A stretch of DNA of 64,000 nt from Prorocentrum cordatum. Its lineage: Eukaryota; Sar; Dinophyceae; Prorocentrales; Prorocentraceae. Below are positions 1 through 64,000 of the stretch, piece after piece. Under the pieces are notes generated by a model that was not told the DNA's origin, did not search any database, and saw only the letters and a program-made list of their open reading frames with translations. Both the position numbers and the translations under genes were made by a program. Within the stretch, counting starts at the first letter, position 1. Each line of letters starts with the position of its first letter. The stretch lies in the NCBI GenBank assembly GCA_963575745.1, contig CAUYUJ010018059.1, positions 546,001 to 610,000 on the forward strand, in the 5' to 3' direction.

Positions 1-2
1 CT

Positions 3-188
3 CTGACGGTGACAGCGACGACGACGACGACGACGACGTCGTGGACGACCACGGCGACGGCGACGACGACGGCCGACGCGACGAACGGCGACGACGTCGT
101 CGTCGGCGGCTGCAGGCTGCTGGCGCTCGCGTCCCTGTCGCTGGGCGCCCTGGCGGCCTGCTGCGGCTCCGCGGCGCCCCGCCGCTAA
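3..188 (+). CDS. C-terminal fragment of a Thr-rich, possibly membrane-anchored protein
   Basis: The frame starting at base 3 is open from the window edge to a TAA at 186-188. It reads a long threonine tract from an ACG microsatellite, then a short polar stretch (ADATNGDD), then a hydrophobic C-terminal segment (LLALASLSLGALAACCG) and a short basic end. A Thr-rich stalk followed by a terminal hydrophobic helix is what a GPI-anchored or tail-anchored surface protein looks like. The microsatellite is also open in other frames, so the frame choice rests only on the hydrophobic tail and the stop. The 5' part lies outside the window and no family is recognised. Confidence 0.3.
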   Translation: MTVTATTTTTTTSWTTTATATTTADATNGDDVVVGGCRLLALASLSLGALAACCGSAAPRR

Positions 189-296
189 CCGCCGCGCCGC
201 GCTTTTTCGCCCCTCCGTGAGGGGGGGAGACGGCGACCGATGCCATCGCGCCGATCCTGGCTGGGCCAATTGTGGATCTACGTGGTGCCACATTTT

Positions 297-432
297 CAGA
301 GCCCCGAATCATCAGGGGTAACTCGGGTCAGGGCTAACTCGGGTTCGCTTTTCGGGATTCCGAACCCGAGTTACCCCGGGCCCGAGTTACCCCGGGTAAC
401 TCGGGCGTCCACCCCGGATAACTCGGGCGCCC
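297..432. repeat. degenerate TAACTCGGG repeat with a hairpin
   Basis: Copies of TAACTCGGG and its complement CCCGAGTTA alternate here. Bases 335-347 and 361-373 form perfect 13-bp inverted arms around a 13-nt loop. No gene is seen between 189 and 600. Confidence 0.7.
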
Positions 433-435
433 AAC

Positions 436-560
436 ATTTGTTGTGGAGCATATGTTGTGCAGATCTTTGTTGTGCAGTCTACGTGGTGCAGTCCATGTGG
501 TCCACCACGTGTGGTGTGCGAGACATGTTGCGGAAACTCTGAGGTGCAATCTGCTTGGGG
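436..560 (-). repeat. degenerate TTGCACCAC-type minisatellite, left of the retroelement
   Basis: Repeats of roughly 14-15 bp containing GTGGTGCA or TTGTGCAG, the complement of TTGCACCACNTAGA. The same family resumes at 7409 on the other side of the retroelement and recurs at 31.95-32.12, 37.08-37.2, 40.33-41.9 and 42.42-42.49 kb. Confidence 0.65.

Positions 561-562
<2 letters not shown>

Positions 563-600
<38 letters not shown>
563..600. repeat. (TA)n microsatellite at the left edge of the retroelement
   Basis: Pure TA dinucleotides abut the left terminal repeat. A second TA run abuts the right end at 7374-7408, so the element appears to have inserted within a TA tract. Confidence 0.85.
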
Positions 601-604
<4 letters not shown>

Positions 605-691
605 AGTCGTAGACGTGAATACCCCAACAGGCCCCTCCTCGCCCGAGCTTGTAAATGCTGACCCCCCGCAACTGCGGTGGCTCAAAGTCTG
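600..691 (+). repeat. A1 split direct repeat of the retrotransposon
   Basis: This 92-bp segment recurs at 7039-7130 with two mismatches (GTGAAT/GTGAGT and GTAAATG/GTACATG). It starts exactly at the edge of the TA microsatellite. Confidence 0.85.
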
Positions 692-719
692 AGAGGCCCC
701 CAGCCGCGGCGGCCCCTGC

Positions 720-1199
720 ATGGACGGTGGGGCGCCTCCGCTGTGGGCGACACTGCTCACGGCGTGGGGGGCGACCTGGAGCGCCTGCTGGAGCTGGGGC
801 TGGGGCGGAGTCACCACCCAGGCGGCTCACGCGGCGCCGTTCGCGACCTCTGGCCACTGCCAGGAGGACTCTGAGCGCTGCTCCTGCGACTGGGAGCTGC
901 GCAAGATCATCGACCTCCAGCAGGAGGTCGGCCTCCTCCAGTCGGAGGTGTGGGCGCTGCGGTGCCTGCTGCTGGCCGGGTTTCTGCTGCTCGGCGCTGT
1001 GGCCTCTGGTGCTGGCACGCTGGGTTTCCTGGTGGGGGCCTGCCGGCGCTGCCGCTGCGGCGGGCGCGAGCGCGCGCCGGGCCGGGCGGCCGAGCCCGGC
1101 GCCCAACCGGCCGCGGCCTCGAGGGCGGCGGCGGTAGAGGGGCCGGCGTGCCCTCAGCCGGGCCGAGGGCCCTCGACGCCGAGCCGCCGGCAGCTGTAG
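720..1199 (+). CDS. small coiled-coil and membrane protein of the retrotransposon (function unknown)
   Basis: A 159-residue ORF lies between the A1 repeat and the Gag-like ORF, and its TAG ends 4 nt before the next ATG. The N-terminus is Trp-rich and hydrophobic (about 8-32). A Cys-containing linker follows, then a short heptad-like helix (ELRKIIDLQQEVGLLQSEVW, near 60-80) and a strongly hydrophobic segment (LLLAGFLLLGAVASGAGTLG, near 83-105), a Cys/Arg-rich turn and an Ala/Pro-rich tail. One or two membrane passes with a preceding coiled coil are predicted by eye. The position suggests it belongs to the element, either as an envelope-like or membrane-targeting factor or as an N-terminal Gag partner. 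I recognise no homologue. GC-rich shadow frames overlap it, so coding is inferred from its composition and tight spacing. Confidence 0.45.
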   Translation: MDGGAPPLWATLLTAWGATWSACWSWGWGGVTTQAAHAAPFATSGHCQEDSERCSCDWELRKIIDLQQEVGLLQSEVWALRCLLLAGFLLLGAVASGAGTLGFLVGACRRCRCGGRERAPGRAAEPGAQPAAASRAAAVEGPACPQPGRGPSTPSRRQL

Positions 1200-1203
1200 C
1201 CCG

Positions 1204-2391
1204 ATGGCAGACGTGCTGACGCTGGACATCGGCGACCCGCAGATCCTGGTCCACTACCCGGACGACGAGAACGGCTTCCTCTGGCACCACAGAGTCTTGC
1301 TCTTCAGGGTGTCGGACGACATCTGGATCAGCTTGACCCCTGATCTCGCCCTGGTGCGCTTGAAGCTCCTGGACATCCGGCACGAGGTGCTGGAGAGGCG
1401 AGCCCCGTTCCCTGCCCACCTGGGCAACCAGGTCTATGCCCACGACCCCATCGCCGCCGCCGCCCTGGCGGGCTTCCGCCGCCGTGCGAAGATCCAGGGG
1501 CAGCTGCTGGGTGTGGGCCAGGTGGACGTGGTCGAGAGGATGATCTGGGTGGTGGCCGAGCCCCGGTCGGCGAAGTTCGGCGAGGTGATCGACTCGGCCA
1601 TCATGGACGACGACGCCCGCGGCACAGGCTTCGACACGAAGGGGGTGGCGGTCGTGGACGGGGAGGAGATCTTCGTGCAGAAGATCGCGGCCAGCAAGCT
1701 CGACGACTTCAAGAAGGAGACCAAGGCGGACCTCGGAGACGTGCGCACGCTCGGGGACCACCTCGACGATGCTGGGCAACGCTGCCTGAGGCTCTCGGAG
1801 GCGGTCGCCCTGATGAGAGACACGGATCAGCCGAACTTCCCGCTCGCCGGCGTGAGGAGCGTGAAGGAGTTCCTCGAGTCGGTGGCCTCCGGGCCTGGCA
1901 ACATGACGTCGTACCAGGCGGAGTGGGAGCGGCTCAGCGGAGTCGGTGAGGGTTCGGCAGTCAACCACGTGCACCGCAACTTGTGCGAGGTGATTCGGCT
2001 CATGCACTCCTGGGACCAGGTCGACGCCTCCATGCTGGCCTCTGCGGAGCTGATCGTGCGCTGGCTGGTTCAAACGGAGATAGCGGTAGAGCGCAACCCG
2101 CGCCACCCTGACTACAGCGGGCTGGACATAGTGATCTCGGCCCCGGTGAATGCAGCGGGCCGCGCGACGACGAACAAGTTCAACTCCTGGGCCACTGACA
2201 AGCTCAAGGAGAGGGCGCAGATCTGGATCAAGGAGAGGGCGCAGATCTGGAAGCAGGAGCGCCTGTACCGCGAGGAGCAGAAGACGAACCTGAAGGAGGG
2301 CAAGGGCGGCGATGGCTACGACCCGTCCAAGAAGAAGCTGAAGAAGAGAGGGGGCAAGGCCGGCGCCGAGGGCGCCGGCGAGGGAGGATGA
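1204..2391 (+). CDS. Gag-like ORF of the retrotransposon
   Basis: A 395-residue ORF with no catalytic motif, placed before the RT as Gag is in retroelements. The N-terminal half (about 8-60, with FLWHHRVLLFRV and a following LTPDL) is a folded mixed segment. From memory it resembles pre-RT proteins of dinoflagellate retroelements, which a search should confirm. Residues near 335-395 are highly charged and basic (repeated KERAQIW, then KKKLKKRGGKAG), which suits nucleic-acid binding. A 24-bp stretch near 2206-2253 is duplicated in tandem, giving KERAQIW twice. The ORF ends in TGA at 2389-2391. No zinc knuckle is visible. Confidence 0.65.
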   Translation: MADVLTLDIGDPQILVHYPDDENGFLWHHRVLLFRVSDDIWISLTPDLALVRLKLLDIRHEVLERRAPFPAHLGNQVYAHDPIAAAALAGFRRRAKIQGQLLGVGQVDVVERMIWVVAEPRSAKFGEVIDSAIMDDDARGTGFDTKGVAVVDGEEIFVQKIAASKLDDFKKETKADLGDVRTLGDHLDDAGQRCLRLSEAVALMRDTDQPNFPLAGVRSVKEFLESVASGPGNMTSYQAEWERLSGVGEGSAVNHVHRNLCEVIRLMHSWDQVDASMLASAELIVRWLVQTEIAVERNPRHPDYSGLDIVISAPVNAAGRATTNKFNSWATDKLKERAQIWIKERAQIWKQERLYREEQKTNLKEGKGGDGYDPSKKKLKKRGGKAGAEGAGEGG

Positions 2392-2721
2392 CGCCTCTCG
2401 GGGCTGTGGGGGAGCCGGTGCTGGCAGCCCGGGCGCCGAGAGAGCCCCCCCACAGCCGACACAGACGTGGGCTAGCCCCCTCTATTCCTGGAGGGATCCG
2501 GTCACGAGATCGACGGCACGGAGACCCTTTTCCTCTGCCCTGCGATCCGAGTGGCCTCGGCTCTGCATGCAGCTCTGCGCGGCAACGGCAAGTTTTTGAC
2601 ACGGTTCGGGCCCTGAACCAGCTTGCCGCCGCCAACGTGAATTCACGTCGCGCCCAGGGGCACGACCGCGCACCAGAAGGGCACCTCCGGCCGGCCGCCG
2701 TGCAGCAGTGGATGATCCAGA
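2392..2721 (+). other. spacer between Gag-like and RT ORFs
   Basis: About 330 bp inside the element, open in other frames but without recognisable domains. The RT ORF could begin upstream of its first ATG at 2722 if expressed by readthrough, frameshift or splicing from the Gag-like ORF. Confidence 0.4.
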
Positions 2722-4989
2722 ATGTCGCCCGGCGTGTACTGGCGCATGGGGATTGCCCCACTGACCTCACAGAGGAGTCATCGTTGCACGAGATCCTCGA
2801 CTCGAGACCACTACGGGATGGAGCCCAAGAACCTGGCCAGCTTCGACTTCGACAAGGTCAAGATCCTGCACAGGAAGGTCCACGTTCGGCCGATGCGCCG
2901 GGAGTTGCCCGCGTCGGCCGCTGGCTACCTTCGGCACGCTTCCGACTTGATCGAGGTGGACGAAGCGGAGCTTGAGAGAGATCGTGCCGAGGGAGTGGGT
3001 GTCACGCCATACTGGGACCCTCTCCTCCGGCGCTCGCGAGACCTTCGGAAGCGACTGTACCAGCGCCTGGACCAGCAGGGCCTGCTGACTTGGCGTCGGC
3101 GGCTGAAGGGGCATGCGGGCATCTTCGTGGTCAAGAAAAAGGATGGGCTCCAGAGGTTGATCATCGACGCCCGAGCGGCCAATCGGGCGCATCGGCCACC
3201 TCCCACTACTCGGCTAGGCTCCTCGCGATGCATGGCCGACCTCGACCTCTCCGACCCCCGCCTGAAGGCATCGGGCTTCGGGGGCCTCGGCTCCGGGGCC
3301 TTCAGCCCAGCTGGCCGCGAGGGAGACGTCGGGGACTGTTTCTACAACTTCACCATCCCCGAGCTGGCGAGCTGGTTCGGCTTCGCAGACCAGTTCGACA
3401 CCCACGAGCTGACGGAGATGGGCTGCCTGCCGGACTCGATCTGGGACGACGCCGAGGGGGCCGAGACCAAGGTCGTGGACGGCGAGCAGCTCTACCCCTG
3501 CATGTGCGCGGTGTGCATGGGCTGGTCTTGGGCGCTCTACTTCGCCAACGAGGCCGTGACCTACCGCGTCCAGCGGGCGCTGCCCGACGGGGCCGAGAAG
3601 GTGATGAGGGAGATGCAGCCTGCCCCGACCATCGAGCCCGGCAAGTGCGTTGCCGGAGTGCACGTTGACAACGTGCAGGTGATCGGAGGCTGCGAGGCTG
3701 ACGCCAACACTCAGATGCATGAAATCGAGAATCTTTTTCGAGAGGACCGTATACCTTTCGACGTGGAGCCGGGGGACAGTTTGGAGATGCAGTCCCTCGG
3801 CCTGGTGTACCACTGGCAGGAGCGTCGCCTGAGGCATGTGGCTCGGCGCGTCTGGCGGACCTACATGGCCGGACACGCCCTTTTGAGACGCCGCAAGCTC
3901 CACGGGCACGCGCTCCAGTGCTGGCTGGGGCACGTCGTGAACCTGAACCAGCTCTGCCCCGAGGCGATGTCCGCGCTGAACGCCTGCTACCGCTTCATCG
4001 AGGAGTCGCTGGAGTCGCCCAAGCGGGTCTGGCCCTCTGCGAAGTCCGAGATCCGCTGCTCGATGAACTTGCTCTTCCTGATGGAGGCGGACCTGGGCGC
4101 GACCTACTCGGACCAGGTGTACTGCGGGGACTCGTCCGGCCGCGGCTACGCACTCCACGTGACGACCGCCGAGCCGACCGAGCTCCGAGAAGCCTGGAGG
4201 TGGAGAGAACGCTGGCGGTACCGCGACGTCCCGACAGTGACGGGCCACGTCAGCAACGGGCTCGACTACGTGCGCGGCGGCACGCCCGGCACCGCCACTG
4301 GCCCGAGGACCGCCTTCGGCCAGTCCCTGCTGAGTCAGGCGGAGGTGCCAGAGGATGCGAGCGGCCTGGCTCCCTCTCCGGCCCGAAGCCGCGCTGCGAA
4401 GCCGGCTCGTGGCCGCACCCAGCTGCATCTTGACTCGGGCATCCCCGCCTTGGAGGACAGCTGGGTGGCCAGGCGCCGCTGCAAGCTGGTCGCCGCGGAC
4501 CGCTGGCGCTGGCAGGACGAGCACATCAACCTCAAGGAGGCGAGGGTCGCCTTGATGGGGCTCCGACGGCACTGCCGATCGGTGAAGTTCATGGGCACAA
4601 AGCTGCTCTCGATCAGCGACAGCCAGGTCACAGTCGGGGCCTTCGAGAAGGGCCGCTCCAGCGCGGGCCTGCAGGCCCTCTGCAGGCGCGCAGCCGCCTA
4701 CCGCCTGGGCGGGCAGATCTCCTGGCGGCTCAGGTACATCGAGACTGACCGAAACCCGAGCGGCGAGGACTCCCGGCGCTGGGACCTGAAGAAGCCTGCT
4801 GGGCTGAACCGGGGGCCCGAGCGTCGAGACGCCGCCCCGAGCCTGTCCGCTCCGGCTGCGAGTTACACGACCTCCTCCTCTTCTCGGTCACCTCCGTCGG
4901 CATCCTCAGCATCTGTTGTACGCCCGTCAATTCAGAGCGAGCCTGGTAAATCAGATTTTTTGTATGGAGCTCTTCGGTGGAAAGGGTGA
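2722..4989 (+). CDS. reverse transcriptase-RNase H of the tyrosine-recombinase retrotransposon
   Basis: A 755-residue ORF. RT signatures in order: FVVKKKDG with IIDARAAN (about 135-155), a motif-A-like GDCFYNF with D205, motif B MGWSWALYF (266-274), and the catalytic-loop segment GVHVDNVQVIGG, where the usual YxDD is HVDN (314-317), so the second Asp is Asn. RNase H follows with GDSSGRG (D470), NLKEARVAL (E606), ISDSQVTV (D633) and NPSGEDSR (678-685), giving a D-E-D-D set like that of DIRS and caulimovirus-type RNase H. The enzyme would copy element RNA into DNA. The frame ends 74 nt inside the methyltransferase ORF, which is in the next frame. The first ATG was taken as start; the true start may be upstream. 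Whether HVDN is lineage-typical or disabling cannot be told here. Confidence 0.85.
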   Translation: MSPGVYWRMGIAPLTSQRSHRCTRSSTRDHYGMEPKNLASFDFDKVKILHRKVHVRPMRRELPASAAGYLRHASDLIEVDEAELERDRAEGVGVTPYWDPLLRRSRDLRKRLYQRLDQQGLLTWRRRLKGHAGIFVVKKKDGLQRLIIDARAANRAHRPPPTTRLGSSRCMADLDLSDPRLKASGFGGLGSGAFSPAGREGDVGDCFYNFTIPELASWFGFADQFDTHELTEMGCLPDSIWDDAEGAETKVVDGEQLYPCMCAVCMGWSWALYFANEAVTYRVQRALPDGAEKVMREMQPAPTIEPGKCVAGVHVDNVQVIGGCEADANTQMHEIENLFREDRIPFDVEPGDSLEMQSLGLVYHWQERRLRHVARRVWRTYMAGHALLRRRKLHGHALQCWLGHVVNLNQLCPEAMSALNACYRFIEESLESPKRVWPSAKSEIRCSMNLLFLMEADLGATYSDQVYCGDSSGRGYALHVTTAEPTELREAWRWRERWRYRDVPTVTGHVSNGLDYVRGGTPGTATGPRTAFGQSLLSQAEVPEDASGLAPSPARSRAAKPARGRTQLHLDSGIPALEDSWVARRRCKLVAADRWRWQDEHINLKEARVALMGLRRHCRSVKFMGTKLLSISDSQVTVGAFEKGRSSAGLQALCRRAAAYRLGGQISWRLRYIETDRNPSGEDSRRWDLKKPAGLNRGPERRDAAPSLSAPAASYTTSSSSRSPPSASSASVVRPSIQSEPGKSDFLYGALRWKG

Positions 4990-6778
4990 GCTGACTCGAG
5001 CTTGCCTGGCGGAGGGGCTTCCCTTCGCGGATTCAGTTGATATCAGAGACGGCTGGGAATTTGATCTTTCTCGTCGCAGTACACAAGAGTATATCCTGAG
5101 GCTGGCCCGAGAAGGGCGTTTGATATATGTGCACCTGGGAACGCCTTGTCAGGTTTGGAGTATCGCTCGGAGGGGGATCCGAAACCACGTTCGAGCCAGG
5201 GCCCGGGAACGTCTGGGCATCGAGTTCGCACTGTTTACGGCTACGTTGTGTCATATCCTATCACGTCGTGGGTGTTATTGGAGTGTGGAAAACCCCCGGA
5301 CTTCGAGACTCTGGAACTTCGACCCGATCGCTCGCCTTCATGGACTCGCGGACGTCGTCGAGGTAAACTTCGATATGAGCATGTATGGCACGGCCTATCG
5401 GAAACCTACTCGAATCCTGACAAACCTGAGAGCGTTACAGTCCCTGGGAGATCGACTTCGCATTCGACATAAACACTCGGTCTTGCTACACGGTCATCTC
5501 ACACCACTTGCCGCCGCCTACCCGCCAGCATTGGGCTCGTGTTGGGCCAGGCTCCTTTCTTCGGCCCTGCCGGGCGACATACGCCCGGGCCAGCGAGCCT
5601 TCGACCCCAGCGAGGTCCGCCATGGCCTCCAGCGGGCCGCGGGCCGTCGCCCGGCGGCTCGAGGAGCAGCGGTTCACGGTGAGGTCGATGAACCCCGTGA
5701 GCCAGCCTGCCAGGCCGCCGACTCGTTCCTCGAGCACGACCCGATCATCCAGTTCGGCCAGGACGAGCGGCCCCGGCGCTGGAGGGCCCACCCGGACTGG
5801 GCGGCAGCCGCCACCGGGGAAGGGCCGACCGCGGCAGCCTACAGGCCCCCGGCGGGCAGGCCCCATCACCGTCCCGCGGAAGGACTCGCTGATCATGGCG
5901 ACGGTGACCGGAGGCACGCTGGAGAGGTACGCGACGGCGGTCCACGAGTTCGAGACCTACGCGAAGGAGAAGCGCCTGCCGCTGCAGCCGCTGGCACGCC
6001 TGGACGACAGCCTCTCCCTCTACTTCGTGGACCTGTTCGACGACGGCTTCGGGGTCTGGGAGGGGCGCAACGCCTTCTACGGGTACAAGCTGCTGAAGCT
6101 CAGGACGACGGGCAAGGTCGACCTCCCAAAGGCGCTGGCCTCCCTGAAGGGTTGGACGAAGCGGGCGCCCGGGAGGATGCGTCTGCCGCTGCCCGACATC
6201 ATCGTGGACGACATCGCGCTGGACCTGGTGGAGCACGGGAACCCCCTGATGGGGGCCGCGGTGGTGATCCAGACAGACACCTACACGCGGCCCTCCGAGG
6301 TGGTGGGGCTGAGGCAGGGCCAGATCTTGCCGCCGGCGCCGGTCGCGAAGCTCGGCGCGCACTATGGCATCGTCATCGCGCCCTCGGAGTGGCACGAGAC
6401 CACGAAGACGGGCGGCCAGGACGACAGCCTGCTCGTGGGCGACGTGGCGAGGCCCTGGCTCACGAGCGTGCTGCGGCTGCTCCACAAGCCCAACGTGTCG
6501 GACAAGAAGAAGATCTTCGACTTCACCCTCGGCGACTACGAGCGCGAGGTGAAGAAGTCGGCCTGCCGCCTGGGCTACACCGCCCTGGGCGTTTGCCCGC
6601 GCGTCTTCCGGCACTCGGGCGCCAGCAACGACAAGGCGCACTCCCGGAGGACGTTGAAAGAGGTTCAGAAGCGCGGACGATGGGCATCCTCCGCGTCGGT
6701 GGCTCGCTACGAGAAGGGGGCCCTGATCTTGCAGCAGTTGCGCAAGGTTCCCTTGGCCAAGCAGAGGAGGGCGGCTGA
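4916..6778 (+). CDS. cytosine-C5 methyltransferase-like ORF of the retrotransposon (domain about 4916-5570)
   Basis: The first ~215 residues look like a DNA (cytosine-5) methyltransferase fold. They contain a motif-I-like SAM loop MELFGGKGELTRACLAEG (17-34), then GTPCQVWS with the candidate catalytic Cys78 (motif IV, PCQ), YWSVENP with E125-N126 (motif VI; ENP instead of ENV), and YGTAYRKPTR in the region where motif VIII would lie. It overlaps the RT ORF by 74 nt in the +1 frame. The reading frame stays open to 6778, but from about 5508 it runs through the recombinase in another frame. That C-terminal part is probably a GC-driven shadow, and the real product likely ends early or is joined to the recombinase by frameshifting or splicing. 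Enzymatic activity and target are unknown. Confidence 0.65.
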   Translation: MYARQFRASLVNQIFCMELFGGKGELTRACLAEGLPFADSVDIRDGWEFDLSRRSTQEYILRLAREGRLIYVHLGTPCQVWSIARRGIRNHVRARARERLGIEFALFTATLCHILSRRGCYWSVENPRTSRLWNFDPIARLHGLADVVEVNFDMSMYGTAYRKPTRILTNLRALQSLGDRLRIRHKHSVLLHGHLTPLAAAYPPALGSCWARLLSSALPGDIRPGQRAFDPSEVRHGLQRAAGRRPAARGAAVHGEVDEPREPACQAADSFLEHDPIIQFGQDERPRRWRAHPDWAAAATGEGPTAAAYRPPAGRPHHRPAEGLADHGDGDRRHAGEVRDGGPRVRDLREGEAPAAAAAGTPGRQPLPLLRGPVRRRLRGLGGAQRLLRVQAAEAQDDGQGRPPKGAGLPEGLDEAGAREDASAAARHHRGRHRAGPGGAREPPDGGRGGDPDRHLHAALRGGGAEAGPDLAAGAGREARRALWHRHRALGVARDHEDGRPGRQPARGRRGEALAHERAAAAPQAQRVGQEEDLRLHPRRLRARGEEVGLPPGLHRPGRLPARLPALGRQQRQGALPEDVERGSEARTMGILRVGGSLREGGPDLAAVAQGSLGQAEEGG

Positions 6779-6830
6779 GCGCAGCAAGCGCCTGCCGCAC
6801 GTCCTCCTTCAAAAGATTCGTGAAATGTAG
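5508..6830 (+). CDS. tyrosine recombinase (integrase) of the retrotransposon
   Basis: A 440-residue ORF. Residues 1-130 are low-complexity and probably include shadow sequence. The recombinase proper begins near MATVTGGTLERYATAVHEFE (an SAM-like core-binding region). Catalytic boxes: TYTRPSEVVGL with Arg261, a candidate Lys in ETTKTGG, PRVFRHSGAS with Arg368-His369 (the His three residues before this Arg is Arg365, so HxxR reads RxxR), RGRW with Trp392 in the usual His/Trp position, and RYEK with the nucleophile Tyr401. It would integrate the circular DNA intermediate, explaining the split direct repeats and the absence of a DDE integrase. The frame is +1 relative to the methyltransferase ORF. 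Stop at 6828-6830 precedes B1 by 25 nt. Confidence 0.85.
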   Translation: MPPPTRQHWARVGPGSFLRPCRATYARASEPSTPARSAMASSGPRAVARRLEEQRFTVRSMNPVSQPARPPTRSSSTTRSSSSARTSGPGAGGPTRTGRQPPPGKGRPRQPTGPRRAGPITVPRKDSLIMATVTGGTLERYATAVHEFETYAKEKRLPLQPLARLDDSLSLYFVDLFDDGFGVWEGRNAFYGYKLLKLRTTGKVDLPKALASLKGWTKRAPGRMRLPLPDIIVDDIALDLVEHGNPLMGAAVVIQTDTYTRPSEVVGLRQGQILPPAPVAKLGAHYGIVIAPSEWHETTKTGGQDDSLLVGDVARPWLTSVLRLLHKPNVSDKKKIFDFTLGDYEREVKKSACRLGYTALGVCPRVFRHSGASNDKAHSRRTLKEVQKRGRWASSASVARYEKGALILQQLRKVPLAKQRRAAERSKRLPHVLLQKIREM

Positions 6831-6855
6831 CGGCCACCAGTTCATGATACGGGTA

Positions 6856-7038
6856 TGGGCGAAAGAGGGGCCGTCCAAGATGACAGCCCGACGATGTTCG
6901 ACAATTTATCTCGTCTCAGGCCTGAGCTTCGATTGGATTACCTTGTCAGAGAGTGCGTGTGAAAGGTGATCCAAAATATATCGCACAGCTTCGCTGGATA
7001 TGCATGTCTGGGCGAGGTTTTTAGGCCATCTAGGGGTG
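6856..7038 (+). repeat. B1 split direct repeat
   Basis: These 183 bp recur without a visible difference at 7191-7373, at a constant offset of 335 bp. Confidence 0.9.
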
Positions 7039-7130
7039 TGTATAGTCGTAGACGTGAGTACCCCAACAGGCCCCTCCTCGCCCGAGCTTGTACATGCTGA
7101 CCCCCCGCAACTGCGGTGGCTCAAAGTCTG
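7039..7130 (+). repeat. A2 split direct repeat
   Basis: Second copy of A1, directly joined to B1. The 60 bp from 7131 to 7190 separate it from B2 and are not repeated elsewhere in the element as far as I can see. Confidence 0.85.
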
Positions 7131-7190
7131 CCCGCCCTCAGCCACCCTCGAGCTCAGCACGCCTCGCTCGTAATTCAATGCTTTTTCCGC

Positions 7191-7370
7191 TGGGCGAAAG
7201 AGGGGCCGTCCAAGATGACAGCCCGACGATGTTCGACAATTTATCTCGTCTCAGGCCTGAGCTTCGATTGGATTACCTTGTCAGAGAGTGCGTGTGAAAG
7301 GTGATCCAAAATATATCGCACAGCTTCGCTGGATATGCATGTCTGGGCGAGGTTTTTAGGCCATCTAGGG

Positions 7371-7373
<3 letters not shown>
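7191..7373 (+). repeat. B2 split direct repeat, right end of the retrotransposon
   Basis: Identical copy of B1. It ends where a second TA microsatellite starts. Confidence 0.9.
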
Positions 7374-7412
<39 letters not shown>

Positions 7413-7560
7413 CGCCATCTGCGCGGTGCAATCTTTATGGTGCGATCGTCGTGGTGCATTCGGTGTGGTGCAAACCACGTTGTGCAATTTATTTTGTATT
7501 GTCCATGTAGTGCAATCGGCATGGTGCAATCGACGCGGCGCAGCCTATGTTGAGCAGTTC
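7374..7560. repeat. (TA)n microsatellite then TTGCACCAC-type minisatellite, right flank
   Basis: TA dinucleotides to about 7408, then degenerate GTGGTGCAATC repeats to about 7560. These match the left flank, so the retroelement splits one repeat array. Confidence 0.7.
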
Positions 7561-7589
7561 ACCCTGCCGAACTTGAAGTTGTCAATGCC

Positions 7590-8060
7590 ACTGCTCCCGC
7601 AAGCATCCCACCCACCCACCCGCAATTACGTTTGCAAAAAATTATGCGGCGGCGATTGCGATGTCTGCTATTCGCTGGCTGGCGCATCGCTTCGGCCGCG
7701 CTAGCGCGCGCAGGCTCGCGCGCAGAGCGGCCATGTAGTCTGGCGCGACCGACGCGGCCGCAGTGGCGCTGACCCTCGGGATATCCCAGCATTTTTCGCA
7801 GGCCGCGCTGAAGCGCGGGCACTTCCGTGCGAGTCGGTGATTCGGAGGGCGCAATAGCATGGCGATGTCGACAACGGCATACGCGATGATGAGTATAGCG
7901 GCGTTGGTGACGACCATGACGATGACGGCAAGGCCAATGACGTCGCCGATGCTGACCACGCCTCTGACTATGATGGCGCCCGCGCGTCGGTGATGAACGT
8001 ATCAGTGGGATTTCGACATGCGCGCGGGGCCGGCGGGCGCGAGTTGCACGCATGGTGTCA
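7590..8060 (-). repeat. inverted copy of the 32-40 kb long repeat
   Basis: Contains the segment with GGTTTGCAAACCAAG-like, GGCCGCGTCGGTCGCGCC-like and GTGCCCGCTGG-like blocks on the minus strand. These are the same blocks, in order, as in the copies at about 32.15, 33.43, 36.67, 38.28 and 39.59 kb. Minus-strand ORFs here are by-products of the repeat. Confidence 0.6.
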
Positions 8061-8224
8061 TCGAAGGCGCTTTGGGCGAATCACCGCCGCCCCCTGCCTT
8101 TTGGAATCGCCCATGTGGCCGAGCGTTGTGGCAAGAGCCCTGCCACGCTATCGGACCCCGTGTTCTCCCAGATGGTGTGGGAACCCTTCGTGGAACACTA
8201 TGGGGAGGATGGCGGGGAAGACCA

Positions 8225-8230
8225 GGAGGA

Positions 8231-8262
<32 letters not shown>

Positions 8263-8321
8263 GAGGAGGAGGAGGAGGAGGAGGAGGAGGAGGAGGAGGA
8301 GGAGGAGGAGGAGGAGGAGGG
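8225..8321 (+). repeat. (GGA)n microsatellite
   Basis: Nearly pure GGA trinucleotides; reads as poly-Glu or poly-Gly in shadow frames. Confidence 0.9.
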
Positions 8322-9670
8322 CATCTTGGGAGCCTCTTGGGGCACTCTTGGGGCCTCCTGGGGGCTTTCTGGAAGCCTCTTGGGTGTTTCCTTGGCCCGC
8401 CCGGCGCCGTCTGAAACTGACTTGGGGGCGTCTCTGGACCGACTTGGGGCCTTCCTGGGGTACTCCAGGGCCGTTTTGGAAGCCATCTTCTGTGTCTTGA
8501 AGGCCTCTTGGGCCGCTTGGGGCCCTCTTGAGGCCGTCGTGCGGGCCTCTGGGGCCGTTTTAGTGCCATCCTGGAGGCCTCTTGGGCGATCTTGGGGCGA
8601 TGTTTGGGGGTTGTTGGGTCGACTCGGGCCGTCGGAAGGCCGAACAGAAGCACATGCCAAAATCCTTCAAACACCATGGGAACATCATTGATTTGTGCCT
8701 TTGGTGGCCTTCCTGGAGGTCCTCTTGGAGGCCTCTGGGGCCGTCTTGGAAACTTCTTCGTTGACTCTTGGGTCATCTTGGCCCATCTTGGAGCTATCTT
8801 GGGCCGTCTCCGTCTTGGTGGGCTCATGGCCCTCACGCAGTTGGAAGCCGTGTTGTGGGCCTCTGGGCCGACTTGGGGCTCCCTTGGGGTGCTCCAGGGC
8901 TGCCTTGGAGGCCATCTTAGGCCGTTCTGGGGCCATCCTGGGGGCCTCTTGGGTGATTTTGGAGCGATTTTTGGGTGCTCTTGGGCCGAATCGGGCCGTC
9001 GAAAGGCCGAAAAGCAGCCAATGCCAACATCATGCAACCACCCGGGGCAAATCAATGTTTTTGGCATCTGGGGGCTTTCCTGGGGGTCCTCTTGGAGGCC
9101 TCTGGGGTTGTCTGGGGGACCTCTTCGGGGCCTCTTGGGCCGTCTCGGGCCATCTTGGAGTCATCTTGGACCGTCTTGGGGGCCTCGCTGGGCCGACTTT
9201 GGACCGTCGTGGAGGCCATCTTGGGCGTCTTGGAAGCCTCTTGTGCCGTCTCGGTGCCCTCTTGGGGCCGTCATGGGGGCCTCTGGGGCCGTTGTGGGGC
9301 CATCCTGGAGGCCTCTTGGGCGATCTTGTGCCGATCTTTGGGGGCTGTTGGGCTGTTTCGCGCAGTCGGAAGGCCGAACATAAGCAAATGCCAACATCCC
9401 CCACCCTAGGAGAATTTGTGATTTTGGCCTCTTCGGGCCTTCCTGGGGGCCCTCTTGGTGGCTTCTTGGGCCGTCTTGGAGGCCTCATGGGGGCTGCTTG
9501 GGCTGTCTGCCGTCTGCTCGAGGCCGTCTTGGAGGCTTCTTGGGCGAACTTGGAAGCATCTTGGATTTTTTGTTGGGCCGTCATCGAGGCCATCTTGGAC
9601 CATCTTGGGCGAATTCGGAGGCCATCTTGGCTGTCTTGGAGGCCATTTTGGAGCCATTCGGACCAGGAAC
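8322..9670 (+). repeat. degenerate CTTGGGGGCCTCTTGG repeat with ~364-bp higher-order units
   Basis: Short degenerate units such as GGCCGTCTTGGAGGCCTC fill the region. A longer block (GGGCGATCTTG..., a CGGAAGGCCGAA core, then AATGCCAACATC) recurs near 8585, 8948 and 9312, a spacing of 363-364 bp. Related arrays occur at 17.05-17.23, 24.6-24.9 and 42.76-42.86 kb, and in the other orientation at 22.84-23.15 kb. Long ORFs on both strands lack any domain. Confidence 0.75.
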
Positions 9671-9849
9671 ATGTTGGCAACCAGGTTTTCGGCGTGGCTG
9701 GCGGGACGGGCGGAAGACCCACTCTTTTGGAGAAAGGGCCAACACCAAACCGTATATGGTTCAGCACGCTGGGCACCCTTGTGACAAGACCACAAGGGGG
9801 CGGCGGATCGAATGGCCTTCGGCCCATCCCGCCACCGTGCTTGGCATGT

Positions 9850-12800
9850 GGGTCAGAGTTCTCAGGGGGGTGGCCAGGGCGAGGTGGGTGCGCGGTGGGG
9901 GGTATCTGTGAATTTCTTGCCAGAAATTTTCGAATAACGGTCCCAAGAAGAGGGCTCCTGGAACGGGGGGTGCCGGGGCGAGGTGGGGTGCGCGGTGGCA
10001 GGTATCGGTGAATTTCAGGCAAGAAAGTGTCGGGTGTGGGGTCCCAGGAACAGAGCTCCTGGAGTTGGGGGTGCCAGGGCGAGGTGGGGGGCTCGGTGGA
10101 GGGTATCGGTGGGTTTCAGGCGAGGAAATGTTAGGTGGGGCTCCCAAAATCAGAGTTCTTGGAGCTGGGGGTGCCGGGGCGAGGTGGGGAGCGCGGTGGG
10201 TGCCAGATAATGCCACATGGCGGGTCCCACGAAAAGGGCTCTTGGAGCTGGGGGTGCCTGGGCGAGGTGGCGGATGCGGTGGGGGTCATCGGTGGTTTTC
10301 AAGCAAGAAATTGTCCGGTGGAGGGTCCCAAGAACAGAGTTCCTGGATCTGGGGGTGCCGGGGCGAGAAGGGGTGCGCGGTGGGGGGAAAAATCGGGAAA
10401 TGGCGAGTAGGGGGTCCTGGGAAGAGACGTTTCGAGCTAGAGGTTCCAGGGAGAGGTGGGGGGCGCAGTGGAGGGTATCGGTGGGTTCCAGGTGACAACA
10501 TGTCAGGTGGGGGTCCCAAGAACAGAGCTCCTGGAGCTGGGGGCGCCAGGGCGAGGTGGGGGGCGCGGTGGAGGGTGGCATCGGTGAAATTCAAGCAAGG
10601 AAATGTCGAGTGGGGGGTCCGAAGAGCAGAGGTCCTGGAGCTGGGGGTGCCGGGGCAACGTAGGGGGCGCGGGGCATCTGAGCGCTCCGAGCCAAAATAT
10701 GCAGGGTGGTAGGTCCGAAGAGCAAAGGTCCTGGAGTTTGGGTGCAGGGGCGAGGTGGGGGGGGCGCGGTGGGGGGCATAGGTCAATTCCAGGTCCGAGA
10801 ATGGCGAGTGGGGGTCCCAACAAGAGACGTCCTAGAGCAGGTGCTGGGGCGAGGTGGGGGGGCGCAGTGGGGGGTATCGGTGAGTTTCAGGCCAATTAAT
10901 GTCAACTTGGGGGTCCCAAGAAGGGAGCTCGTGGAGCTGGGGGTGCCGGGGCAAGGTAGGGTGCGCGGTGGCATGTGTCGGTGAGGTTCCTTCAAGAAAA
11001 TGTGGGGAAGGGGGGTCCCAGGAACAGAGCTCCTGGAGCCGGGGTTGCCGGGGCGCGGCGGGGGCGCGGTGAGGGACATCGGTAGGTTTCAGGCAAGAAT
11101 ATGTCGGGTGGGTGGGGGCCAGAAACAAAGTCCCTGGAGTTGGGGGTGCCAGGGCGAGGTGGGGGGCGCGGCGGGGGACATCGGTGGGCTTCAGGCCAGA
11201 TAACGTCACATGGGTGGCCCCACGAACAGAGCTCTTGGAGCTGGGGGTGCCCGGGCGAGGTGACGGGCGCGGCGGGGGGCACCGGTGGGCTTCAGGTGAG
11301 AACATGTCGGGTGGGGGGCCCGAGAACCAAATTCCGAAAGCTTGGGGCGCCATGGCGAGGTGGGGGGCGCGGTGGGTGGCATCTGTGGGTTCAAGTCAGA
11401 AAATATCGGGTGGGGTGGCCCAGCCCCTTAGAGCTGGGGGTGCCGAGGCGAGGTGGTGGGCGCGGTGGGGGGTATCGGTGGGTGTCAGGCCAGAAAATGC
11501 TGGGTGGGGAACAGAGCGCGTGGAGCCGGGGGTGTCGGGGCGAGGTGGTGGGCGCGGTGGAGTGCACTGGGGTATCGGTGGGTTCCAGGCGAGAAACAGA
11601 ACGCGTGGAGCGGTGAAGCTGAGGGTGCGGTGGCGAGGTGGCGGGGGCGGTGGAGGGTATCGGTTGGTTTCAAACCAAACAATGTCGAGCGGGGGGTCCC
11701 AAGAACAGAGCTTTTGGAGCTGGGGGCGCCGGGGCGAAGTGAGGGGCGTCGGCGGAGTCAGGCCAGGAAATGTCGGGAGGGTGGCCCAAAGAACAAAGCT
11801 CTTGGAGTTGGGGGTGCCGGGGCGAAGTGGGGGGCGCGGTGGAAGGCGTCGGTGGGGGGTCGCAGGATCATAGTTCCCAGAGGTGAGGGTGCCGGGGCGA
11901 TGTGGGGCGCGCGGCGGGGGGCATCGGTGGATTCCAGGTGAGAACATGTAGGGTGGCGGGGCCCAAGAACCGAGCTCCGGGGCGAGGTGGGGGACGTGGT
12001 GAGGGGCATCGGCGGGATTCAGGTTGGAATATGTCGGGTGGGGGGCTCCAAGAACAGAGCTCCTGGAGCTTGGGGTGCCGAGGCGAGGCGGGAGGCGTCG
12101 GCGGGTGTCAGGCCAGGAAATGTCGGGTGGGGGGCCCAAAAACAAAGCTCTTCGAGCTGGGGGTGCTATGGCAATGCGGGGGGCGAGGCGGGAAGACAAA
12201 AATCAAGCGGGGGGCCCCAAGAAGAGAACTCTTGGAACTGCAGGTATCAGGCTAGAAAATGTCGGGCGGGGGAGGCAAAGAAGATAGCTCCTGGAGCTGG
12301 GGGTGCCGGGGCGAGGCGGGGGGCATCGGCGGGTTTCAGGCGAGAAACTGTCGGTCCGGGGGGGGGCCGGGGCGAGGCGGGGGGCGCGGCGGGGGGCATC
12401 GGCGGGTTTCAGGCTGGGACATGTCGGGCGGGTGCCCCCGAGAACAGAGCTTCTGGAGCCGGGGTTGCCCGGGCGAAGTCGGGGGCGCGGCGGGGGCGTT
12501 GGTGGGTTCAGGCCAGACAGTGTCGAGAGGGTGGCCCCAAGAACGAAGCTCCTGGAGCTGGGGGCGCCGGCCAGGGCGAAGCGGGGGGCGAGGAGGGGGG
12601 CGTCGGCGGGCGGCCTGGTGGACATGAGGTCGCCGGGGCGAGGCGGGGGGCGCGACGAGAGGCGCCGGCGGGTTTCAGGCGAGAAATGTCGGGTGTGAGG
12701 TCCCAGGAACAGAGCTCCTGGAGCGGGGGGGGCCAGGGCGAGGGGGGGGCGCGGGGGGGAGGATCGGCGGGTCTCAGGCCAGAAAATGTCGGGTGGGGGG

Positions 12801-14000
12801 CCCGGGGGCCCCGAGAAGAAAGCTCCTGCCGGGGCGAGGTGGGGGGGCATCGGTGGGCGTCAGGCCAGGAAATGTCGGGCGGGGGGGGCCCAAGAACAAA
12901 GCTCATAAAGCTGGAGGGCGAGGTGGCGCGGTGGGGTGCATCGGTGGGTTTCAGGTTCGAGAGTGTCGGGTGGGGATCCCGAGAACAGAGCTCTTGGAAC
13001 TGGTGGCTCCAAGCAGGAACATGTCGGGCAGGGGTCCCCAAGCAGAGAGCTCCTGGAGCTGGGGGTGCCAGGGCGAGGTGGGGGGCGCGGTGGGGGGCGC
13101 CGGTGAGTTTCAGACCAGAACATGTCGGGTGGGGGGTCCGAAACCCAGAGCTCCTGGAGCTGGCTGGGGGTGCAGGGGCGAGGTGGGGTTCGCGTTGGGG
13201 GGCGTCGGTGGGGTTCAGGCGATAAAATGTCGGGGGAGGGGCCCAAGAACAGAGCGCGTGGAGCTGGGGGTGCCGGGGCGAGGTTGATCGAGGGGGCGGC
13301 GGAGGATATCGGTGGGATTTCAACCAGAAAATGCCAGGTGGGGGTCCCAAGATCAGAGCTCCTGGAACTGGGGGTGCCGGGACGAACGGGGGGGCGCGGC
13401 GGGGAGTGTTGGTGGGGGGTCGCCAGAACAGCGTTCCTGGAGCTGGGGGTCTCGGGGCGAGGCGGGGGGCGCGGTGGGGGGTACCGGTGGGATTTCAAAC
13501 CAGATAGTTTCGGGTGGGGGGTCCCGAGAAAAGAGCTCTTGGAGCTGGGGGTGCCGGGGCGAGGGTGTGAGTGCGGTGGGGGGTATCGGTGGGTGTCAGG
13601 CCAGAAAATGTTGGGTGGGGTGGTCCCGAGAACAGAGCTCTTGGAGCTGGGGGCGCCCGGGGGAGGTGGGGGGCGCGGCGGGGTGTATCGGCGGATTCGA
13701 GGCCAGAAATTGACGGGCGCTGGGCCCCCCGGACAAAGCTCCTGGAGCAACAGAAGTTCTGGAGCTGAAGGTGCCGGGGGATCCGAAGAACAAAGCTCCT
13801 GGAGCACGGGGGCCAGGGCGAGGTGGGGGGCGTGGTGGGGTGTAATGGTGGGCGTGTGGGATTCAGGCAACAACATGTCGGGTGATGGGTCCCAAGAGCA
13901 GGGCGCGCGGAGCCGAGGGTGCCGGGGCGAGGTGGGAGGGCATCGGTGGGCGGCATCCGGTGGGTGTCATGGCCCGAAAATGTCCGGTGGGTGGGGTGTA
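9850..14000 (+). repeat. ~100-bp GC-rich satellite, about 42 tandem copies
   Basis: Each unit carries TGCCGGGGCGAGGTGGGG, GGTATCGGTGGGTTTCAGGC, AATGTCGGGTGGGG and AACAGAGCTCCTGGAGCTGG blocks in that order. Spacing between successive GGGGCGAGGT blocks is about 95-105 bp. Units diverge by substitutions and small indels. Several plus- and minus-strand ORFs of 130-412 codons run through it because the unit is poor in stop codons; I do not treat them as genes. Confidence 0.85.
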
Positions 14001-14136
14001 TCGTGGAAACTTTGAAGAACTGGGGTCGAGGTCCGGAAGGAGGAGGACGTGCTAGAGCGATGCAAGGTGGCGCAGTGTCGAGCCAGGAAGGATGTCGCAC
14101 ACGCCTTCAGGGGTGGGCGGATTTATAAGGACAAGG

Positions 14137-14480
14137 AATGGGGGAGAATGAGGAAAAAGAGGGGGAGGAGGAGACCGGAGACGGGGAAAAGAGGAGGCGG
14201 AGGAGGAAAAGGAGGGGGAGGAGGGGGAGGAAGGGGAGGAGGGGGAGCGGGAGGGGGAGGGGGAGGGCGAGCTGGAGGGGGAGGGCGGCATCCGACTGAC
14301 TCTTGCGCCTTCAGCTCGCCAGCTCGTCGGAAGGAGGGGGAGGAGGAAGAAAAGGAGGAGGAGGAGGAGGAGGAAGAAAAGGAGGATGAGGAAGAAAAGG
14401 AGGAAGAGAATGAGGAGGAGGAGGGGTAGGAGAAGGAGGAGGAGGAGGAGGAGGAGGAGGAGGAGGAGGGGAGGGAGCCT
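14137..14480 (+). repeat. purine-rich (GGA)/(GGGGA) tract
   Basis: Interrupted GGA and GGGGA repeats with a short unique island at 14288-14335. Confidence 0.85.
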
Positions 14481-15860
14481 TGCTCGTTTCAGGAGGAGGC
14501 GTTTCCTGCCCGCTTGGCGATGTCAGCCGCTCGGCGGAGATCCTGCACAGCCTCCCCTTTTTTTCACGGGCCCGCCGTCCCCCGCAGCCTTCCCGCCCCC
14601 CCCCCCGGTCTTTTGCCCCACTTCCTCCGTTCAGGAATGCGCGACTGGGCGCCGTGATGCAAATATTGCGCCGGCGTGTGCCAGGCATGGTCTTGGCATG
14701 TGTGACACCCGGACTTCCCGGCGGCGCCCGCGGGCACCCCTTGGCCCGCCATTGTGTTGTCCCCCCGCTCGTGGTATCTACATTGGAGGTGTCGTCTGGG
14801 CTGCTTGGGAGGGCGTTCGTGCAAGTTCTGTTCCTGCGGCAGTATGGCGCGCGCGGGCATGCTGCAGAGCCTCGTGCTCATGGAAGAGCTGAACAAGTGT
14901 TACCCATTACCGTCGTCGGATGTTCGATCTCCGTCCTGGTGCCCCGTGCCCGGACGCGAAGCGGCTTTTGGTGGGCGCGTGTTGCACAGGGCCGGTGTAG
15001 GCCTCCGCACTTCGGTCAATTCCGTGCGCCTCAGCCGTTGACCATTGCAAAGTGCAGGGCGAATTCGGGTATAGATATGTGTATATATAGATATGTATGT
15101 ATAAGTATTCGTTGTGTTCGGGAGGGGTGGTCTAAGCTTGCGAGCCCCGCAGTGCCAGGGACATTGTTTTTTTTGTTGTTTTGGCTGGAGGGCGAGACTT
15201 GCTCGGTTGCCCGGTGGTTGAGCGCGATGTTTCTGCATGTGGACATCGATTGCAAAAGTCCGCGCGTTTGTTCTTGGTCTATCGAGGGGCAATCTAGTTA
15301 AAATCATCAGTCCTTGAAGCTTCGCCTCCGCCGTCAGCCAATCCAGCAAATATTACGTTGCGACATGTCGCGTGCAGGGGACGGGGCGCGTCAAGTCGGA
15401 GCCCCTGTGACGTTAGCAGCCCCCATCGGCTTGACAAGAGCTACAACGCTTCTGCACCGCAGCCATCTTGAACGACCGACCCACCTGGCAGAAGCTGTTT
15501 TTTAAGACAATGATTTCTTGTCAGACAACATCCCCAATCCGCGTGAGGGCAAATGAGGACAAGCGAGGACAATGAGGAGGGAGGAGGCGGAGGAGGAATA
15601 TCACGAGGAAGGAGAGAACATGAAGCACATGGAGGAGCAGAAGAAACGATGCAGGAGAGCGGGGTGGAGGGGATGAGGGGAATTAGTAAGCAGGAGTACC
15701 AGATCATGTGTTGAGCACTTGGCCAGTATTATGTTGTCACTGCACGTGATGCATCGACGCCATATTTAAAAAGAGCTACCAGTGACACTTATTGCCTGGC
15801 GTATTCCGGGGCATCGCCCCAGGGACGCACACAATGCTAAACCCTCGAATGATATGATAT
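14481..15860. other. mostly unique sequence without a recognisable gene
   Basis: Contains ORFs up to 273 codons but no family-like motif, plus a short TATATAGATATG stretch near 15.08 kb and a purine-rich GAGGA region at 15.54-15.69 kb. I see no supported gene. Confidence 0.4.
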
Positions 15861-15879
15861 CGACTCGCGCGCCGTCGCT

Positions 15880-16235
15880 TGGCATTCTGGGCACGACCTG
15901 AAGTCGCCGCAGGCATTTGGGTGCTCACAGGGATCATAACTTGTAGGGCCCACAGGGTTGTAAAGCACATACGGCCCAAGGGGTGCACCGAGGCTCAACC
16001 TCGCCAGGCGCATGGGGCCGTAAGCCTCACAGGTGCCGTGCGGATCATAAGGATCAGGACGTCATGGGGCACATGGGGTACAGGACTTGGAGGGCTCACG
16101 GGGACTATTGTGATCACGGCGCTTACAAGGCCCACAGTGCCCGTGGAGTTCGCAGGGAACAAGAGGGTGACACGAGGCGCAAGAGGGTCATGGGGTATAT
16201 GTGCACAGGAGGTTCGCAGGACAACAGGGGCCGTT
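15880..16235 (+). repeat. degenerate CACAGGG/CACGGGG repeat
   Basis: Irregularly spaced blocks such as GGGCCCACAGGG, GGGCACATGGGG and GGCTCACGGGG suggest an old decayed minisatellite. Confidence 0.4.
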
Positions 16236-16239
16236 GATA

Positions 16240-16325
16240 TTGCTCCTCCTTGTTCCTCCTCTTGGACCTCCTCCTCCTCCTCCTGCCCGTCCCCCTCCTG
16301 CTCCGAGTTTTCCTTTTCCCTGCGC
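16240..16325 (-). repeat. (TCC)n pyrimidine tract
   Basis: CCTCCTCC-type repeats with interruptions. Confidence 0.8.
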
Positions 16326-16424
16326 TCACTCCTGCCCGATTTGAGCGGCGCCCCCGCTCATTGTTCCACTCGTGCTCCCCAATACGCACGCGAGGGTCTC
16401 GTCCGAAAGCGTCCCTAAAACATC

Positions 16425-16800
16425 CCGACAGCATGCCGAAAACCTTTCGAAACATCGCGAAACGATCCCAGAAACATCCCGAGAACATCCCGAAACGATC
16501 CCGAAGCGATCCCGATAACATCCCGACACCATCCCGAAGCCATCCTCATGGTGCCGTGCGCGCACGACGGTGGTCTGACGGGAATTGAAAAAAACACGAC
16601 GGGAAGTAAATGCAGTGAAAACCATGTCGGGCAGAGGACGACGGGAATTGAAGAGTGCCGACGGGAATTGAAACATCCCGAATTCATCCCGAGACGCATC
16701 CCGAAAACATCCCGAAACGATCCCGAAAACACCCCGAACACATCCCGAAACAAATCCCGAACACATCCTGAAAGCATTCGGAAAGCACCTCGAAACCATA
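16425..16800 (+). repeat. degenerate CATCCCGAAA minisatellite
   Basis: Units of about 10-12 bp alternate between CATCCCGAAA and CGATCCCGAAA. GACGGGAATTGAA blocks are interspersed at 16.56-16.68 kb, and a related CACTGGAATC/GAACGCAC repeat follows to about 17.05 kb. Confidence 0.7.
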
Positions 16801-17049
16801 ACGAAGCTTTCTTGTCAATGCGGCTTGACACCGCACGAACATAACCATGTATATGAGGTAGCGTCCGATCTGGGCATGCCCTCAAACATATTGCCAGCAT
16901 GTTGCATCTGAGGTAACCAATGTTGGCAGCCATGCGTGCCACTGGAATCGAAGCAGGCAGCGAACGCACAACTGGAATCAACGCAGAGATTGAACGCACC
17001 ACTGGGACCCTGCACAGGCAGCGAACGCACCACTGGGACCTTGCACAAG

Positions 17050-17235
17050 CTCTCTCGGAGCTCTCTGAGGTCGTCTTGGAAGCCTCCCTCTCGGGCCGTC
17101 TCGAGGTCATCCTGAGCCATCTTGGGGCCATCAGTGGCCGTCATTGGGGCCTCTTGGGCGATCTTGGCGACCCTGGTGGCTTGCCCGGTCCATCTGGGAG
17201 GCTACCTTGAGCATCTTGGGAGCGTTGGAGAGCGC
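17050..17235 (+). repeat. CTTGGG-type degenerate repeat
   Basis: Same family as 8322-9670, with GGCCGTCTCGAGGTCATC-like units. Confidence 0.6.
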
Positions 17236-18880
17236 CAGAGACGTGTCTGGGCCGTCGACAGCCATGGAAAGATGGGAAGATACACGCGTCCGGGCGCTTC
17301 CCCGGAGGGGGGTCCCTGAGAAGATTGCAGAAGCCTTGCAAGACAGCATTTGGCATTCTAACATGCCTCAGCGTGCCAGGGGGCACGGTGGCGGATCACT
17401 GTCGGTTGTCCCAATGCACGCGATTACTTCCGGGGGCCACCTATGACAGTTACTGCCCGGCAGTTCTCTCCCTCCCCCGGGGTCACCCGTGACAACTATT
17501 GCAGCAGATTTTTGCATCTCGTTTTTTTCATTAGAGCAGTATTCGCTGGCCCCCGCCCCTCCCAGAGTAGCGAAGATAACAACCATACATGACTAGTCAT
17601 GGCGCCGACTATCATCGCCGAGCCTCGCTGCAGGAATGGGGATAATCAACACATTCCCCCTCCCCGCTTTGCTTGCACCCGTTGCTCTGGCGAGGTAGTA
17701 GGTGCTCGAACGTTCGGCCCTTGAGCGAGTTGGGGCGTCTCGTGCGCGTGATTTCGTTTCCGAGGCCACGCGTGATACACGGAGTCGCGCAGCCACTGGT
17801 CGTGTCCAACAGCTATTCGTCTCATGGCGTCGGGCTAAAGTCCAGTTCTCCTTCACCCCGCCCTCGCCCTTGCCATGGTCAGTCCGCCTTAGTATCGGAG
17901 TCCCTGGAGCATCCTGCCCCTCCTATCTGCAGGCCCTCCACGGGAAAGGGTGTCGCTGTTCTTTCGCCCGTCCCGCAGGCAGGCCTTCCAGGCGGCGGGC
18001 CTTCGCCGTTTGGCTTTCCGCTCGTGCCGCGGCAAGTAGGTTGGCATGGCCTGCGAGAGGCTTTGTGCGCGTGTCGGTTGGTTTCAGGGCAGCGGCCCTT
18101 CCACCGCGCGTTATCGGCAGCGTGGTTTTCGTTTGCAATTGGGCTGTCTAGTCGTTTGAAAGTGTCTGCGCGTTGTGTTTTTCTTGAACGGTTGTGAATG
18201 GGGGGGGGGCGTTTGCCACGGGCCCAGTCGGCCCAGTCTGTCAACGGCCGCGGTGGGGAATTGACAAACCAGGTTAGGGTTTACTTGGTCGCAGCCATGC
18301 GACTTTACAGGGCATGTGCGGGTATGGCAAGGCATTCCTGACCAGAGGCCTCGTGGGCATGGATCATGAGGATACGCGGGCACGTGCAGGCATAGCACGC
18401 GAGTGTATGTGCGGGGGGGCAGCGACTTCAACGCTGCCCCGCGCAGGGGCGCACAGGCGGGCGTGCACGCAACCTGCGGCACGCGCGCAGAGACTCCGCA
18501 GAAAACCAACAAGTATTCCTTCAAAGCATGAGAGCCTCGTGATGCTGAGCCCTGCGCACGCCGAGCGCGGTGCCGTGGCCACCCTGGCTCGAGCCGCAGC
18601 CGTTCCGTGGCACTGGGCAGGAGGCCTGCGCCCCCCTCGTCGCGCGCTGCCTGGGCGGCGGCCCGCGCCCCTTCAGAGGGGGGGCGGCATGAGCCGGGAG
18701 TGGGTGGCGAGCAGGACGTGGAGCAGCAGGACGCGGGGCAGGGGATGGGGGAGTTCTTTTTAGAGGCACCCCTGCGACCCCTGCTTTTTCAGAAGGCGCG
18801 GACCTTGCCTGTGGTGGATGTAAGGCTGGCACCCTGGAAGTAGGGGCCTCCTTCTAAACAACCTTCTCCTGTCCCCCTTA
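17236..18880. other. unique sequence upstream of the channel gene, no supported gene
   Basis: Plus-strand ORFs of 149-174 codons occur at 17.67-18.20 and 18.31-18.76 kb without recognisable domains. 5' exons or a promoter of the channel gene could lie here. A pyrimidine-rich CTTCTCCTGTCCCCCTTAG ending at 18881 looks like a splice acceptor. The 17-mer GGACGTGGAGCAGCAGG occurs at 18714-18730 and again at 18904-18920. Confidence 0.4.
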
Positions 18881-18938
18881 GCTTCCTTTTGCGCGCCGCC
18901 AAAGGACGTGGAGCAGCAGGGAGAACGCGGGGAATTAC

Positions 18939-21704
18939 ATGCACGTCAGCGGGGAGGACTCCGATGCCAGCGTGTCCGACGAGGATTCGGACGGCTTCAT
19001 GGAGTTCGAGAGGGACGCGATCGCAGGCCCCAGTATGGAGAGGCTCTTGGAGAAGGCCAGCGCTGGGCAATGGCCGCTTGAGCGGAGGTCTCGGGTGCTG
19101 GAGGAGGCCGCACTGAAGGGCGAGCTCGTGAGGATGTTGGAAGCTATCGACATGCCGCTGTTCATGCACGTGCGACTTGCCAGCAGCTACTTCCAGCTGG
19201 CGGGTAAACAATTCAATGCGATGGACGAGGAAAGCGACGAGGAGAACGGGGGGTCCAAGAAGCTCTCCAGCCGGAGGGGCGACGCAAGCTGGCTGCAGCC
19301 ACCATCACGATTCGCGCGCCTGCTGTCGAATTATTTGATCGTGCCAGGGGTGCCCGTCTATAAGTGGCTGGAAGAGTCGGAAGTGCAGATGGTCGTGTTC
19401 GATGGTAAAGAGCCGGTCGAACATGGCATGCGCGATTTCCCTGAAAAAATCGGCGCGTTCTACCTCACTCCTCGCGTCGAGTGGAAAGGCGACAACATGA
19501 TTTACGAAGTACTGGAAGGCGAGGGTCGCTTCACTGTTTTGCATAGCCACAGTACCCTCCATAATCTGGCGGCCACGGAACCGTTTGACTTCAATTTCCC
19601 GCTAGGTAAGATCCCGCATGGCATAGCACCGGAGGCTACGAAGAAGTTCGCTTATGTATATCCGCATTTTCACTTCAGAACTGGGGGGTTCCTGTACTTG
19701 GGCGCAGGTTTAGAGTGCCTAGCGGTAAGCCAGCTCACTGCGAATGTCAGTTCCCACGGGGTGCGGATGGGAGAGAGATTCCGGGAGGGTGTAGACAAGG
19801 GGCAGGATCTGAAGCCTCAGCCGACGACGCTGCCTGCCATCAAGCGCAAGGGGGCGACACATTTCTGTTTCTATGGGCCAAATTATTTCCATAAGGATAA
19901 GGGCATGGGCGGGTTCGTGTACTGGTTCGAGGACGACAAATCCGACATCTCGTACTTCCCGATCCGCTATTTCTCCAAGGTGTTGGAGCACGGCCCGGCC
20001 GGCGCCGTCGGCAACGCGAAGCTCTTGCCCAGGAAGCCTCACAGCAACATGGTGGTCGACGGCATCATGACGGACCGCTGGCACAGCGAAAGTAGAGGAC
20101 TCACGTACCAGATCAGGCACGGATGTGTGGACATGAAGGTATGCAAGCTGAAGCAGAAAGGCTTGACCCATCCTGTCGTATTGAGGAGCCTCGTCTTCAC
20201 GCCCGAAGAGTGCCTACTGGAGTCGGAGCAGGTTCAGGCGATCGTAACAGCAGCCTTCCATACATGCTCAATGGTTATTGTCCGGGAGATGTTCATTATC
20301 GCGAGTATGATGGTATCGATTTTCAGATTTACGTATTCGTTCCGGAATGAGTCCCCCGATGCTTGGGGTACCCGAAGATGGACGTCTTTCGAGTGGGCTC
20401 TTCTCGGCGTGATGGTCGCAGCATGGACCATGACTGTCAGCAGGTTGCTGTTTGGCATCGTGGGATATCGCGTCATGTTTGGAAGCTTTGACGGGTATTT
20501 CTTGTACAGTTACCGCACGTGTGTATGGTGGTTACAGAGTTTCACGGTGATCTGCCTCATTGTGATGCTGTTGAGAGGCACCTTGTATTACTTCCCCAGG
20601 ACGGCGGCAATTGCTTTTGCGTCGTCAGGAGCCTTCTGCTGGATGGAGTTGTTGTTCCTCGCGAGGTCCTTCACTGTTATTGGGAAGCGGTTTCTCCCCA
20701 TCATGAGTGCATGGAGCGACGCGACGTCATTCCTCTTCGTGACATCGTTCATCTTGGCAGCTTCTGTTCAGGCGTCGTACTCTCTGACTCGCCTACCGCT
20801 GTCGGCAATCGCATTCGACACCTACCGCATGGGATTTCTTGGCGAGCTGAAGCCCCGGCTGTTCGTGAGCCAGGCGTTTGATCTGGACGAACATCCGGAC
20901 GCCATGAGCAGTCTCGACATGCCCGAGGGGTCTCGTACCAGTTTCGGCTACATCGTCCTGATGATATTCGGATTCATCCTGATGGTGTCGATGGCCAATA
21001 TCTTCATTCAGGTGATGGGCGACGCGTACAGCTCCAACAAGCAGAGGGTGCAGGCCACGCTGACGCGAGCACGGGCCGAAGAGAGCCTCATCTGCGCCCT
21101 GTGGATGGCGGGGCGCGAGAAGCTCCTGCCCCCGGCGCTGCGGACGGCCATCCGCGCGGCCCCGCGCGACGAGCTCGTGTGGTTCACGCGGAGGGACGCC
21201 GGCGCGTTCGGGGGCGACAGCGACGTGGACCCGGCCAGCCCCCAGCAGGCGATCATCGCGGCCGTGGCGGCTGCCGTGGCCGTGGCCGCGACGGGCACGC
21301 AGAGCGGCAGCCATTCGGCTCGCGCCCGGGCCGCCGGGCAGGCAGCCACGCAGGCCGCGGGCGGGCTCGGCGGATGCGCCGTCTCGGGGGCACTGGAGCT
21401 CAGAGGAGGAAGAGGTGCCGATACCGCTGCCCTGGCCTCGTCTTCACCCTCTTGGGCCTCCCGGGAGGCCCTCGTCGCTACCGCTGAGTTCGCTCCGAGA
21501 TCCTTGTCAGAACGCACACCTGGAGAGGTCCAGAGAGCAGCGGTGTCGGTACCTGTCTGGTTTCCCAAGGAGTTGGCGGTGGAGAACGCGGTGCTGGAGG
21601 CCACCCACAGCAGCAGGGCTTCACCGCCGCTTCGGTCCGCCGCGCGCGCGGCCGTCACGGCTTGCAACGCGTGCCGCCGCATGTCTGCGGGATTGGGAGG
21701 GTGA
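18939..21704 (+). CDS. TRP/polycystin-like cation channel
   Basis: A 921-residue ORF. The N-terminal ~440 residues are soluble, starting with an acidic Ser/Asp-rich stretch, and are not recognised. Six hydrophobic segments follow at about 443-467, 484-512, 530-552, 556-580, 595-617 and 668-697. The loop after segment four (RSFTVIGKRFLPIM) resembles the S4-S5 linker of TRP/polycystin channels. A pore-helix-like FDTYRMGFLGEL lies between segments five and six, and the sixth ends in MANIFIQVMGDAY, the usual end of S6 in this superfamily. The C-terminal ~220 residues are Ala/Ser-rich and partly encoded by a short mobile-element-like sequence. Codon texture differs from the neighbouring repeats. 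An acceptor-like site at 18881 and an open upstream frame suggest the first ATG at 18939 may not be the true N-terminus. Ion selectivity and gating are unknown. Confidence 0.7.
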   Translation: MHVSGEDSDASVSDEDSDGFMEFERDAIAGPSMERLLEKASAGQWPLERRSRVLEEAALKGELVRMLEAIDMPLFMHVRLASSYFQLAGKQFNAMDEESDEENGGSKKLSSRRGDASWLQPPSRFARLLSNYLIVPGVPVYKWLEESEVQMVVFDGKEPVEHGMRDFPEKIGAFYLTPRVEWKGDNMIYEVLEGEGRFTVLHSHSTLHNLAATEPFDFNFPLGKIPHGIAPEATKKFAYVYPHFHFRTGGFLYLGAGLECLAVSQLTANVSSHGVRMGERFREGVDKGQDLKPQPTTLPAIKRKGATHFCFYGPNYFHKDKGMGGFVYWFEDDKSDISYFPIRYFSKVLEHGPAGAVGNAKLLPRKPHSNMVVDGIMTDRWHSESRGLTYQIRHGCVDMKVCKLKQKGLTHPVVLRSLVFTPEECLLESEQVQAIVTAAFHTCSMVIVREMFIIASMMVSIFRFTYSFRNESPDAWGTRRWTSFEWALLGVMVAAWTMTVSRLLFGIVGYRVMFGSFDGYFLYSYRTCVWWLQSFTVICLIVMLLRGTLYYFPRTAAIAFASSGAFCWMELLFLARSFTVIGKRFLPIMSAWSDATSFLFVTSFILAASVQASYSLTRLPLSAIAFDTYRMGFLGELKPRLFVSQAFDLDEHPDAMSSLDMPEGSRTSFGYIVLMIFGFILMVSMANIFIQVMGDAYSSNKQRVQATLTRARAEESLICALWMAGREKLLPPALRTAIRAAPRDELVWFTRRDAGAFGGDSDVDPASPQQAIIAAVAAAVAVAATGTQSGSHSARARAAGQAATQAAGGLGGCAVSGALELRGGRGADTAALASSSPSWASREALVATAEFAPRSLSERTPGEVQRAAVSVPVWFPKELAVENAVLEATHSSRASPPLRSAARAAVTACNACRRMSAGLGG
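21413..21554 (+). mobile_element. 142-bp element with 17-bp inverted ends inside the channel ORF; candidate introner
   Basis: AGGTGCCGATACCGCTG (21413-21429) and CAGCGGTGTCGGTACCT (21538-21554) are inverted repeats matching at 15 of 17 positions. Bases 21451-21566 are about 80% similar by eye to the complement of 26.25-26.37 kb, so the sequence is dispersed. The element supplies GT at 21415-21416 and AG at 21539-21540. Removing that 126-nt interval keeps the frame and shortens the protein by 42 residues. Confidence 0.5.
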
Positions 21705-21820
21705 CTGGCGCTGACGGGCACCCGATGTCCGATGGCATGTGGAGGAGACGGATGAGAAGACGGTCGCGATCGGACGGAGTTAGGACGAGGATAGACCCGT
21801 TCCAGAGTGTCCTGGAATGC

Positions 21821-21848
21821 TCTCAGAGCGTTCCAGAACGCTCTGAGA
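21821..21848. other. stem-loop downstream of the channel gene
   Basis: Twelve-bp perfect arms around a CCAG loop, about 115 bp after the stop codon. It could be a 3'-end or RNA-processing structure, though dinoflagellate terminators are not defined. Confidence 0.4.
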
Positions 21849-22530
21849 AGGCCGCGGCGCCCGAGACATTATCCAGAGCCGCCAGATCACAGAGATTCCC
21901 GATTTATCCTCACCCGATTTATCCTCTTCCTGGTTTCGTCTTACACGAGGGGAGGAGAAAACAAGGAGGGGGGGGGGAGGAAAATTCAATCTGGTGGCGC
22001 GCGTACGTCGAGGCTGCCGCCCCGCTCCGCGGGTCCGCGGCGCGCTCTTCGGGCGCTGCGCCCCAGCCAGCTGGCAGGAGTTGGCCAGCGCCTGCCAGGC
22101 GCTTTGGTTTCAGCCTCTTCCTCTTCTCCGAGGGGACTGGAGCGAATCGAGCAGTGGCGAGGCGTCCTGGCTGGCCAAATCATAGGCCCACCAAAGAATG
22201 TTCGAAACACCTCTTGTGGTAGGCCTATATGAACTTTCATTTAGGTTGTGCTTCGGTTTTCAGCAGCCACGCCGCGATTCCTCTCTTCGCCGACAACGCA
22301 AGACTGTCAGGACGGAGACCCTTCCAAGCAACGGGCGCGTGTGCGCAGGGAGCCCTTTCCAGGCTCGCATAGCGAATCTGGACATGCATGCAGTCGTTCT
22401 GGCCCTGAGCTTACAATTCCACGCGCAAGCAGATTTCTATCCACTTTGGTGCGCCTCAGACCACCATCCGTTTGCAGCAGCCGCACCGTGATTGACGAAT
22501 AACAGCACGTTGTTGCCTTCGCCGCAGCAG
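21849..22530. other. unique sequence, no gene seen
   Basis: Includes a short direct repeat of CCCGATTTATCCTC (near 21.9 kb) and a 19-bp near-repeat (CAGCAGCCACGCCGCGATT at 22.26 kb, CAGCAGCCGCACCGTGATT at 22.48 kb). ORFs here carry no motif. Confidence 0.4.
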
Positions 22531-22539
22531 ACCGCAACA

Positions 22540-22775
22540 AGAACCTATATGTATATATATATATGTGTATACACACATATATATGTATATATATATATAT
22601 ATATTCATAACAAATATATGTATATATACAAATATATATATAGTCATTGATACATTGCCGTGTAGCTGTGTAGCATTGCTACATGTAACTATAGATGCAC
22701 ATGTATATATGTAAACAAATGTATGTGTGCTATATATATATATATATATATAATATATATATATATATATAAGGG
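22540..22775. repeat. (TA)n/(TATG)n microsatellite region
   Basis: AT-rich dinucleotide runs followed by a G tract. Confidence 0.85.
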
Positions 22776-22789
22776 GGGGGGGGGGCGGG

Positions 22790-23165
22790 CTGGTGCCTGT
22801 ACCCCCCATGGGCGCCCCCTGGGGATTCTGAGGGGGCCCAGAGCTCCCGAGACGGCCCTGGCCCGCCCCGAAACGGGCCACGACAGGCCAAGGGGGTCCC
22901 AAGAGGGCCCAAGACAGTCCCAAGAGGCCCCGACCGACGACGCCCAAGATGCCCTCAAGACGGCCGACGAGGACTCCAACACGCTCCAGGACGGCTTCAA
23001 GAGGCTTCCCAAGAGGTCTCTGGCCCTAGAAGCCCTCAGTAGGCCCCTGGAGGCCACCAAGAGGCTTCCAAGAAGCCCCGTGAGGCCCCCAAGAGGCCCC
23101 CAGGAAACCCCAAGGGGCCCCCAGGAAACGCCCAAGAGGCCCCCCAACACACCCCAACAAATCAT
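22790..23165 (-). repeat. CTTGGG-type degenerate repeat, inverted orientation
   Basis: Blocks such as CCCAAGAGGCCCCAAGACGG are the complement of the 8.3-9.7 kb family. The tail at 23.15-23.22 kb (CCCCAGAAAGCCTTCTTGGG) resembles 24.12-24.15 kb, which follows another repeat tract. Confidence 0.65.
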
Positions 23166-23900
23166 GTCCCCAGAAAGCCTTCTTGGGACATGGTTCATCA
23201 TGGGCTCTCCGGGAGCTCAAGTACCATCACGGTACCGGGGAGCTGTTCGGGAGGTTCATTGGGAACATGACTGATCGCCTTCTCGCGGCCCTCCGCGGAT
23301 CGTTTCACACAAAGTTGCCCCAAGTGCCCTTTTGAACCGTATGGTAGCACCCGGGACGTGTTCCCGCTTCTCCGCACGCTGGGGCCCAAGTTTTTGACTT
23401 AGTGATCGGCTTCAGCCGGTCCTGCGGAGGGGCCGAGGTCTTGCGCCGTCGTCGTCGTCGTCGTCGTCGACTTGGGAATGGCGCCCCGGGGAGAGGTCCG
23501 GGGACTGGCGGCAGCGGCATCTCTTCGTCCCCCCAACGGCCGGCCTGCACGCCGCCGGCCTCGTGGAGCTCCCCGAGCCCTTGGCGTCTGGGCGCGGGCG
23601 GGCGGCCTGGCCTCCCGGACCCCTGGGCGCCGCCGCCGCCGCCGCCGCCGTCGCCGTCGTCCACCGCGACGCGCAGGCGCGTCGGGCGCCGCCCCTCGGC
23701 GCCCGCGCCCCGTGCCGCAGCGCGATGGGGCCGGCGTGGAGCGAAACCGCGCGAATCCGCCGACGACGAAGACGACGGTTTTTTCGAGTTTCGCTACGGT
23801 GGTTCGGCGCTTTCTGCCTTCGGGGGCCTCTCTCGGGCCCTGGGGTCGTCGGGCTTTGGTCTGGAGTGGGAAACTGCGCTTGTTGGATCCTAGTAGGGGC
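23166..23900. other. GC-rich sequence with mutually overlapping ORFs, no supported gene
   Basis: Long ORFs exist on both strands but encode Arg-, Pro- and Gly-rich low-complexity peptides, as expected from trinucleotide repeats around 23.44 and 23.63 kb. No domain is seen. Confidence 0.4.
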
Positions 23901-23904
23901 CCAT

Positions 23905-23968
23905 CCGACGACGACGACGACGACGATGACGACGACGACGACGAAGACGACGAAACGACGAAGACGGG

Positions 23969-24042
<74 letters not shown>

Positions 24043-24045
24043 CGC
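23905..24045 (+). repeat. (ACG)n microsatellite
   Basis: GACGACGAC repeats with two short interruptions. Confidence 0.9.
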
Positions 24046-24338
24046 GCCCCAAGAGGCGACGACGACATCAAGGCGACGACGACACGCCCCAACAGGCTCC
24101 CCAAGACGCCCAAAAAAATCAGATTCCCAGAAGGCCTCCTGGGAACCCGATTCATCAGGCCTCCGCCCTCCCACACAAGTATCTTCCCCGAAAGCCTTCC
24201 AGAATGCGGGTTGACGCGCGTGGACTTTTGATTGCCCACCATGCTTTCAGCGTTATGGACACTTCTTCACTTCCCGCTCAAACCATCTGTGGTCTACTGA
24301 TTCAGTGGAGCAGTGAACTCGTCAAGGCCTGGGGCCTG

Positions 24339-24376
24339 CTAGAACCTAAGCGCGCGAAGCGCGCGCGTGGTTCTAG
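24339..24376. other. perfect stem-loop CTAGAACC ... GGTTCTAG
   Basis: Eight-bp outer arms (24339-24346 and 24369-24376) enclose a second GCGCGC/GCGCGC pairing with a GAA loop. It sits just before a GATA microsatellite. Confidence 0.6.
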
Positions 24377-24417
24377 TACATGTACATACACATATGTATA
24401 TATGAATATACATGTAA

Positions 24418-24482
24418 GTGTAGATAGATAGATAGATATATAGATAGATATATAGATATATAGATAGATAGATAGATATCGT
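24418..24482 (+). repeat. (GATA)n microsatellite
   Basis: TAGATAGATAGATATA repeats. Confidence 0.9.
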
Positions 24483-24599
24483 CGCAAATCGTATGTTCAA
24501 GATGCATACGCCAATCCGCGGATCACCAGAAGAGGCGATCACTCCAGCTGCACGTAGGATCTGCAAGGACTGCAGAAGAAGATGACAAGGAGCAGGAGG

Positions 24600-24900
24600 A
24601 GAACGAGGCCTTCAGGAAAGTCTCTGACGGTCTGTTGCAGGGCGTTTGGGAGGCCTTTTGGAGCGTCGGGGGCGCCTCTTGGGACTCTTGTACGGCACCC
24701 GGGATGAGTCTTAGGCTCTTATGGTGATTTTGGGGGGCCATTTTGGGGGTCTGATGAGGGCCTTGGGGGCCATCTCGGGGGGGGGGGCCGCTCCCGGGGC
24801 CCGTTCGAGTTCTTCGGTGGAGCTTTCTTGGGGCTCTCTCGGTGGAGCCTCTTGAGCCCGCCCAGGATGCGGCAGGGGCCGTCTCGTGACTCTCTCGGGT
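24600..24900 (+). repeat. CTTGGG/CTCTTGGG degenerate repeat
   Basis: GGCCATTTTGGGGG and TTTCTTGGGGCTCTC-type units, of the same family as 8.3-9.7 kb but more diverged. 24901-25454 is otherwise unique, with no gene recognised. Confidence 0.55.
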
Positions 24901-25454
24901 TGTCTCGGTTCCTCTAGGGCCGTGAGAGGCGAGTTTCGGGAGCGTGGTGGGCCGCCAGCAGTCCATGGGAGGCGAATGCGCCAGAATCAATAGAACACCT
25001 TGCGGTTCGGGTTGCCTTTTGGGAGTGCCTTGGGGGTGTTCTGCGAGCTCTCCTGCGGCGTCTTCAGGGCCTCTTTGGCAGTACTGCAGCCATGGTTGGT
25101 CTTTTCCGGGCCGCGCGAGCACGCTGGAGCCATTCTGGCGCCGTCTTGGTGCGCATCGTGGGCAGCGTGGGCGCAGTTGGAGGTTCGGAGGGCGTGAGAG
25201 GAGCACCGACGACTTCGCTTGACCCCACAAACGGCATGTGGGATTTGTGGGGAGGGGGGAAGGGGGAGGGGAACACCCAATCATCTTGAAATTGTCCATA
25301 ACACTATGAAGCTCAACAGTGCCGATGTGATCACCATGTTGGTCATGCGCGGTACCCGTATTACACACGCACGTTGTAAATGTCAGAGCAGGTGCGTGTG
25401 TCATATCGAATCATGTAGTTTGTGTGTGTGTGTTGCTCTGAACATAACTCGCAT

Positions 25455-25630
25455 GAAGGATTGCAAAAAAAAACCAGGATTGCAAAAAACCCTAGGATTG
25501 CAAACAAACCCTAGGATTGCAAAAAAACCCTAGGATTGCAAAAAAACCCTAGGTTGAACGAAGGATTGCAAAAAAACCCTAGGGTTTTTTTGAAAACCCT
25601 AGGGTTTGTTTTGCAATCCTTTGGTTTTTT
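25455..25630. repeat. AAACCCTAGGATTGCAA repeat with inverted second half
   Basis: About six copies of a ~19-bp unit containing AAACCCTAGG. The last copy is mirrored, with GGATTGCA...CCCTAGGG near 25560-25583 and CCCTAGGG...TGCAATCC near 25603-25624. AAACCCTA is one period of the TTTAGGG-type telomere repeat reported for many plants and dinoflagellates, but the array is not a telomere array. Confidence 0.75.
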
Positions 25631-25849
25631 TGCGATCCAGGGCGTGTTCACACCGAGGGTAGCTGAAGGGCTTCGCCCCTTTGCCCCCCTTGATTGCCTG
25701 AGTGGTTCGGTTGGCTGGTGGACTGGAAGATAGGGCAGGCCGGTTGGCATCTCCGCGGGTTGGCAGATTGGCGGGCTGGTTCAGTGGCGAGTTGGGTTGT
25801 TGGCGGCTTCGCGGCGCGGGCACGTCTTACACACATATATCGACCCAGG

Positions 25850-26250
25850 CTCAGAGTCACTCAAAGCCAGACTCACTCACACTCATATTGACGTCCAGAC
25901 CCAGCCCAGCTTAGACCCAGTCGCACTAAACTCCAACCCCCGAACATACTCAGACTCACTCGTATCCGGACCTGTTTAGATTCACGCGAACTCATACGCA
26001 TACTCATGCACAGACTCGCTCACACGCAGCTTCACTCCTATTCAGACTCACGCACACTCGAAGTCACTCATACTCAGTCTCGCGCAGGCTGTGATTCATT
26101 CGCGCTGAGACCAGACCCACTCGTACTCAGACTCACTCGTCTCCAGACTCGTTTACACTCGTGCCCTGCACTATTACGCATGCGCAGACTCACTCACGCG
26201 CAGCCATTATCAGGCTCATGCGCACTCGCACTCACTCATGCCCATGGGGG
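25850..26250 (+). repeat. degenerate CAGACTCACTCACACTCA minisatellite
   Basis: Irregular CTCAGACTCACTCGTA-type units. Similar stretches occur at 26.39-26.48, 26.88-27.12 and 27.31-27.54 kb. Confidence 0.65.
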
Positions 26251-26258
26251 AACCAATA

Positions 26259-26400
26259 GGTACCGATACCGCTACCTCGCGGACCTCTCCAGGGGTGCGT
26301 TCTGACCAGAATTTCGAGGCGAATCCAGCGGTGGCGGCGAGGGCCTCCCAGGAGGCCGATAAATGGGAAACGGCCCTAGGGTAGAGGTATGTGTACGTTT
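26259..26400 (-). mobile_element. second copy of the short element found in the channel ORF
   Basis: AGGTACCGATACCGCTA at 26259-26275 corresponds to the right inverted end at 21538-21554. The following ~110 bp are about 80% similar to the channel-internal copy in the opposite orientation. The distal end is degraded. Confidence 0.5.
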
Positions 26401-28080
26401 TCTCGCTCTTGGCTCAGACTCGCTCAGGCTCAGATCAGCCCATGTCTTAATCAAGCACCACTCGGGCTCAGATCATGTTCATACTCGCTCGCACACGGCC
26501 TCCAAAAGGGTGTGTCGACAAGGGGTCGTCACGGGCCCGCTCACGTCCGGATGGCCTGTACATCTCGAGCAGAATTCGTGGTTTTGGTTATGGCCATCGC
26601 GATCTAGCAGGCATGGCACTTGGACTCCACGGACCCGGTCTCGCCCAGATGGCGGGGTCCTCCCAGGCAGAATTGGCGTGGATGGTTACATGCGTTTCTT
26701 TCCAGAGCCACAGGATCACCTCGATGCAGCCGGCTTCAAGGGGGAATCGACCACGGGCGATCAACGGGCCCGTTCGCGCCCAGATATTTGGCACCGTGCC
26801 CGCAAAGTGCGCGTTTTCCGCACCTTGAGTATTGGGTTATCGTTGTTATTGTTTCGATGTCTCCACCTCCTCCTCTCACCTCCCTCCATCCCGTACTCAG
26901 TCTCCCTCAAAGTCAGACTCATTCACATTCAGACCCACTGGCACTCGCACCCACTCGCATTGATGCTCACCCACACGCAGGCTCACATTCGGACTCACCC
27001 ATATCCAGCCTCACTCACGCTCAGGCCGCTCAAACTCCGACTCGCGTACACTCCAAAGCCATTCATGACCAGAATCGCTCTTATTCCGCACCTCATACTC
27101 TGACTTCTCGCGCTCAGGACCTACTCATTTCCAGGCAAGCGTCTATGAAACCCTTTTGTGTGTTTTGTTTGTTTTCTCTCTCTCTCTCTCTCCCTCTCAT
27201 ATATATATATATATATATTATGCATGTATGTCTGTCTGTCTATCCGACTGTCTGTCAATATGCCTGTCTTAATGTCTGTCTGCCTGCCTGTCTGTGTGTA
27301 TCGGCTCACACCTAAGAGATTCACACATGTTCTGACTCACGCCCAGTACAGTAATACCTGGATCTTCTCACACAGACCCTCTCATACCCAGACCCAGCAC
27401 AGTTAAATTGATTTGAACTCAGACTTGGCCCTTGTGATGCCAATTTCCAGTCAGACCTACTCGTATTCAGACCACGTGTGTTCAGTCTCACGCGCTGTCA
27501 GACTGACTCATGAGCAGACCAACTCATACGTAGCCTCACCCAGCGCAGACCAATTGCGACGCAGCAGGTATCGCATTTGGGCCTCCATACGCGGTCTCGG
27601 CCAGAGGTGCTCCACCGGCTCGGTCACGCCCCGATGTTTTGGGAATTCTCAGGCAGAAGCATCATGTTGATATGCGGCGACGTATTTGTTCCAGCTCCCC
27701 AGAAACATCGCGGTGTACGGCACTTGGGCCTCGCAATTAGGAGCCAATTGGGGTCTTCTCAGGGGTCGGCCTAACCGGTATTTTGGCGATTCCGTGGGCC
27801 GTTTTCGTTTCGATGTCGGTTTGCAGCGACGGCGGATTGGGGAACAAACGAAGTACAACGAAACCAACATGACAACGAGAAACATTGTTTAGGTCGATCC
27901 GGTGTCCTTGATCGAAGCTCCACGGCCATCGCGATACCGCAGGAATGGCATTTGGGCCTCCAGGGTGGAGCCGACCATTGCGTGCGCACAGTCATCCTCC
28001 TGCCGCTTCCCTTCGAAGAGGCCCTGTCTTGGAAGCTCCGCCATATGCCATTCATCCCCCACTTTCCTGGAGCGTTTCCT
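26401..28080. other. decayed minisatellite mixed with short unique blocks, no gene
   Basis: Besides the CTCAGACTC repeats there are recurring blocks such as GGCACTTGG.CTC and GGTCTCG(C/G)CCAGA near 26.6 and 27.6-27.7 kb, and a (TC)n/(TA)n tract at 27.17-27.22 kb. ORFs are short and without motifs. Confidence 0.4.
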
Positions 28081-28084
28081 CCAT

Positions 28085-28255
28085 TTCCCCCTCCGTCCCT
28101 CCTTCCTTCCCTCCATCTCTCCCTCTCTCTCTGTCTCTGTCTCTCTTCTCTCTCTCTCTCTCTCTTTCTCTTGTTGTTGTGCGTTTGGTTCCTCTCTCTG
28201 TCTCTCTTTCTCTCTCTCTCTCTCTGTCTCTGTCTCTCTCTCTCTCTCTTTCACT
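28085..28255 (+). repeat. (TC)n/(CTTT) pyrimidine microsatellite
   Basis: TCTCTCTGTCTC repeats. Confidence 0.9.
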
Positions 28256-28309
28256 CCCATTATATGTAGTACCCTCTATGTATTCGCATAGACGTGAGAC
28301 CTGATCGTT

Positions 28310-29466
28310 ATGATGTCGGCTCTCTCCGCGGGGCCCCTCGGGGGTTCGACATGTACGCTACCACGTGCTTGTGCCCGCACCCAGGTCAAAGCCAAGCTCA
28401 CAGAGTGGAAACGGGGCCTCTTCAGATGTCTCTGCGGAGGCGACCACACGAAGCAACGCAAGGCCCGGGCCGAAGGGTCAGCGGACCCCTCTCCGCTTTG
28501 CCGCTCGTGTGTTTTCAAGGAGGAAACCCAAGAGCATACTGTCTGGCGGTTTGCCTGTTTTGCCAATCGCTGGTTACCTCTGACCACCATGGCCACTGAG
28601 GCTTAACGGCGTGTGCTACCACCGCACACTGGCCAGTGTGGCCTTATCGATGCAGGCCCGCGTCTTCTCGATCGCCAGGCCGCCATGTCTTCCGGCCCGC
28701 TTCCGCAGCCGAGCCTGCGGTCTGCCCAGGAAGACGAGAAAAACCATCATCAAACCTACACCGACCCAGTTCCAGGTTGCCAAGTGGTCTACGCCTCCAC
28801 AGACCGCGTTTGCTCCCACCTAGTCCACCCGTCCCTAGACAGGGCGGCGTACGGCATCTACTACGGCGATGGGCACCGCCTGAACTACGTGGCCAAGGTC
28901 CATGTAGTTCAGGCGGTGCCCAGCGCGCCGAAACACTGGCCTTGCAATATCATTTCCACCGCCGGGAGAGCCGTCCACATCCACGTCGGCAACATGGCTG
29001 TCGTCGACGGTTTTTCCAGCCATCCACGATGGCGGGCCCCCACCCGCCCACAGGCGCACAAAGCGACCTGTGGGAGAGAATGCTCCGGGTTGTTCAGGCC
29101 AAACCCCACATGCTCCGTGCCGAGAAAGTCACCAGCCTCGTCGGCCACGCTGGCATCGACGCCGGTCTCATCACTGATCTCTTCAGCCGCCACGCTGGCA
29201 AGCGCGCCACCGCAGCGGTTGCCTTGCACGACCTGCCAGCTGAGGTCATCCAGGCCGAACCTAGCCACAAGTTCGCCGCTGTATTGCACAGCGCTGCCGT
29301 TGCCATCCACGGCCAGCGCGCCCGAGCCCTCCCAGCTTCAGCACCGCAGGGGATGGTGCAGCAAAATCGAGCTCCGCCGCATGGGCCCCGACCCCGGCCA
29401 TCGGCGGCGGCCTCATGGCGCCCCCAGAGGACGACCTGGCCGTTCACCTCAAGCTGGCCGCTCTAG
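28310..29466 (+). pseudogene. 3' remnant of a LINE-like retrotransposon: zinc motif plus broken RNase H
   Basis: The first part (28310-28606) includes CRSCVFKEETQEHTVWRFAC, a C-x2-C-x8-H-x6-C motif like the zinc region after the RT of many LINEs. After a TAA, the same frame resumes with TYTD and RAAYGIYYGDGHRLN, the opening strands of a type I RNase H. Near 29060 the frame shifts to one reading SDLWERMLRVVQAK and then KVTSLVGHAGIDAG, the RNase H end with its late His. No RT is found upstream, so the copy is 5'-truncated, and it has a stop and a frameshift. An 18-bp perfect inverted repeat (28871-28888 and 28904-28921) replaces part of the RNase H middle. Assignment is by motif recognition only. 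Confidence 0.55.
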
Positions 29467-31430
29467 AGAAGGCTCGGGCTGAAGACAGCCGTAGGCCCCG
29501 AGGACGACCACGATTTTTTCGATTTGGGAGGCTCTCTCGACCAGCACGGCGACGACCAACCGCCTCCCCCACCAGGCGCAGGCCGAGTTACTGCTGGTCA
29601 GGGGAGCACATCTCCTGGCCCTCAGGCGGCCTCGGGCGACCAGGGCGATCCGAGCACCACCGCGCCACGCGGAAGCCATGCCCCCTCCGCCGAGGCCCGC
29701 GGCAATAGATGCCCCGACGCCGAGGATGGCTTCGATGGCCCATTCGACCAGCGCGACAATGACCAGCCCCCCCCACCAGACACAGGCCGAGGCACAATTG
29801 GCCAGGGGAACGGCCTTCCCGCGCGTCCGACGGCCTCGCGCCGAGGACGACCAGGACCTTCTGGGTTCCGGCGGCTCTCTCGACCAACGACGGCGACGAC
29901 GACCACGACGGCGACCATGACCACGACCACGACCACGACCACGACGCCGACGCCGACGCCGACGCCGACAACGAAGCCGATGACGACGACTCTGACGACG
30001 ACGTCGACGACGCGCTGGCGTCGCCAATAGCTTGCCGGACGACCATTGGGCAGGGGGGGCCATTCCCGCCCCTTGATCGGCCCCAGGCGGGGCCACATGG
30101 CGCCCTCGCGCGCCCCCGCCCCCCGGGGGCACTCACGTCGACCGCCCTGGAGCTCCAGCGCCCGCGCAGGCTCGCGTCCACAAATCAAAGCACGACGGAG
30201 AGAGTCGGGGGGCGTTCGGCCTTTGGGGGCCCGCGCAAGGGCCCAGGGCCGCCGAACAACGAATCTGGATGAAGACCGATTCGGGGGAAGGGGCTTGGAT
30301 TTCCGGGCACCCCGCGCGGAACAAATCAGGACAGCGCTCGCCTGGGCAGCGAGCCCCGCGCGGAGAGGGGCCGTGCCCCCGGGGGTCCCGTTGCAGATCT
30401 GCACCCCAGGCCACGGCCCAAGGCCGCATCAGCAGTAGCAGCGCCGCCATGCGAGGACAGGCCTGGCATAGGGCCCGCGCCCATAGACCCAGAGGCGCCT
30501 GCGCGACACTGGCTCGCGCATCTGCGCCCGTGCCCCACCAGCTCGAAGTTCCCGCGGGGCCGCGAGCCCACTGGCCTACGCTGCTGAGGACCACCCCCGT
30601 CAGCACAGCGCAAGCCACGCACTGGCGACTGGCGAGGGCCGACTGGACCGCGCAGCGCGACCCTCCCCCGCGACGGTCCCGTTGCCCAGTCCGCTTGAGC
30701 GGCGCGCCCTGGGTCGCTCGCGAAGGCAAACCGCTCGGCTTCCGCAGCCCTTCCACGGCGGTTGCCGGCCCGCGGGCCGCGGCTGTCGACGCGCAAAGCC
30801 TCTCCGCCGTCCGCGCCAGAGTCCAAAGCTATCGCGCAAACGCAATCACATCAACACCTGCTACGCAAACAAGACGGCGAGGCCGCCCAGGCAGAGGCCG
30901 CCCGCGTCGCCCTCGCTAGCGTTCATTTCTTCGTCCGCGGACAAATGCGCCACCCTGCGCCCGCTCCCCGCCGCGCGCGCGCCCGCGCGCAGTGGCGAGT
31001 CCAGCCGTGCATCGGGCCGCTAGCGCCGCGGCGCTGGCGCCTGGCCACTGTCGCTCCGGCGCGCGTGACCTCAACGCTCCATCCTGCCGCGGTGGCGCTG
31101 CCCGGCTTGAAGCGCCGCGCCGAACGCCCCCCGCGCGGGCGACCGGGGGAAGGGGCCGCCGCGCCCACGGCGGCGCCTCGCTGCGGCGCCGCTCGGAGGC
31201 GCTGCCGCCTCTGACTGCAAGCCCCTGGCCGCCTCGCCTGCGACTTCGCAAGGTCGCGCTTGCGCGTTGCTCGGGGGCTGGATTCCGCTGTTCTGTCGCG
31301 CGCGTCATCGCGCGCCTGGAGTCGTCTTCTCGCCCCTCCGTCACCGTCAGAATGCTGCGCTCCAGCCATGAGGGCCCCGCGCACCTGCTGCTTGCCGCGG
31401 AGCGCCAGCGCGGTGGATCATCGCAACTAT
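29467..31430. other. GC-rich region with overlapping low-complexity ORFs
   Basis: Contains partial direct repeats encoding GSLDQ...DQPPPP near 29.53, 29.74 and 29.88 kb, a GAC/GCC microsatellite at 29.89-30.01 kb, and long ORFs on both strands rich in Arg, Pro and Ala. None shows a domain. It may be LINE 3' sequence or unrelated. Confidence 0.4.
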
Positions 31431-31437
31431 GTTGGCC

Positions 31438-31478
<41 letters not shown>

Positions 31479-31502
31479 TCTCTCTCTCTCTCTCCCTCTC
31501 TC

Positions 31503-31553
<51 letters not shown>

Positions 31554-31672
31554 CATGTTTTGGGTTTTCTCTCTCTCTCTCTCTCTCTGTCTCTCTCGCT
31601 TTCTCTCTCGCTCCCCATGTATGTATGTATGTATGTATGTATGTATATATATATATATATGTATATACACAC
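31438..31672 (+). repeat. (TC)n, (TA)n and (ATGT)n microsatellites
   Basis: A TCTCTC run, a TATATA run at about 31.54 kb and ATGTATGT repeats to about 31.67 kb. Confidence 0.9.
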
Positions 31673-31734
31673 ATTCCCCGAGCAGCGCTGGCACTTAGGG
31701 GGGTCTTATCTATTTTCGAAAGAACTGGGCCTCT

Positions 31735-31930
31735 GCGCAGTCGCCGTCGCCGCCCCGTCGCCGCCTCGTCGCCGGTCATCTTCTGGGCCTGTGCGTCGGT
31801 CTGGCGGCTGCGCAGCCGCCGTCGCCGTCCCGTCGCCGCCTCGTCGCCGCCCATCGTCTGGGCCTGACCCCTGGTCTGGTGGCCATGTGGTCGCCGTCGC
31901 CGCCCTGCCCCGTCGCCGCCGCCCAGGCGC
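31735..31930 (+). repeat. GTCGCCGTCGCCGCC / CTGGGCCTG minisatellite
   Basis: Units of about 75-80 bp contain CGTCGGTCTGGCGGCT and GTCGCCGTCGCCGCCCCGTC. The same family occurs at 40.86-41.09, 41.38-41.56 and 42.08-42.22 kb, each time next to TTGCACCAC repeats. Confidence 0.7.
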
Positions 31931-31949
31931 GCCCCCCCCCCCCCCCGTT

Positions 31950-32120
31950 GCGACCCAATCGCCTACTCGATTGCAATCCACCCGACTGCACCACAATCGA
32001 TTGCAGACAATTGCACCATTAAGATTGCACGCCACACATAGTTTCGCATCGATTTCATCATATACGTTGCACCACGTCGAGCGCACGACATATTACACTG
32101 GATAGATTGCACAACGTACA
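31950..32120 (+). repeat. TTGCACCAC degenerate repeat
   Basis: ATTGCACCAT, GTTGCACCACG and ATTGCACAACG units at 14-16-bp spacing. Confidence 0.65.
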
Positions 32121-34429
32121 TCGCACATGATATATTGCATTTGCCCGACTCGCACGGAAGTGCCCGCTGGAATGCGCCCAGCGGTCAGCGCCATCGCGGC
32201 CGCGTCGGTCGCGCCAAATTAGGCGGCCGTTGCGCGCGCATGCGCGGGTTGGCGCGGCCGCAGAGATGCGCCACTCAACGCCAAGTTTCATCGCAATCGC
32301 CGCCGCATAGGTTTTGCAAGCCAAGTTGCGGGCGGGTGGGCGGGATATTTGCAAGAGCAGTGGAGTGGGCAGCTCAATGCGAACAGTTATGCATTTTCCT
32401 TTTTACAGAAGAATTAGGATCCAGCACCACCACCCCCTGGCTTTGTCGATCCTTCTCTCGTGCTGCAATTTACGTACGATTGTGCCCCATCGCCCATCCT
32501 ACACATAGACTCGTATCCCCTTAGCCCAGCTGGTATCGATCCCCCCCCCCCGCCATCCTTTGCAAAGAATACCATGCACGCGCAATCGTTTATCCAGGAA
32601 CACCAGTTTCCAATCCTCCCGGGCAAAAACACAGAAACGAAGGACACACGCGCGCGTCGTCGCGCACATGCCGAAATCCTTCAAACATCTTCGCTTCCAG
32701 AAGGATTTCAAAATCGATTGTCCAAACAACGCGTAAAAAAAAACATGGTTTCGCAACGCGGGTTTTCAGAAAAAAGCGCGCGCATTCTTGCGAATTCTTA
32801 AGGGGGCCATGATTGTTCAACATTATTTGCAAATGCTAGCAAACGGGCTTCGCGCGCGCATGTCGAAATCGTTCGAACGCCCTTTTGCGCGTGTTGTCGC
32901 GAGAGTCCTCTGGCAATTAAATTACGACGAAGTGCGCGCGCGTGCATCGTCGCGCGCGCATGCCGAAATCCTTGGACAACCGTCGTTTGCGCAGCGTTTT
33001 CAAAACCGAATGCCCAGGTCACAGCCAACATCACATGGTTTCGCAACACCAGTTCTCAAGACATATCTTGCGCGCGCGCCCTTTCGAATGCTTCATAATA
33101 CCATGAGTTTGTTATGCATCTTCATGGGATTCTGCCAAACGGGCCTCTGTCGCCGCATGCCGACATCACTCGCGCGCTCTTGCGCGCGTGCTGGGGGGGG
33201 GGGGGGGGGGCGCGATGCGTATCAAATAACTTCACGCGAGCCACTCTCGCGAGTGCGCAGCGCCCGCATGCCGAATTCCTTCCGAAACCTGCATCGCCGA
33301 TGCGAGGGCGCCGTCATCGCCGTCGGCGCGACCAGCATCGGCGCCCGCGTCGCCAGCATCGCCACTATCATCGCCGCGTCTACCGCAGTCGGCATCGCCA
33401 TTCTGCCGCGCCCGCCCAAGTCGCCGACTCGCAGTGAAGTGCCCGCTGGGATGCGCCCAGCGGTCACCGCCACCGCGGCCGCGTCGGTGGCGCCGAACTA
33501 GTTGGCCGCTGCGCGCGCGTGCTAGGGTCGGCGCGGCCGCAGGGATGCATCAGCCAAAGCCAAGCATGCATTGCAATAGCCACCGCATGGGTTTTGCAAA
33601 CCAAGTTGCGGGTGGGTTGGTGGGATGTTTGCAAGCGCATGGCATGCGTTAACTCATGGGTAGAAAGCAATTGCACCACCCAGATTGCACCTCGCCCGCT
33701 GCACTGCATAGATTTCCCTTTCCAAAGAAAAACGAAGAAGAGATAGGTTCTTCCACCTTCCTCCCCCCGGGGTCTAGAGACTCACCCTTTGGCATTGCAA
33801 GTTGCATATGAGTCTGGCCCACTGTCCATCCATCCTACCTGTGAATTCATTGTATCCCAGCCAGGTCGGTATCATCGCCCCCCCCCCCCCCGCCATCCCC
33901 TGCAACTAATATTACGCGTGCTCGTTTATCAAAAACCATCATGGATCAAGAACCCGTGGCGAAAATGGGACGAAGAGCGCACGCGCGCGTCGTCGCGCGC
34001 GCTCGCCGAAATCCTTCAAAAACCTTGCGGGTTTCGGTAGGATTTCAACATTGAGCGCCCCCCCCCCCCCCCCAAACAAGACCATATTAAAACAAAAAAC
34101 AATAGCCTGGCGAAGGACCCAACCATATGCAGTTGAGAGTACCGCAATTGTGAATATCTTCTTCGGTGGCGCTCCCTATGGGGCCACGAGCCGTATGAGG
34201 GGTGTGCCGAAATGCGTGGCAGTGTACACAACACGAACGAAGACGATAGGTCCGAATATGAAAGCTTGAGCGCGTGCGAGTCGGATCGCGAGCGAGTCTG
34301 ATTATGAATGAATCTGCGCGCGATTGATTCTATTCGCATGAATGCGTGCATGGATACGCCCAGTGTAAATGTATGTATACGACTGTGAACAGTTTGGGTC
34401 TGCGTGACTCTCGGTACTCGTGACTCTGA

Positions 34430-35725
34430 GCGTCGCCTCTGCAGGGGGCTTCCCTGGGAACCCCGACGGCAGCGCCCGCGCGCCGCGACGCCCATGTCGG
34501 CACGCCACACACCTGGTGTGCGGGACGCATGCGGACGGCAGCACTGGGGCCTTCGGTGGAGCTCCCTGTGGGGCCACGAAACGTGTGAGGGGTGTGCCGA
34601 AATGGGTGTGCGGGACGCATGATGGGGGGTGTGGGGACGAAATGGGTGTGCGGGACGCAAGATGGGGCCTTCGGTGGAGCAGCCACAACGTGTGAGGGGT
34701 GTGCCGAAACGTGTGAGGGGTGTGCCGGGTGTGCGGGACGCATGCGGACGGCAGCACTGGGGCCTTCGGTGGAGCTCCCTGTGGGGCCACGAAACGTGTG
34801 AGGGGTGTGCCGAAATGGGTGTGCGGGACGCATGCGGACGGCAGCCATGGGGCCTTCGGTGGAGCTCCCTATGGGGCCACGAAACGTGTGAGGGGTGTGC
34901 CGAAATGGGTGTGCGGGACGCATGCGGACGGCAGCACTGGGGCCTTCGGTGGAGCTCCCTGTGGGGCCACGAAACGTGTGAGGGGTGTGCCGAAATGGGT
35001 GTGCGGGACGCATGCGGACGGCAGCCATGGGGCCTTCGGTGGAGCTCCCTATGGGGCCACGAAACGTGTGAGGGGTGTGCCGAAATGGTGTGCATGCATG
35101 CGGGACGCATGCGGACGGCAGCACTGGGGCCTTCGGTGGAGCTCCCTGTGGGGCCACGAAACGTGTGAGGGGTGTGCCGAAATGGGTGTGCGGGACGCAT
35201 GCGGACGGCAGCATGGGGCCTTCGGTGGAGCTCCCTATGGGGCCACGAAACGTGTGAGGGGTGTGCCGAAATGGGTGTGCGGGACGCATGCGGACGGCAG
35301 CCATGGGGCCTTCGGTGGAGCTCCCTGTGGGGCCACGAAACGTGTGAGGGGTGTGCCGAAATGGGTGTGCGGGACGCATGCGGACGGCAGCCATGGGGCC
35401 TTCGGTGGAGCTCCCTATGGGGCCACGAAACGTGTGAGGGGTGTGCCGAAATGGGTGTGCGGGACGCATGCGGACGGCAGCACTGGGGCCTTCGGTGGAG
35501 CTCCCTGTGGGGCCACGAAACGTGTGAGGGGTGTGCCGAAATGGGTGTGCGGGACGCATGCGGACGGCAACCATGGGGCCTTCGGTGGAGCTCCCTATGG
35601 GGCCACGAAACGTGTGAGGGGTGTGCCGAAATGGGTGTGCGGGACGCATGCGGACGGCAGCACTGGGGCCTTCGGTGGAGCTCCCTGTGGGGCCACAAAA
35701 CGTGTGAGGGGTGTGCCGAAGTGGG
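34430..35725. repeat. 90-bp satellite, dimeric higher-order structure
   Basis: AGGGGTGTGCCGAAATGGGT recurs every 90 bp (34801, 34891, 34981 and so on). Units largely alternate between a form with GCAGCACTGGGG...CCCTGTGGGG and one with GCAGCCATGGGG...CCCTATGGGG, a 180-bp higher-order period. Because 90 is divisible by three and the unit lacks stops, both strands read as 30-residue peptide repeats (plus-strand ORF 34720-36033; minus-strand ORF 36196-34016). I regard these as by-products. A small insertion at 35085-35105 and single-base indels break the phase. Confidence 0.85.
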
Positions 35726-35728
35726 TGA

Positions 35729-35774
35729 TGACGATGACGATGACGACGATGACAATGACGATGATGATGATGAC

Positions 35775-35817
<43 letters not shown>

Positions 35818-36010
35818 GGAGGAGGGGGAGGAGGAGGAGAGGAGGTGGGACGCGGGGCGCTGTCCCTTCAAAACGAGGACCCAACACCACACGATGGTTG
35901 GGAAAAAAAGAAGGGTTTCGCACCGCGGCTCTTCGAAACACACACACACATACACACGCACACGCACACACACACACACTCTCTCTCTCAGTCACACACA
36001 CACACGCGCG
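35729..36010. repeat. GATGAC/GATG, GGA and (CA)n microsatellites around a TGTGGTGTTGGGTCC module
   Basis: GATGACGATGA to 35.816 kb, GGA to 35.85 kb, the complement of TGTGGTGTTGGGTCCTCG at 35.87-35.89 kb, then a CA run at 35.94-36.01 kb. Confidence 0.75.
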
Positions 36011-39000
36011 CGCGTTGTTGCGAATTCTTATGAAAACCGTGCGTGTTTCACGATTTGAAGAAAATGTTACCAAACAGGCTCGCACGCGCGCATGTCGAAA
36101 TCGTTCGAACGCTCTTTCGCGCGTGCCGTCGCGAGAATTCTCTGCAACAAATGAGACGAAGTGCGCGCGCGCGTCGTCGCGCGCGCATGCGGACATCCTC
36201 CATCAAAAAACTTCTAGGATCCGGAAGGATGTTCTAAATCGAGTGTTCAAGCACAGGGTTTCGCAACGCGGATGTCCAACAAAAGCGCGCGCGCGCTCGT
36301 GATTGCGAAACTTTTAGAAAACCACGCGTTTCTTAACATGCTCTTAAACGGGCTCCTCGCGCGCGCATGTCGAAATCGTCCGAACGCCCTTGCGCGCATG
36401 CTGGGGCGGCACGATCCCGAGTCAAATAATATCTTGCGAGCCACTCTCGCGAGTGCGCAGCGCCCGTGCTTCGAATTCCTTCCGAAACCTTCATCGTTGA
36501 CGCGAAGACGCCGTCAACATCGTCGGCGTGATCGGCATCGGCGCTTCAGCATCGCTTCAGCATCGTCGCTTCAGCATCGTCGCCAGCATCGCTACTATCA
36601 GCACCATCGCGTCTACAATTCTCGACGTTGCCATGATACCGCGCCCGCCCACGTCGCCGACTCGTATTCAAGTGCCCGCTGGGGCGCGCCGAGCGGTGAG
36701 CACCGCCGCGGCCGCGTCGGTCGCGCCAGACTACTTGGCCGCTGCGCGCGCGCGCATGCGCGGGCTGGCGCAGCCGGCGCCAAGCACTCATCGCAATCGC
36801 CGCCTCATGAGGTTTGCAAACCAAGTTGCGGGTGGGCGGGTGGGATGTTTGCGCGAGCAGTGGAGCGGACAATTCATTGCGAATAGAAATGCATTGCAAC
36901 TCTTAGTTTGCACCGCCTACGCATACGCACACACACAGTAATTTTATATGCGTATCTATAGGCATACGTATATGCTACATTGTATATCTAGATACGTCTA
37001 TATAAACATACATATATATAGGTATGTATAATTTTATGTGTAGATATATGCGCAAATCACGTTGCGCGAATTGCGACACATAGGCTTGCTTTCATAGATT
37101 GCACCGCCTAGGCTACACCATTTTGTTCGCACCGCGTATAATGCTCCACGCATATTGCTCCACATAGGTTGCGCCGCACCTAGTGCGCCGCAGAGATTCC
37201 AAGTTCGACCCCCCCCCTCCGGATTATCGGTTCCTTTTTTCGCATTGCAATGTACATGTTGGTCTGCCGCATCCCCATCCTAAATATTGATCAGACCATC
37301 CCAGCCGAGCCCGCATCGACCCCCCCACACGCCATCCTTTGCAAAGATGAATGCGCGCGCGCGCTCGCTTATCACAAGTACGCACTTCCGAAGAATCCCC
37401 TGCAACAAACGAATCGAAGTGCACACGCGCGCGTCGTCGCGCGCGCACGCCGGATTCTTTCGGACACCGTTCTGGTGTTCGTAAGGATTGCAAAATCGAG
37501 TGTCCAAAATGCATCAAAAGCACATGGTTTCGCAACGCGGATTTTCCAAAAAAAAATTGTTCGCTCGTTCTTGCGAACTGTACAGTTTTTTTTCTTGCGA
37601 AATTCTTCGCTCGTTCTTGCGAAGTGCTACCAAAATGGCTTCGCTTGCGCGCGTGCCGAAGTCGTTCGAACGCCCTTGTGCGCGTGCTGTCGCAAGATTT
37701 TTTTGCAACAAATGGGACGTCATGCATTCGCGCGCGTCGTCGCGCGCATGCGGGTATCTATATATATATATATATAAGGGAAAAACGTGTGCTTGCTAGG
37801 TGTTTACATAAAAAAATTAAGCTTCGCACGGATTTCAAAACCGAGTGTGCCGAAGCCATACAAAAGCACAGTGTTTCGCAACAGCAGTTTTCAAACAAGC
37901 GTTCGCGCGCTGTTGCGAATCCTTGAGAACACCATGCCATTAAATTCTGCCAAACGGGCCTCTGGCGCCGCATGTCGAAATCATTCGAACACCCTCGCGC
38001 GCGTGCTGGGGGAGGCGGAATGGGCGATACGCGTCAAATAATACCATGCGGCCAGTCTCGCGCGTCTGCCGCGCGCGCACGTCGAACTCCTTCCACATTT
38101 CTCATCACCGGAGCGAGGACGCCGTCATCGACGCTGGCCTGATCAACATCCGCGCCGTCACTAGCCGTGCCGTCGTCGCTGTCAGCATCGTCGCCATTAT
38201 CGCTACGATCATCATCGTGTCTATCGTTGTCGACGTTGCCATGATATCGCGCCCGCTCACGTCGCCGACTTGCACCGAAGTGCCCGTTGGGGTGCGCCGA
38301 GCGATCAGCTCCACCGCGGCCGCGTCGGTCGCGCCAAAGTAGCTGGCCGCTGCGCGCGCGCATGCGCAGGCTGTCGCGGCCGCAGAGACGCACCAACCAG
38401 CGCCGAGCATTCGTCGCAAACGCCGCCGCACGGGGTTTGTAAACCAAGTTCCAGGTGGGTGGGTGGGGCGCATGCGAGAGCACTGGAGTGGACAACGCAT
38501 TGCGAACATAAAATCACGCACCGAGTAGATTGCACCACGTAGGTTTGCACCACATATTTCGTACAACCTAGATCCGCCTTTTCTCGAAAGGAAGCCGATT
38601 CGACCCCCCACCTGGGATTATCCGTTCCCCTTTCCGTATTGCAATGTGCAGATGATTCTGATCGGCCGTCCATCCTAAATACGAATTCGTACCATCCCAC
38701 GCAGGCCTGTACCGGCCTTGTCCCGCCATCCTCGGCAACAAGCTAGCATGCGCGCGCACTCGTTTGAAGTCATCGGTCATCAAGAAACCCATTGCAAAAC
38801 ATGAGACGAAGTGCGCACGCGCGCGTCCTCGCGAGCGCATGCCGAATTACTGTAAAAACCGTCAGTCCCGCAAGGATTTCAAAAATCGACTGTCCACAAA
38901 AAAACTTGCACGCGTTCTTACGGATTCTTAAGACACCCAACCTGTTTTCAACATGTGTTATGACATGCTACCAAACGGGCATCGCGCGAGCGCATGTCGG

Positions 39001-39884
39001 CATCGTCCGAACGCCCTTGCGCGCATGCTCTCGCCAGGATTTTTCGCACACAACGAAACGACATACATGCGCGCGCATGCCAAAATCCTTCAAGAACCTG
39101 TGGTTCCGTAAGGATTTCAAAGCCGGGTGTCTAAAAATCGCAGTGGTTTCGCAACATCAGTTTTCAAAACAAAAACGGCGCCCGCGCCCTTAGCGAATCC
39201 CCCAGGAAACCATAACTGGTTCAACATGTTCATTGGATTTCGGGCTTCTGCCATACGAGCCATTCGCGCCGCATGTCGAAATCATTCGAACACCCTTGCC
39301 TTCGTGCTGGGGGGGGGGGGGGGGGGCGATACGTGTGTCAAATAATACCATGCGGCCAGTCTCGCGCGTCTGCCGCGCGCGCGTCGAACTCCTTCCACAT
39401 TTTTCATCACCGAGGCGAGGACGCCGTCATCGACGCCGGCCTGATCAGCATCCGCGCCGTGCCGTCACTCGCCGTGCTGTCGCCGCTGTCAGCATCGTCA
39501 CCATCACCGCTACGATCATCATCATGTTTACCGTTGTCGACGTTGCCATGATACCGCGCCCGCCCAAGTCGCCGTCTCGCACCGAAGTGCCCGCTGGGAT
39601 GTGCCCAGCGGTCAGCGCCGCCGCAGCCGCCGCGTCGGTCGCGCCAAAGTAGCTGGCCGCTGCGCGCGCGTCTTGGGTTGAAACGGCCGCAGAGACGCAC
39701 CAGCCAGCGCCAAGCACTCATCGCAATCGCCGCCGCATGGGGGTTGCAAATAAAGTTGCGGGTGGGTGGGCGGCGCGCTTGCGAGAGCATGGGATGCGTC
39801 AACTCGTTTTTCCCCAATCAGAGCTTGCCTCTGTAGGGGTCCTAGCGGATTAAAGGATTAGGTGAGAGGTGCGGCCGATTTCGG

Positions 39885-40270
39885 TGGCCGCGCCCGGGTG
39901 CCCGGGGGTGCCCGGGTGCCCGGCGGTGCCCAGGTGCCCGGGTGGTGGTGAGGTGCGTGGCCGATTTCGGTGGCCGGGCCCGGGTGCCCGGGTGTGCCCG
40001 GGAGTGCCCAATAGCCCAGTAGCCCTATAGCCCTTTAGCCCTATAGCCTTATAGCCCTGTAACCCTATAGCCTTATCCCCCTATAGCCCTAATAGCCTTA
40101 CATCCCTTAGCACTATAGCCCCATAGTCCATATAGCTCTATAGCCCCATAGCCCTATAGCCCTATAGGTCACAGTCCTATAGCCCTATAGCCCTGTAGCC
40201 CGATAGCCCTATGGCCCTATAGCCCGATAGCCCGATAGCCCTATAGCCCGATAGCCCTTAGCCCTATAAG
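39885..40270 (+). repeat. CCCGGGTG repeat followed by AGCCCTATAG repeat
   Basis: GTGCCCGGGTGCCCGG units run to about 40.01 kb, then about 25 units of AGCCCTATAG or AGCCCGATAG at ~10-bp spacing. Confidence 0.85.
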
Positions 40271-40329
40271 GGAGCAGTTGGAATATTAAAACAATCAGAT
40301 TTGGGTTTTTCTCTGGTATCATTATTCAA

Positions 40330-41880
40330 ACCAATTGCACCGCGTAGATTGTGCCACATAGGCTGCACCACAGATATTACACCACATTGGTTGCACCACA
40401 TCGGTTGCACCGCATCGATTGCAAACCACATAGCCGCCAGACCAACAGGCAGGCCCAGTTCCTCAGACCAGAGGCAATCACCCTGAAGCGCAAATGCTGT
40501 TGTGGCAACCGAATATGCGTAAGTTCTTTTATATATATATATATATTCATAAACTATGCGAGGGTGGAACGATGCAGATGTGTACAGGTATATATATATA
40601 TATATATATATATACATACGCATGGCGGCTAGCGTGGATCCCAAATAATATTTCTAACAACGCTTCCAAAGGTAGGGGTTGTGCAACAGAGGTCGGCAGT
40701 ATGTCCGGTGCAGCCTACGTGGCGCAATCCATGTTGTGCCATTTACGTTGTGCAATCTAGGTGCGAACTTAGGTGGTTCAACGCATGTGGTGCAAGATCT
40801 TCTATGCAGCCTGTGGTGTGCAATCTATATCGTGCGAACCACGTGGTGCAACAGATGTTCGCCGTCGCCGTCCCGTCGCCACCCCGTCGGCGCCCGCATT
40901 CTGGCCCTGCCCGTCGGTCTGGCGGCTATGTGGTCGCCGTCGCCGCCCCGTTGCTCTGGGCTTGCCCGTTGGTCTGACGGCTGTGCGGTCGCCGTCGCCG
41001 CCTCGTCGCCGCCCGTCGCTTGGGTTTGCCAGGCGCTCTGGCCGCCATGTGGCCGTCGTCGCCGCCCCGTCGCCGCCCGCCGCCTCGCCGCCACCCGCTT
41101 TGCAGTAGTTCGCAATGCAATCAAGGCATAGATTGCATCACCTAGATCGCACCGCGAATATTGCACCACCTAGGTTGTTCCTCATGGGTTGCACCTCACA
41201 GATTGCAAACAAATATTGCACAACCCATCGTGCACCGTATTGCTGAACCCGCATGGCTTACACCGCATGCACTGTACCACGTAGGTTGCACCACAGTGAC
41301 TGCTCCACCTAGATTGCACCGCACGGGTTGCATGAACTCACTGGTTGGGGTCACCCTTGGCTAACATAGATTCCCTCGCGTCGACCTGGTGGTTATGTGG
41401 TCGTCGTCACCTCCTCGTTGCCGCCTCGTCGCCGCCAGTCGTCTGGGCTTGCGGGTCGGTCTGGCGCCTATGTGGTCGCAGCTGCCGTCTCGTCGCCGTC
41501 CGTCGTCTGGGCCTGTACGTCGGTATGGCGGCTATGTGGTCGCCGTCGCCGCTTGGGCTGCGCAACACATGTTGCACCGCATAGATTGCACCACCTAGAT
41601 TGAATGCCAAGTGTTGCACAACATATTGCACCACCTACATGCCACAAGGGATATTTGAAACACGTAGATTGCACAACCTAGATTGCACCACACAGATTGC
41701 ACCACGTCGATTGTACAGCGCATATAGCGCACAACATCGATTGCACCACAAACAGGTTGCACAGTCTAGATTGCACAACATAAAGTGCACACCATATATT
41801 CTCACCACCTAGCTTGCATCATACAGAGCGCTCCACATACATTGCACACTATATATGTATGTGTAGACATTGCACAACAT
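40330..41880 (+). repeat. mixed TTGCACCAC and GTCGCCG minisatellites with TA microsatellites
   Basis: TTGCACCACATAGA-type repeats at 40.33-40.43, 40.68-40.86, 41.10-41.33 and 41.57-41.88 kb alternate with GTCGCCGTCGCCG units at 40.86-41.09 and 41.38-41.56 kb. TA runs lie at 40.53-40.62 kb. No gene is supported. Confidence 0.65.
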
Positions 41881-42740
41881 GAACGGCTAGAAGCAAACTG
41901 GTTGATTTCCACACTGGCTGAGTTCTATCGAACTCTGTCTATATGTATACATGTATATATAGATATAGATATATACATATGTATATATATATGAATATAT
42001 ACGCAGATCAGCTGATACCCCAAGCAGTGCCCGCACTTAGGGATGTTTCACGTCTTTCCCAAGGAACATGGACTGCCTGCCGTCGGTCTGGCGGCTATGT
42101 GCGCCGCCCGTCTTCGGTCTTGTGGTTATCTAGTCGCCGTCGCCGCCCCGTAGTTTTGGGCCTGCCCGCTGGTCTGGAGGCTGTGTGATCGCCGTCGACG
42201 CCCCGTCGCCGTCTGGGCTTTGAGTTGCTGTGTATTTCATTCCATTGAATTGTGTTGCTTTCGTTGTGTTGCACTGATTGGCATTGCTTTGCATTGCCCT
42301 TGATGGTTTTACATTGTATTGCTGTGTCTTGCTTTGCCTTGGTTGGCCTTGCGTTGCACTGCTCCTCATTGCTTCGCAATGCAATACACTGCTTGGCAGG
42401 CGATGCGTTGCTTTGCGCCACATACATTGCACCACCTGGCTTGCACCACCTCGATTGCACCACACGGATTGCACAACCTAGGTTGCACCCCATATGTTAC
42501 AAGAAATCATTGTCTAGGGGCCCATGTTGGCGAACACATATGTCTGCGACAGCCACTCTATTTCTAACTCCCTCGCATTAGATCTCGTCCTCTCTGGTGC
42601 ATCGCACATTCCGTGTCGTGCCCCTGTGGCGGCTGGCCAGCCGGCGGACGGACGACGCCTGGACGAAGACGACATTGCGTTGCTGCGGTCGCTGCTGGGG
42701 CAGAGCAGGGGGGGCAAGGGAACTAGGCTGAGGTGGGCGG
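41881..42740. other. microsatellite, GTCGCCG unit and TTGCTTTGC-rich sequence
   Basis: (ATGTATAT)n at 41.94-42.0 kb, a GTCGCCG unit at 42.08-42.22 kb, a degenerate TTGC(A/C)TTGC tract at 42.23-42.42 kb and TTGCACCAC repeats to 42.49 kb. A short ORF at 42.52-42.76 kb has no motif. Confidence 0.45.
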
Positions 42741-42744
42741 GGGG

Positions 42745-43010
42745 AGTCAGCTTTTGTTAGCCTCAGGTCACGTCTTGGGGCACCCCGAGCCCTCCTCGTG
42801 GCCCTCTTGGGGCCCTTGTGGGTTTTTCTTCGGAGCAATCTTGGTGCGCCTCCTGAGGCCCTCCTGTGCCCACTGAAGACTCGGCCGGGCGAAGCTCGGC
42901 CAGCCTGAACTCAGCCAGCTGACCTCGGCCAGGCTGAGCTTGGCCTGGGCCGAAGTCAGCTCTGCCGATCTCCGCTGGCCGAGCTCCGCCTGGCCGAGGT
43001 GCCCCGGGCC
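42745..43010 (+). repeat. CTTGGG units then degenerate CTCGGCCAGGCTGAGCT repeat
   Basis: Units of about 17-19 bp such as CTCGGCCAGCCTGAACT run from about 42.88 to 43.0 kb. Confidence 0.55.
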
Positions 43011-43229
43011 GCCTTTTTATGGCGTCCCTCCCTCCTGCTGCGCCTCTCGCGCCCTTCCCGAGGTGTTAGTCGCCGTGGGCGCCTGGGCACTCCTCACGAT
43101 GGCCGCGCCCGCCGCCGCCCTCCCCTCGCCGCCCGTGCAAGCGCTCCGCTCGGCGGGCCGTGGTCCGAGCATCCGCCGCGGGTGCTCGCGCCACCGCGGG
43201 CCCCCTGAGCAGGGCATGGACACATGGGG

Positions 43230-43405
43230 TGCATCGAAGAAGAACACTGAGAATAACAAACAGACAAAGAAGAATAATAAGAATAAGCGCATCATGAATC
43301 ATGATAATATTGCATAAAACATCATGAATCATAATAATAGTGCATACAACAGACAAAGAAGAATAATAAGGGCATCATGAATCATAGCAATATTGCACAA
43401 AACAG
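43230..43405 (+). repeat. AT-rich tandem repeat around ATCATGAATCATRATAATA
   Basis: About three copies of a ~60-bp block with AAGAAGAATAATAAG, GCATCATGAATCAT and ATATTGCATAAAAC. It stands out from the GC-rich surroundings. Confidence 0.7.
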
Positions 43406-45480
43406 CAATGGTTGGAGGTCAGCGCGGACTTCCTGGATCGGCGCGGGGCCCTCGTGGCGGCGCCGCCCCTGGCGCTCTCCGCGCACCGGGGAGCGGGCCC
43501 CGGTGCCGATCCGCGAACTCCACGCGGACCTCCGAAGGCGTGTGCTGATGCTGGTTTGAGCCCCTTTGAGCCGGGGGGCCCTCGGTCGCACCCTGCCGTC
43601 GTTGCGTCGCGGGCGCACCTGGGACCTGGAGCGAGGGAGGGCTCACCGTGTGTGCTGACTTTTCCAGGAGGCAGCAGCCGCACACCGCCGCCGTACAAAC
43701 TCTGGACAGGATGGCGTATGTCGTCGGGAATCCTGGCTCAGTGTGTCGCGCCGCCAGTTCTGGCCCACCGCTCCTCGGCGCGACGTGCTGTCCACTCTCC
43801 CATTCCCAAGCGTCCAGTTTTCCGAGCCTCCCGCCCCGCGGAGCAAGCGACACGCTACTCAGTCGCAAGGCATAGCGTGTCGTTGGGGCCGCCGCGGCGA
43901 CAAGCCATCCCTGAGTTCCCGATCCTAGACCCTCCTGGTCGAGGCCAGAAAGATCGAACGAACGCAAGCCTTGCGCCGAACGGCGCGCGAGCAGGGTTAA
44001 GTACAAGATCATTAGTGCAGAACTGCAGCACTACTTGCATCCGGCTCCTCTTCTCCACTGATGACTCCCACGAGGCAGCTGTTCTGTCGCCCCGAAAGAA
44101 GAATGCAGACACGGCCTCCCAGGAACCAGCCACGGGCAGACAATTGCGCATGACCATGTTGCTCCAAGATTGTCTTGGGTCTTGGGCAACCTCGCTTGCG
44201 TGGCCCTGATGGGGGGGGGCGAGGCCAGAGGTGGTTGTGTCCTGGACGGCCCTGGGCATACACGGCGGTGTTGTACAGCTGTCTTCTGCGCACGGTCCGC
44301 ACGCCTCGAGTTGGTTCGGCCCGGCTCGGGCGCACTCGGCACGGTTGAGCTCGGCTCGTGACCGTCGTTCTGTCGGTGGCTCGCGCACCTTGCCCACAGA
44401 ACGTCTGCGCCTGAGTCAGATCGCATCGTTCTCGGCAGCCTTCGCATGTTCGAGTTAGTCAGCCCCATCTCGACACAGCATATTTACAGGGCTCGGCCCT
44501 GTGCCGCCAGCCCCCCCCTGCGCTCTGATGGCCTGCGCGGCTGGGCCGATGTGGTTGGTTGATGGGTTGATCGGTTAGTATGCTGGCAAAGGGATGGCTG
44601 GCTTGCTACCTGGATGGACTCTTAGCAGTTGAGCTAGTAGCTAGGTTGATGGGTTGGTTCGCAGGCTCGGTTGCTGGTTGGAAAATTGGCCCGGTTGCTC
44701 GCGACTCCGACGAGCTGATCTGTTGTTTCCAGAAGAGATCGCAGCTTTTTGAGCCCAGACCCCAGAACATCAAAAACGGATCGTGGCCTTGGGAGCGCGG
44801 GCCCATAGCTGTTTTTTTCAGCCGTCAAGCCAGGCTTCCCCGCTGGGCAGCGCCCTGTCCAAGGCGCTGACGCCGACGCCGTCGTCGCGCTTACGCCTTC
44901 GGTGGCGCGCGTTTCCGCCGCTCCGCCGCCCTGCGTCGACGTCGACTGCGGCTCTTCCGCCGCCGCTTCGCGCCGACGCCGACGCCGCTCCCGCTGCTCT
45001 CCGGGTCGCCGCCGCCGACGCCGTCGGCGCCGCCGCTCAGAACACGCCCAGTGGACTTGCCAAGGGGTTGACCAGATCTTCGAGGCGAGCCTGGCCGCGG
45101 CGACGATGGGCCTCCCACAGGCCCCCAGCCAGTCGGCAGAAGAGCTGCCTGACGAACAGCTCCCCGTTTCGGTCTCTCGCCGCTTGCGCTTGAGAGGGGC
45201 GCGCGCCGGCGCGCGCGCGCCCTGGCGGCTCCGGGCCACGGCCCGTGGCCGCCACTGCACCTTTGCCCGTCGCCCTCGCGACCGCTGACCCCCGCCCTGC
45301 AGGTGAAAGCCCTCGCCTCCCCCCCGCCGGCCCTCGGCAGCGCCCTGCCGCCGTCGTCCTCGCCGTCGCCGCCCCCGTCGCGGGAGGCCCACGCCGCGCT
45401 CCACCCTGGCGGCTCCGGGTGCGCGGTCGCGCGCGCGCCCGCGCGAGCGGCCGCTCCCCGCTCGCCGGCCGGCGCCCCTC
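43406..45480. other. GC-rich sequence, no supported gene
   Basis: Plus- and minus-strand ORFs up to 265 codons overlap each other and show no domain. A TGGTTGGTTGATGGGTTG-like repeat lies at 44.55-44.70 kb and GCCGACGCCGTCG repeats at 44.87-45.04 kb. Confidence 0.4.
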
Positions 45481-45499
45481 GGCGCCCCTCGGCGCCTCC

Positions 45500-45708
45500 T
45501 CCTCCTCCTCCTCCTCCTCCTCCTCCTCCTCTTTCTCCTCCTCCTTTCTTCCTCCTCCTCCTCCTCCACCCCGTCCTTCTCGTCCGCCTCCTCCACCTCC
45601 TCCTCCTCCTCCTCCTCCTCCTCCTCCTCCTCCTCCTCCTCCTCCTCTTCCTCCTTTTCCTGTTCCCCCCTCCAACTTATGGTGGTGGTGGTGGTGGAAA
45701 ACAGGCCC
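45500..45708 (-). repeat. (TCC)n tract ending in the CACCACCACCATAACTTGGAGGG module
   Basis: CTCCTCC repeats to about 45.66 kb are followed at 45666-45708 by the complement of GGGCCTGTTTTCCACCACC...TAAGTTGGAGGGG. That module also borders purine tracts at 57.32, 61.77 and 61.96 kb. The matching left arm is not seen here. Confidence 0.65.
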
Positions 45709-46019
45709 ATCACAGGGGGGGGCAGGTCTGGGCGGGCCTCCTCGGAAGGCTCGGATGGCCAATCCATTGAGAAGCCCTTTTGAGAAGCATTCTAATCCAC
45801 GGGACGTCAGAGTGACCGTTCGCCATAGTGACCTTGGGCGCGGGCCCAGTGGGGTCTCCCGATCGCTGGGCGCGAAGCGGCAGCAGCGGCTTGCGCGACC
45901 GGGTTTGGCCACCCCGCGTCCCCCGTGCAGCCGCGCACCAGAGGCCACTCTCGCCTAGGGCCACTCCTGCGTGTAGGCGATCTGAGCTATCTCCGAGCCC
46001 CGGCCGCCCTCTGCGAAGG

Positions 46020-46290
46020 CTTGGAGGAAGAGGAGGAGGAGGAAGAGGAAGAGGAGGAGGATGAGGAGGAGGAGGAGGAGAAGCAGGAAGAGGAGGAGGA
46101 GGAGGTGGAGCAGGAGGAGGAGGAACTGAAGAGGAGGAGGATGAGGAGGAGGTGGTGGAGCAGGAGGTGGATGAACTGGAGGAGGAGGAGGAGGAGGAGG
46201 AGGAGGAGGAGGAGGAGGTGGAACAGGAGGAGGAGGAGGAACTGGAGGAGGAGGAGGAGGAGAAGAAGGAGGAGGAGGAGGCCCCCCACT
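46020..46290 (+). repeat. (GGA)n purine tract
   Basis: GAGGAGGAAGAG repeats with TGG/CTG interruptions. All frames are open and encode low-complexity peptides. Confidence 0.9.
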
Positions 46291-46688
46291 TCCCCTTCAT
46301 CGGCATAAACTTTCGAAGGTCCCCACGGGTGTGTCGGGCCGTCGCTCTGCCCGCCGTGGTGCGCCGCCGCCGGCGCCGCTCCAAGCAGTCCAGTGTGGAC
46401 CTCCGCCAGCTTCGGTACTGGCGTAGCGACTTCGGTTTAGCAAAGTAGAGTGCCTTATCATACTTATAGATGTAGTCGTCGCATATGCAAATGTACTTAC
46501 CGAAGCCGCAACTACACTTACACGGTGCCCGTAACCATACTTATACAACAAGCTATAACCGACATCTAACCATCTTACAACTTTCATAACTTCTGCAATT
46601 TCCATGCCCCTCCCCTTCCCTCCCCCCCTGCGGTTCGGTAGTTAGCCAGTAGGACGGCGAGAAGAAAGGAGGGGGGAAGGGCGATGAC
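46291..46688. other. left flank of the palindrome-rich element
   Basis: A relatively AT-rich stretch at 46.44-46.60 kb repeats ACTTAYA/ACTTACA motifs on the plus strand (ATACTTATA, GTACTTACC, ACACTTACA, TCTTACAAC), followed by a C-rich segment. It may be subterminal sequence of the element; no inverted terminal repeat could be matched with 56.1-56.5 kb. Confidence 0.35.
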
Positions 46689-46810
46689 AGCGATGCATTC
46701 GCTAACGCATTCCTGGGTATGAGCGATAAATTCGCTATGTGGTTCTCTGAGCGATCAATTCGCTGTGCAATTATCTGAGCGATCAATTCGCTATAAGCGA
46801 TGAATTCGCT
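46689..46810 (+). promoter_or_regulatory. palindrome cluster upstream of ORF1 (5 copies)
   Basis: Copies at 46689-46703, 46722-46736, 46750-46764, 46778-46792 and 46796-46810, e.g. AGCGATCAATTCGCT. Spacing is about 28-33 bp except for the last pair. A degraded leader-like GCGCCATCATTCGAAG follows at 46840-46855. Confidence 0.65.
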
Positions 46811-46897
46811 ATGAGGCCCTTGCCCATGCCGCCCCCACTGCGCCATCATTCGAAGCCGTTTGCATGCGCAAGCCCGCGCGTTTTTTTTGCCGTAGAT

Positions 46898-48317
46898 ATG
46901 GCTGCCCAGCGCTTGCGCGACCAAGCCGAGGCCGTCGGGCGATTGCTCGAGGCAGTGCAAGGGCAGCCCTGTTTCGATACGGTGGCGGCCACGCAGGAAA
47001 GGATGCTCGTGCAGGCTTTCGGGAGCGCGAGGCTGCAGCCCACGCAGGTGACAACCCTCTCGTCTCTCGTCGCAGCGCAACCCTGGTCCGAGGTTTCCAA
47101 GGGGAGGCTGTTGGAGAAGCTCGGCAGCATCGTGGCTTCTGGCAGCGCCGTGGGCTTGCGAATGGCTCAGCAGGATTACGAGTGCATCTTCGGGTACCTG
47201 ACAGCGGGCTCGTGGCACCAGTTGGCGCGGGCCGACGTGCCCGAGGAAGCGAAGCTCAACGTGCTGGTTGATGTTGCGATTAGCTTGGGGCTTCGCAACC
47301 CGACCGAAGGCACGCATCAGATGTTGACGGCGATGTGGCGCATGGCAGTGGACGGAGCCGAGGCCGCGAAGAATGTGGCGTGGGCTGCAAAGTACTCGTA
47401 CCCCCAGCAGACCAAGCGCGTGTTCAAGCGCCAGGCTGCGGGTGAAATTGCGGCCCTCGTCGTCGACCACGCCTCCCCCAGCTGTTCCAATTCTCCCCCC
47501 CCCTCCCCTGGCCGCAATTTCACCCACGAAGGTTTCGAGGCTTCCTGCGCCCCCCGTTCGGCTGACCGAGCTGCCTGCGTCCCCCTCGACGTTCTGGGAG
47601 AACCACCCTGGCTTCTTCAAGCAAGTGTATGGCGACGAATTGCCAGCGGCATGCCCCGCGCCAGAAGCCGCGATTCGCTCCGTCCAGGCTACGCACCCGT
47701 GCCGCAACACAAAGCAGCAGGCCACGGGGGCGCAGATGATGAGCGCCTCGGCGTCGCAGCCCGACGTTTTGCAGATGATGCAGCTCATGTTCGACAACTT
47801 GCGGCGGGCGGACGTCGGCGCTCAGACGGGCCCTTTGAACCTCAAGATCCTGGGAGGCGGCGCGAAACGTGCCGCGGCCTCGGCGTTCGCAGCCGTGGGG
47901 GGCGCTGCCCCGAGTTCTCTTCCATCTTCCGCCTCAGAAGGGGCACCGTCGCCAGCAGCGCCAACGCCACCGTCGCCAGCGACGCCTGCAGCAGCCAGCG
48001 TCGCCAAAGGGAACAAGACTCCCCCCAAGAAGGAGGATGTCGCCTCGGTCACCGAGGACATCCTGCACGGACTCGTGACCAAGGAGAAGGGGGAGGGCCC
48101 GAAGCCGAAGGCAAAGGGGAAGGCAAAGGGGAAGGCGAAAGCAAAGGCGACGAAGGCTGGGGCTAAGACGACGGGCAAAAGCCACGGGAAGGGCGTCACC
48201 GTGTCACCCCTGTTCAAGCCCATCAAAAAGCTCGGGTGTTCGAAGTGTCGTTACGCCAAAATGGGGTGCTCGAGTTGCAAAGAGCGGCTCAGGATTTCGA
48301 AGCTGCTGGGTAAGTAG
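46898..48317 (+). CDS. ORF1 of the palindrome element: unknown protein with C-terminal zinc-like motif, one frameshift
   Basis: The N-terminal part (frame of 46898) is an Ala-rich helical segment with KLNVLVDVAISLGLRNPTEG. The C-terminal part is read in the next frame to a TAG at 48315-48317. The frames join at a run of eight C at about 47501-47508, so one base extra (or +1 frameshifting) separates them. The tail has Pro/Ser-rich linkers, Lys/Gly-rich KAKGKAKGKAKAKATKAG and CSKCRYAKMGCSSC, a C-x2-C-x6-C-x2-C motif suited to metal or nucleic-acid binding. From memory similar unannotated proteins are common in dinoflagellate genomes. Start: ATG at 46811 is in frame, but 46898 (MAAQ) is preferred because a leader-like motif lies between. 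A T-rich TTTTTTTTGCCGTAG ends 2 nt before it and could be a splice acceptor. Confidence 0.55.
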
Positions 48318-48545
48318 CTCATAATGTGTGTAGGTTTCCTGAGGCGCTCTCGGCCGCGCTGGGTCCGCCACGCACTTTGCTCATAGTCACGCGTCCAATG
48401 CATTTCGCTACCGCGCTTCTGTATATGGGGCCCTGGAGAGCGCATCCTAGCGTTTGGGTAAGCCGCGCGAGCGCCCCAGGGAACCCTGCCGCTCTCTTTT
48501 ACTCTCGCGAGGGCGTGTCTTACCTTTGTCTGCGATAAAAAGAAC

Positions 48546-48826
48546 AGCGATCCACTCGCTAAGCGATTCATTCGCTTGGGGGATAGACAGGGTGAGAGGG
48601 GTGAGAGGGGAGAGTGATGGACCGCTGACTTGGAGAGGGGTGAGAGGGGTGAGAGGGGTGAGAGGGGTGAGAGGGGAGAGGAGGGTGAGAGGGGGGAGTG
48701 ATGGAGGGGGCCTCGACCCCTCAAGCCAACCCCCAACCCCGCGTCAGCGATGCATTCGCTTTCCTCCGACCCCCCATCGAAGCAGCACTCCCTTCACCTC
48801 AACCCTGTGTCAGCGATGCATTCGCT
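48546..48826 (+). promoter_or_regulatory. palindrome cluster between ORF1 and ORF2 (4 copies) with GTGAGAGGGG repeat
   Basis: Copies at 48546-48560, 48562-48576, 48746-48760 and 48812-48826. Between them is a GTGAGAGGGG minisatellite (48.59-48.70 kb). The last two copies lie in a ~66-bp direct duplication. Confidence 0.65.
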
Positions 48827-48863
48827 TGCTCGCGGAGCGCCCCTGCGACCGCGCCTTCGCATT

Positions 48864-48879
48864 GCCATTTCGGCTCAAG
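48864..48879 (+). promoter_or_regulatory. spliced-leader-like sequence upstream of ORF2
   Basis: GCCATTTCGGCTCAAG matches the 3' sixteen bases of the known dinoflagellate spliced leader (GCCATTTTGGCTCAAG) at 15 positions. It lies 24 nt before the ORF2 ATG. Confidence 0.6.
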
Positions 48880-48903
48880 GCCTCGGCGGCCGCGCCAGCG
48901 ACA

Positions 48904-49638
48904 ATGGCCGACGACGCGGAGAGGTCACTGCAATCGTTGTTGTCGTTGGGCAACCCCTTTGCGCAGTTCCAGGATGGGGCCCAGGAGGCGGGTGAAAGCA
49001 AGGAGAGCGGGGGCGCTGGCGACGAATCGCGCATGAGTCCTATCTCAGACTCAGAGTCCGAGAGGCCGAGCGCCGCCGACAAAGGCAAAGGCTGCAAGGG
49101 CGAGTGGCGCGCCAGCGGCATGGGCGAGCCCGACAGCGGCGGCGAAGCGGAGGACCCTTGGGAGAAGAGGCGCAAGCAAGCGAGGGTGACCGCCTTGTGG
49201 AACTCCCCGCAGGCTCTCAGGGACGAGTCGGACGTGGCAAGGCAGTTCGGCGTGCCATGGGCCATGCGCGGCCCGCCTCCTCCAAGCGAGGGGGGGCCGA
49301 CGATGTGGCGCGGCAACAGATGGTCAGAAGGCGAGCGGCTTCGGAAGAAACGCGGTGGCTCATCCAGGGAGTTCTTCGAGGAGAAGTACGGCTACGGCGG
49401 CTGGGGCTGGCAAGCAGGCCACGCGCCGAAGCGGCCTTCGGACTGGAAGGGCAAGGGCGGCGGCAAGGGCGCCTCCTCCAAGAGCGGCAACGGTCAGGAG
49501 CAGAGCAAGGGCGGCGCCTTCTCCGAGCGCGGCAAGGGCGGCAAGGACGGCAAGGGCAGCAAGGGCAGCGCCCCCGAGGGCACGCGGGCGCCGCGGGCGC
49601 AGGCCGCCTGGAACACTGATGCCCTCGAGGACATTTGA
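48904..49638 (+). CDS. ORF2 of the palindrome element: Ser/Glu then Gly/Lys-rich protein, unknown
   Basis: A 244-residue ORF from ATG 48904 (MADDAERSLQSLLSLGNPF), chosen because the leader-like motif lies just upstream even though the frame is open further. An acidic Ser-rich N-terminal third is followed by a Trp/Arg-containing middle (EDPWEKRRKQARVTALW, MWRGNRWSEGERLRKKRGGS, FFEEKYGYGGWGW) and a long Gly/Lys/Ser tail (KGKGGGKGASSKSGNG). The composition suggests an RNA- or DNA-binding accessory protein with a disordered tail. No known family is recognised. Palindromes flank it on both sides, as for the other ORFs. Confidence 0.5.
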   Translation: MADDAERSLQSLLSLGNPFAQFQDGAQEAGESKESGGAGDESRMSPISDSESERPSAADKGKGCKGEWRASGMGEPDSGGEAEDPWEKRRKQARVTALWNSPQALRDESDVARQFGVPWAMRGPPPPSEGGPTMWRGNRWSEGERLRKKRGGSSREFFEEKYGYGGWGWQAGHAPKRPSDWKGKGGGKGASSKSGNGQEQSKGGAFSERGKGGKDGKGSKGSAPEGTRAPRAQAAWNTDALEDI

Positions 49639-49649
49639 GACAAAAAACC

Positions 49650-50067
49650 AGCGATTGACTCGCTATGCAGTTCACAAGCGATTGAATCGCCATGCAGGTC
49701 ACCTCTCTCGTCTACTTATCCTTGCCCCTCTCTCTTCTATTTCTCTTTGTCCCTTGTGCGCGCAGAGAGTGCAGAATATATTGTTGATAAACGAGCCCGC
49801 GAGTGATTCAACATATAGAAACGCAAGGCAAGAGTGGATCTTGATTCTGAAGAGATCCCACGGGGAGTTCTGTGAGAAATCTGGCGGGGCATTCCTTCAC
49901 AACGCTCTCTGGGCTGTCACGCGCAAAAAAGTGCCCCAGATTCGGCGGGCCGTCCCCCCCCCCTCCGGTCGCCTCGGCTTGCTCGACCTCCTCGCTCAGC
50001 CCCCTTCGATGCGTCGGCATCCTTACGCCCCTGCCCGTTGCATTTCCTCTCAGCGATTGCATTCGCT
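49650..50067 (+). promoter_or_regulatory. palindrome cluster between ORF2 and ORF3 (3 copies) and leader-like site
   Basis: Copies at 49650-49664, 49677-49691 (last base changed) and 50052-50067 (6-nt spacer). CTGGGCTCAA follows at 50106-50115. A T-rich tract ending in AG at 50141-50142 could be a splice acceptor, 35 nt before the ORF3 ATG. Confidence 0.6.
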
Positions 50068-50176
50068 CCATGGGGCGGGCCGCGCGAGTTGTCATCTGCA
50101 TTCGTCTGGGCTCAATCTATTCAAAGCGGTTTTCTTTCTTAGCGGCCAAGGGCCAAGGCGCGCTCGGCGGGCAGCG

Positions 50177-50719
50177 ATGGATGGACCGTCGGAGGCCGCG
50201 AGCTCTAGCGGCGCGGAATGGCTGTGGCGCGGCTTTTGCCCTCGCGGCGCTTGCGCGAAAGGTGGTTCTTGCCTCTTCCAGGGCCCTGACAGGGAGGTCG
50301 TGAAGGAGAAGGTGGCGAACCACTTGTGGTCTTCTCCCTACCACAACGTCGACAACACCCTCGAGTGGGAGGCGGCGTTGCAGGAGGCAAATCATGACGC
50401 GTACATTGTCTACGAGCTGGGCGCGCAGAAGAGCAAGGAGCGCACGCCACCCGAGGAACCGCCGCAAAGGCGGGCCGTTCAACAGCGGTCTTCAGGACCA
50501 GTCGGCCAGTACAAGTCGAAGGCAGTGGTGACGCGAGACATCACGGTGCGCAAGGGCGAGCTGCAGCAGGTCACGGGCTGCCTTGACAGGTCTCTGACGG
50601 CGACGGAACACGCCGCGACCATCGCACGCAGCGCAGCGACGGCGTTCGAGGACAGCGCTGCTGCGATCTCGGGCGCCAAGAAGACGCTCGAGAGCATCTG
50701 CATGCGCCGCGTGGGCTGA
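50177..50719 (+). CDS. ORF3 of the palindrome element: small protein with Cys/His-poor N-terminus and helical tail, unknown
   Basis: A 180-residue ORF starting MDGPSEAASSSG. Residues about 15-35 (WLWRGFCPRGACAKGGSCLF) contain three Cys and many Gly, possibly a small metal site of CCCH type lacking a clear His. A helical acidic middle follows (DREVVKEKVANHLWSS, EWEAALQEANHDAYIVYEL), and an Ala/Thr-rich helix ends the protein (LTATEHAATIARSAATAFED). No family is recognised. The ATG was chosen over longer upstream frames because the leader-like GGCTCA at 50109-50114 is upstream and the extra N-terminal sequence is low-complexity shadow of ORF2. Confidence 0.5.
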   Translation: MDGPSEAASSSGAEWLWRGFCPRGACAKGGSCLFQGPDREVVKEKVANHLWSSPYHNVDNTLEWEAALQEANHDAYIVYELGAQKSKERTPPEEPPQRRAVQQRSSGPVGQYKSKAVVTRDITVRKGELQQVTGCLDRSLTATEHAATIARSAATAFEDSAAAISGAKKTLESICMRRVG

Positions 50720-50815
50720 GCCACCCCAAGACGCGGCCTGCTGCCCTGCGCTCGGCCTGTCTCGGAAGCCCGCGGCTTCTGTGAGAAAAGAATAGCACCC
50801 TCGTGACCCAACTTG

Positions 50816-51659
50816 AGCGATCGAATCGCTGGCTCTTCCTCGAAACCCCATTTGAGCGATCGTATCGCTGGCTCCTTTTCGGCCCGCCCATGCGCGACCC
50901 GCCAAGAGGAGAGGGGAGAGAGGAGGGGGGGAGGGAGGAGACAGTAAAGAGAAAGTAGAGAGGAGGCCCGCCTCGGGGGCCGATTCTCGGAGGCCGAGGT
51001 CCAGGAGGACGCATTTTGGTCGGGGTGATCCGCGGCTTTTCCCGCAGGGGCCTGCGGGTAGTTTTTCTGCACAAGCCGGCGTGGAGATCCCTCTGGCGGC
51101 GTCTGTGGCGCGACTGGGGGGGGGGGGGGGCATGGGCCCCGAATCCAAGCCCGAGGCCGAGCCCGAGCCCGCGCTTTGAGCCCGAGCCGAAGGCCAGGTC
51201 GGAGCCCGACCCCGAGCCTGAGCCAGCGCCCGAGAAGGACAGAGCAGAGAGAAAGAGGAGTGGGAGAGAAGAGGAGGGACAGCAGTAGCACCATAGCGCA
51301 ACGGCGATTGGTGGTCCGGTTGTCCAACGGTGGTCCAACATGGGTGGTCCAACAGAAGGTGGTCCAACGTGGTCCAACGGTGGTCCAACGGTGGTCCAAC
51401 AGGGGTCCAACATGTTGGACCACCGTGGTCCAACGGTGGTCCAACGGGGGTCCAACGCGGGCGGTCCAACGGTGGTCCAACGTGACGTCGCCATCCGTGG
51501 TTTGCGCTTTTCTGTTTGGATGGGGGCGGGAGGGAGCGAGAGAGCGAGGATCGCTGAGACCTCGTTTCGCTTGCTGAGGCTAGCGATGCACTCGCTGTAA
51601 CTAGCGATACACTCGCTCAGACTAGCGATTCACTCGCTCAGACTAGCGACTCGCTCGCT
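50816..51659 (+). promoter_or_regulatory. palindrome clusters between ORF3 and ORF4 (6 copies)
   Basis: Copies at 50816-50830, 50855-50869, 51582-51596, 51603-51617, 51624-51638 and an imperfect 51645-51659. The last four are spaced 21 bp apart. The ~710 bp between the two clusters holds GAGCCCGAGCC and GGTGGTCCAAC repeats, no gene. Confidence 0.65.
51300..51490 (+). repeat. GGTGGTCCAACG minisatellite
   Basis: About fourteen GTGGTCCAAC units at 10-18-bp spacing, including one inverted AACATGTTGG junction. It lies in the ORF3-ORF4 gap. Confidence 0.85.
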
Positions 51660-51700
51660 CAGACGCGCCCCCGAGCTCACGACGCCACTGCGCCCTACTG

Positions 51701-51720
51701 CAGCCACTCTGGGCTCAAAG
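51701..51720 (+). promoter_or_regulatory. spliced-leader-like sequence upstream of ORF4
   Basis: CAGCCACTCTGGGCTCAAAG resembles the spliced leader end with three substitutions and two single-base insertions. It begins 42 bp after the last palindrome and ends 49 nt before the ATG. Confidence 0.4.
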
Positions 51721-51769
51721 CAGCGCGCCCTGCTCTCGGGTCGCTCGGGAGCGCTCGCGCAACCGAGGT

Positions 51770-53452
51770 ATGGGCGCGCCTGTGGGGAACCTGCTGCAGC
51801 AGATGTCGGCTGCCGCCCCGCCGCGCGTCTCCACCCCGCCCGAGCGCGTGGAGGTCAGGAAGCAGCGCTCGCTGTTCGAGTTCTCCGTTGTGGCTGCGGC
51901 GGACCGTGCGGGGCAGCTAGACGACGCGAAAGAGGAACCCCCCGAGGAGCCAGAGGAAACCCCCGAGGAGCTCGGGGTGGCCCCAGAGGAGCTAGGGGTG
52001 GCCCCAGAGGAGCTAGGGGTGGCCCCAGAGGAGCCAGGGAAACTTGCCGAGGAGCTAGGGGCGGCCCCAGAGGAGGCCGCCGAAGTGGCCGCTCACGGCG
52101 CCAGCCGCGCAGGCAAGGCCAAGCGCCCTCCCAAGAAAACGAGGGCCAGGGCAGCCAAGGCAGATGCAGGCCCTGCGCCCGAGGAGGACGACTGGCCCTG
52201 GGAGTGGGGGCCCAAACCCGAACACCTCGACGAAGGAGGCGACCGCAGCGGCGCGGCTGCGCCCGCAGCTGAGAAGAAGAAGAGGGGCAAGAAGAGGAGG
52301 GCCTCCGAAGGCGCCGAAGGCTGGCCAGCCGACGCCGACGGCGACGGCGCCGACGCAGGCGACACCGGAACTGGCGGAGACGACGGCGCCGAGGGCGCCG
52401 ACTACGGCGTCAGCGGCGAGGGCGGCGAGAAGGCCAAGAAAAAGAAGAAGGGGAAGAACAAGGGGAAGCGCTCCAAGACCGCCAATAGGAAACGCAAGAA
52501 AACGGCCGCGCCGAGGAGCTCGGAGGTCCCGACAGAACCCGCCGAGGTCCAGCCACCGAGCGCCGCTGCCCCTGGTCAGAAGGCTATCGACGCGGTGCCG
52601 CGCTTCGATCGCAACCCCGCTTGCACCAAGTGCAAGAAGCCCGTGGAGCCGCTCGCAGCAAGGATTGCAGGCAAGAAAAGGAATTTTTGGCAGTGCTCAA
52701 CGTGCAGTTCGCGGCACACTCAGCTCCAAAGGATTTTCGGAGGGTGGCCGCCACAGTCCTTCAAGTCGCTTTCACAAGAAGAGAAATATAACATTTGGAA
52801 CGACGTCAAGGAGGCGAACGGGAAGGCAGAGGTCGAGAAGATTGCGATGGAAACGTTCACGAGGGTATACCGCGAGAGCCGCGCCTCAGGCAGGCAGGGG
52901 AAATACCCCCCACTGAGCGTCTACAAGAAGAAGGGCTACTCCGCAAAGAGGATTAAGAGGCTGTGCAAAGACAAGAAAGAAGACGAAGTCCTCGGCACGC
53001 TCTACTTCGTGAACATCGATTACAAGGACGACAAAAGCGTTGAGGAAGAGGTCCGCGAGTCCCTTATCGCCGCCAAGGAGCGCAGCGCCAGCTCGCAGCA
53101 GCACCAAGGCAAGAACAAGGGCAAAGGCAAGGGAAAGGAGCAACTCTCGCCAACCTCAGCCACCAAGAAGATGATGAGCGACGCCGTCAAGATCCTGGCC
53201 AAGGCGAGCCCGCTCGCTTCCGAGGCAAAAGGGTTGTTGAACAGCCCCAGAGCAAGCAAGCTGCACAAGGACCACAGCAAGGCCCTGGCGTGGCACGTCA
53301 AGGACCTCGACGCTCTCGCGGCCGCGGCCCAGGATACCCTGTCCAAGAACGCCGTGCTGTCCATTCAGCTTGCGACGGTGAAGGAGAAGGCAGACGCGGC
53401 TGAGAAGAAGCGCGCTCAGGCGGAGACAGCGCTCAGCACTTTCGACGACTGA
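51770..53452 (+). CDS. ORF4 of the palindrome element: basic protein with a C4 zinc motif and coiled-coil end
   Basis: A 560-residue ORF. The acidic N-terminal region has PEELGVA-type heptapeptide repeats (about 62-90). Lys-rich nuclear-signal-like blocks follow (KRPPKKTRARAAKA; KKKKKGKNKGKRSKTANRKR). A zinc-like domain has Cys285, Cys288, Cys309 and Cys312 (CTKCKKP ... FWQCSTCSSRH). Next is a conserved-looking segment (EEKYNIWNDVKEANGKAEVE, PPLSVYKKKGYSAKRIKRLC, VLGTLYFVNIDYKDDKS). The C-terminus is helical (LATVKEKADAAEKKRAQAET). The zinc motif and basic regions suit a DNA-binding protein, possibly the one that recognises the palindromes. I recall unannotated dinoflagellate proteins with a similar middle; a search is needed. 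Stop TGA at 53450-53452. Confidence 0.6.
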   Translation: MGAPVGNLLQQMSAAAPPRVSTPPERVEVRKQRSLFEFSVVAAADRAGQLDDAKEEPPEEPEETPEELGVAPEELGVAPEELGVAPEEPGKLAEELGAAPEEAAEVAAHGASRAGKAKRPPKKTRARAAKADAGPAPEEDDWPWEWGPKPEHLDEGGDRSGAAAPAAEKKKRGKKRRASEGAEGWPADADGDGADAGDTGTGGDDGAEGADYGVSGEGGEKAKKKKKGKNKGKRSKTANRKRKKTAAPRSSEVPTEPAEVQPPSAAAPGQKAIDAVPRFDRNPACTKCKKPVEPLAARIAGKKRNFWQCSTCSSRHTQLQRIFGGWPPQSFKSLSQEEKYNIWNDVKEANGKAEVEKIAMETFTRVYRESRASGRQGKYPPLSVYKKKGYSAKRIKRLCKDKKEDEVLGTLYFVNIDYKDDKSVEEEVRESLIAAKERSASSQQHQGKNKGKGKGKEQLSPTSATKKMMSDAVKILAKASPLASEAKGLLNSPRASKLHKDHSKALAWHVKDLDALAAAAQDTLSKNAVLSIQLATVKEKADAAEKKRAQAETALSTFDD

Positions 53453-53585
53453 GGCTCCCCTGCGGGAGGAGGGGAGGAAGTGCCGCGACGAGCATGCTGC
53501 ACGAGTGGCCGCCTAAGTTTCTTGACATCTCTCGGGCTGAGATGCGGCGTCGGAGAAGAAATTCGGTGCAGAGCGGCGGGGGCCA

Positions 53586-53661
53586 AGCGATCAATCGCTC
53601 ATTTCGTTAGCGATGCACTCGCTGTGAAGCGGCGCCCTCGATCGGAAGCGATTGAATCGCT
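53586..53661 (+). promoter_or_regulatory. palindrome cluster between ORF4 and ORF5 (3 copies)
   Basis: Copies at 53586-53599 (4-nt spacer), 53609-53623 and 53647-53661. CTTGGGCTCAGG follows at 53704-53715, 38 nt before the ORF5 ATG. Confidence 0.65.
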
Positions 53662-53753
53662 CGGCGCGACGGCTTGAACCCTTCACCTGCTTTACATTCA
53701 GCGCTTGGGCTCAGGAGCGCCCGAGTCCCGCGCCCCAGCACCCGCGTGGCCAT

Positions 53754-55930
53754 CATGGGTAAGCAAGTTCTCGAGAAGCGCCGCCGCCTTGGGAGGCTGG
53801 TGACCATTCCAGGAGCGACGCGCGCTGGTGTGTTCGAGGTCCTCCGCCGGCTGAGGCAAGCGCCCATCGAAGAGGAAGTCTCTGCGCATGAGGCCAAGGC
53901 CGCCGCGAAGATGGAGTGCGATAGAGAGATGTCGTGTTCTCTGAAATTGCCGTTGTGCGACGGCGGATCCTTCGAGTGGCACATTGCAGGGGCGCCGCGG
54001 GGCGCACCAAGTAGCGCGTCTTTCTTGGGCCGCAAAAAAATCAACAGCGGCATCTGGATTTTTTTCTGGTGCCAGTTTTCTCCTCTCCCCCTGCCCCTTC
54101 CCCCCCTCCACCCATTCCCCCCTTCCCCCTTCCCCCCCCCCCCCCCCAGGGCGGGAGGGGGTGGTGCAGGGGGTTCGCGGCGCGCCTGCTTGGCGCATCC
54201 CGCTGAGGCCTGCCCGCTTGGTTCAACGGTTAGTCGAGGTGTCCCCAGCGCTGAAGCGCATGTTCGCGGCCGCGCCTATCACCCCAGCAAGGCCGTGGAA
54301 CGTGATCCTTGCGCACGACGAGGTCACGCCTGGAGCTGTGCTGCGCCCGCATAACCGCAGGAAGTTCGTTGCATTTTACATTTCGTTTTTAGAATTCAAG
54401 CATGCCCTTCGGCACGAATGCTGCTGGTTCCCCCCTGGGCGTGATCAGGTCGGCACAAGTGGAGAAAATGCGCGGTGGCCTCTCGGGCGCGATCAGGTCG
54501 TTGCTGCGTCGCTTGCTTCTTGAGGACGGCAATCTCGTGGATGGCGTGGCCTTGCCGCTACCAAGCGGGCCGACCATGTTCTTCGCGAAATTTGCCGTAC
54601 ACTTGGGAGACGAGGTCGCTTTGTCCAGGGGCCTCGGCGTGAAAGGATTCGCAGGGATCCGACCGTGTCTGAAGTGCGCCAACGTGCTCAAGAAAGGCTC
54701 AGGCATTGTTGGCGCCGCGCCCAATCGGTTGGTGGAAATCACACGCAGGGGCCGCAGCGCATTCATTTGCAATTCTGACGAGGCCGCATGGGGAGCCCAC
54801 GACGAGTTGACGCACTTACAAGGGACAACATCGAAAGCCGCATTGGTGCGCCACGAGAAAGCACGCGGAACCAATTTAAATCTTGATGGGTTGTTGGCGG
54901 ACGCAGACCTCCGAGGGCAGGTCGGCCCTGTTTCGTCGCTCCATTTTGATTGGATGCATGTATATTTGTGCAATGGTGCTGCGCCCCAGGAAATGTGTTG
55001 CTTCATGTCGGCATGGCAAGCCGTTCCTGCTCTGAGGGACATCTATCCGAAGTTGGAGCGGCACTGCCATGCAGACTGGTCTTTCCCCCAGCAACACCGA
55101 CGCAAGTGTCGGGAGGCCCACGTTGTTTTCTGCAAGGCCAGGGAGAACGCATCCAAGGAGCATTGGCGAAGCAGCGCCTCAGAGTTGTTGTGCGTTTACC
55201 CGCTGGTGCGGCATTTTGCTTGCATTGTTATCTTGCCGAATTTCGATGAGCTGCGCGACGAGGTTGCGCCCCTCTGCCATTGCTTCGCTGTGATTGACAA
55301 AATTCAAAAGGCGAAGGCGGGCGACATCGATGCCGCGGCCCTCGAAGCTGCAGTTGACCGCCATGCGGGGCCGACAATTGGAAACCAAAGTTTCATTTGA
55401 CGACGCGCATTCCCGAGCAAGTGGAGAAATTCGATGTTGCGTCGGAGAGCTTCGTTGTTGGGACGTCGCACCTTCTGCCGAAAATGATTCTGGACAACCA
55501 AGATATACTGAGAGGCTTCGAGAAAGCTGCAATTTCTCGCGTGCTGTTGGCGCGCCTGCAGGAGCTCGGAAGTTTCGACGAGCGCCCAGGGCTCAGGGGG
55601 GGCGATGCGGAGTTGTCGCCCCTGCTTGCTGAAGCAGTCGGCGGCGACGTCGTCCTTTCATCCAGCGCTGCTTTCAAAGGCTTGCTTGTTTGGGCAGGCG
55701 ACGTGGTGCACATGCAGAACAATTTTTTATGCGTCGCAGCTCTGGGCCAACGGGGAGACGATCTATTCATTCTTGTGCACGAGTGCGTCGTGATCGAGAA
55801 GCGGGCGCCGAACGCGTCAGTCCTGCGGAAGGACGGCGAATTGCTTCTTGCGTGGTGGAGCGGCGAATCGGTTGAGATGTGCCACGCTTGGTCGGAGCTC
55901 GCCTCTGGCGACATTCTTGCTTTGCACTGA
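53754..55930 (+). CDS. ORF5 of the palindrome element: transposase-like protein, interrupted
   Basis: Segments in three frames make one protein. First, 53754 to about 54015 (MGKQVLEKRRRLGRLVTIPG). Then a probable intron with a long pyrimidine tract ending in AG at about 54149. Next, about 54150-54430 (PWNVILAHDEVTPGAVL, FVAFYISFLEFKHALRHECC), then about 54430-55385, and finally about 55385-55930 (KPKFHLTTRIPEQVEKFDV). The shifts lie at a run of six C (54431-54436) and near a run of four G (about 55369). Recognisable pieces are HDEVTPG, CLKC, FDWMHVYLCNG (D-x-x-H) and KPKFH, a set I associate with transposase-like proteins in dinoflagellates and loosely with KDZ/Plavaka or tnp2-type transposases. 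It would be the mobility protein of the element. The indels may be decay or assembly error. Confidence 0.5.
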
Positions 55931-55954
55931 GCGGAAAACAACATCTGCCAGGAC

Positions 55955-56005
55955 AGCGATTGAATCGCTCATCAAAAAAATTTCACTAGCAGCGATTGAA
56001 TCGCT
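55955..56005 (+). promoter_or_regulatory. palindrome pair after ORF5 (2 copies)
   Basis: Identical AGCGATTGAATCGCT at 55955-55969 and 55991-56005. These are the last copies seen in the window. Confidence 0.7.
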
Positions 56006-57000
56006 CATCCTCCTCGCAATCCGCCTCTTTCTTCGGTCTGCGATCCGAAGCCTCAGCAGCCGCGCGGCGCTGGGGGGATGGGGGGGCGCGGGGGAGGAGG
56101 GGGGAGAGGGGAAGGATAATGTGCGATATTTATAATTTCGAGGGTTGCCAAAGGAGCCCAAAGCTAACTTATTTCACCCAGTTGCAAGTCGTTTACAAGT
56201 TGTTTGTAACTCCCATAAGTTCTTTGGCCTGCAACTCACAACTCACAGTTACGATAGTCACATCCCTGGGTAACTTGGGCGGCTGCATTTACAAGTGGTA
56301 AACAATGCAACCATCTGGGCTAACATCAAGTTGGGTAGTTGCATGTCAGTTCTTCAGATGACCTTAGCTATGTATCAACTGACACCATACTGTAACCAAA
56401 GTTGGCCAGCTTCAAGTTTTCCAACCCAAAGTCGCTACGCCAGTATGTGTCGTTGTTTACTGTTGTTGTGTTGCTTCGTCTTCTTAGTCTTGTTCTGAGC
56501 AGGATTATTTGAGTCCTCGTGAGTATTTGCATCACTCGTACGCTCTGCGATACTGTGAATATTCTCCTTCTTTTTGTTAGTCGCGTTGTATTCTAGGCTT
56601 GGCCGAGGGGGAAACGTTGTTCCAGGGGCACCCCTCACGAGGCTCCAGAGAGCCCCAGAATGGTCACCTTGGGCCAGGAGCACCTCTCTAGCGCCTTCCG
56701 ATCGCGAAGCCTCGTCGTCGTACCTCACTCTCCTGACAACCCCTTCCCTCCCTTTTCCCTCACCTCTTTCACCCCCTCCATACTCACGTTTTTGTATGGA
56801 GACCCATTTCCCCTTCTCCCCCGAACTTGTGTGGTTCGGGGCCTCGCTTCTCACGCATACTGTTCTGACGCGCAGGAGCTCAAGATCTTGCATGGTAGAA
56901 TTCGGATGCGCACACACACACACAAACACACTCACACGCATTTGTACATCCATACCAGTATACACATGTGTGCATCTGCACTGCTCTAACGCTTCCAATC
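56006..57000. other. right flank of the element and unique sequence, no gene
   Basis: From 56.12 to 56.46 kb the sequence is AT-richer with AACTTA, GTTTACAAGTTG and GTAACTT motifs, possibly subterminal repeats that echo ACTTAYA at 46.44-46.60 kb. The remainder has no recognisable ORF. A CACACACA run lies at 56.91-56.94 kb. Confidence 0.35.
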
Positions 57001-57022
57001 GGAACGTTGTGCTCCCGACCCT

Positions 57023-57290
57023 TCTGTGGTGTTGGGTCCTCGTTTTGAATCCGCAGCGCTTCGCGTCCTCTTCTCGTCTTCCTCTCCCCCTCTCTCCTTC
57101 CATCCCTGCCTCAGCCGTCCGCATGTCCACTTCGTCACACCACTCACGCGCTTCGTAGCCCCATGGAAGGCCCCGCAGACGCTCCCAGAGGGGTGGGGGG
57201 AGCGTATACCATCCCCCCGCCGATCTCGGCGCACCCCTCACACGTTGCGTGGCCCCGAAGGGGGCCCCACAGAAGCTCCGGGGGGGTTGA
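57023..57290 (+). repeat. TGTGGTGTTGGGTCC module, pyrimidine tract and diverged 90-bp-satellite monomers
   Basis: TGTGGTGTTGGGTCCTCG at 57.02 kb is followed by CT-rich sequence, then by blocks matching the complement of the 34.4-35.7 kb satellite, for example GGCGCACCCCTCACACGTTG at 57.22 kb. Confidence 0.6.
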
Positions 57291-57323
57291 CCGTCCCCCC
57301 GCTCGGCGCACTCCTCTTTTGAT

Positions 57324-57450
57324 GGGCCTGTTTTCCACCATCACCACCATAAGTTGGAGGGGGAAGGAGGAGGAGGAGGAGGAGGAGGAGGAGGACAAGG
57401 AGGAGGAGGAGGAGAAGGAGGAGGAGGAGGAGGAGGAGGAGGGGGACCCC
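57324..57450 (+). repeat. GGGCCTGTTTTCCACCA module followed by (GGA)n
   Basis: The left arm (57324-57365) of the inverted-repeat module runs directly into a GGA tract. Confidence 0.7.
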
Positions 57451-57514
57451 CTCCCCCTCCCCCTCACACGCGCTGCCGCCCCATGCGGTGCTACACCTGA
57501 AGCCCCAGTGTCAG

Positions 57515-58800
57515 AGTGTGTGTGTGTGTGGGTGGTTGTGTGTGTGTGTGTTTTGTGTGTGTTTTGTGTGTAGGTGTGTGTAGGTGTGTGTAGGTGTGTG
57601 TAGGTGTGTGTAGGTGTGTGTAGGTGTGTGTAGGTGTGTGTAGGTGTGTGTAGGTGTGTGTGTGTAGGTGTGTGTGTAGGTGTGTGTAGGTGTGTGTGTA
57701 GGTGTGTGTGTAGGTGTGTGTAGGTGTGTGTAGGTGTGTGTAGGTGTGTGTTGGTGTGTGTAGGTGTGTGTAGGTGTGAGTAGGTGTGTGTGTGTGTAGG
57801 TGTGTGGTAGGTGTGTGTGTAGGTGTGTGTAGGTGTGTGTAGGTGTGTGTAGGGTGTGTAGTTGGTGTGTAGGTGTGTGTTAGGTGTGTGTAGGTTGTGA
57901 GTAGGTTTGTGTGTAGGTGTGTGCAGGTGTGTGAGGTCTCTATTGTTTTTGTGTGCCGGGGTTGTGCTGTATGCAGGTGTGTGTAGGTGTGTGCAGGTGT
58001 GTCTGTGTGTAGGTGTGTAGTGATGTGTAGTGTGTGTAGTGTGTAGGTGGTAGGTGTGTGTAGGTGTGTGTAGTGTGTGCAGTAGTGTGCAGGTGTGTGC
58101 AGGTGTATGCAGGTGTGTGCAGGTGTGTGCAGGTGTGTGCAGGTGTGTGTAGTGTGTGTGTAGGTGTGTGTAGGTGTGTGTAGGTGTGGTAGGTGTGTAG
58201 GTGTGTGTAGGTGTGTGCAGGTGTGTGTAGAGGTGTGTGTAGGTGGGTGTAGGTGGGTGTAGGTGGGTGTAGGTGTGTGTGTGTAGTGTGTGTGTGTAGG
58301 TGTGTGTGTGTGTGTAGGTGTGTGTGTGGTGTGTGTGTATATGGTGTGTGTAGGTGTAGGTATGTGTATATGTGTGTAGGTGTGTGTAGGTGGTGTGTTG
58401 GTGGGTGTGTAGGTGTGTGTGTAGGTGTGTGTAGGTGTGTGTGTGTGTGTAGGTGTGTGTGTAGGTGTGTGTGTGTGTAGTGTGTGGTGTAGGTGTGTAG
58501 GTGTGTGTGTAGGTGTAGGTGTGTTGTAGGTGTGTGTGTAGGTGTGTGTAGGTGTGGTGTGTGTAGGTGTGTGTGTGTGTGTAGGTGTGTGTAGGTGTGT
58601 GTAGGTGTGTGTGTAGGTGTGTGTAGGTGTGTGTGTGTAGGTGTGTGTAGGTGTGTGTAGGTGTGTGTGTGTGTATGTGTGTGTAGGTGTGTGTGTAGGT
58701 GTGTGTGTGTGTGTAGGTGTGGTGTGGTGTGGTGTGGTGTGGTGTGGTGTGGTGTGGTGTGGTGTGGTGTGGTGTGGTGTGGTGTGGTGTGTGTGTGTGT
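57515..58800 (+). repeat. TGTGTAGG / TG microsatellite, 1.3 kb
   Basis: GTGTGTAGGT units with variable TG runs, then (GGTGT)n at 58.72-58.79 kb. Minus-strand ORFs up to 588 codons read His/Thr/Tyr repeats and are by-products. Confidence 0.95.
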
Positions 58801-58836
58801 GTGTGCGGCCGCCGCGCCAAGTTCGGTACCCCTCGC

Positions 58837-59200
58837 ACGCCTTCGTGACCTCTTGGGGAGCTCCAGCGAAGGCCCCGGTGTCCAAGTTTGCATGCCGCCG
58901 TCCCGCCCATTTCGGCACACCCCGGACACTACCAGGGACGTGGGGGCGGCCCCGCCAGCGGGCGTGAACGCGAGACGTTCGAAGACGCTCTCAGGTTCAG
59001 GCGCGAGGGGGTCATCAGCAGTCGGTTCATCTGCTTTTTCCCAACCGTCCTGTGGTGGTGGGTCCTCGTTTTGAAGAGAGAGCGTCCCGCGTCTCCTTCT
59101 CCTCCTCCCTCCTCCGCCCCCTCCTCCCCCTCCTCCCTCCTGTCCCTCCTTGCTTTTGCTTTCGCATGTCTCTGTTTCGGCACACCCCGCACACGTTTCA
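58837..59200 (+). repeat. isolated monomer of the 90-bp satellite and TGTGGTG module
   Basis: 58837-58930 matches one satellite unit on the opposite strand (CTTCGTGACCTC, GGAGCTCCAGCGAAGGCCCC, CATTTCGGCACACCCC). The module recurs at 59.05 kb, followed by a TCC tract and another TTTCGGCACACCCC at 59.17 kb. Confidence 0.65.
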
Positions 59201-59634
59201 TAAGCAGTCGGTGCATTTGTTCAACCCCTGCGGTGGCAAATACGGATGCAGGGACCCCAGATTTGAGACCATCGAGGGGGTGCCTGCAAGAGCCGCCGCT
59301 AAGAGACAGCACGAGGAGGAGGATTGGGAGGAGCATCGGGAGGATTCGGAGAAGGATCAGGAGGACTCGGAGAAGGATTAGGAGGAGGCTTTGCAGGATG
59401 ATTACGAGAATCAGGAGGACCAGGAGGGGAGGTGAGGGGAGTTGCAGGGCCTAGCTCCTTCGTGAGCCTTTCCTTTTTCCACTCCATATGGTCTCCCTTC
59501 GTCGGAGGTGAGGGGGTGAGATCGAAGTGGAACGGAGAGCCCCCCTACCGGGAAATCGGTTTCGGTTTCGTGTTCGTGCGTGCCGTGCGCGCGGGCGAGG
59601 CGAAGATGCGTGGGCGGGCGAGAAGAAAGTCTCC
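59201..59634. other. no gene seen; GAGGAT-rich and unique sequence
   Basis: A GGAGGACTCGGAGAAGGAT repeat lies at 59.31-59.43 kb. The rest is unique, without recognisable coding. Confidence 0.4.
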
Positions 59635-59800
59635 TCCGGCTGAGGCGCGGCCGGACCAAATGATTCCTGTCCGGGGGTCGGCGGCGCGCGGAGTCCCGCC
59701 GGTGTCCCGCCTCCGGCTGAGGCGCGGCCGCACCAAATGATTCCTGACCGGGGGCCGGTGGCGCGCGGTGTCCCGCTGGTGTCCCGCCGGTGTCCCGTCG
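59635..59800 (+). repeat. two-copy ~75-bp tandem repeat
   Basis: CTCCGGCTGAGGCGCGGCCG with CCAAATGATTCCTG and GGTGTCCCG is repeated, the second copy starting near 59711. Confidence 0.75.
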
Positions 59801-59806
59801 GTGTCC

Positions 59807-59807
59807 C

Positions 59808-59871
<64 letters not shown>

Positions 59872-59959
59872 CTGATGCTGATGATGCTGATGCTGATGCT
59901 GATGCTGATGCTGATGCTGATGCTGATGATGCTGATGCTGATGCTGATGTCGATGATGT

Positions 59960-60029
<70 letters not shown>

Positions 60030-60074
60030 GGTGATGATGGTGTCCCGATGATGATGATGATGATGATGATGATT

Positions 60075-60123
<49 letters not shown>

Positions 60124-60955
60124 CGATGTTGATGATGATGTTAATGATGATGATCATGATGATGGTGATGGTGGTGATGCTGATGGTGTCCCGTTGATGG
60201 TGATGTTGATGATGATGATGATGACGATGATGGTGTCCGGATGATGATGATGTTGATTGATCTGGATGATGTTGATGATGATGAGATGATGATGAGATGA
60301 CGGTGATGATGATGATGTCCCGATGATGATGGTGATGAGGTTGATGATGATGCTGTTGATGATGATGATGATGCTGATGGTGTCCCGATGATGGTGATGA
60401 TGATGATGTTGATGATGTTGATGCTGATGATGACGATGATGGTGTCCCGATGATGATGATGATGTTGATGCTGATGATGATGATGATGAGGTGTTGATGA
60501 TGATTTCGATGATTGTGGCCCGATGATGGTGATGATGATGATGATGATGCTGATAATGATGATGATGGTGTCCCGATGATGATGGTGATGATGGTGATGG
60601 TGACGTTCATGATGGTGTCCCGTTGCTCATGATGGTGACGATGATGGTGATGCTGATGATAATAATGGTGTCCCGATGATGATGGTGCTGATGATGTTGT
60701 TCATGATGATGATGAGATGATGACGATTGTGGTGTCCCGATGTTGACGATGCTGTCCCGTTGATGATAATGTTGTTGATGATGATGATGATGATGATGAT
60801 GGTGACGATGATGGTGTCCTGGTGATGATGATGATGCTGATGCTGATGATGGTGATGGTGATGATGATGATACTGTTGATGATGATGGTGATGAGGTGGT
60901 GATGATGATGATAGTGTCCCGATTATGATGATGATGCTGATGACGTTGATGACGA
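59807..60955 (+). repeat. (GAT)n microsatellite punctuated by GGTGTCCCG
   Basis: GATGATGAT with GCTGAT, GTTGAT and GACGAT variants. GTCCCG or GTGTCCCG interrupts it about fifteen times at irregular spacing. Met/Asp/His-repeat ORFs are by-products. Confidence 0.95.
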
Positions 60956-60974
60956 TGCTGTTGATGATAATGAC

Positions 60975-61215
60975 GTTGATTGTGAGATCGATTGTGGTAT
61001 CGATAGTGAGATCGATAGTGATACCGCATGTGAGATCGACTGTGAGATCGATAGTGAGATCGATAGTGAGATCGATTGTGGGATCGATCGTGAGATCGAT
61101 TGTGAGATCGATAGAATCACATAGATCGAGTGAGATCGATTGTGAGATCTATCGAGTGAGATCGATCGAGCGAGACCGATAGTGAAATCGATAGTGAGAT
61201 TGACAGTGCGACCGA
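60975..61215 (+). repeat. GAGATCGATAGT 12-bp minisatellite
   Basis: Units GAGATCGATAGT and GAGATCGATTGT alternate with a few variants. Each unit contains the palindromic GATC and ATCGAT sites. Confidence 0.85.
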
Positions 61216-61770
61216 TCGAGTGAGACGTAGCTTCCTCCCCCCCCCGAACCTCCTTATCACCCGAAGGGTGGTCGTTTAGGTACCTTTCGGCGGCTGTGCC
61301 ATGGCACTGTGAGTTGCACGTGGTTATCTGAGGTACGTGCTTGTCTCTTGCTCAGCCGCAAGAGTCATCTCGCACGACGCTGCGAGCCCCGCTCAAAGTC
61401 TGGCCACCGAAAGAGCTCGGGGCCACAGCGGGGAGGCGACGCCACCACTCCCCCCGCGCAGGCGCGAGGGCGGCCGCGAGGAGCGCGAGGAGGGCGAGGA
61501 CGAGGCGGCGCAGGCCTCCCCGCGCCCCCCTCTCGCGCGCCGAGCCGCGGCCCGCCCGCTCACCGATACGCTCCCGGAGGGCAGCCTGCTGCGCGGCGGG
61601 GAGCTCTCCGACGGGGAGAGTTTGCTCCGCGCTGGAGGCGAGCGCCTGCCCTCCGAGGGCAGGGGCTTCCTGGAGCTCTCCGAGGGCAGCGCGGCTCCCT
61701 GAAGGGGGCTAATGCCTTCGGCAGGGAGAGGTGTGGCCTTCCGTGCGCTCGCTGCCACATCTGTGTTGAG
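61216..61770. other. GC-rich segment with an Arg/Glu-rich ORF, not supported as a gene
   Basis: Plus-strand ORFs of about 120-164 codons at 61.31-61.80 kb overlap in different frames. A small repeat encoding GGELSDGESLLR / GERLPSEG is visible, but no domain. Confidence 0.35.
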
Positions 61771-61996
61771 GGGCCTGTTCTCTCTCCACCACCTCCACCA
61801 TGAGTTGGAGGGGGACGGGGTCCTCCACCTCGTCGTCCTCCTCCTCCTCCTCATCCTCCTCCTCCTCCTCCTCCTCCTCCTCCTCCTCCTCCTCGTCCTC
61901 CACCACCTCATCCTCCTCCTCGTCGTCCTCCTCCTCCTCGTGCTCCTCCGTCTCCCCCCCTCCATGTTATGGTGGTGGTGGTGGTGAAAACAGGCC
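61771..61996. mobile_element. 226-bp foldback element: ~43-bp inverted ends around a (TCC)n core
   Basis: The left arm 61771-61814 (GGGCCTGTTCTCTC..., GAGTTGGAGGGGG) and right arm 61955-61996 (CCCCCCTCCATGTTATGG..., AAAACAGGCCC) are inverted copies matching at most positions. The core is an interrupted TCC/TCG tract. Single arms beside purine tracts occur at 45.67 and 57.32 kb. Confidence 0.55.
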
Positions 61997-62170
61997 CATC
62001 ATGTTTGCCTTCCGCGAGCTCGTTGCGAAAATGTTTGCCTTCGGCGAGTTTGCTGCCGCCCCCCCGCCTCCTCGCCTCCGACGTGGAGCAGGCGCGTCCC
62101 GAGAGGAACTGGTCACAAGTTGTTTGCCGTCTTCGGGCCCTCGGGGCCCTTCCTGGGCCCCAGGATTAAA

Positions 62171-62323
62171 TCGGGCATGTTCCTCTACAGGAGGAGAAGT
62201 CAGAAGCAGTGAAAATAGTCAGGGGACGATTTTTGGACAATTTGTTGTTTAATAACCAGTTTGAGTATTTTTTAATATGTTTATATTTTCGTCCAACATC
62301 CGCCTGTAGGGGGACATGCCCGA
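62171..62323. mobile_element. 153-bp MITE-like element with 21-bp inverted ends, copy 1
   Basis: The left end starts TCGGGCATGTTCCTCTACAG. The complement of the right end (62303-62323) differs at two of 21 positions. The interior is AT-rich. Same family as 63742-63895. Confidence 0.65.
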
Positions 62324-62639
62324 CCGAACCTCAGGCCCAGGACCTTCAGGGAACGGCTCGGGGCGAAGCGCTGGTCCCGGGGCAGGCCCTGGAATTGTGC
62401 GTGTCTGAGCGGGGGCGCCGACCCCGTGCGTGGTGACCGCCCTTGGCATTGTTGGGCATCTGGGCGACGCAGAAGTTCCAGCCCTGAGGTCCGACGTTGC
62501 CACAAAAGTGCAACCTCGCGAAAAACCACGGCCGGAGCCCCAGGGCCCACCTTCCTGCTAAATGTTTCGCGCCGGATCGATCTGTGATGGCCCCGGGGCC
62601 CTGAGCCAGCGACAAGCCCCGCTGTGAAACAAGTGCAAA

Positions 62640-62885
62640 GCCCGGATCTCAGGCAATATCAAAACATGAGCAAACAAAAGGCAGCAGACAACACTTCCAC
62701 CAAACACCATAATCAACAATCAAGCACAACAAAGACACTATACAAGACAGCACACACAACAACAATATGAAACACCGGCAGCCAAGCATAACACAACAAA
62801 CAAAGAAACCAAACAACAGCAACAGCAACAACAGCAGCAACAACAACAGCAACAGCAACAACAAAAACATGTAAACCAAATAACC
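62640..62885. repeat. CAACAACAGCAACA-rich tract
   Basis: ACAA-rich sequence followed by CAACAG/CAACAA trinucleotides at 62.81-62.87 kb. 62.33-62.64 and 62.89-63.37 kb hold no recognised gene. Confidence 0.7.
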
Positions 62886-63399
62886 CCTTTTCCCCCCACA
62901 ACAACGCAAAACACGCTGCCGACAGCGCGGGCATTCGCGCGCGAGCTACCCGCGCAGAGCTGCCCGCGCAGAGCTTTCTGCGAGGGTCGCCGCCCCTCTT
63001 CGGCAGCCGACGTGCGACGCCCGGCCCGGCCCGGCGGCGCGGGCCAAGGCGGCGTGGCCGCCGCGCGGCAGTGCGGCAGAGGCCCCCTGCTCACTCTGAT
63101 GGGCGGACGGCGCGCCCTCACACGGTGGAAGCGTTGGTGCCAGGAGTGTGCCCAGGAGGCTTCAGGCCCTGGGAGGTTCCTCGTCTGAGGAGGGCGGCGG
63201 CGACATCCAGGTTCGATCCACGCTTGGGGTTCCACCGCCTTCGAGGCCCTGAAGCCTGTTGGTGCTGAGGTCAAGCACTGGCACGGCCGATGGGTACTAT
63301 TTCTTCTAGGTGCGGCGCGTGCGTTTTGGAACCTGGTGGTACTGAGGTAAACCACCCAGGAGGTTGACCTCTAGCCTTAGTGGGCCTCGGAAACGGCAG

Positions 63400-63605
63400 G
63401 ACCGTTTTTTCACTTTTTCCAGAAAAATGTCCCTTGAAAATGGAAACGGTTAAAAAAGGCGACTGGAAATGGCAAAACAACGGCTCCAGGATTGGAACCG
63501 GAGCTGGAACCGGTCAAACAACGGCGACGGAACCGGTAACAAAAACGGCGTCGGAACCGGCAAAAAAACGTCAAAACGGAACCGGTAAAAAAACGGCCAT
63601 GTCGT
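63400..63605 (+). repeat. degenerate GGAACCGGTAAAAAAACGGC repeat
   Basis: Units of about 15-20 bp combining GGAACCGG and AAAAACGGC. Confidence 0.65.
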
Positions 63606-63741
63606 TTCCAGAGCCCTCTAAGCCCCTAGCCCACGTGGTTGAGCTGGGGCCGAGGCTTTTACCTCTGGCCCCCTGTGGGTCCCTCCTGGGCGCCGGGCGC
63701 GTGCGGCGCCCTCTGGAGTTCGTTTTGGAGCAAGCCTGAAG

Positions 63742-63895
63742 TCGGGCCTGTCCCTCTACAGGGCGAATATCAAAAAATGGTAGACAAACAGTCTGGGGAT
63801 TATTTTTAAAACATTTTTCGATTATGTTGGAGTGTCTTTTGCTGCTATTTTCTTTTGTTCTCGTCGAAAATCCGCCTGGAGAGGGACATGCCCGA
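63742..63895. mobile_element. 154-bp MITE-like element, copy 2
   Basis: The left end 63742-63762 begins TCGGGCCTGTCCCTCTACAG. The complement of 63875-63895 differs at two of 21 positions. The interior shares GGGGA(C/T)(G/T)ATTTTT and CGTC(C/G)AA(C/A)ATCCGCCTG with copy 1. 63896-64000 has no feature besides a C tract. Confidence 0.65.
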
Positions 63896-64000
63896 CCTAA
63901 AGCAAGCCCCCCCCCCCAGGGCCTGAGGTGAGGAAAGACATGCCCTCAGCGTTCCTAGCAGGGGTGCTGGCCCACGCATCGCGATTCGAGAGCGCTTTCT

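Follow-up and report, generated by a model that had tools for sequence, protein, structure and literature searches.

The window analysed here, a 64 kb (64,000 nt) stretch of the Prorocentrum cordatum genome, carries five co-directional genes (ORF1 to ORF5, + strand) separated and flanked by copies of a short palindrome. Comparison of the two flanks revealed terminal inverted repeats at 46418..46440 (+ strand) and 56421..56443 (− strand); in the comparison of copies, proposed in the preliminary description as the way to the element ends, they recurred in 11/11 with 0–2 changes. The paired repeats consist of 15 bp of exact match (CTGGCGTAGCGACTT) and 8 bp with 3 mismatches, and are bordered by identical TA target-site duplications (46416..46417 and 56444..56445). 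The longest inverted match between the two flanks, TA included, was 17 bp, compared with a maximum of 14 in shuffled sequences (n = 300). Every one of the five genes and of the 23 palindromes lies between these repeats, and the window copy of the element spans 10,026 bp, from 46418 to 56443, more than the range 46689..56005 first given as its extent.

Eleven full-length copies were aligned, some with genes that are no longer intact. All 11 had a matching 2-bp target duplication (TA in seven, TG in three and CA in one), the gene order ORF1–ORF5 between the ends, and 5'-CT..AG-3' termini, a trait that its source gives as holding "in most cases" and that is hence not strictly defining. The most similar pair of copies differed at 0.26% of bases. 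The five ORFs form one mobile element, a copy of a P. cordatum DNA transposon family with all genes on one strand. The preliminary description had suspected a multigene mobile element and had staked this on the five ORFs co-occurring at other loci; both points were borne out by the inverted ends, the duplications and the constant order of the genes. Genome-wide, 115 ends of this type were counted, and a paired palindrome pattern gave 1182 matches. With 20–25 such matches per group A copy, this total corresponds to about 47–59 copies, consistent with 115 ends. Among the matches listed, the paired pattern lay on six contigs, each carrying an element copy, in keeping with a palindrome pair tied to the ORFs.

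ORF1 (46898..48317, + strand; paralogues P0011–P0013) encodes 440 aa once the intron at 47435–47531 is removed. This 97-bp intron divides the gene, a correction to the preliminary description. A CxxC-x6-CxxC motif was noted by eye at its C-terminal end, and it is stop-free in frame in 8/11 copies. ORF2 (48904..49638, + strand) encodes 244 aa of low complexity with no known domain in the domain search, and is in frame with no internal stop in 8/11 copies. It is preceded by a relic of the dinoflagellate spliced leader (48864..48879, + strand) matching at 15/16 bases; none of 1000 shuffles was as good, and its score of 28 compares with a best of 22 among 1066 control windows. At ORF4 only 1/1000 shuffles was as good as the candidate relic, but its score was reached by 23/1066 control windows, and scores at ORF1, ORF3 and ORF5 lay within the shuffle range. 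Such a relic is firmly supported at ORF2 alone. ORF3 (50177..50719, + strand; 180 aa; P0014 82% identical) has a cysteine motif that by eye resembles a CCCH finger, and is open in 10/11 copies. ORF4 (51770..53452, + strand; 560 aa) has two P. cordatum relatives, P0009 (83%) and P0010 (about 35%), shows a CxxC...CxxC motif by eye and is open in 7/11 copies. Column-based dN/dS values between groups were 0.33–0.89 for ORF1–ORF4, so selection on these genes is weakly shown. Pfam searches recognised no DNA-binding domain in any ORF, with sub-threshold matches only, and yielded nothing informative for 10 other long window frames at E 0.01.

ORF5 (53755..55930, + strand) had been called a transposase-like last ORF. 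The residue layout of its relatives (P0001–P0008) agrees with this, whereas the window copy is a broken gene with an intron-like insert at about 53985–54211. Its defects comprise frameshifts, a small deletion and replacement of the second His of HxxxH and of the last Glu; the second exon is open in 8/11 copies, the window copy not among them. The relatives share a D-D-CxxC-H-HxxxH-E layout of CACTA/Transib type (CMCT), as this catalytic layout is defined in excerpts of PMC12730594. Using search strings picked by eye from the alignment of the eight relatives, D-98/99-D was found in 4/4 spanning both residues, D-19-CxxC in 6/6, HxxxH in 6/6 reaching that region (Glu in 5 of these 6) and DWxH in 7/7. 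This layout places ORF5 near the CACTA/Mirage/Chapaev/Transib (CMCT) group. Its dN/dS between groups was 0.17, 0.39 and 0.44, and the gene is under purifying selection. None of nine members of the ORF5-family alignment had a Pfam family match at E up to 5, and a PDB sequence search returned nothing useful (best E 0.78).

A bacterial or phage origin was considered and rejected: the searches returned neither tRNA nor Rfam hits, and no family match reached significance. A phage search gave one match, covering 1% of the query. Viral contigs scanned with the site pair, A1, the end repeat, ORF1 and ORF4 contained no relative, and genome contigs scanned with the end repeat gave six bacterial records, taken as chance.

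The palindromes number 23 if defined as AGCGA-N(3–6)-TCGCT, matching the preliminary count; the literal pattern AGCGATNNANTCGCT gave only 18 distinct sites (21 matches, three being other-strand repeats of the same sites), against a shuffle mean of 0.03. Five sites lie 5' of ORF1 (46689..46810), four between ORF1 and ORF2 (48546..48826), and two exact sites (49650, 50052) with one single-mismatch site (49677) between ORF2 and ORF3 (49650..50067). Seven occupy 50816..51659 in two clusters, 50816–50869 after ORF3 and 51543–51659 before ORF4, followed by three between ORF4 and ORF5 (53586..53661) and two 3' of ORF5 (55955..56005), all on the + strand. Their described confinement to 46.69–56.01 kb, with at least two in each gap and both flanks, held: all 23 fall within 46689–56005 and the remainder of the 64 kb has none. 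So did their position outside the ORFs. All 23 are non-coding although only 3473 of 10030 bp are, which has a chance probability of 0.346^23 = 2.5e-11 with the caveat that tandemly arrayed sites cannot be counted as independent; no exact 5-nt-spacer site occurred inside a coding region in any of the 11 copies. The spacer, described as 4–6 nt beginning with T, is 5 nt in 20/23 sites, with one each of 3, 4 and 6 nt. Position 6 is T in 19/20 window sites, all oriented with the gene strand, and in 33/33 sites in each of four other copies (C4225, C4313, C14775 and C15725b). Many sites belong to local tandem arrays spaced at 21, 24, 27, 28 or 39 bp. A larger repeat unit was ruled out by site flanks that differ and diverge. 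Also rejected was a signal shared by the region's genes, other frequent inverted repeats of the window (arms 5–7, loops 3–8) being simple, G+C-only or tandem.

Between group A and an old, broken copy (C15238), 4/198 bases changed in the palindrome arms, compared with 13/96 in the loops, 61/361 in the 15-bp flanks and 515/2659 across the remaining gap sequence, a figure that counts the flanks as well. Per base, the neighbouring spacer has accumulated eight to ten times as many changes as the arms. Arm likeness could also come from conversion between copies. Conservation itself singles out a short site that exists in three related forms and has defined positions next to the genes of an element with recent activity. 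The distance from start codon to the nearest upstream palindrome was 102, 92, 125, 125 and 108 bp for ORF1 to ORF5 in the window. Random placement gave an equally narrow range in 575/200,000 trials with sites treated as independent, and in 41/200,000 with one draw per cluster. The other copies do not provide independent evidence; in these, ORF3 had a distance of 125 bp in 10/11, and ORF4 and ORF5 had 125 bp and 108 bp, respectively, in 11/11.

Two related loci in the same genome carry AGCGG-N5-CCGCT and AGCGGT-N6-ACCGCT beside an ORF4-like gene; relative to AGCGA/TCGCT, both arms are altered together (shuffle controls were run). At C15446 the sites lie about 400–535 bp from the likely start codon that follows, and at C14924 about 300 bp or more 5' of the ORF4-like gene; although the start codons at both loci are guesses, tight spacing is hence not a general feature. 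The ten sites examined at C15446 likewise show polarity. The family 2 terminal repeat expected with AGCGG was not found within the 1 kb examined. The P. cordatum genome contains 165 stretches that match the ORF4-like protein P0010, often several per gene, which points to a larger element group.

The reading we favour, though at even odds, is that the palindromes bind a dimeric protein encoded by the element, which would control the five genes together and might also act at the ends. The arm conservation, the placement of sites before the starts and outside coding regions, the half-site in the ends and the paired arm change support it. Related elements carry a different palindrome in the same design, suggesting a private control signal for element genes. 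The palindromes would be dyad sites of a putative element protein which, from about 100 bp before the starts, could switch the five genes together by activation or self-repression. The AGCGA half-site is also present in the terminal inverted repeats (the chance of AGCGA or its complement in a 17-bp repeat is about 1 in 40), where the same protein, or the transposase, may mark the ends for transposition. Such action would resemble that of TnpA of En/Spm, but with sites throughout the element. CMCT elements move by cut and paste, as this element probably does, and copies with a dead transposase, including that in the window, would be mobilised by proteins that other copies encode.

The polarity of the sites makes RNA hairpins a strong competing explanation, which we regard as possible though on the whole not probable. 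The palindromes would fold in a multigene transcript, guide cleavage, trans-splicing, polyadenylation or export, and be recognised by an element-encoded protein, for instance that of ORF3. The single orientation kept, that of the genes, in the window, the four copies and C15446 agrees with this, as do the co-directional genes, the leader relic 5' of ORF2 and the paired arm differences between related loci; all 20 window sites whose spacer is 5 nt fold into a 5–6 bp stem at −4.3 to −5.3 kcal/mol. Polarity is not required of a simple homodimer site and speaks against the operator reading, as do the looser spacing at the related loci, the chance level of the half-site in the ends, the lack of a recognised DNA-binding domain, the weakly shown selection on ORF1–ORF4, the failure to find the family 2 repeat in 1 kb and possible conversion between copies. 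The hairpin stems are short, however, and no similar set of hairpins was found elsewhere in the window; in C15238, ten spacer sequences had one arm mismatch and 0/3 two-mismatch sites restored complementarity. An RNA role also leaves unexplained the half-site shared with the inverted ends. That the palindromes join gene cassettes, so that genes that entered as processed copies could be moved or exchanged there, we judge very unlikely: sites flank every gene on both sides and the ORF2 leader relic, typical of processed copies, lies just 3' of sites, but gene order is fixed in 11/11 copies, no partial or shuffled cassettes were seen and the relic is firm at one gene only. Slimmer still is the prospect of functionless tandem duplication of one short repeat. 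The local arrays fit such passive spread, which is largely contradicted by the slow change of the arms, by related loci that keep the layout with different letters, and by the window gaps, where 20 exact, one one-mismatch and four two-mismatch sites mean that decayed copies are almost absent.

We see the case as balanced for a general rule in multigene dinoflagellate transposons, in which a family-specific dyad brackets every gene and changes by paired arm changes (AGCGA/TCGCT, AGCGG/CCGCT, AGCGGT-N6-ACCGCT) together with the element's reader protein. If this is true, elements carry into the host genome a system of gene control or RNA processing that is theirs alone. To our knowledge, gene control signals of dinoflagellates are poorly known and the promoters of this genome almost unknown. 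Natural variants of the site and of its candidate reader protein offer a directly testable cis/trans pair.

In the literature searched, no element with such a five-gene palindrome architecture was described. En/Spm (CACTA) combines a DDE-type transposase with an accessory protein, TNPA, that binds short repeats near the ends and regulates the element, according to excerpts of PMC2613891. The window element likewise joins a transposase-like gene with other genes and short, conserved repeated motifs, binding by an element protein being putative here; it differs in having five separate genes, motifs in every gap, CTGGCG rather than CACTA ends and a target duplication of 2, not 3 bp. Against CACTA proper, characterised in the consulted portion of PMC4158355 by CACTA..TAGTG ends and a 3-bp duplication, neither these traits nor a Pfam transposase match were found. 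The fungal CMCT lineages Plavaka and ESTA have 2–3-bp duplications (TA in ESTA), in some cases extra genes, and, for Plavaka, TGT..ACA or CATCA..TGATG termini; the same excerpts of PMC12730594 contain no mention of gene-flanking palindromes. In contrast, the window element lacks these Plavaka termini, has TA in 7/11 copies only (TG or CA in 4/11) and has no recognised TET/JBP gene. It adds a five-gene architecture to CMCT-type transposons, and the literature searched contained no description of the larger group. Introner elements of dinoflagellates, intron-borne with inverted-repeat ends and held to be non-autonomous in excerpts of PMC10666404, share inverted repeats at the ends and the same genome, whereas the window element carries five genes. 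An introner-like intron sits within its ORF1.

The AGCGA-N5-TCGCT palindrome first noticed within a five-gene region proved to be real and extremely unlikely to arise by chance, with 18 distinct AGCGATNNANTCGCT sites in the window against a shuffle mean of 0.03. The looser pattern AGCGA-N(3-6)-TCGCT gave 23 sites, every one inside 46689-56005, and the preliminary description was right that the coding regions of the five ORFs are free of them (23/23 sites outside). The other common inverted-repeat families in the window (scan with arms 5-7 and loops 3-8; 25 families listed per arm length) were simple, G+C-only or within tandem arrays. The spacer was 5 nt long in 20 of the 23 sites and read T-N-N-A-N on the gene strand, with T in 19/20 and A in 18/20; on the opposite strand the corresponding counts were 5/20 and 7/20. 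Therefore, the sites are directional.

A single exact inverted match of 17 bp, TACTGGCGTAGCGACTT, links the sequences on either side of the palindrome region (46416-46432 and 56429-56445). The longest inverted match in 300 flank shuffles was 14, and none of 14 or more occurred in 400 random equidistant window pairs, except for two draws landing on the element's own ends. In the 4.13 Gb genome (21,875 contigs; window at C17210:546001-610000), the exact 17-mer was found at 20 places (reversed-pattern control, 1) and formed six facing pairs 10.0-10.5 kb apart. A search tolerating at most 2 mismatches across 23 positions yielded 115 ends genome-wide (control, 1). Among the 100 of these that were listed, there were 40 facing pairs, 36 of them spaced 9.9-11.0 kb and the others 7.6, 11.2, 11.7 and 36.8 kb apart. 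The 36.8-kb pair (C15069:20561-57399) may be a nested insertion or composite element. Identical 20-bp outside flanks were shared by the element ends L058/L059, perhaps a local duplication on contig C15725, and by L053/L061 and L050/L065, perhaps haplotype or segmental copies.

Eleven full copies, the window's included, were aligned; those left out were C664, cut by the contig end, and the first C15725 copy, whose stretch stops short of where the right end should lie. In each of the 11, CTGGCG...CGCCAG forms the boundary, the repeat showing 0-2 changes, and a 2-bp direct repeat lies at the borders (TA in 7, TG in 3, CA in 1), the outside flanks being otherwise different. These ends and direct repeats identify a transposon that duplicates 2 bp of its target, and we consider it almost certain that the element is a five-gene transposon. 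Differences, gaps uncounted, were 0.26-2.1% within group A (8 copies) and 2.65% within group B (the window copy and C13217), which lies 6.3-7.0% from group A; the C15238 copy differs from all others by 15.7-16.5%. Thus, some copies moved recently and the window copy is older.

The five coding regions follow the same order in all 11 copies, and none contains an exact-arm site with a 5-nt spacer. Reading frames without internal stops were retained by ORF1 in 8 of 11 copies, ORF2 in 8 (5 of these with ATG and stop both at the expected places), ORF3 in 10, ORF4 in 7 and the predicted second exon of ORF5 in 8, of which 6 passed all six motif tests. No ORF of the five reached Pfam or NCBIfam thresholds; a C-terminal CxxC-x6-CxxC in ORF1, a CCCH-like cysteine motif in ORF3 and a CxxC...CxxC in ORF4, spotted by eye, serve as leads. 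For ORF1-ORF4, dN/dS from codons uniform within groups was 0.33, 0.57, 0.89 and 0.86 for A versus B and 0.48, 0.69, 0.43 and 0.64 for A versus C15238. For ORF5, values were 0.17 (A-B; 9 synonymous, 5 non-synonymous), 0.39 (A-C) and 0.44 (B-C). Purifying selection is clear on ORF5 and weak on ORF2-ORF4. ORF1 contains a 97-bp intron (47435-47531) that starts with GC, ends with AG and has 16-bp inverted repeats near both ends (47440-47455 and 47510-47525); its junction is identical in two of three paralogue models. It resembles an introner, here within a transposon gene. Introner elements are reported in P. cordatum (PMC10666404), together with polycistronic transcription and spliced-leader trans-splicing.

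At least 8 ORF5 relatives were recovered from the 8000 best candidates scored. They share D-98/99-D (4/4 reaching both residues), D-19-CxxC (6/6), DWxH (7/7) and CxxC-243 to 247-HxxxH (5/5), with Glu 18 residues past HxxxH in 5/6 and Gly in P0002. RAG1 has the same residue layout. None of nine ORF5-family members matched a Pfam family with E up to 5, and the best match in the PDB sequence search had E 0.78. Judging by these residues, ORF5 probably encodes a transposase like those of the CACTA/Mirage/Chapaev/Transib group. The window's ORF5 is broken by frame shifts, has lost about seven residues near 55367, and carries replacements of the Glu and of the second HxxxH histidine. An intron-like insert with weak inverted repeats at about 53985-54211 is absent from the relative P0005.

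Upstream of the ATG of ORF1-ORF5, the closest site in the window begins 102, 92, 125, 125 and 108 bp away, respectively. Random placement matched so narrow a range in 575 of 200,000 trials when sites were treated as independent and in 41 of 200,000 when each cluster received a single draw. Across all 11 copies, which are related by descent, the distances were 102-137, 92-105, 125, 125 and 108 bp, the sole exception being C15238 ORF3, without an exact site there. Distances downstream of stop codons were variable (12-229 bp in the window). The spliced-leader core GGCTCA lies between site and ATG at -32, -68, -58 and -47 in ORF2-ORF5 and is absent there in ORF1 (expectation 0.057 per 130 nt). The ORF2 leader-relic score was 28; none of 1000 shuffles did as well, and the best of 1066 control windows did not exceed 22. 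The score of ORF4 was equalled in 1 of 1000 shuffles and in 23 of 1066 control windows. A spliced-leader relic is firm for ORF2 only.

Related loci carry other palindromes. P0010, a distant ORF4 relative, matched at least 165 stretches, with several commonly falling in one gene; 98 first-pass candidates out of 229,709 were scored. Families 2 and 3 were examined in short stretches of two loci, C14924 and C15446, respectively. The C14924 ORF4-like gene matches P0010 (71% over 49 residues), and its ORF5-like gene matches P0005 (43% over 92 residues, E 4e-19). The gap between them holds three AGCGG-N(5,6)-CCGCT sites (shuffle mean 0.02, largest 2). Four AGCGG-N5-CCGCT sites lie upstream of the ORF4-like gene (shuffle mean 0.003), in a low-complexity stretch where some 5-bp-arm family hit 7 in 100 shuffles. 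At C15446, four AGCGGT-N6-ACCGCT sites precede the ORF4-like gene and six follow it, against none in 300 shuffles in either case; no ORF5 likeness was recognised in the frame downstream. These sites indicate that the dyad's place and symmetry were kept while its letters changed in both arms. The next likely ATG is about 131 bp from the site for the C14924 ORF5-like gene, at least 300 bp for its ORF4-like gene and 400-535 bp at C15446; the latter two show that the tight spacing of the window's family is not general. Past the C14924 ORF5-like gene, another open frame, in which Cys pairs were noticed by eye, follows the near-palindrome AGCGGTCAGGCCGCA (L081, C14924:228300-229300), and family 2 may carry one more gene. 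Long hairpins between the C15446 palindromes and the next start codon (L080, about 265-395; L079, about 275-320) are possibly small nested elements.

Between A and B, differences numbered 0/200 in arms, 2/95 in loops, 11/370 in 15-bp flanks and 225/2681 in all other gap sequence; between A and C15238, the counts were 4/198, 13/96, 61/361 and 515/2659. Only columns uniform within groups were counted, and the choice of sites with exact arms in the window copy can roughly halve the arm value, the contrast being larger than this. Between C3313 and C15238, the arms changed only at positions 2 and 12, twice at each; loop positions 7-10 changed at a flank-like rate, and position 6 in 0/20 (1/20 for window versus C15238).

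The working unit is the dyad. It may well be a DNA site bound by a dimeric element protein, which would account for the symmetry, the paired arm change, the placement ahead of every gene and the presence of an AGCGA half-site within the ends. Action as an RNA hairpin, which we regard as less likely, would explain the polarity of the sites better than a DNA site does; in C15238, one arm mismatch was seen in ten spacer sequences, and complementarity was restored in none of three with two mismatches. The palindromes could also be joints of gene cassettes, a very improbable reading, the more so as the ORF4 leader relic is weak. Among the dinoflagellate papers listed, none described such an element by title and abstract start; Repbase and most subscription papers lay outside this scope, and an already described relative is possible.

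Other repeats were observed in the window. A dispersed, partly simple repeat occurs as two inverted copies (45582-45719 and 57313-57447; >100 nt, 80-89% complementary) just beyond either side of the element, and 57.32 and 61.99 kb are also linked by exact matches of at least 14 nt. A segment is duplicated in inverted orientation at 7643-7837 and 32145-32309, about 24 kb apart, the two parts being linked by several collinear exact inverted matches. A tandem array of 11 copies of a 90-bp unit (94% matches) occupies 34705-35727.
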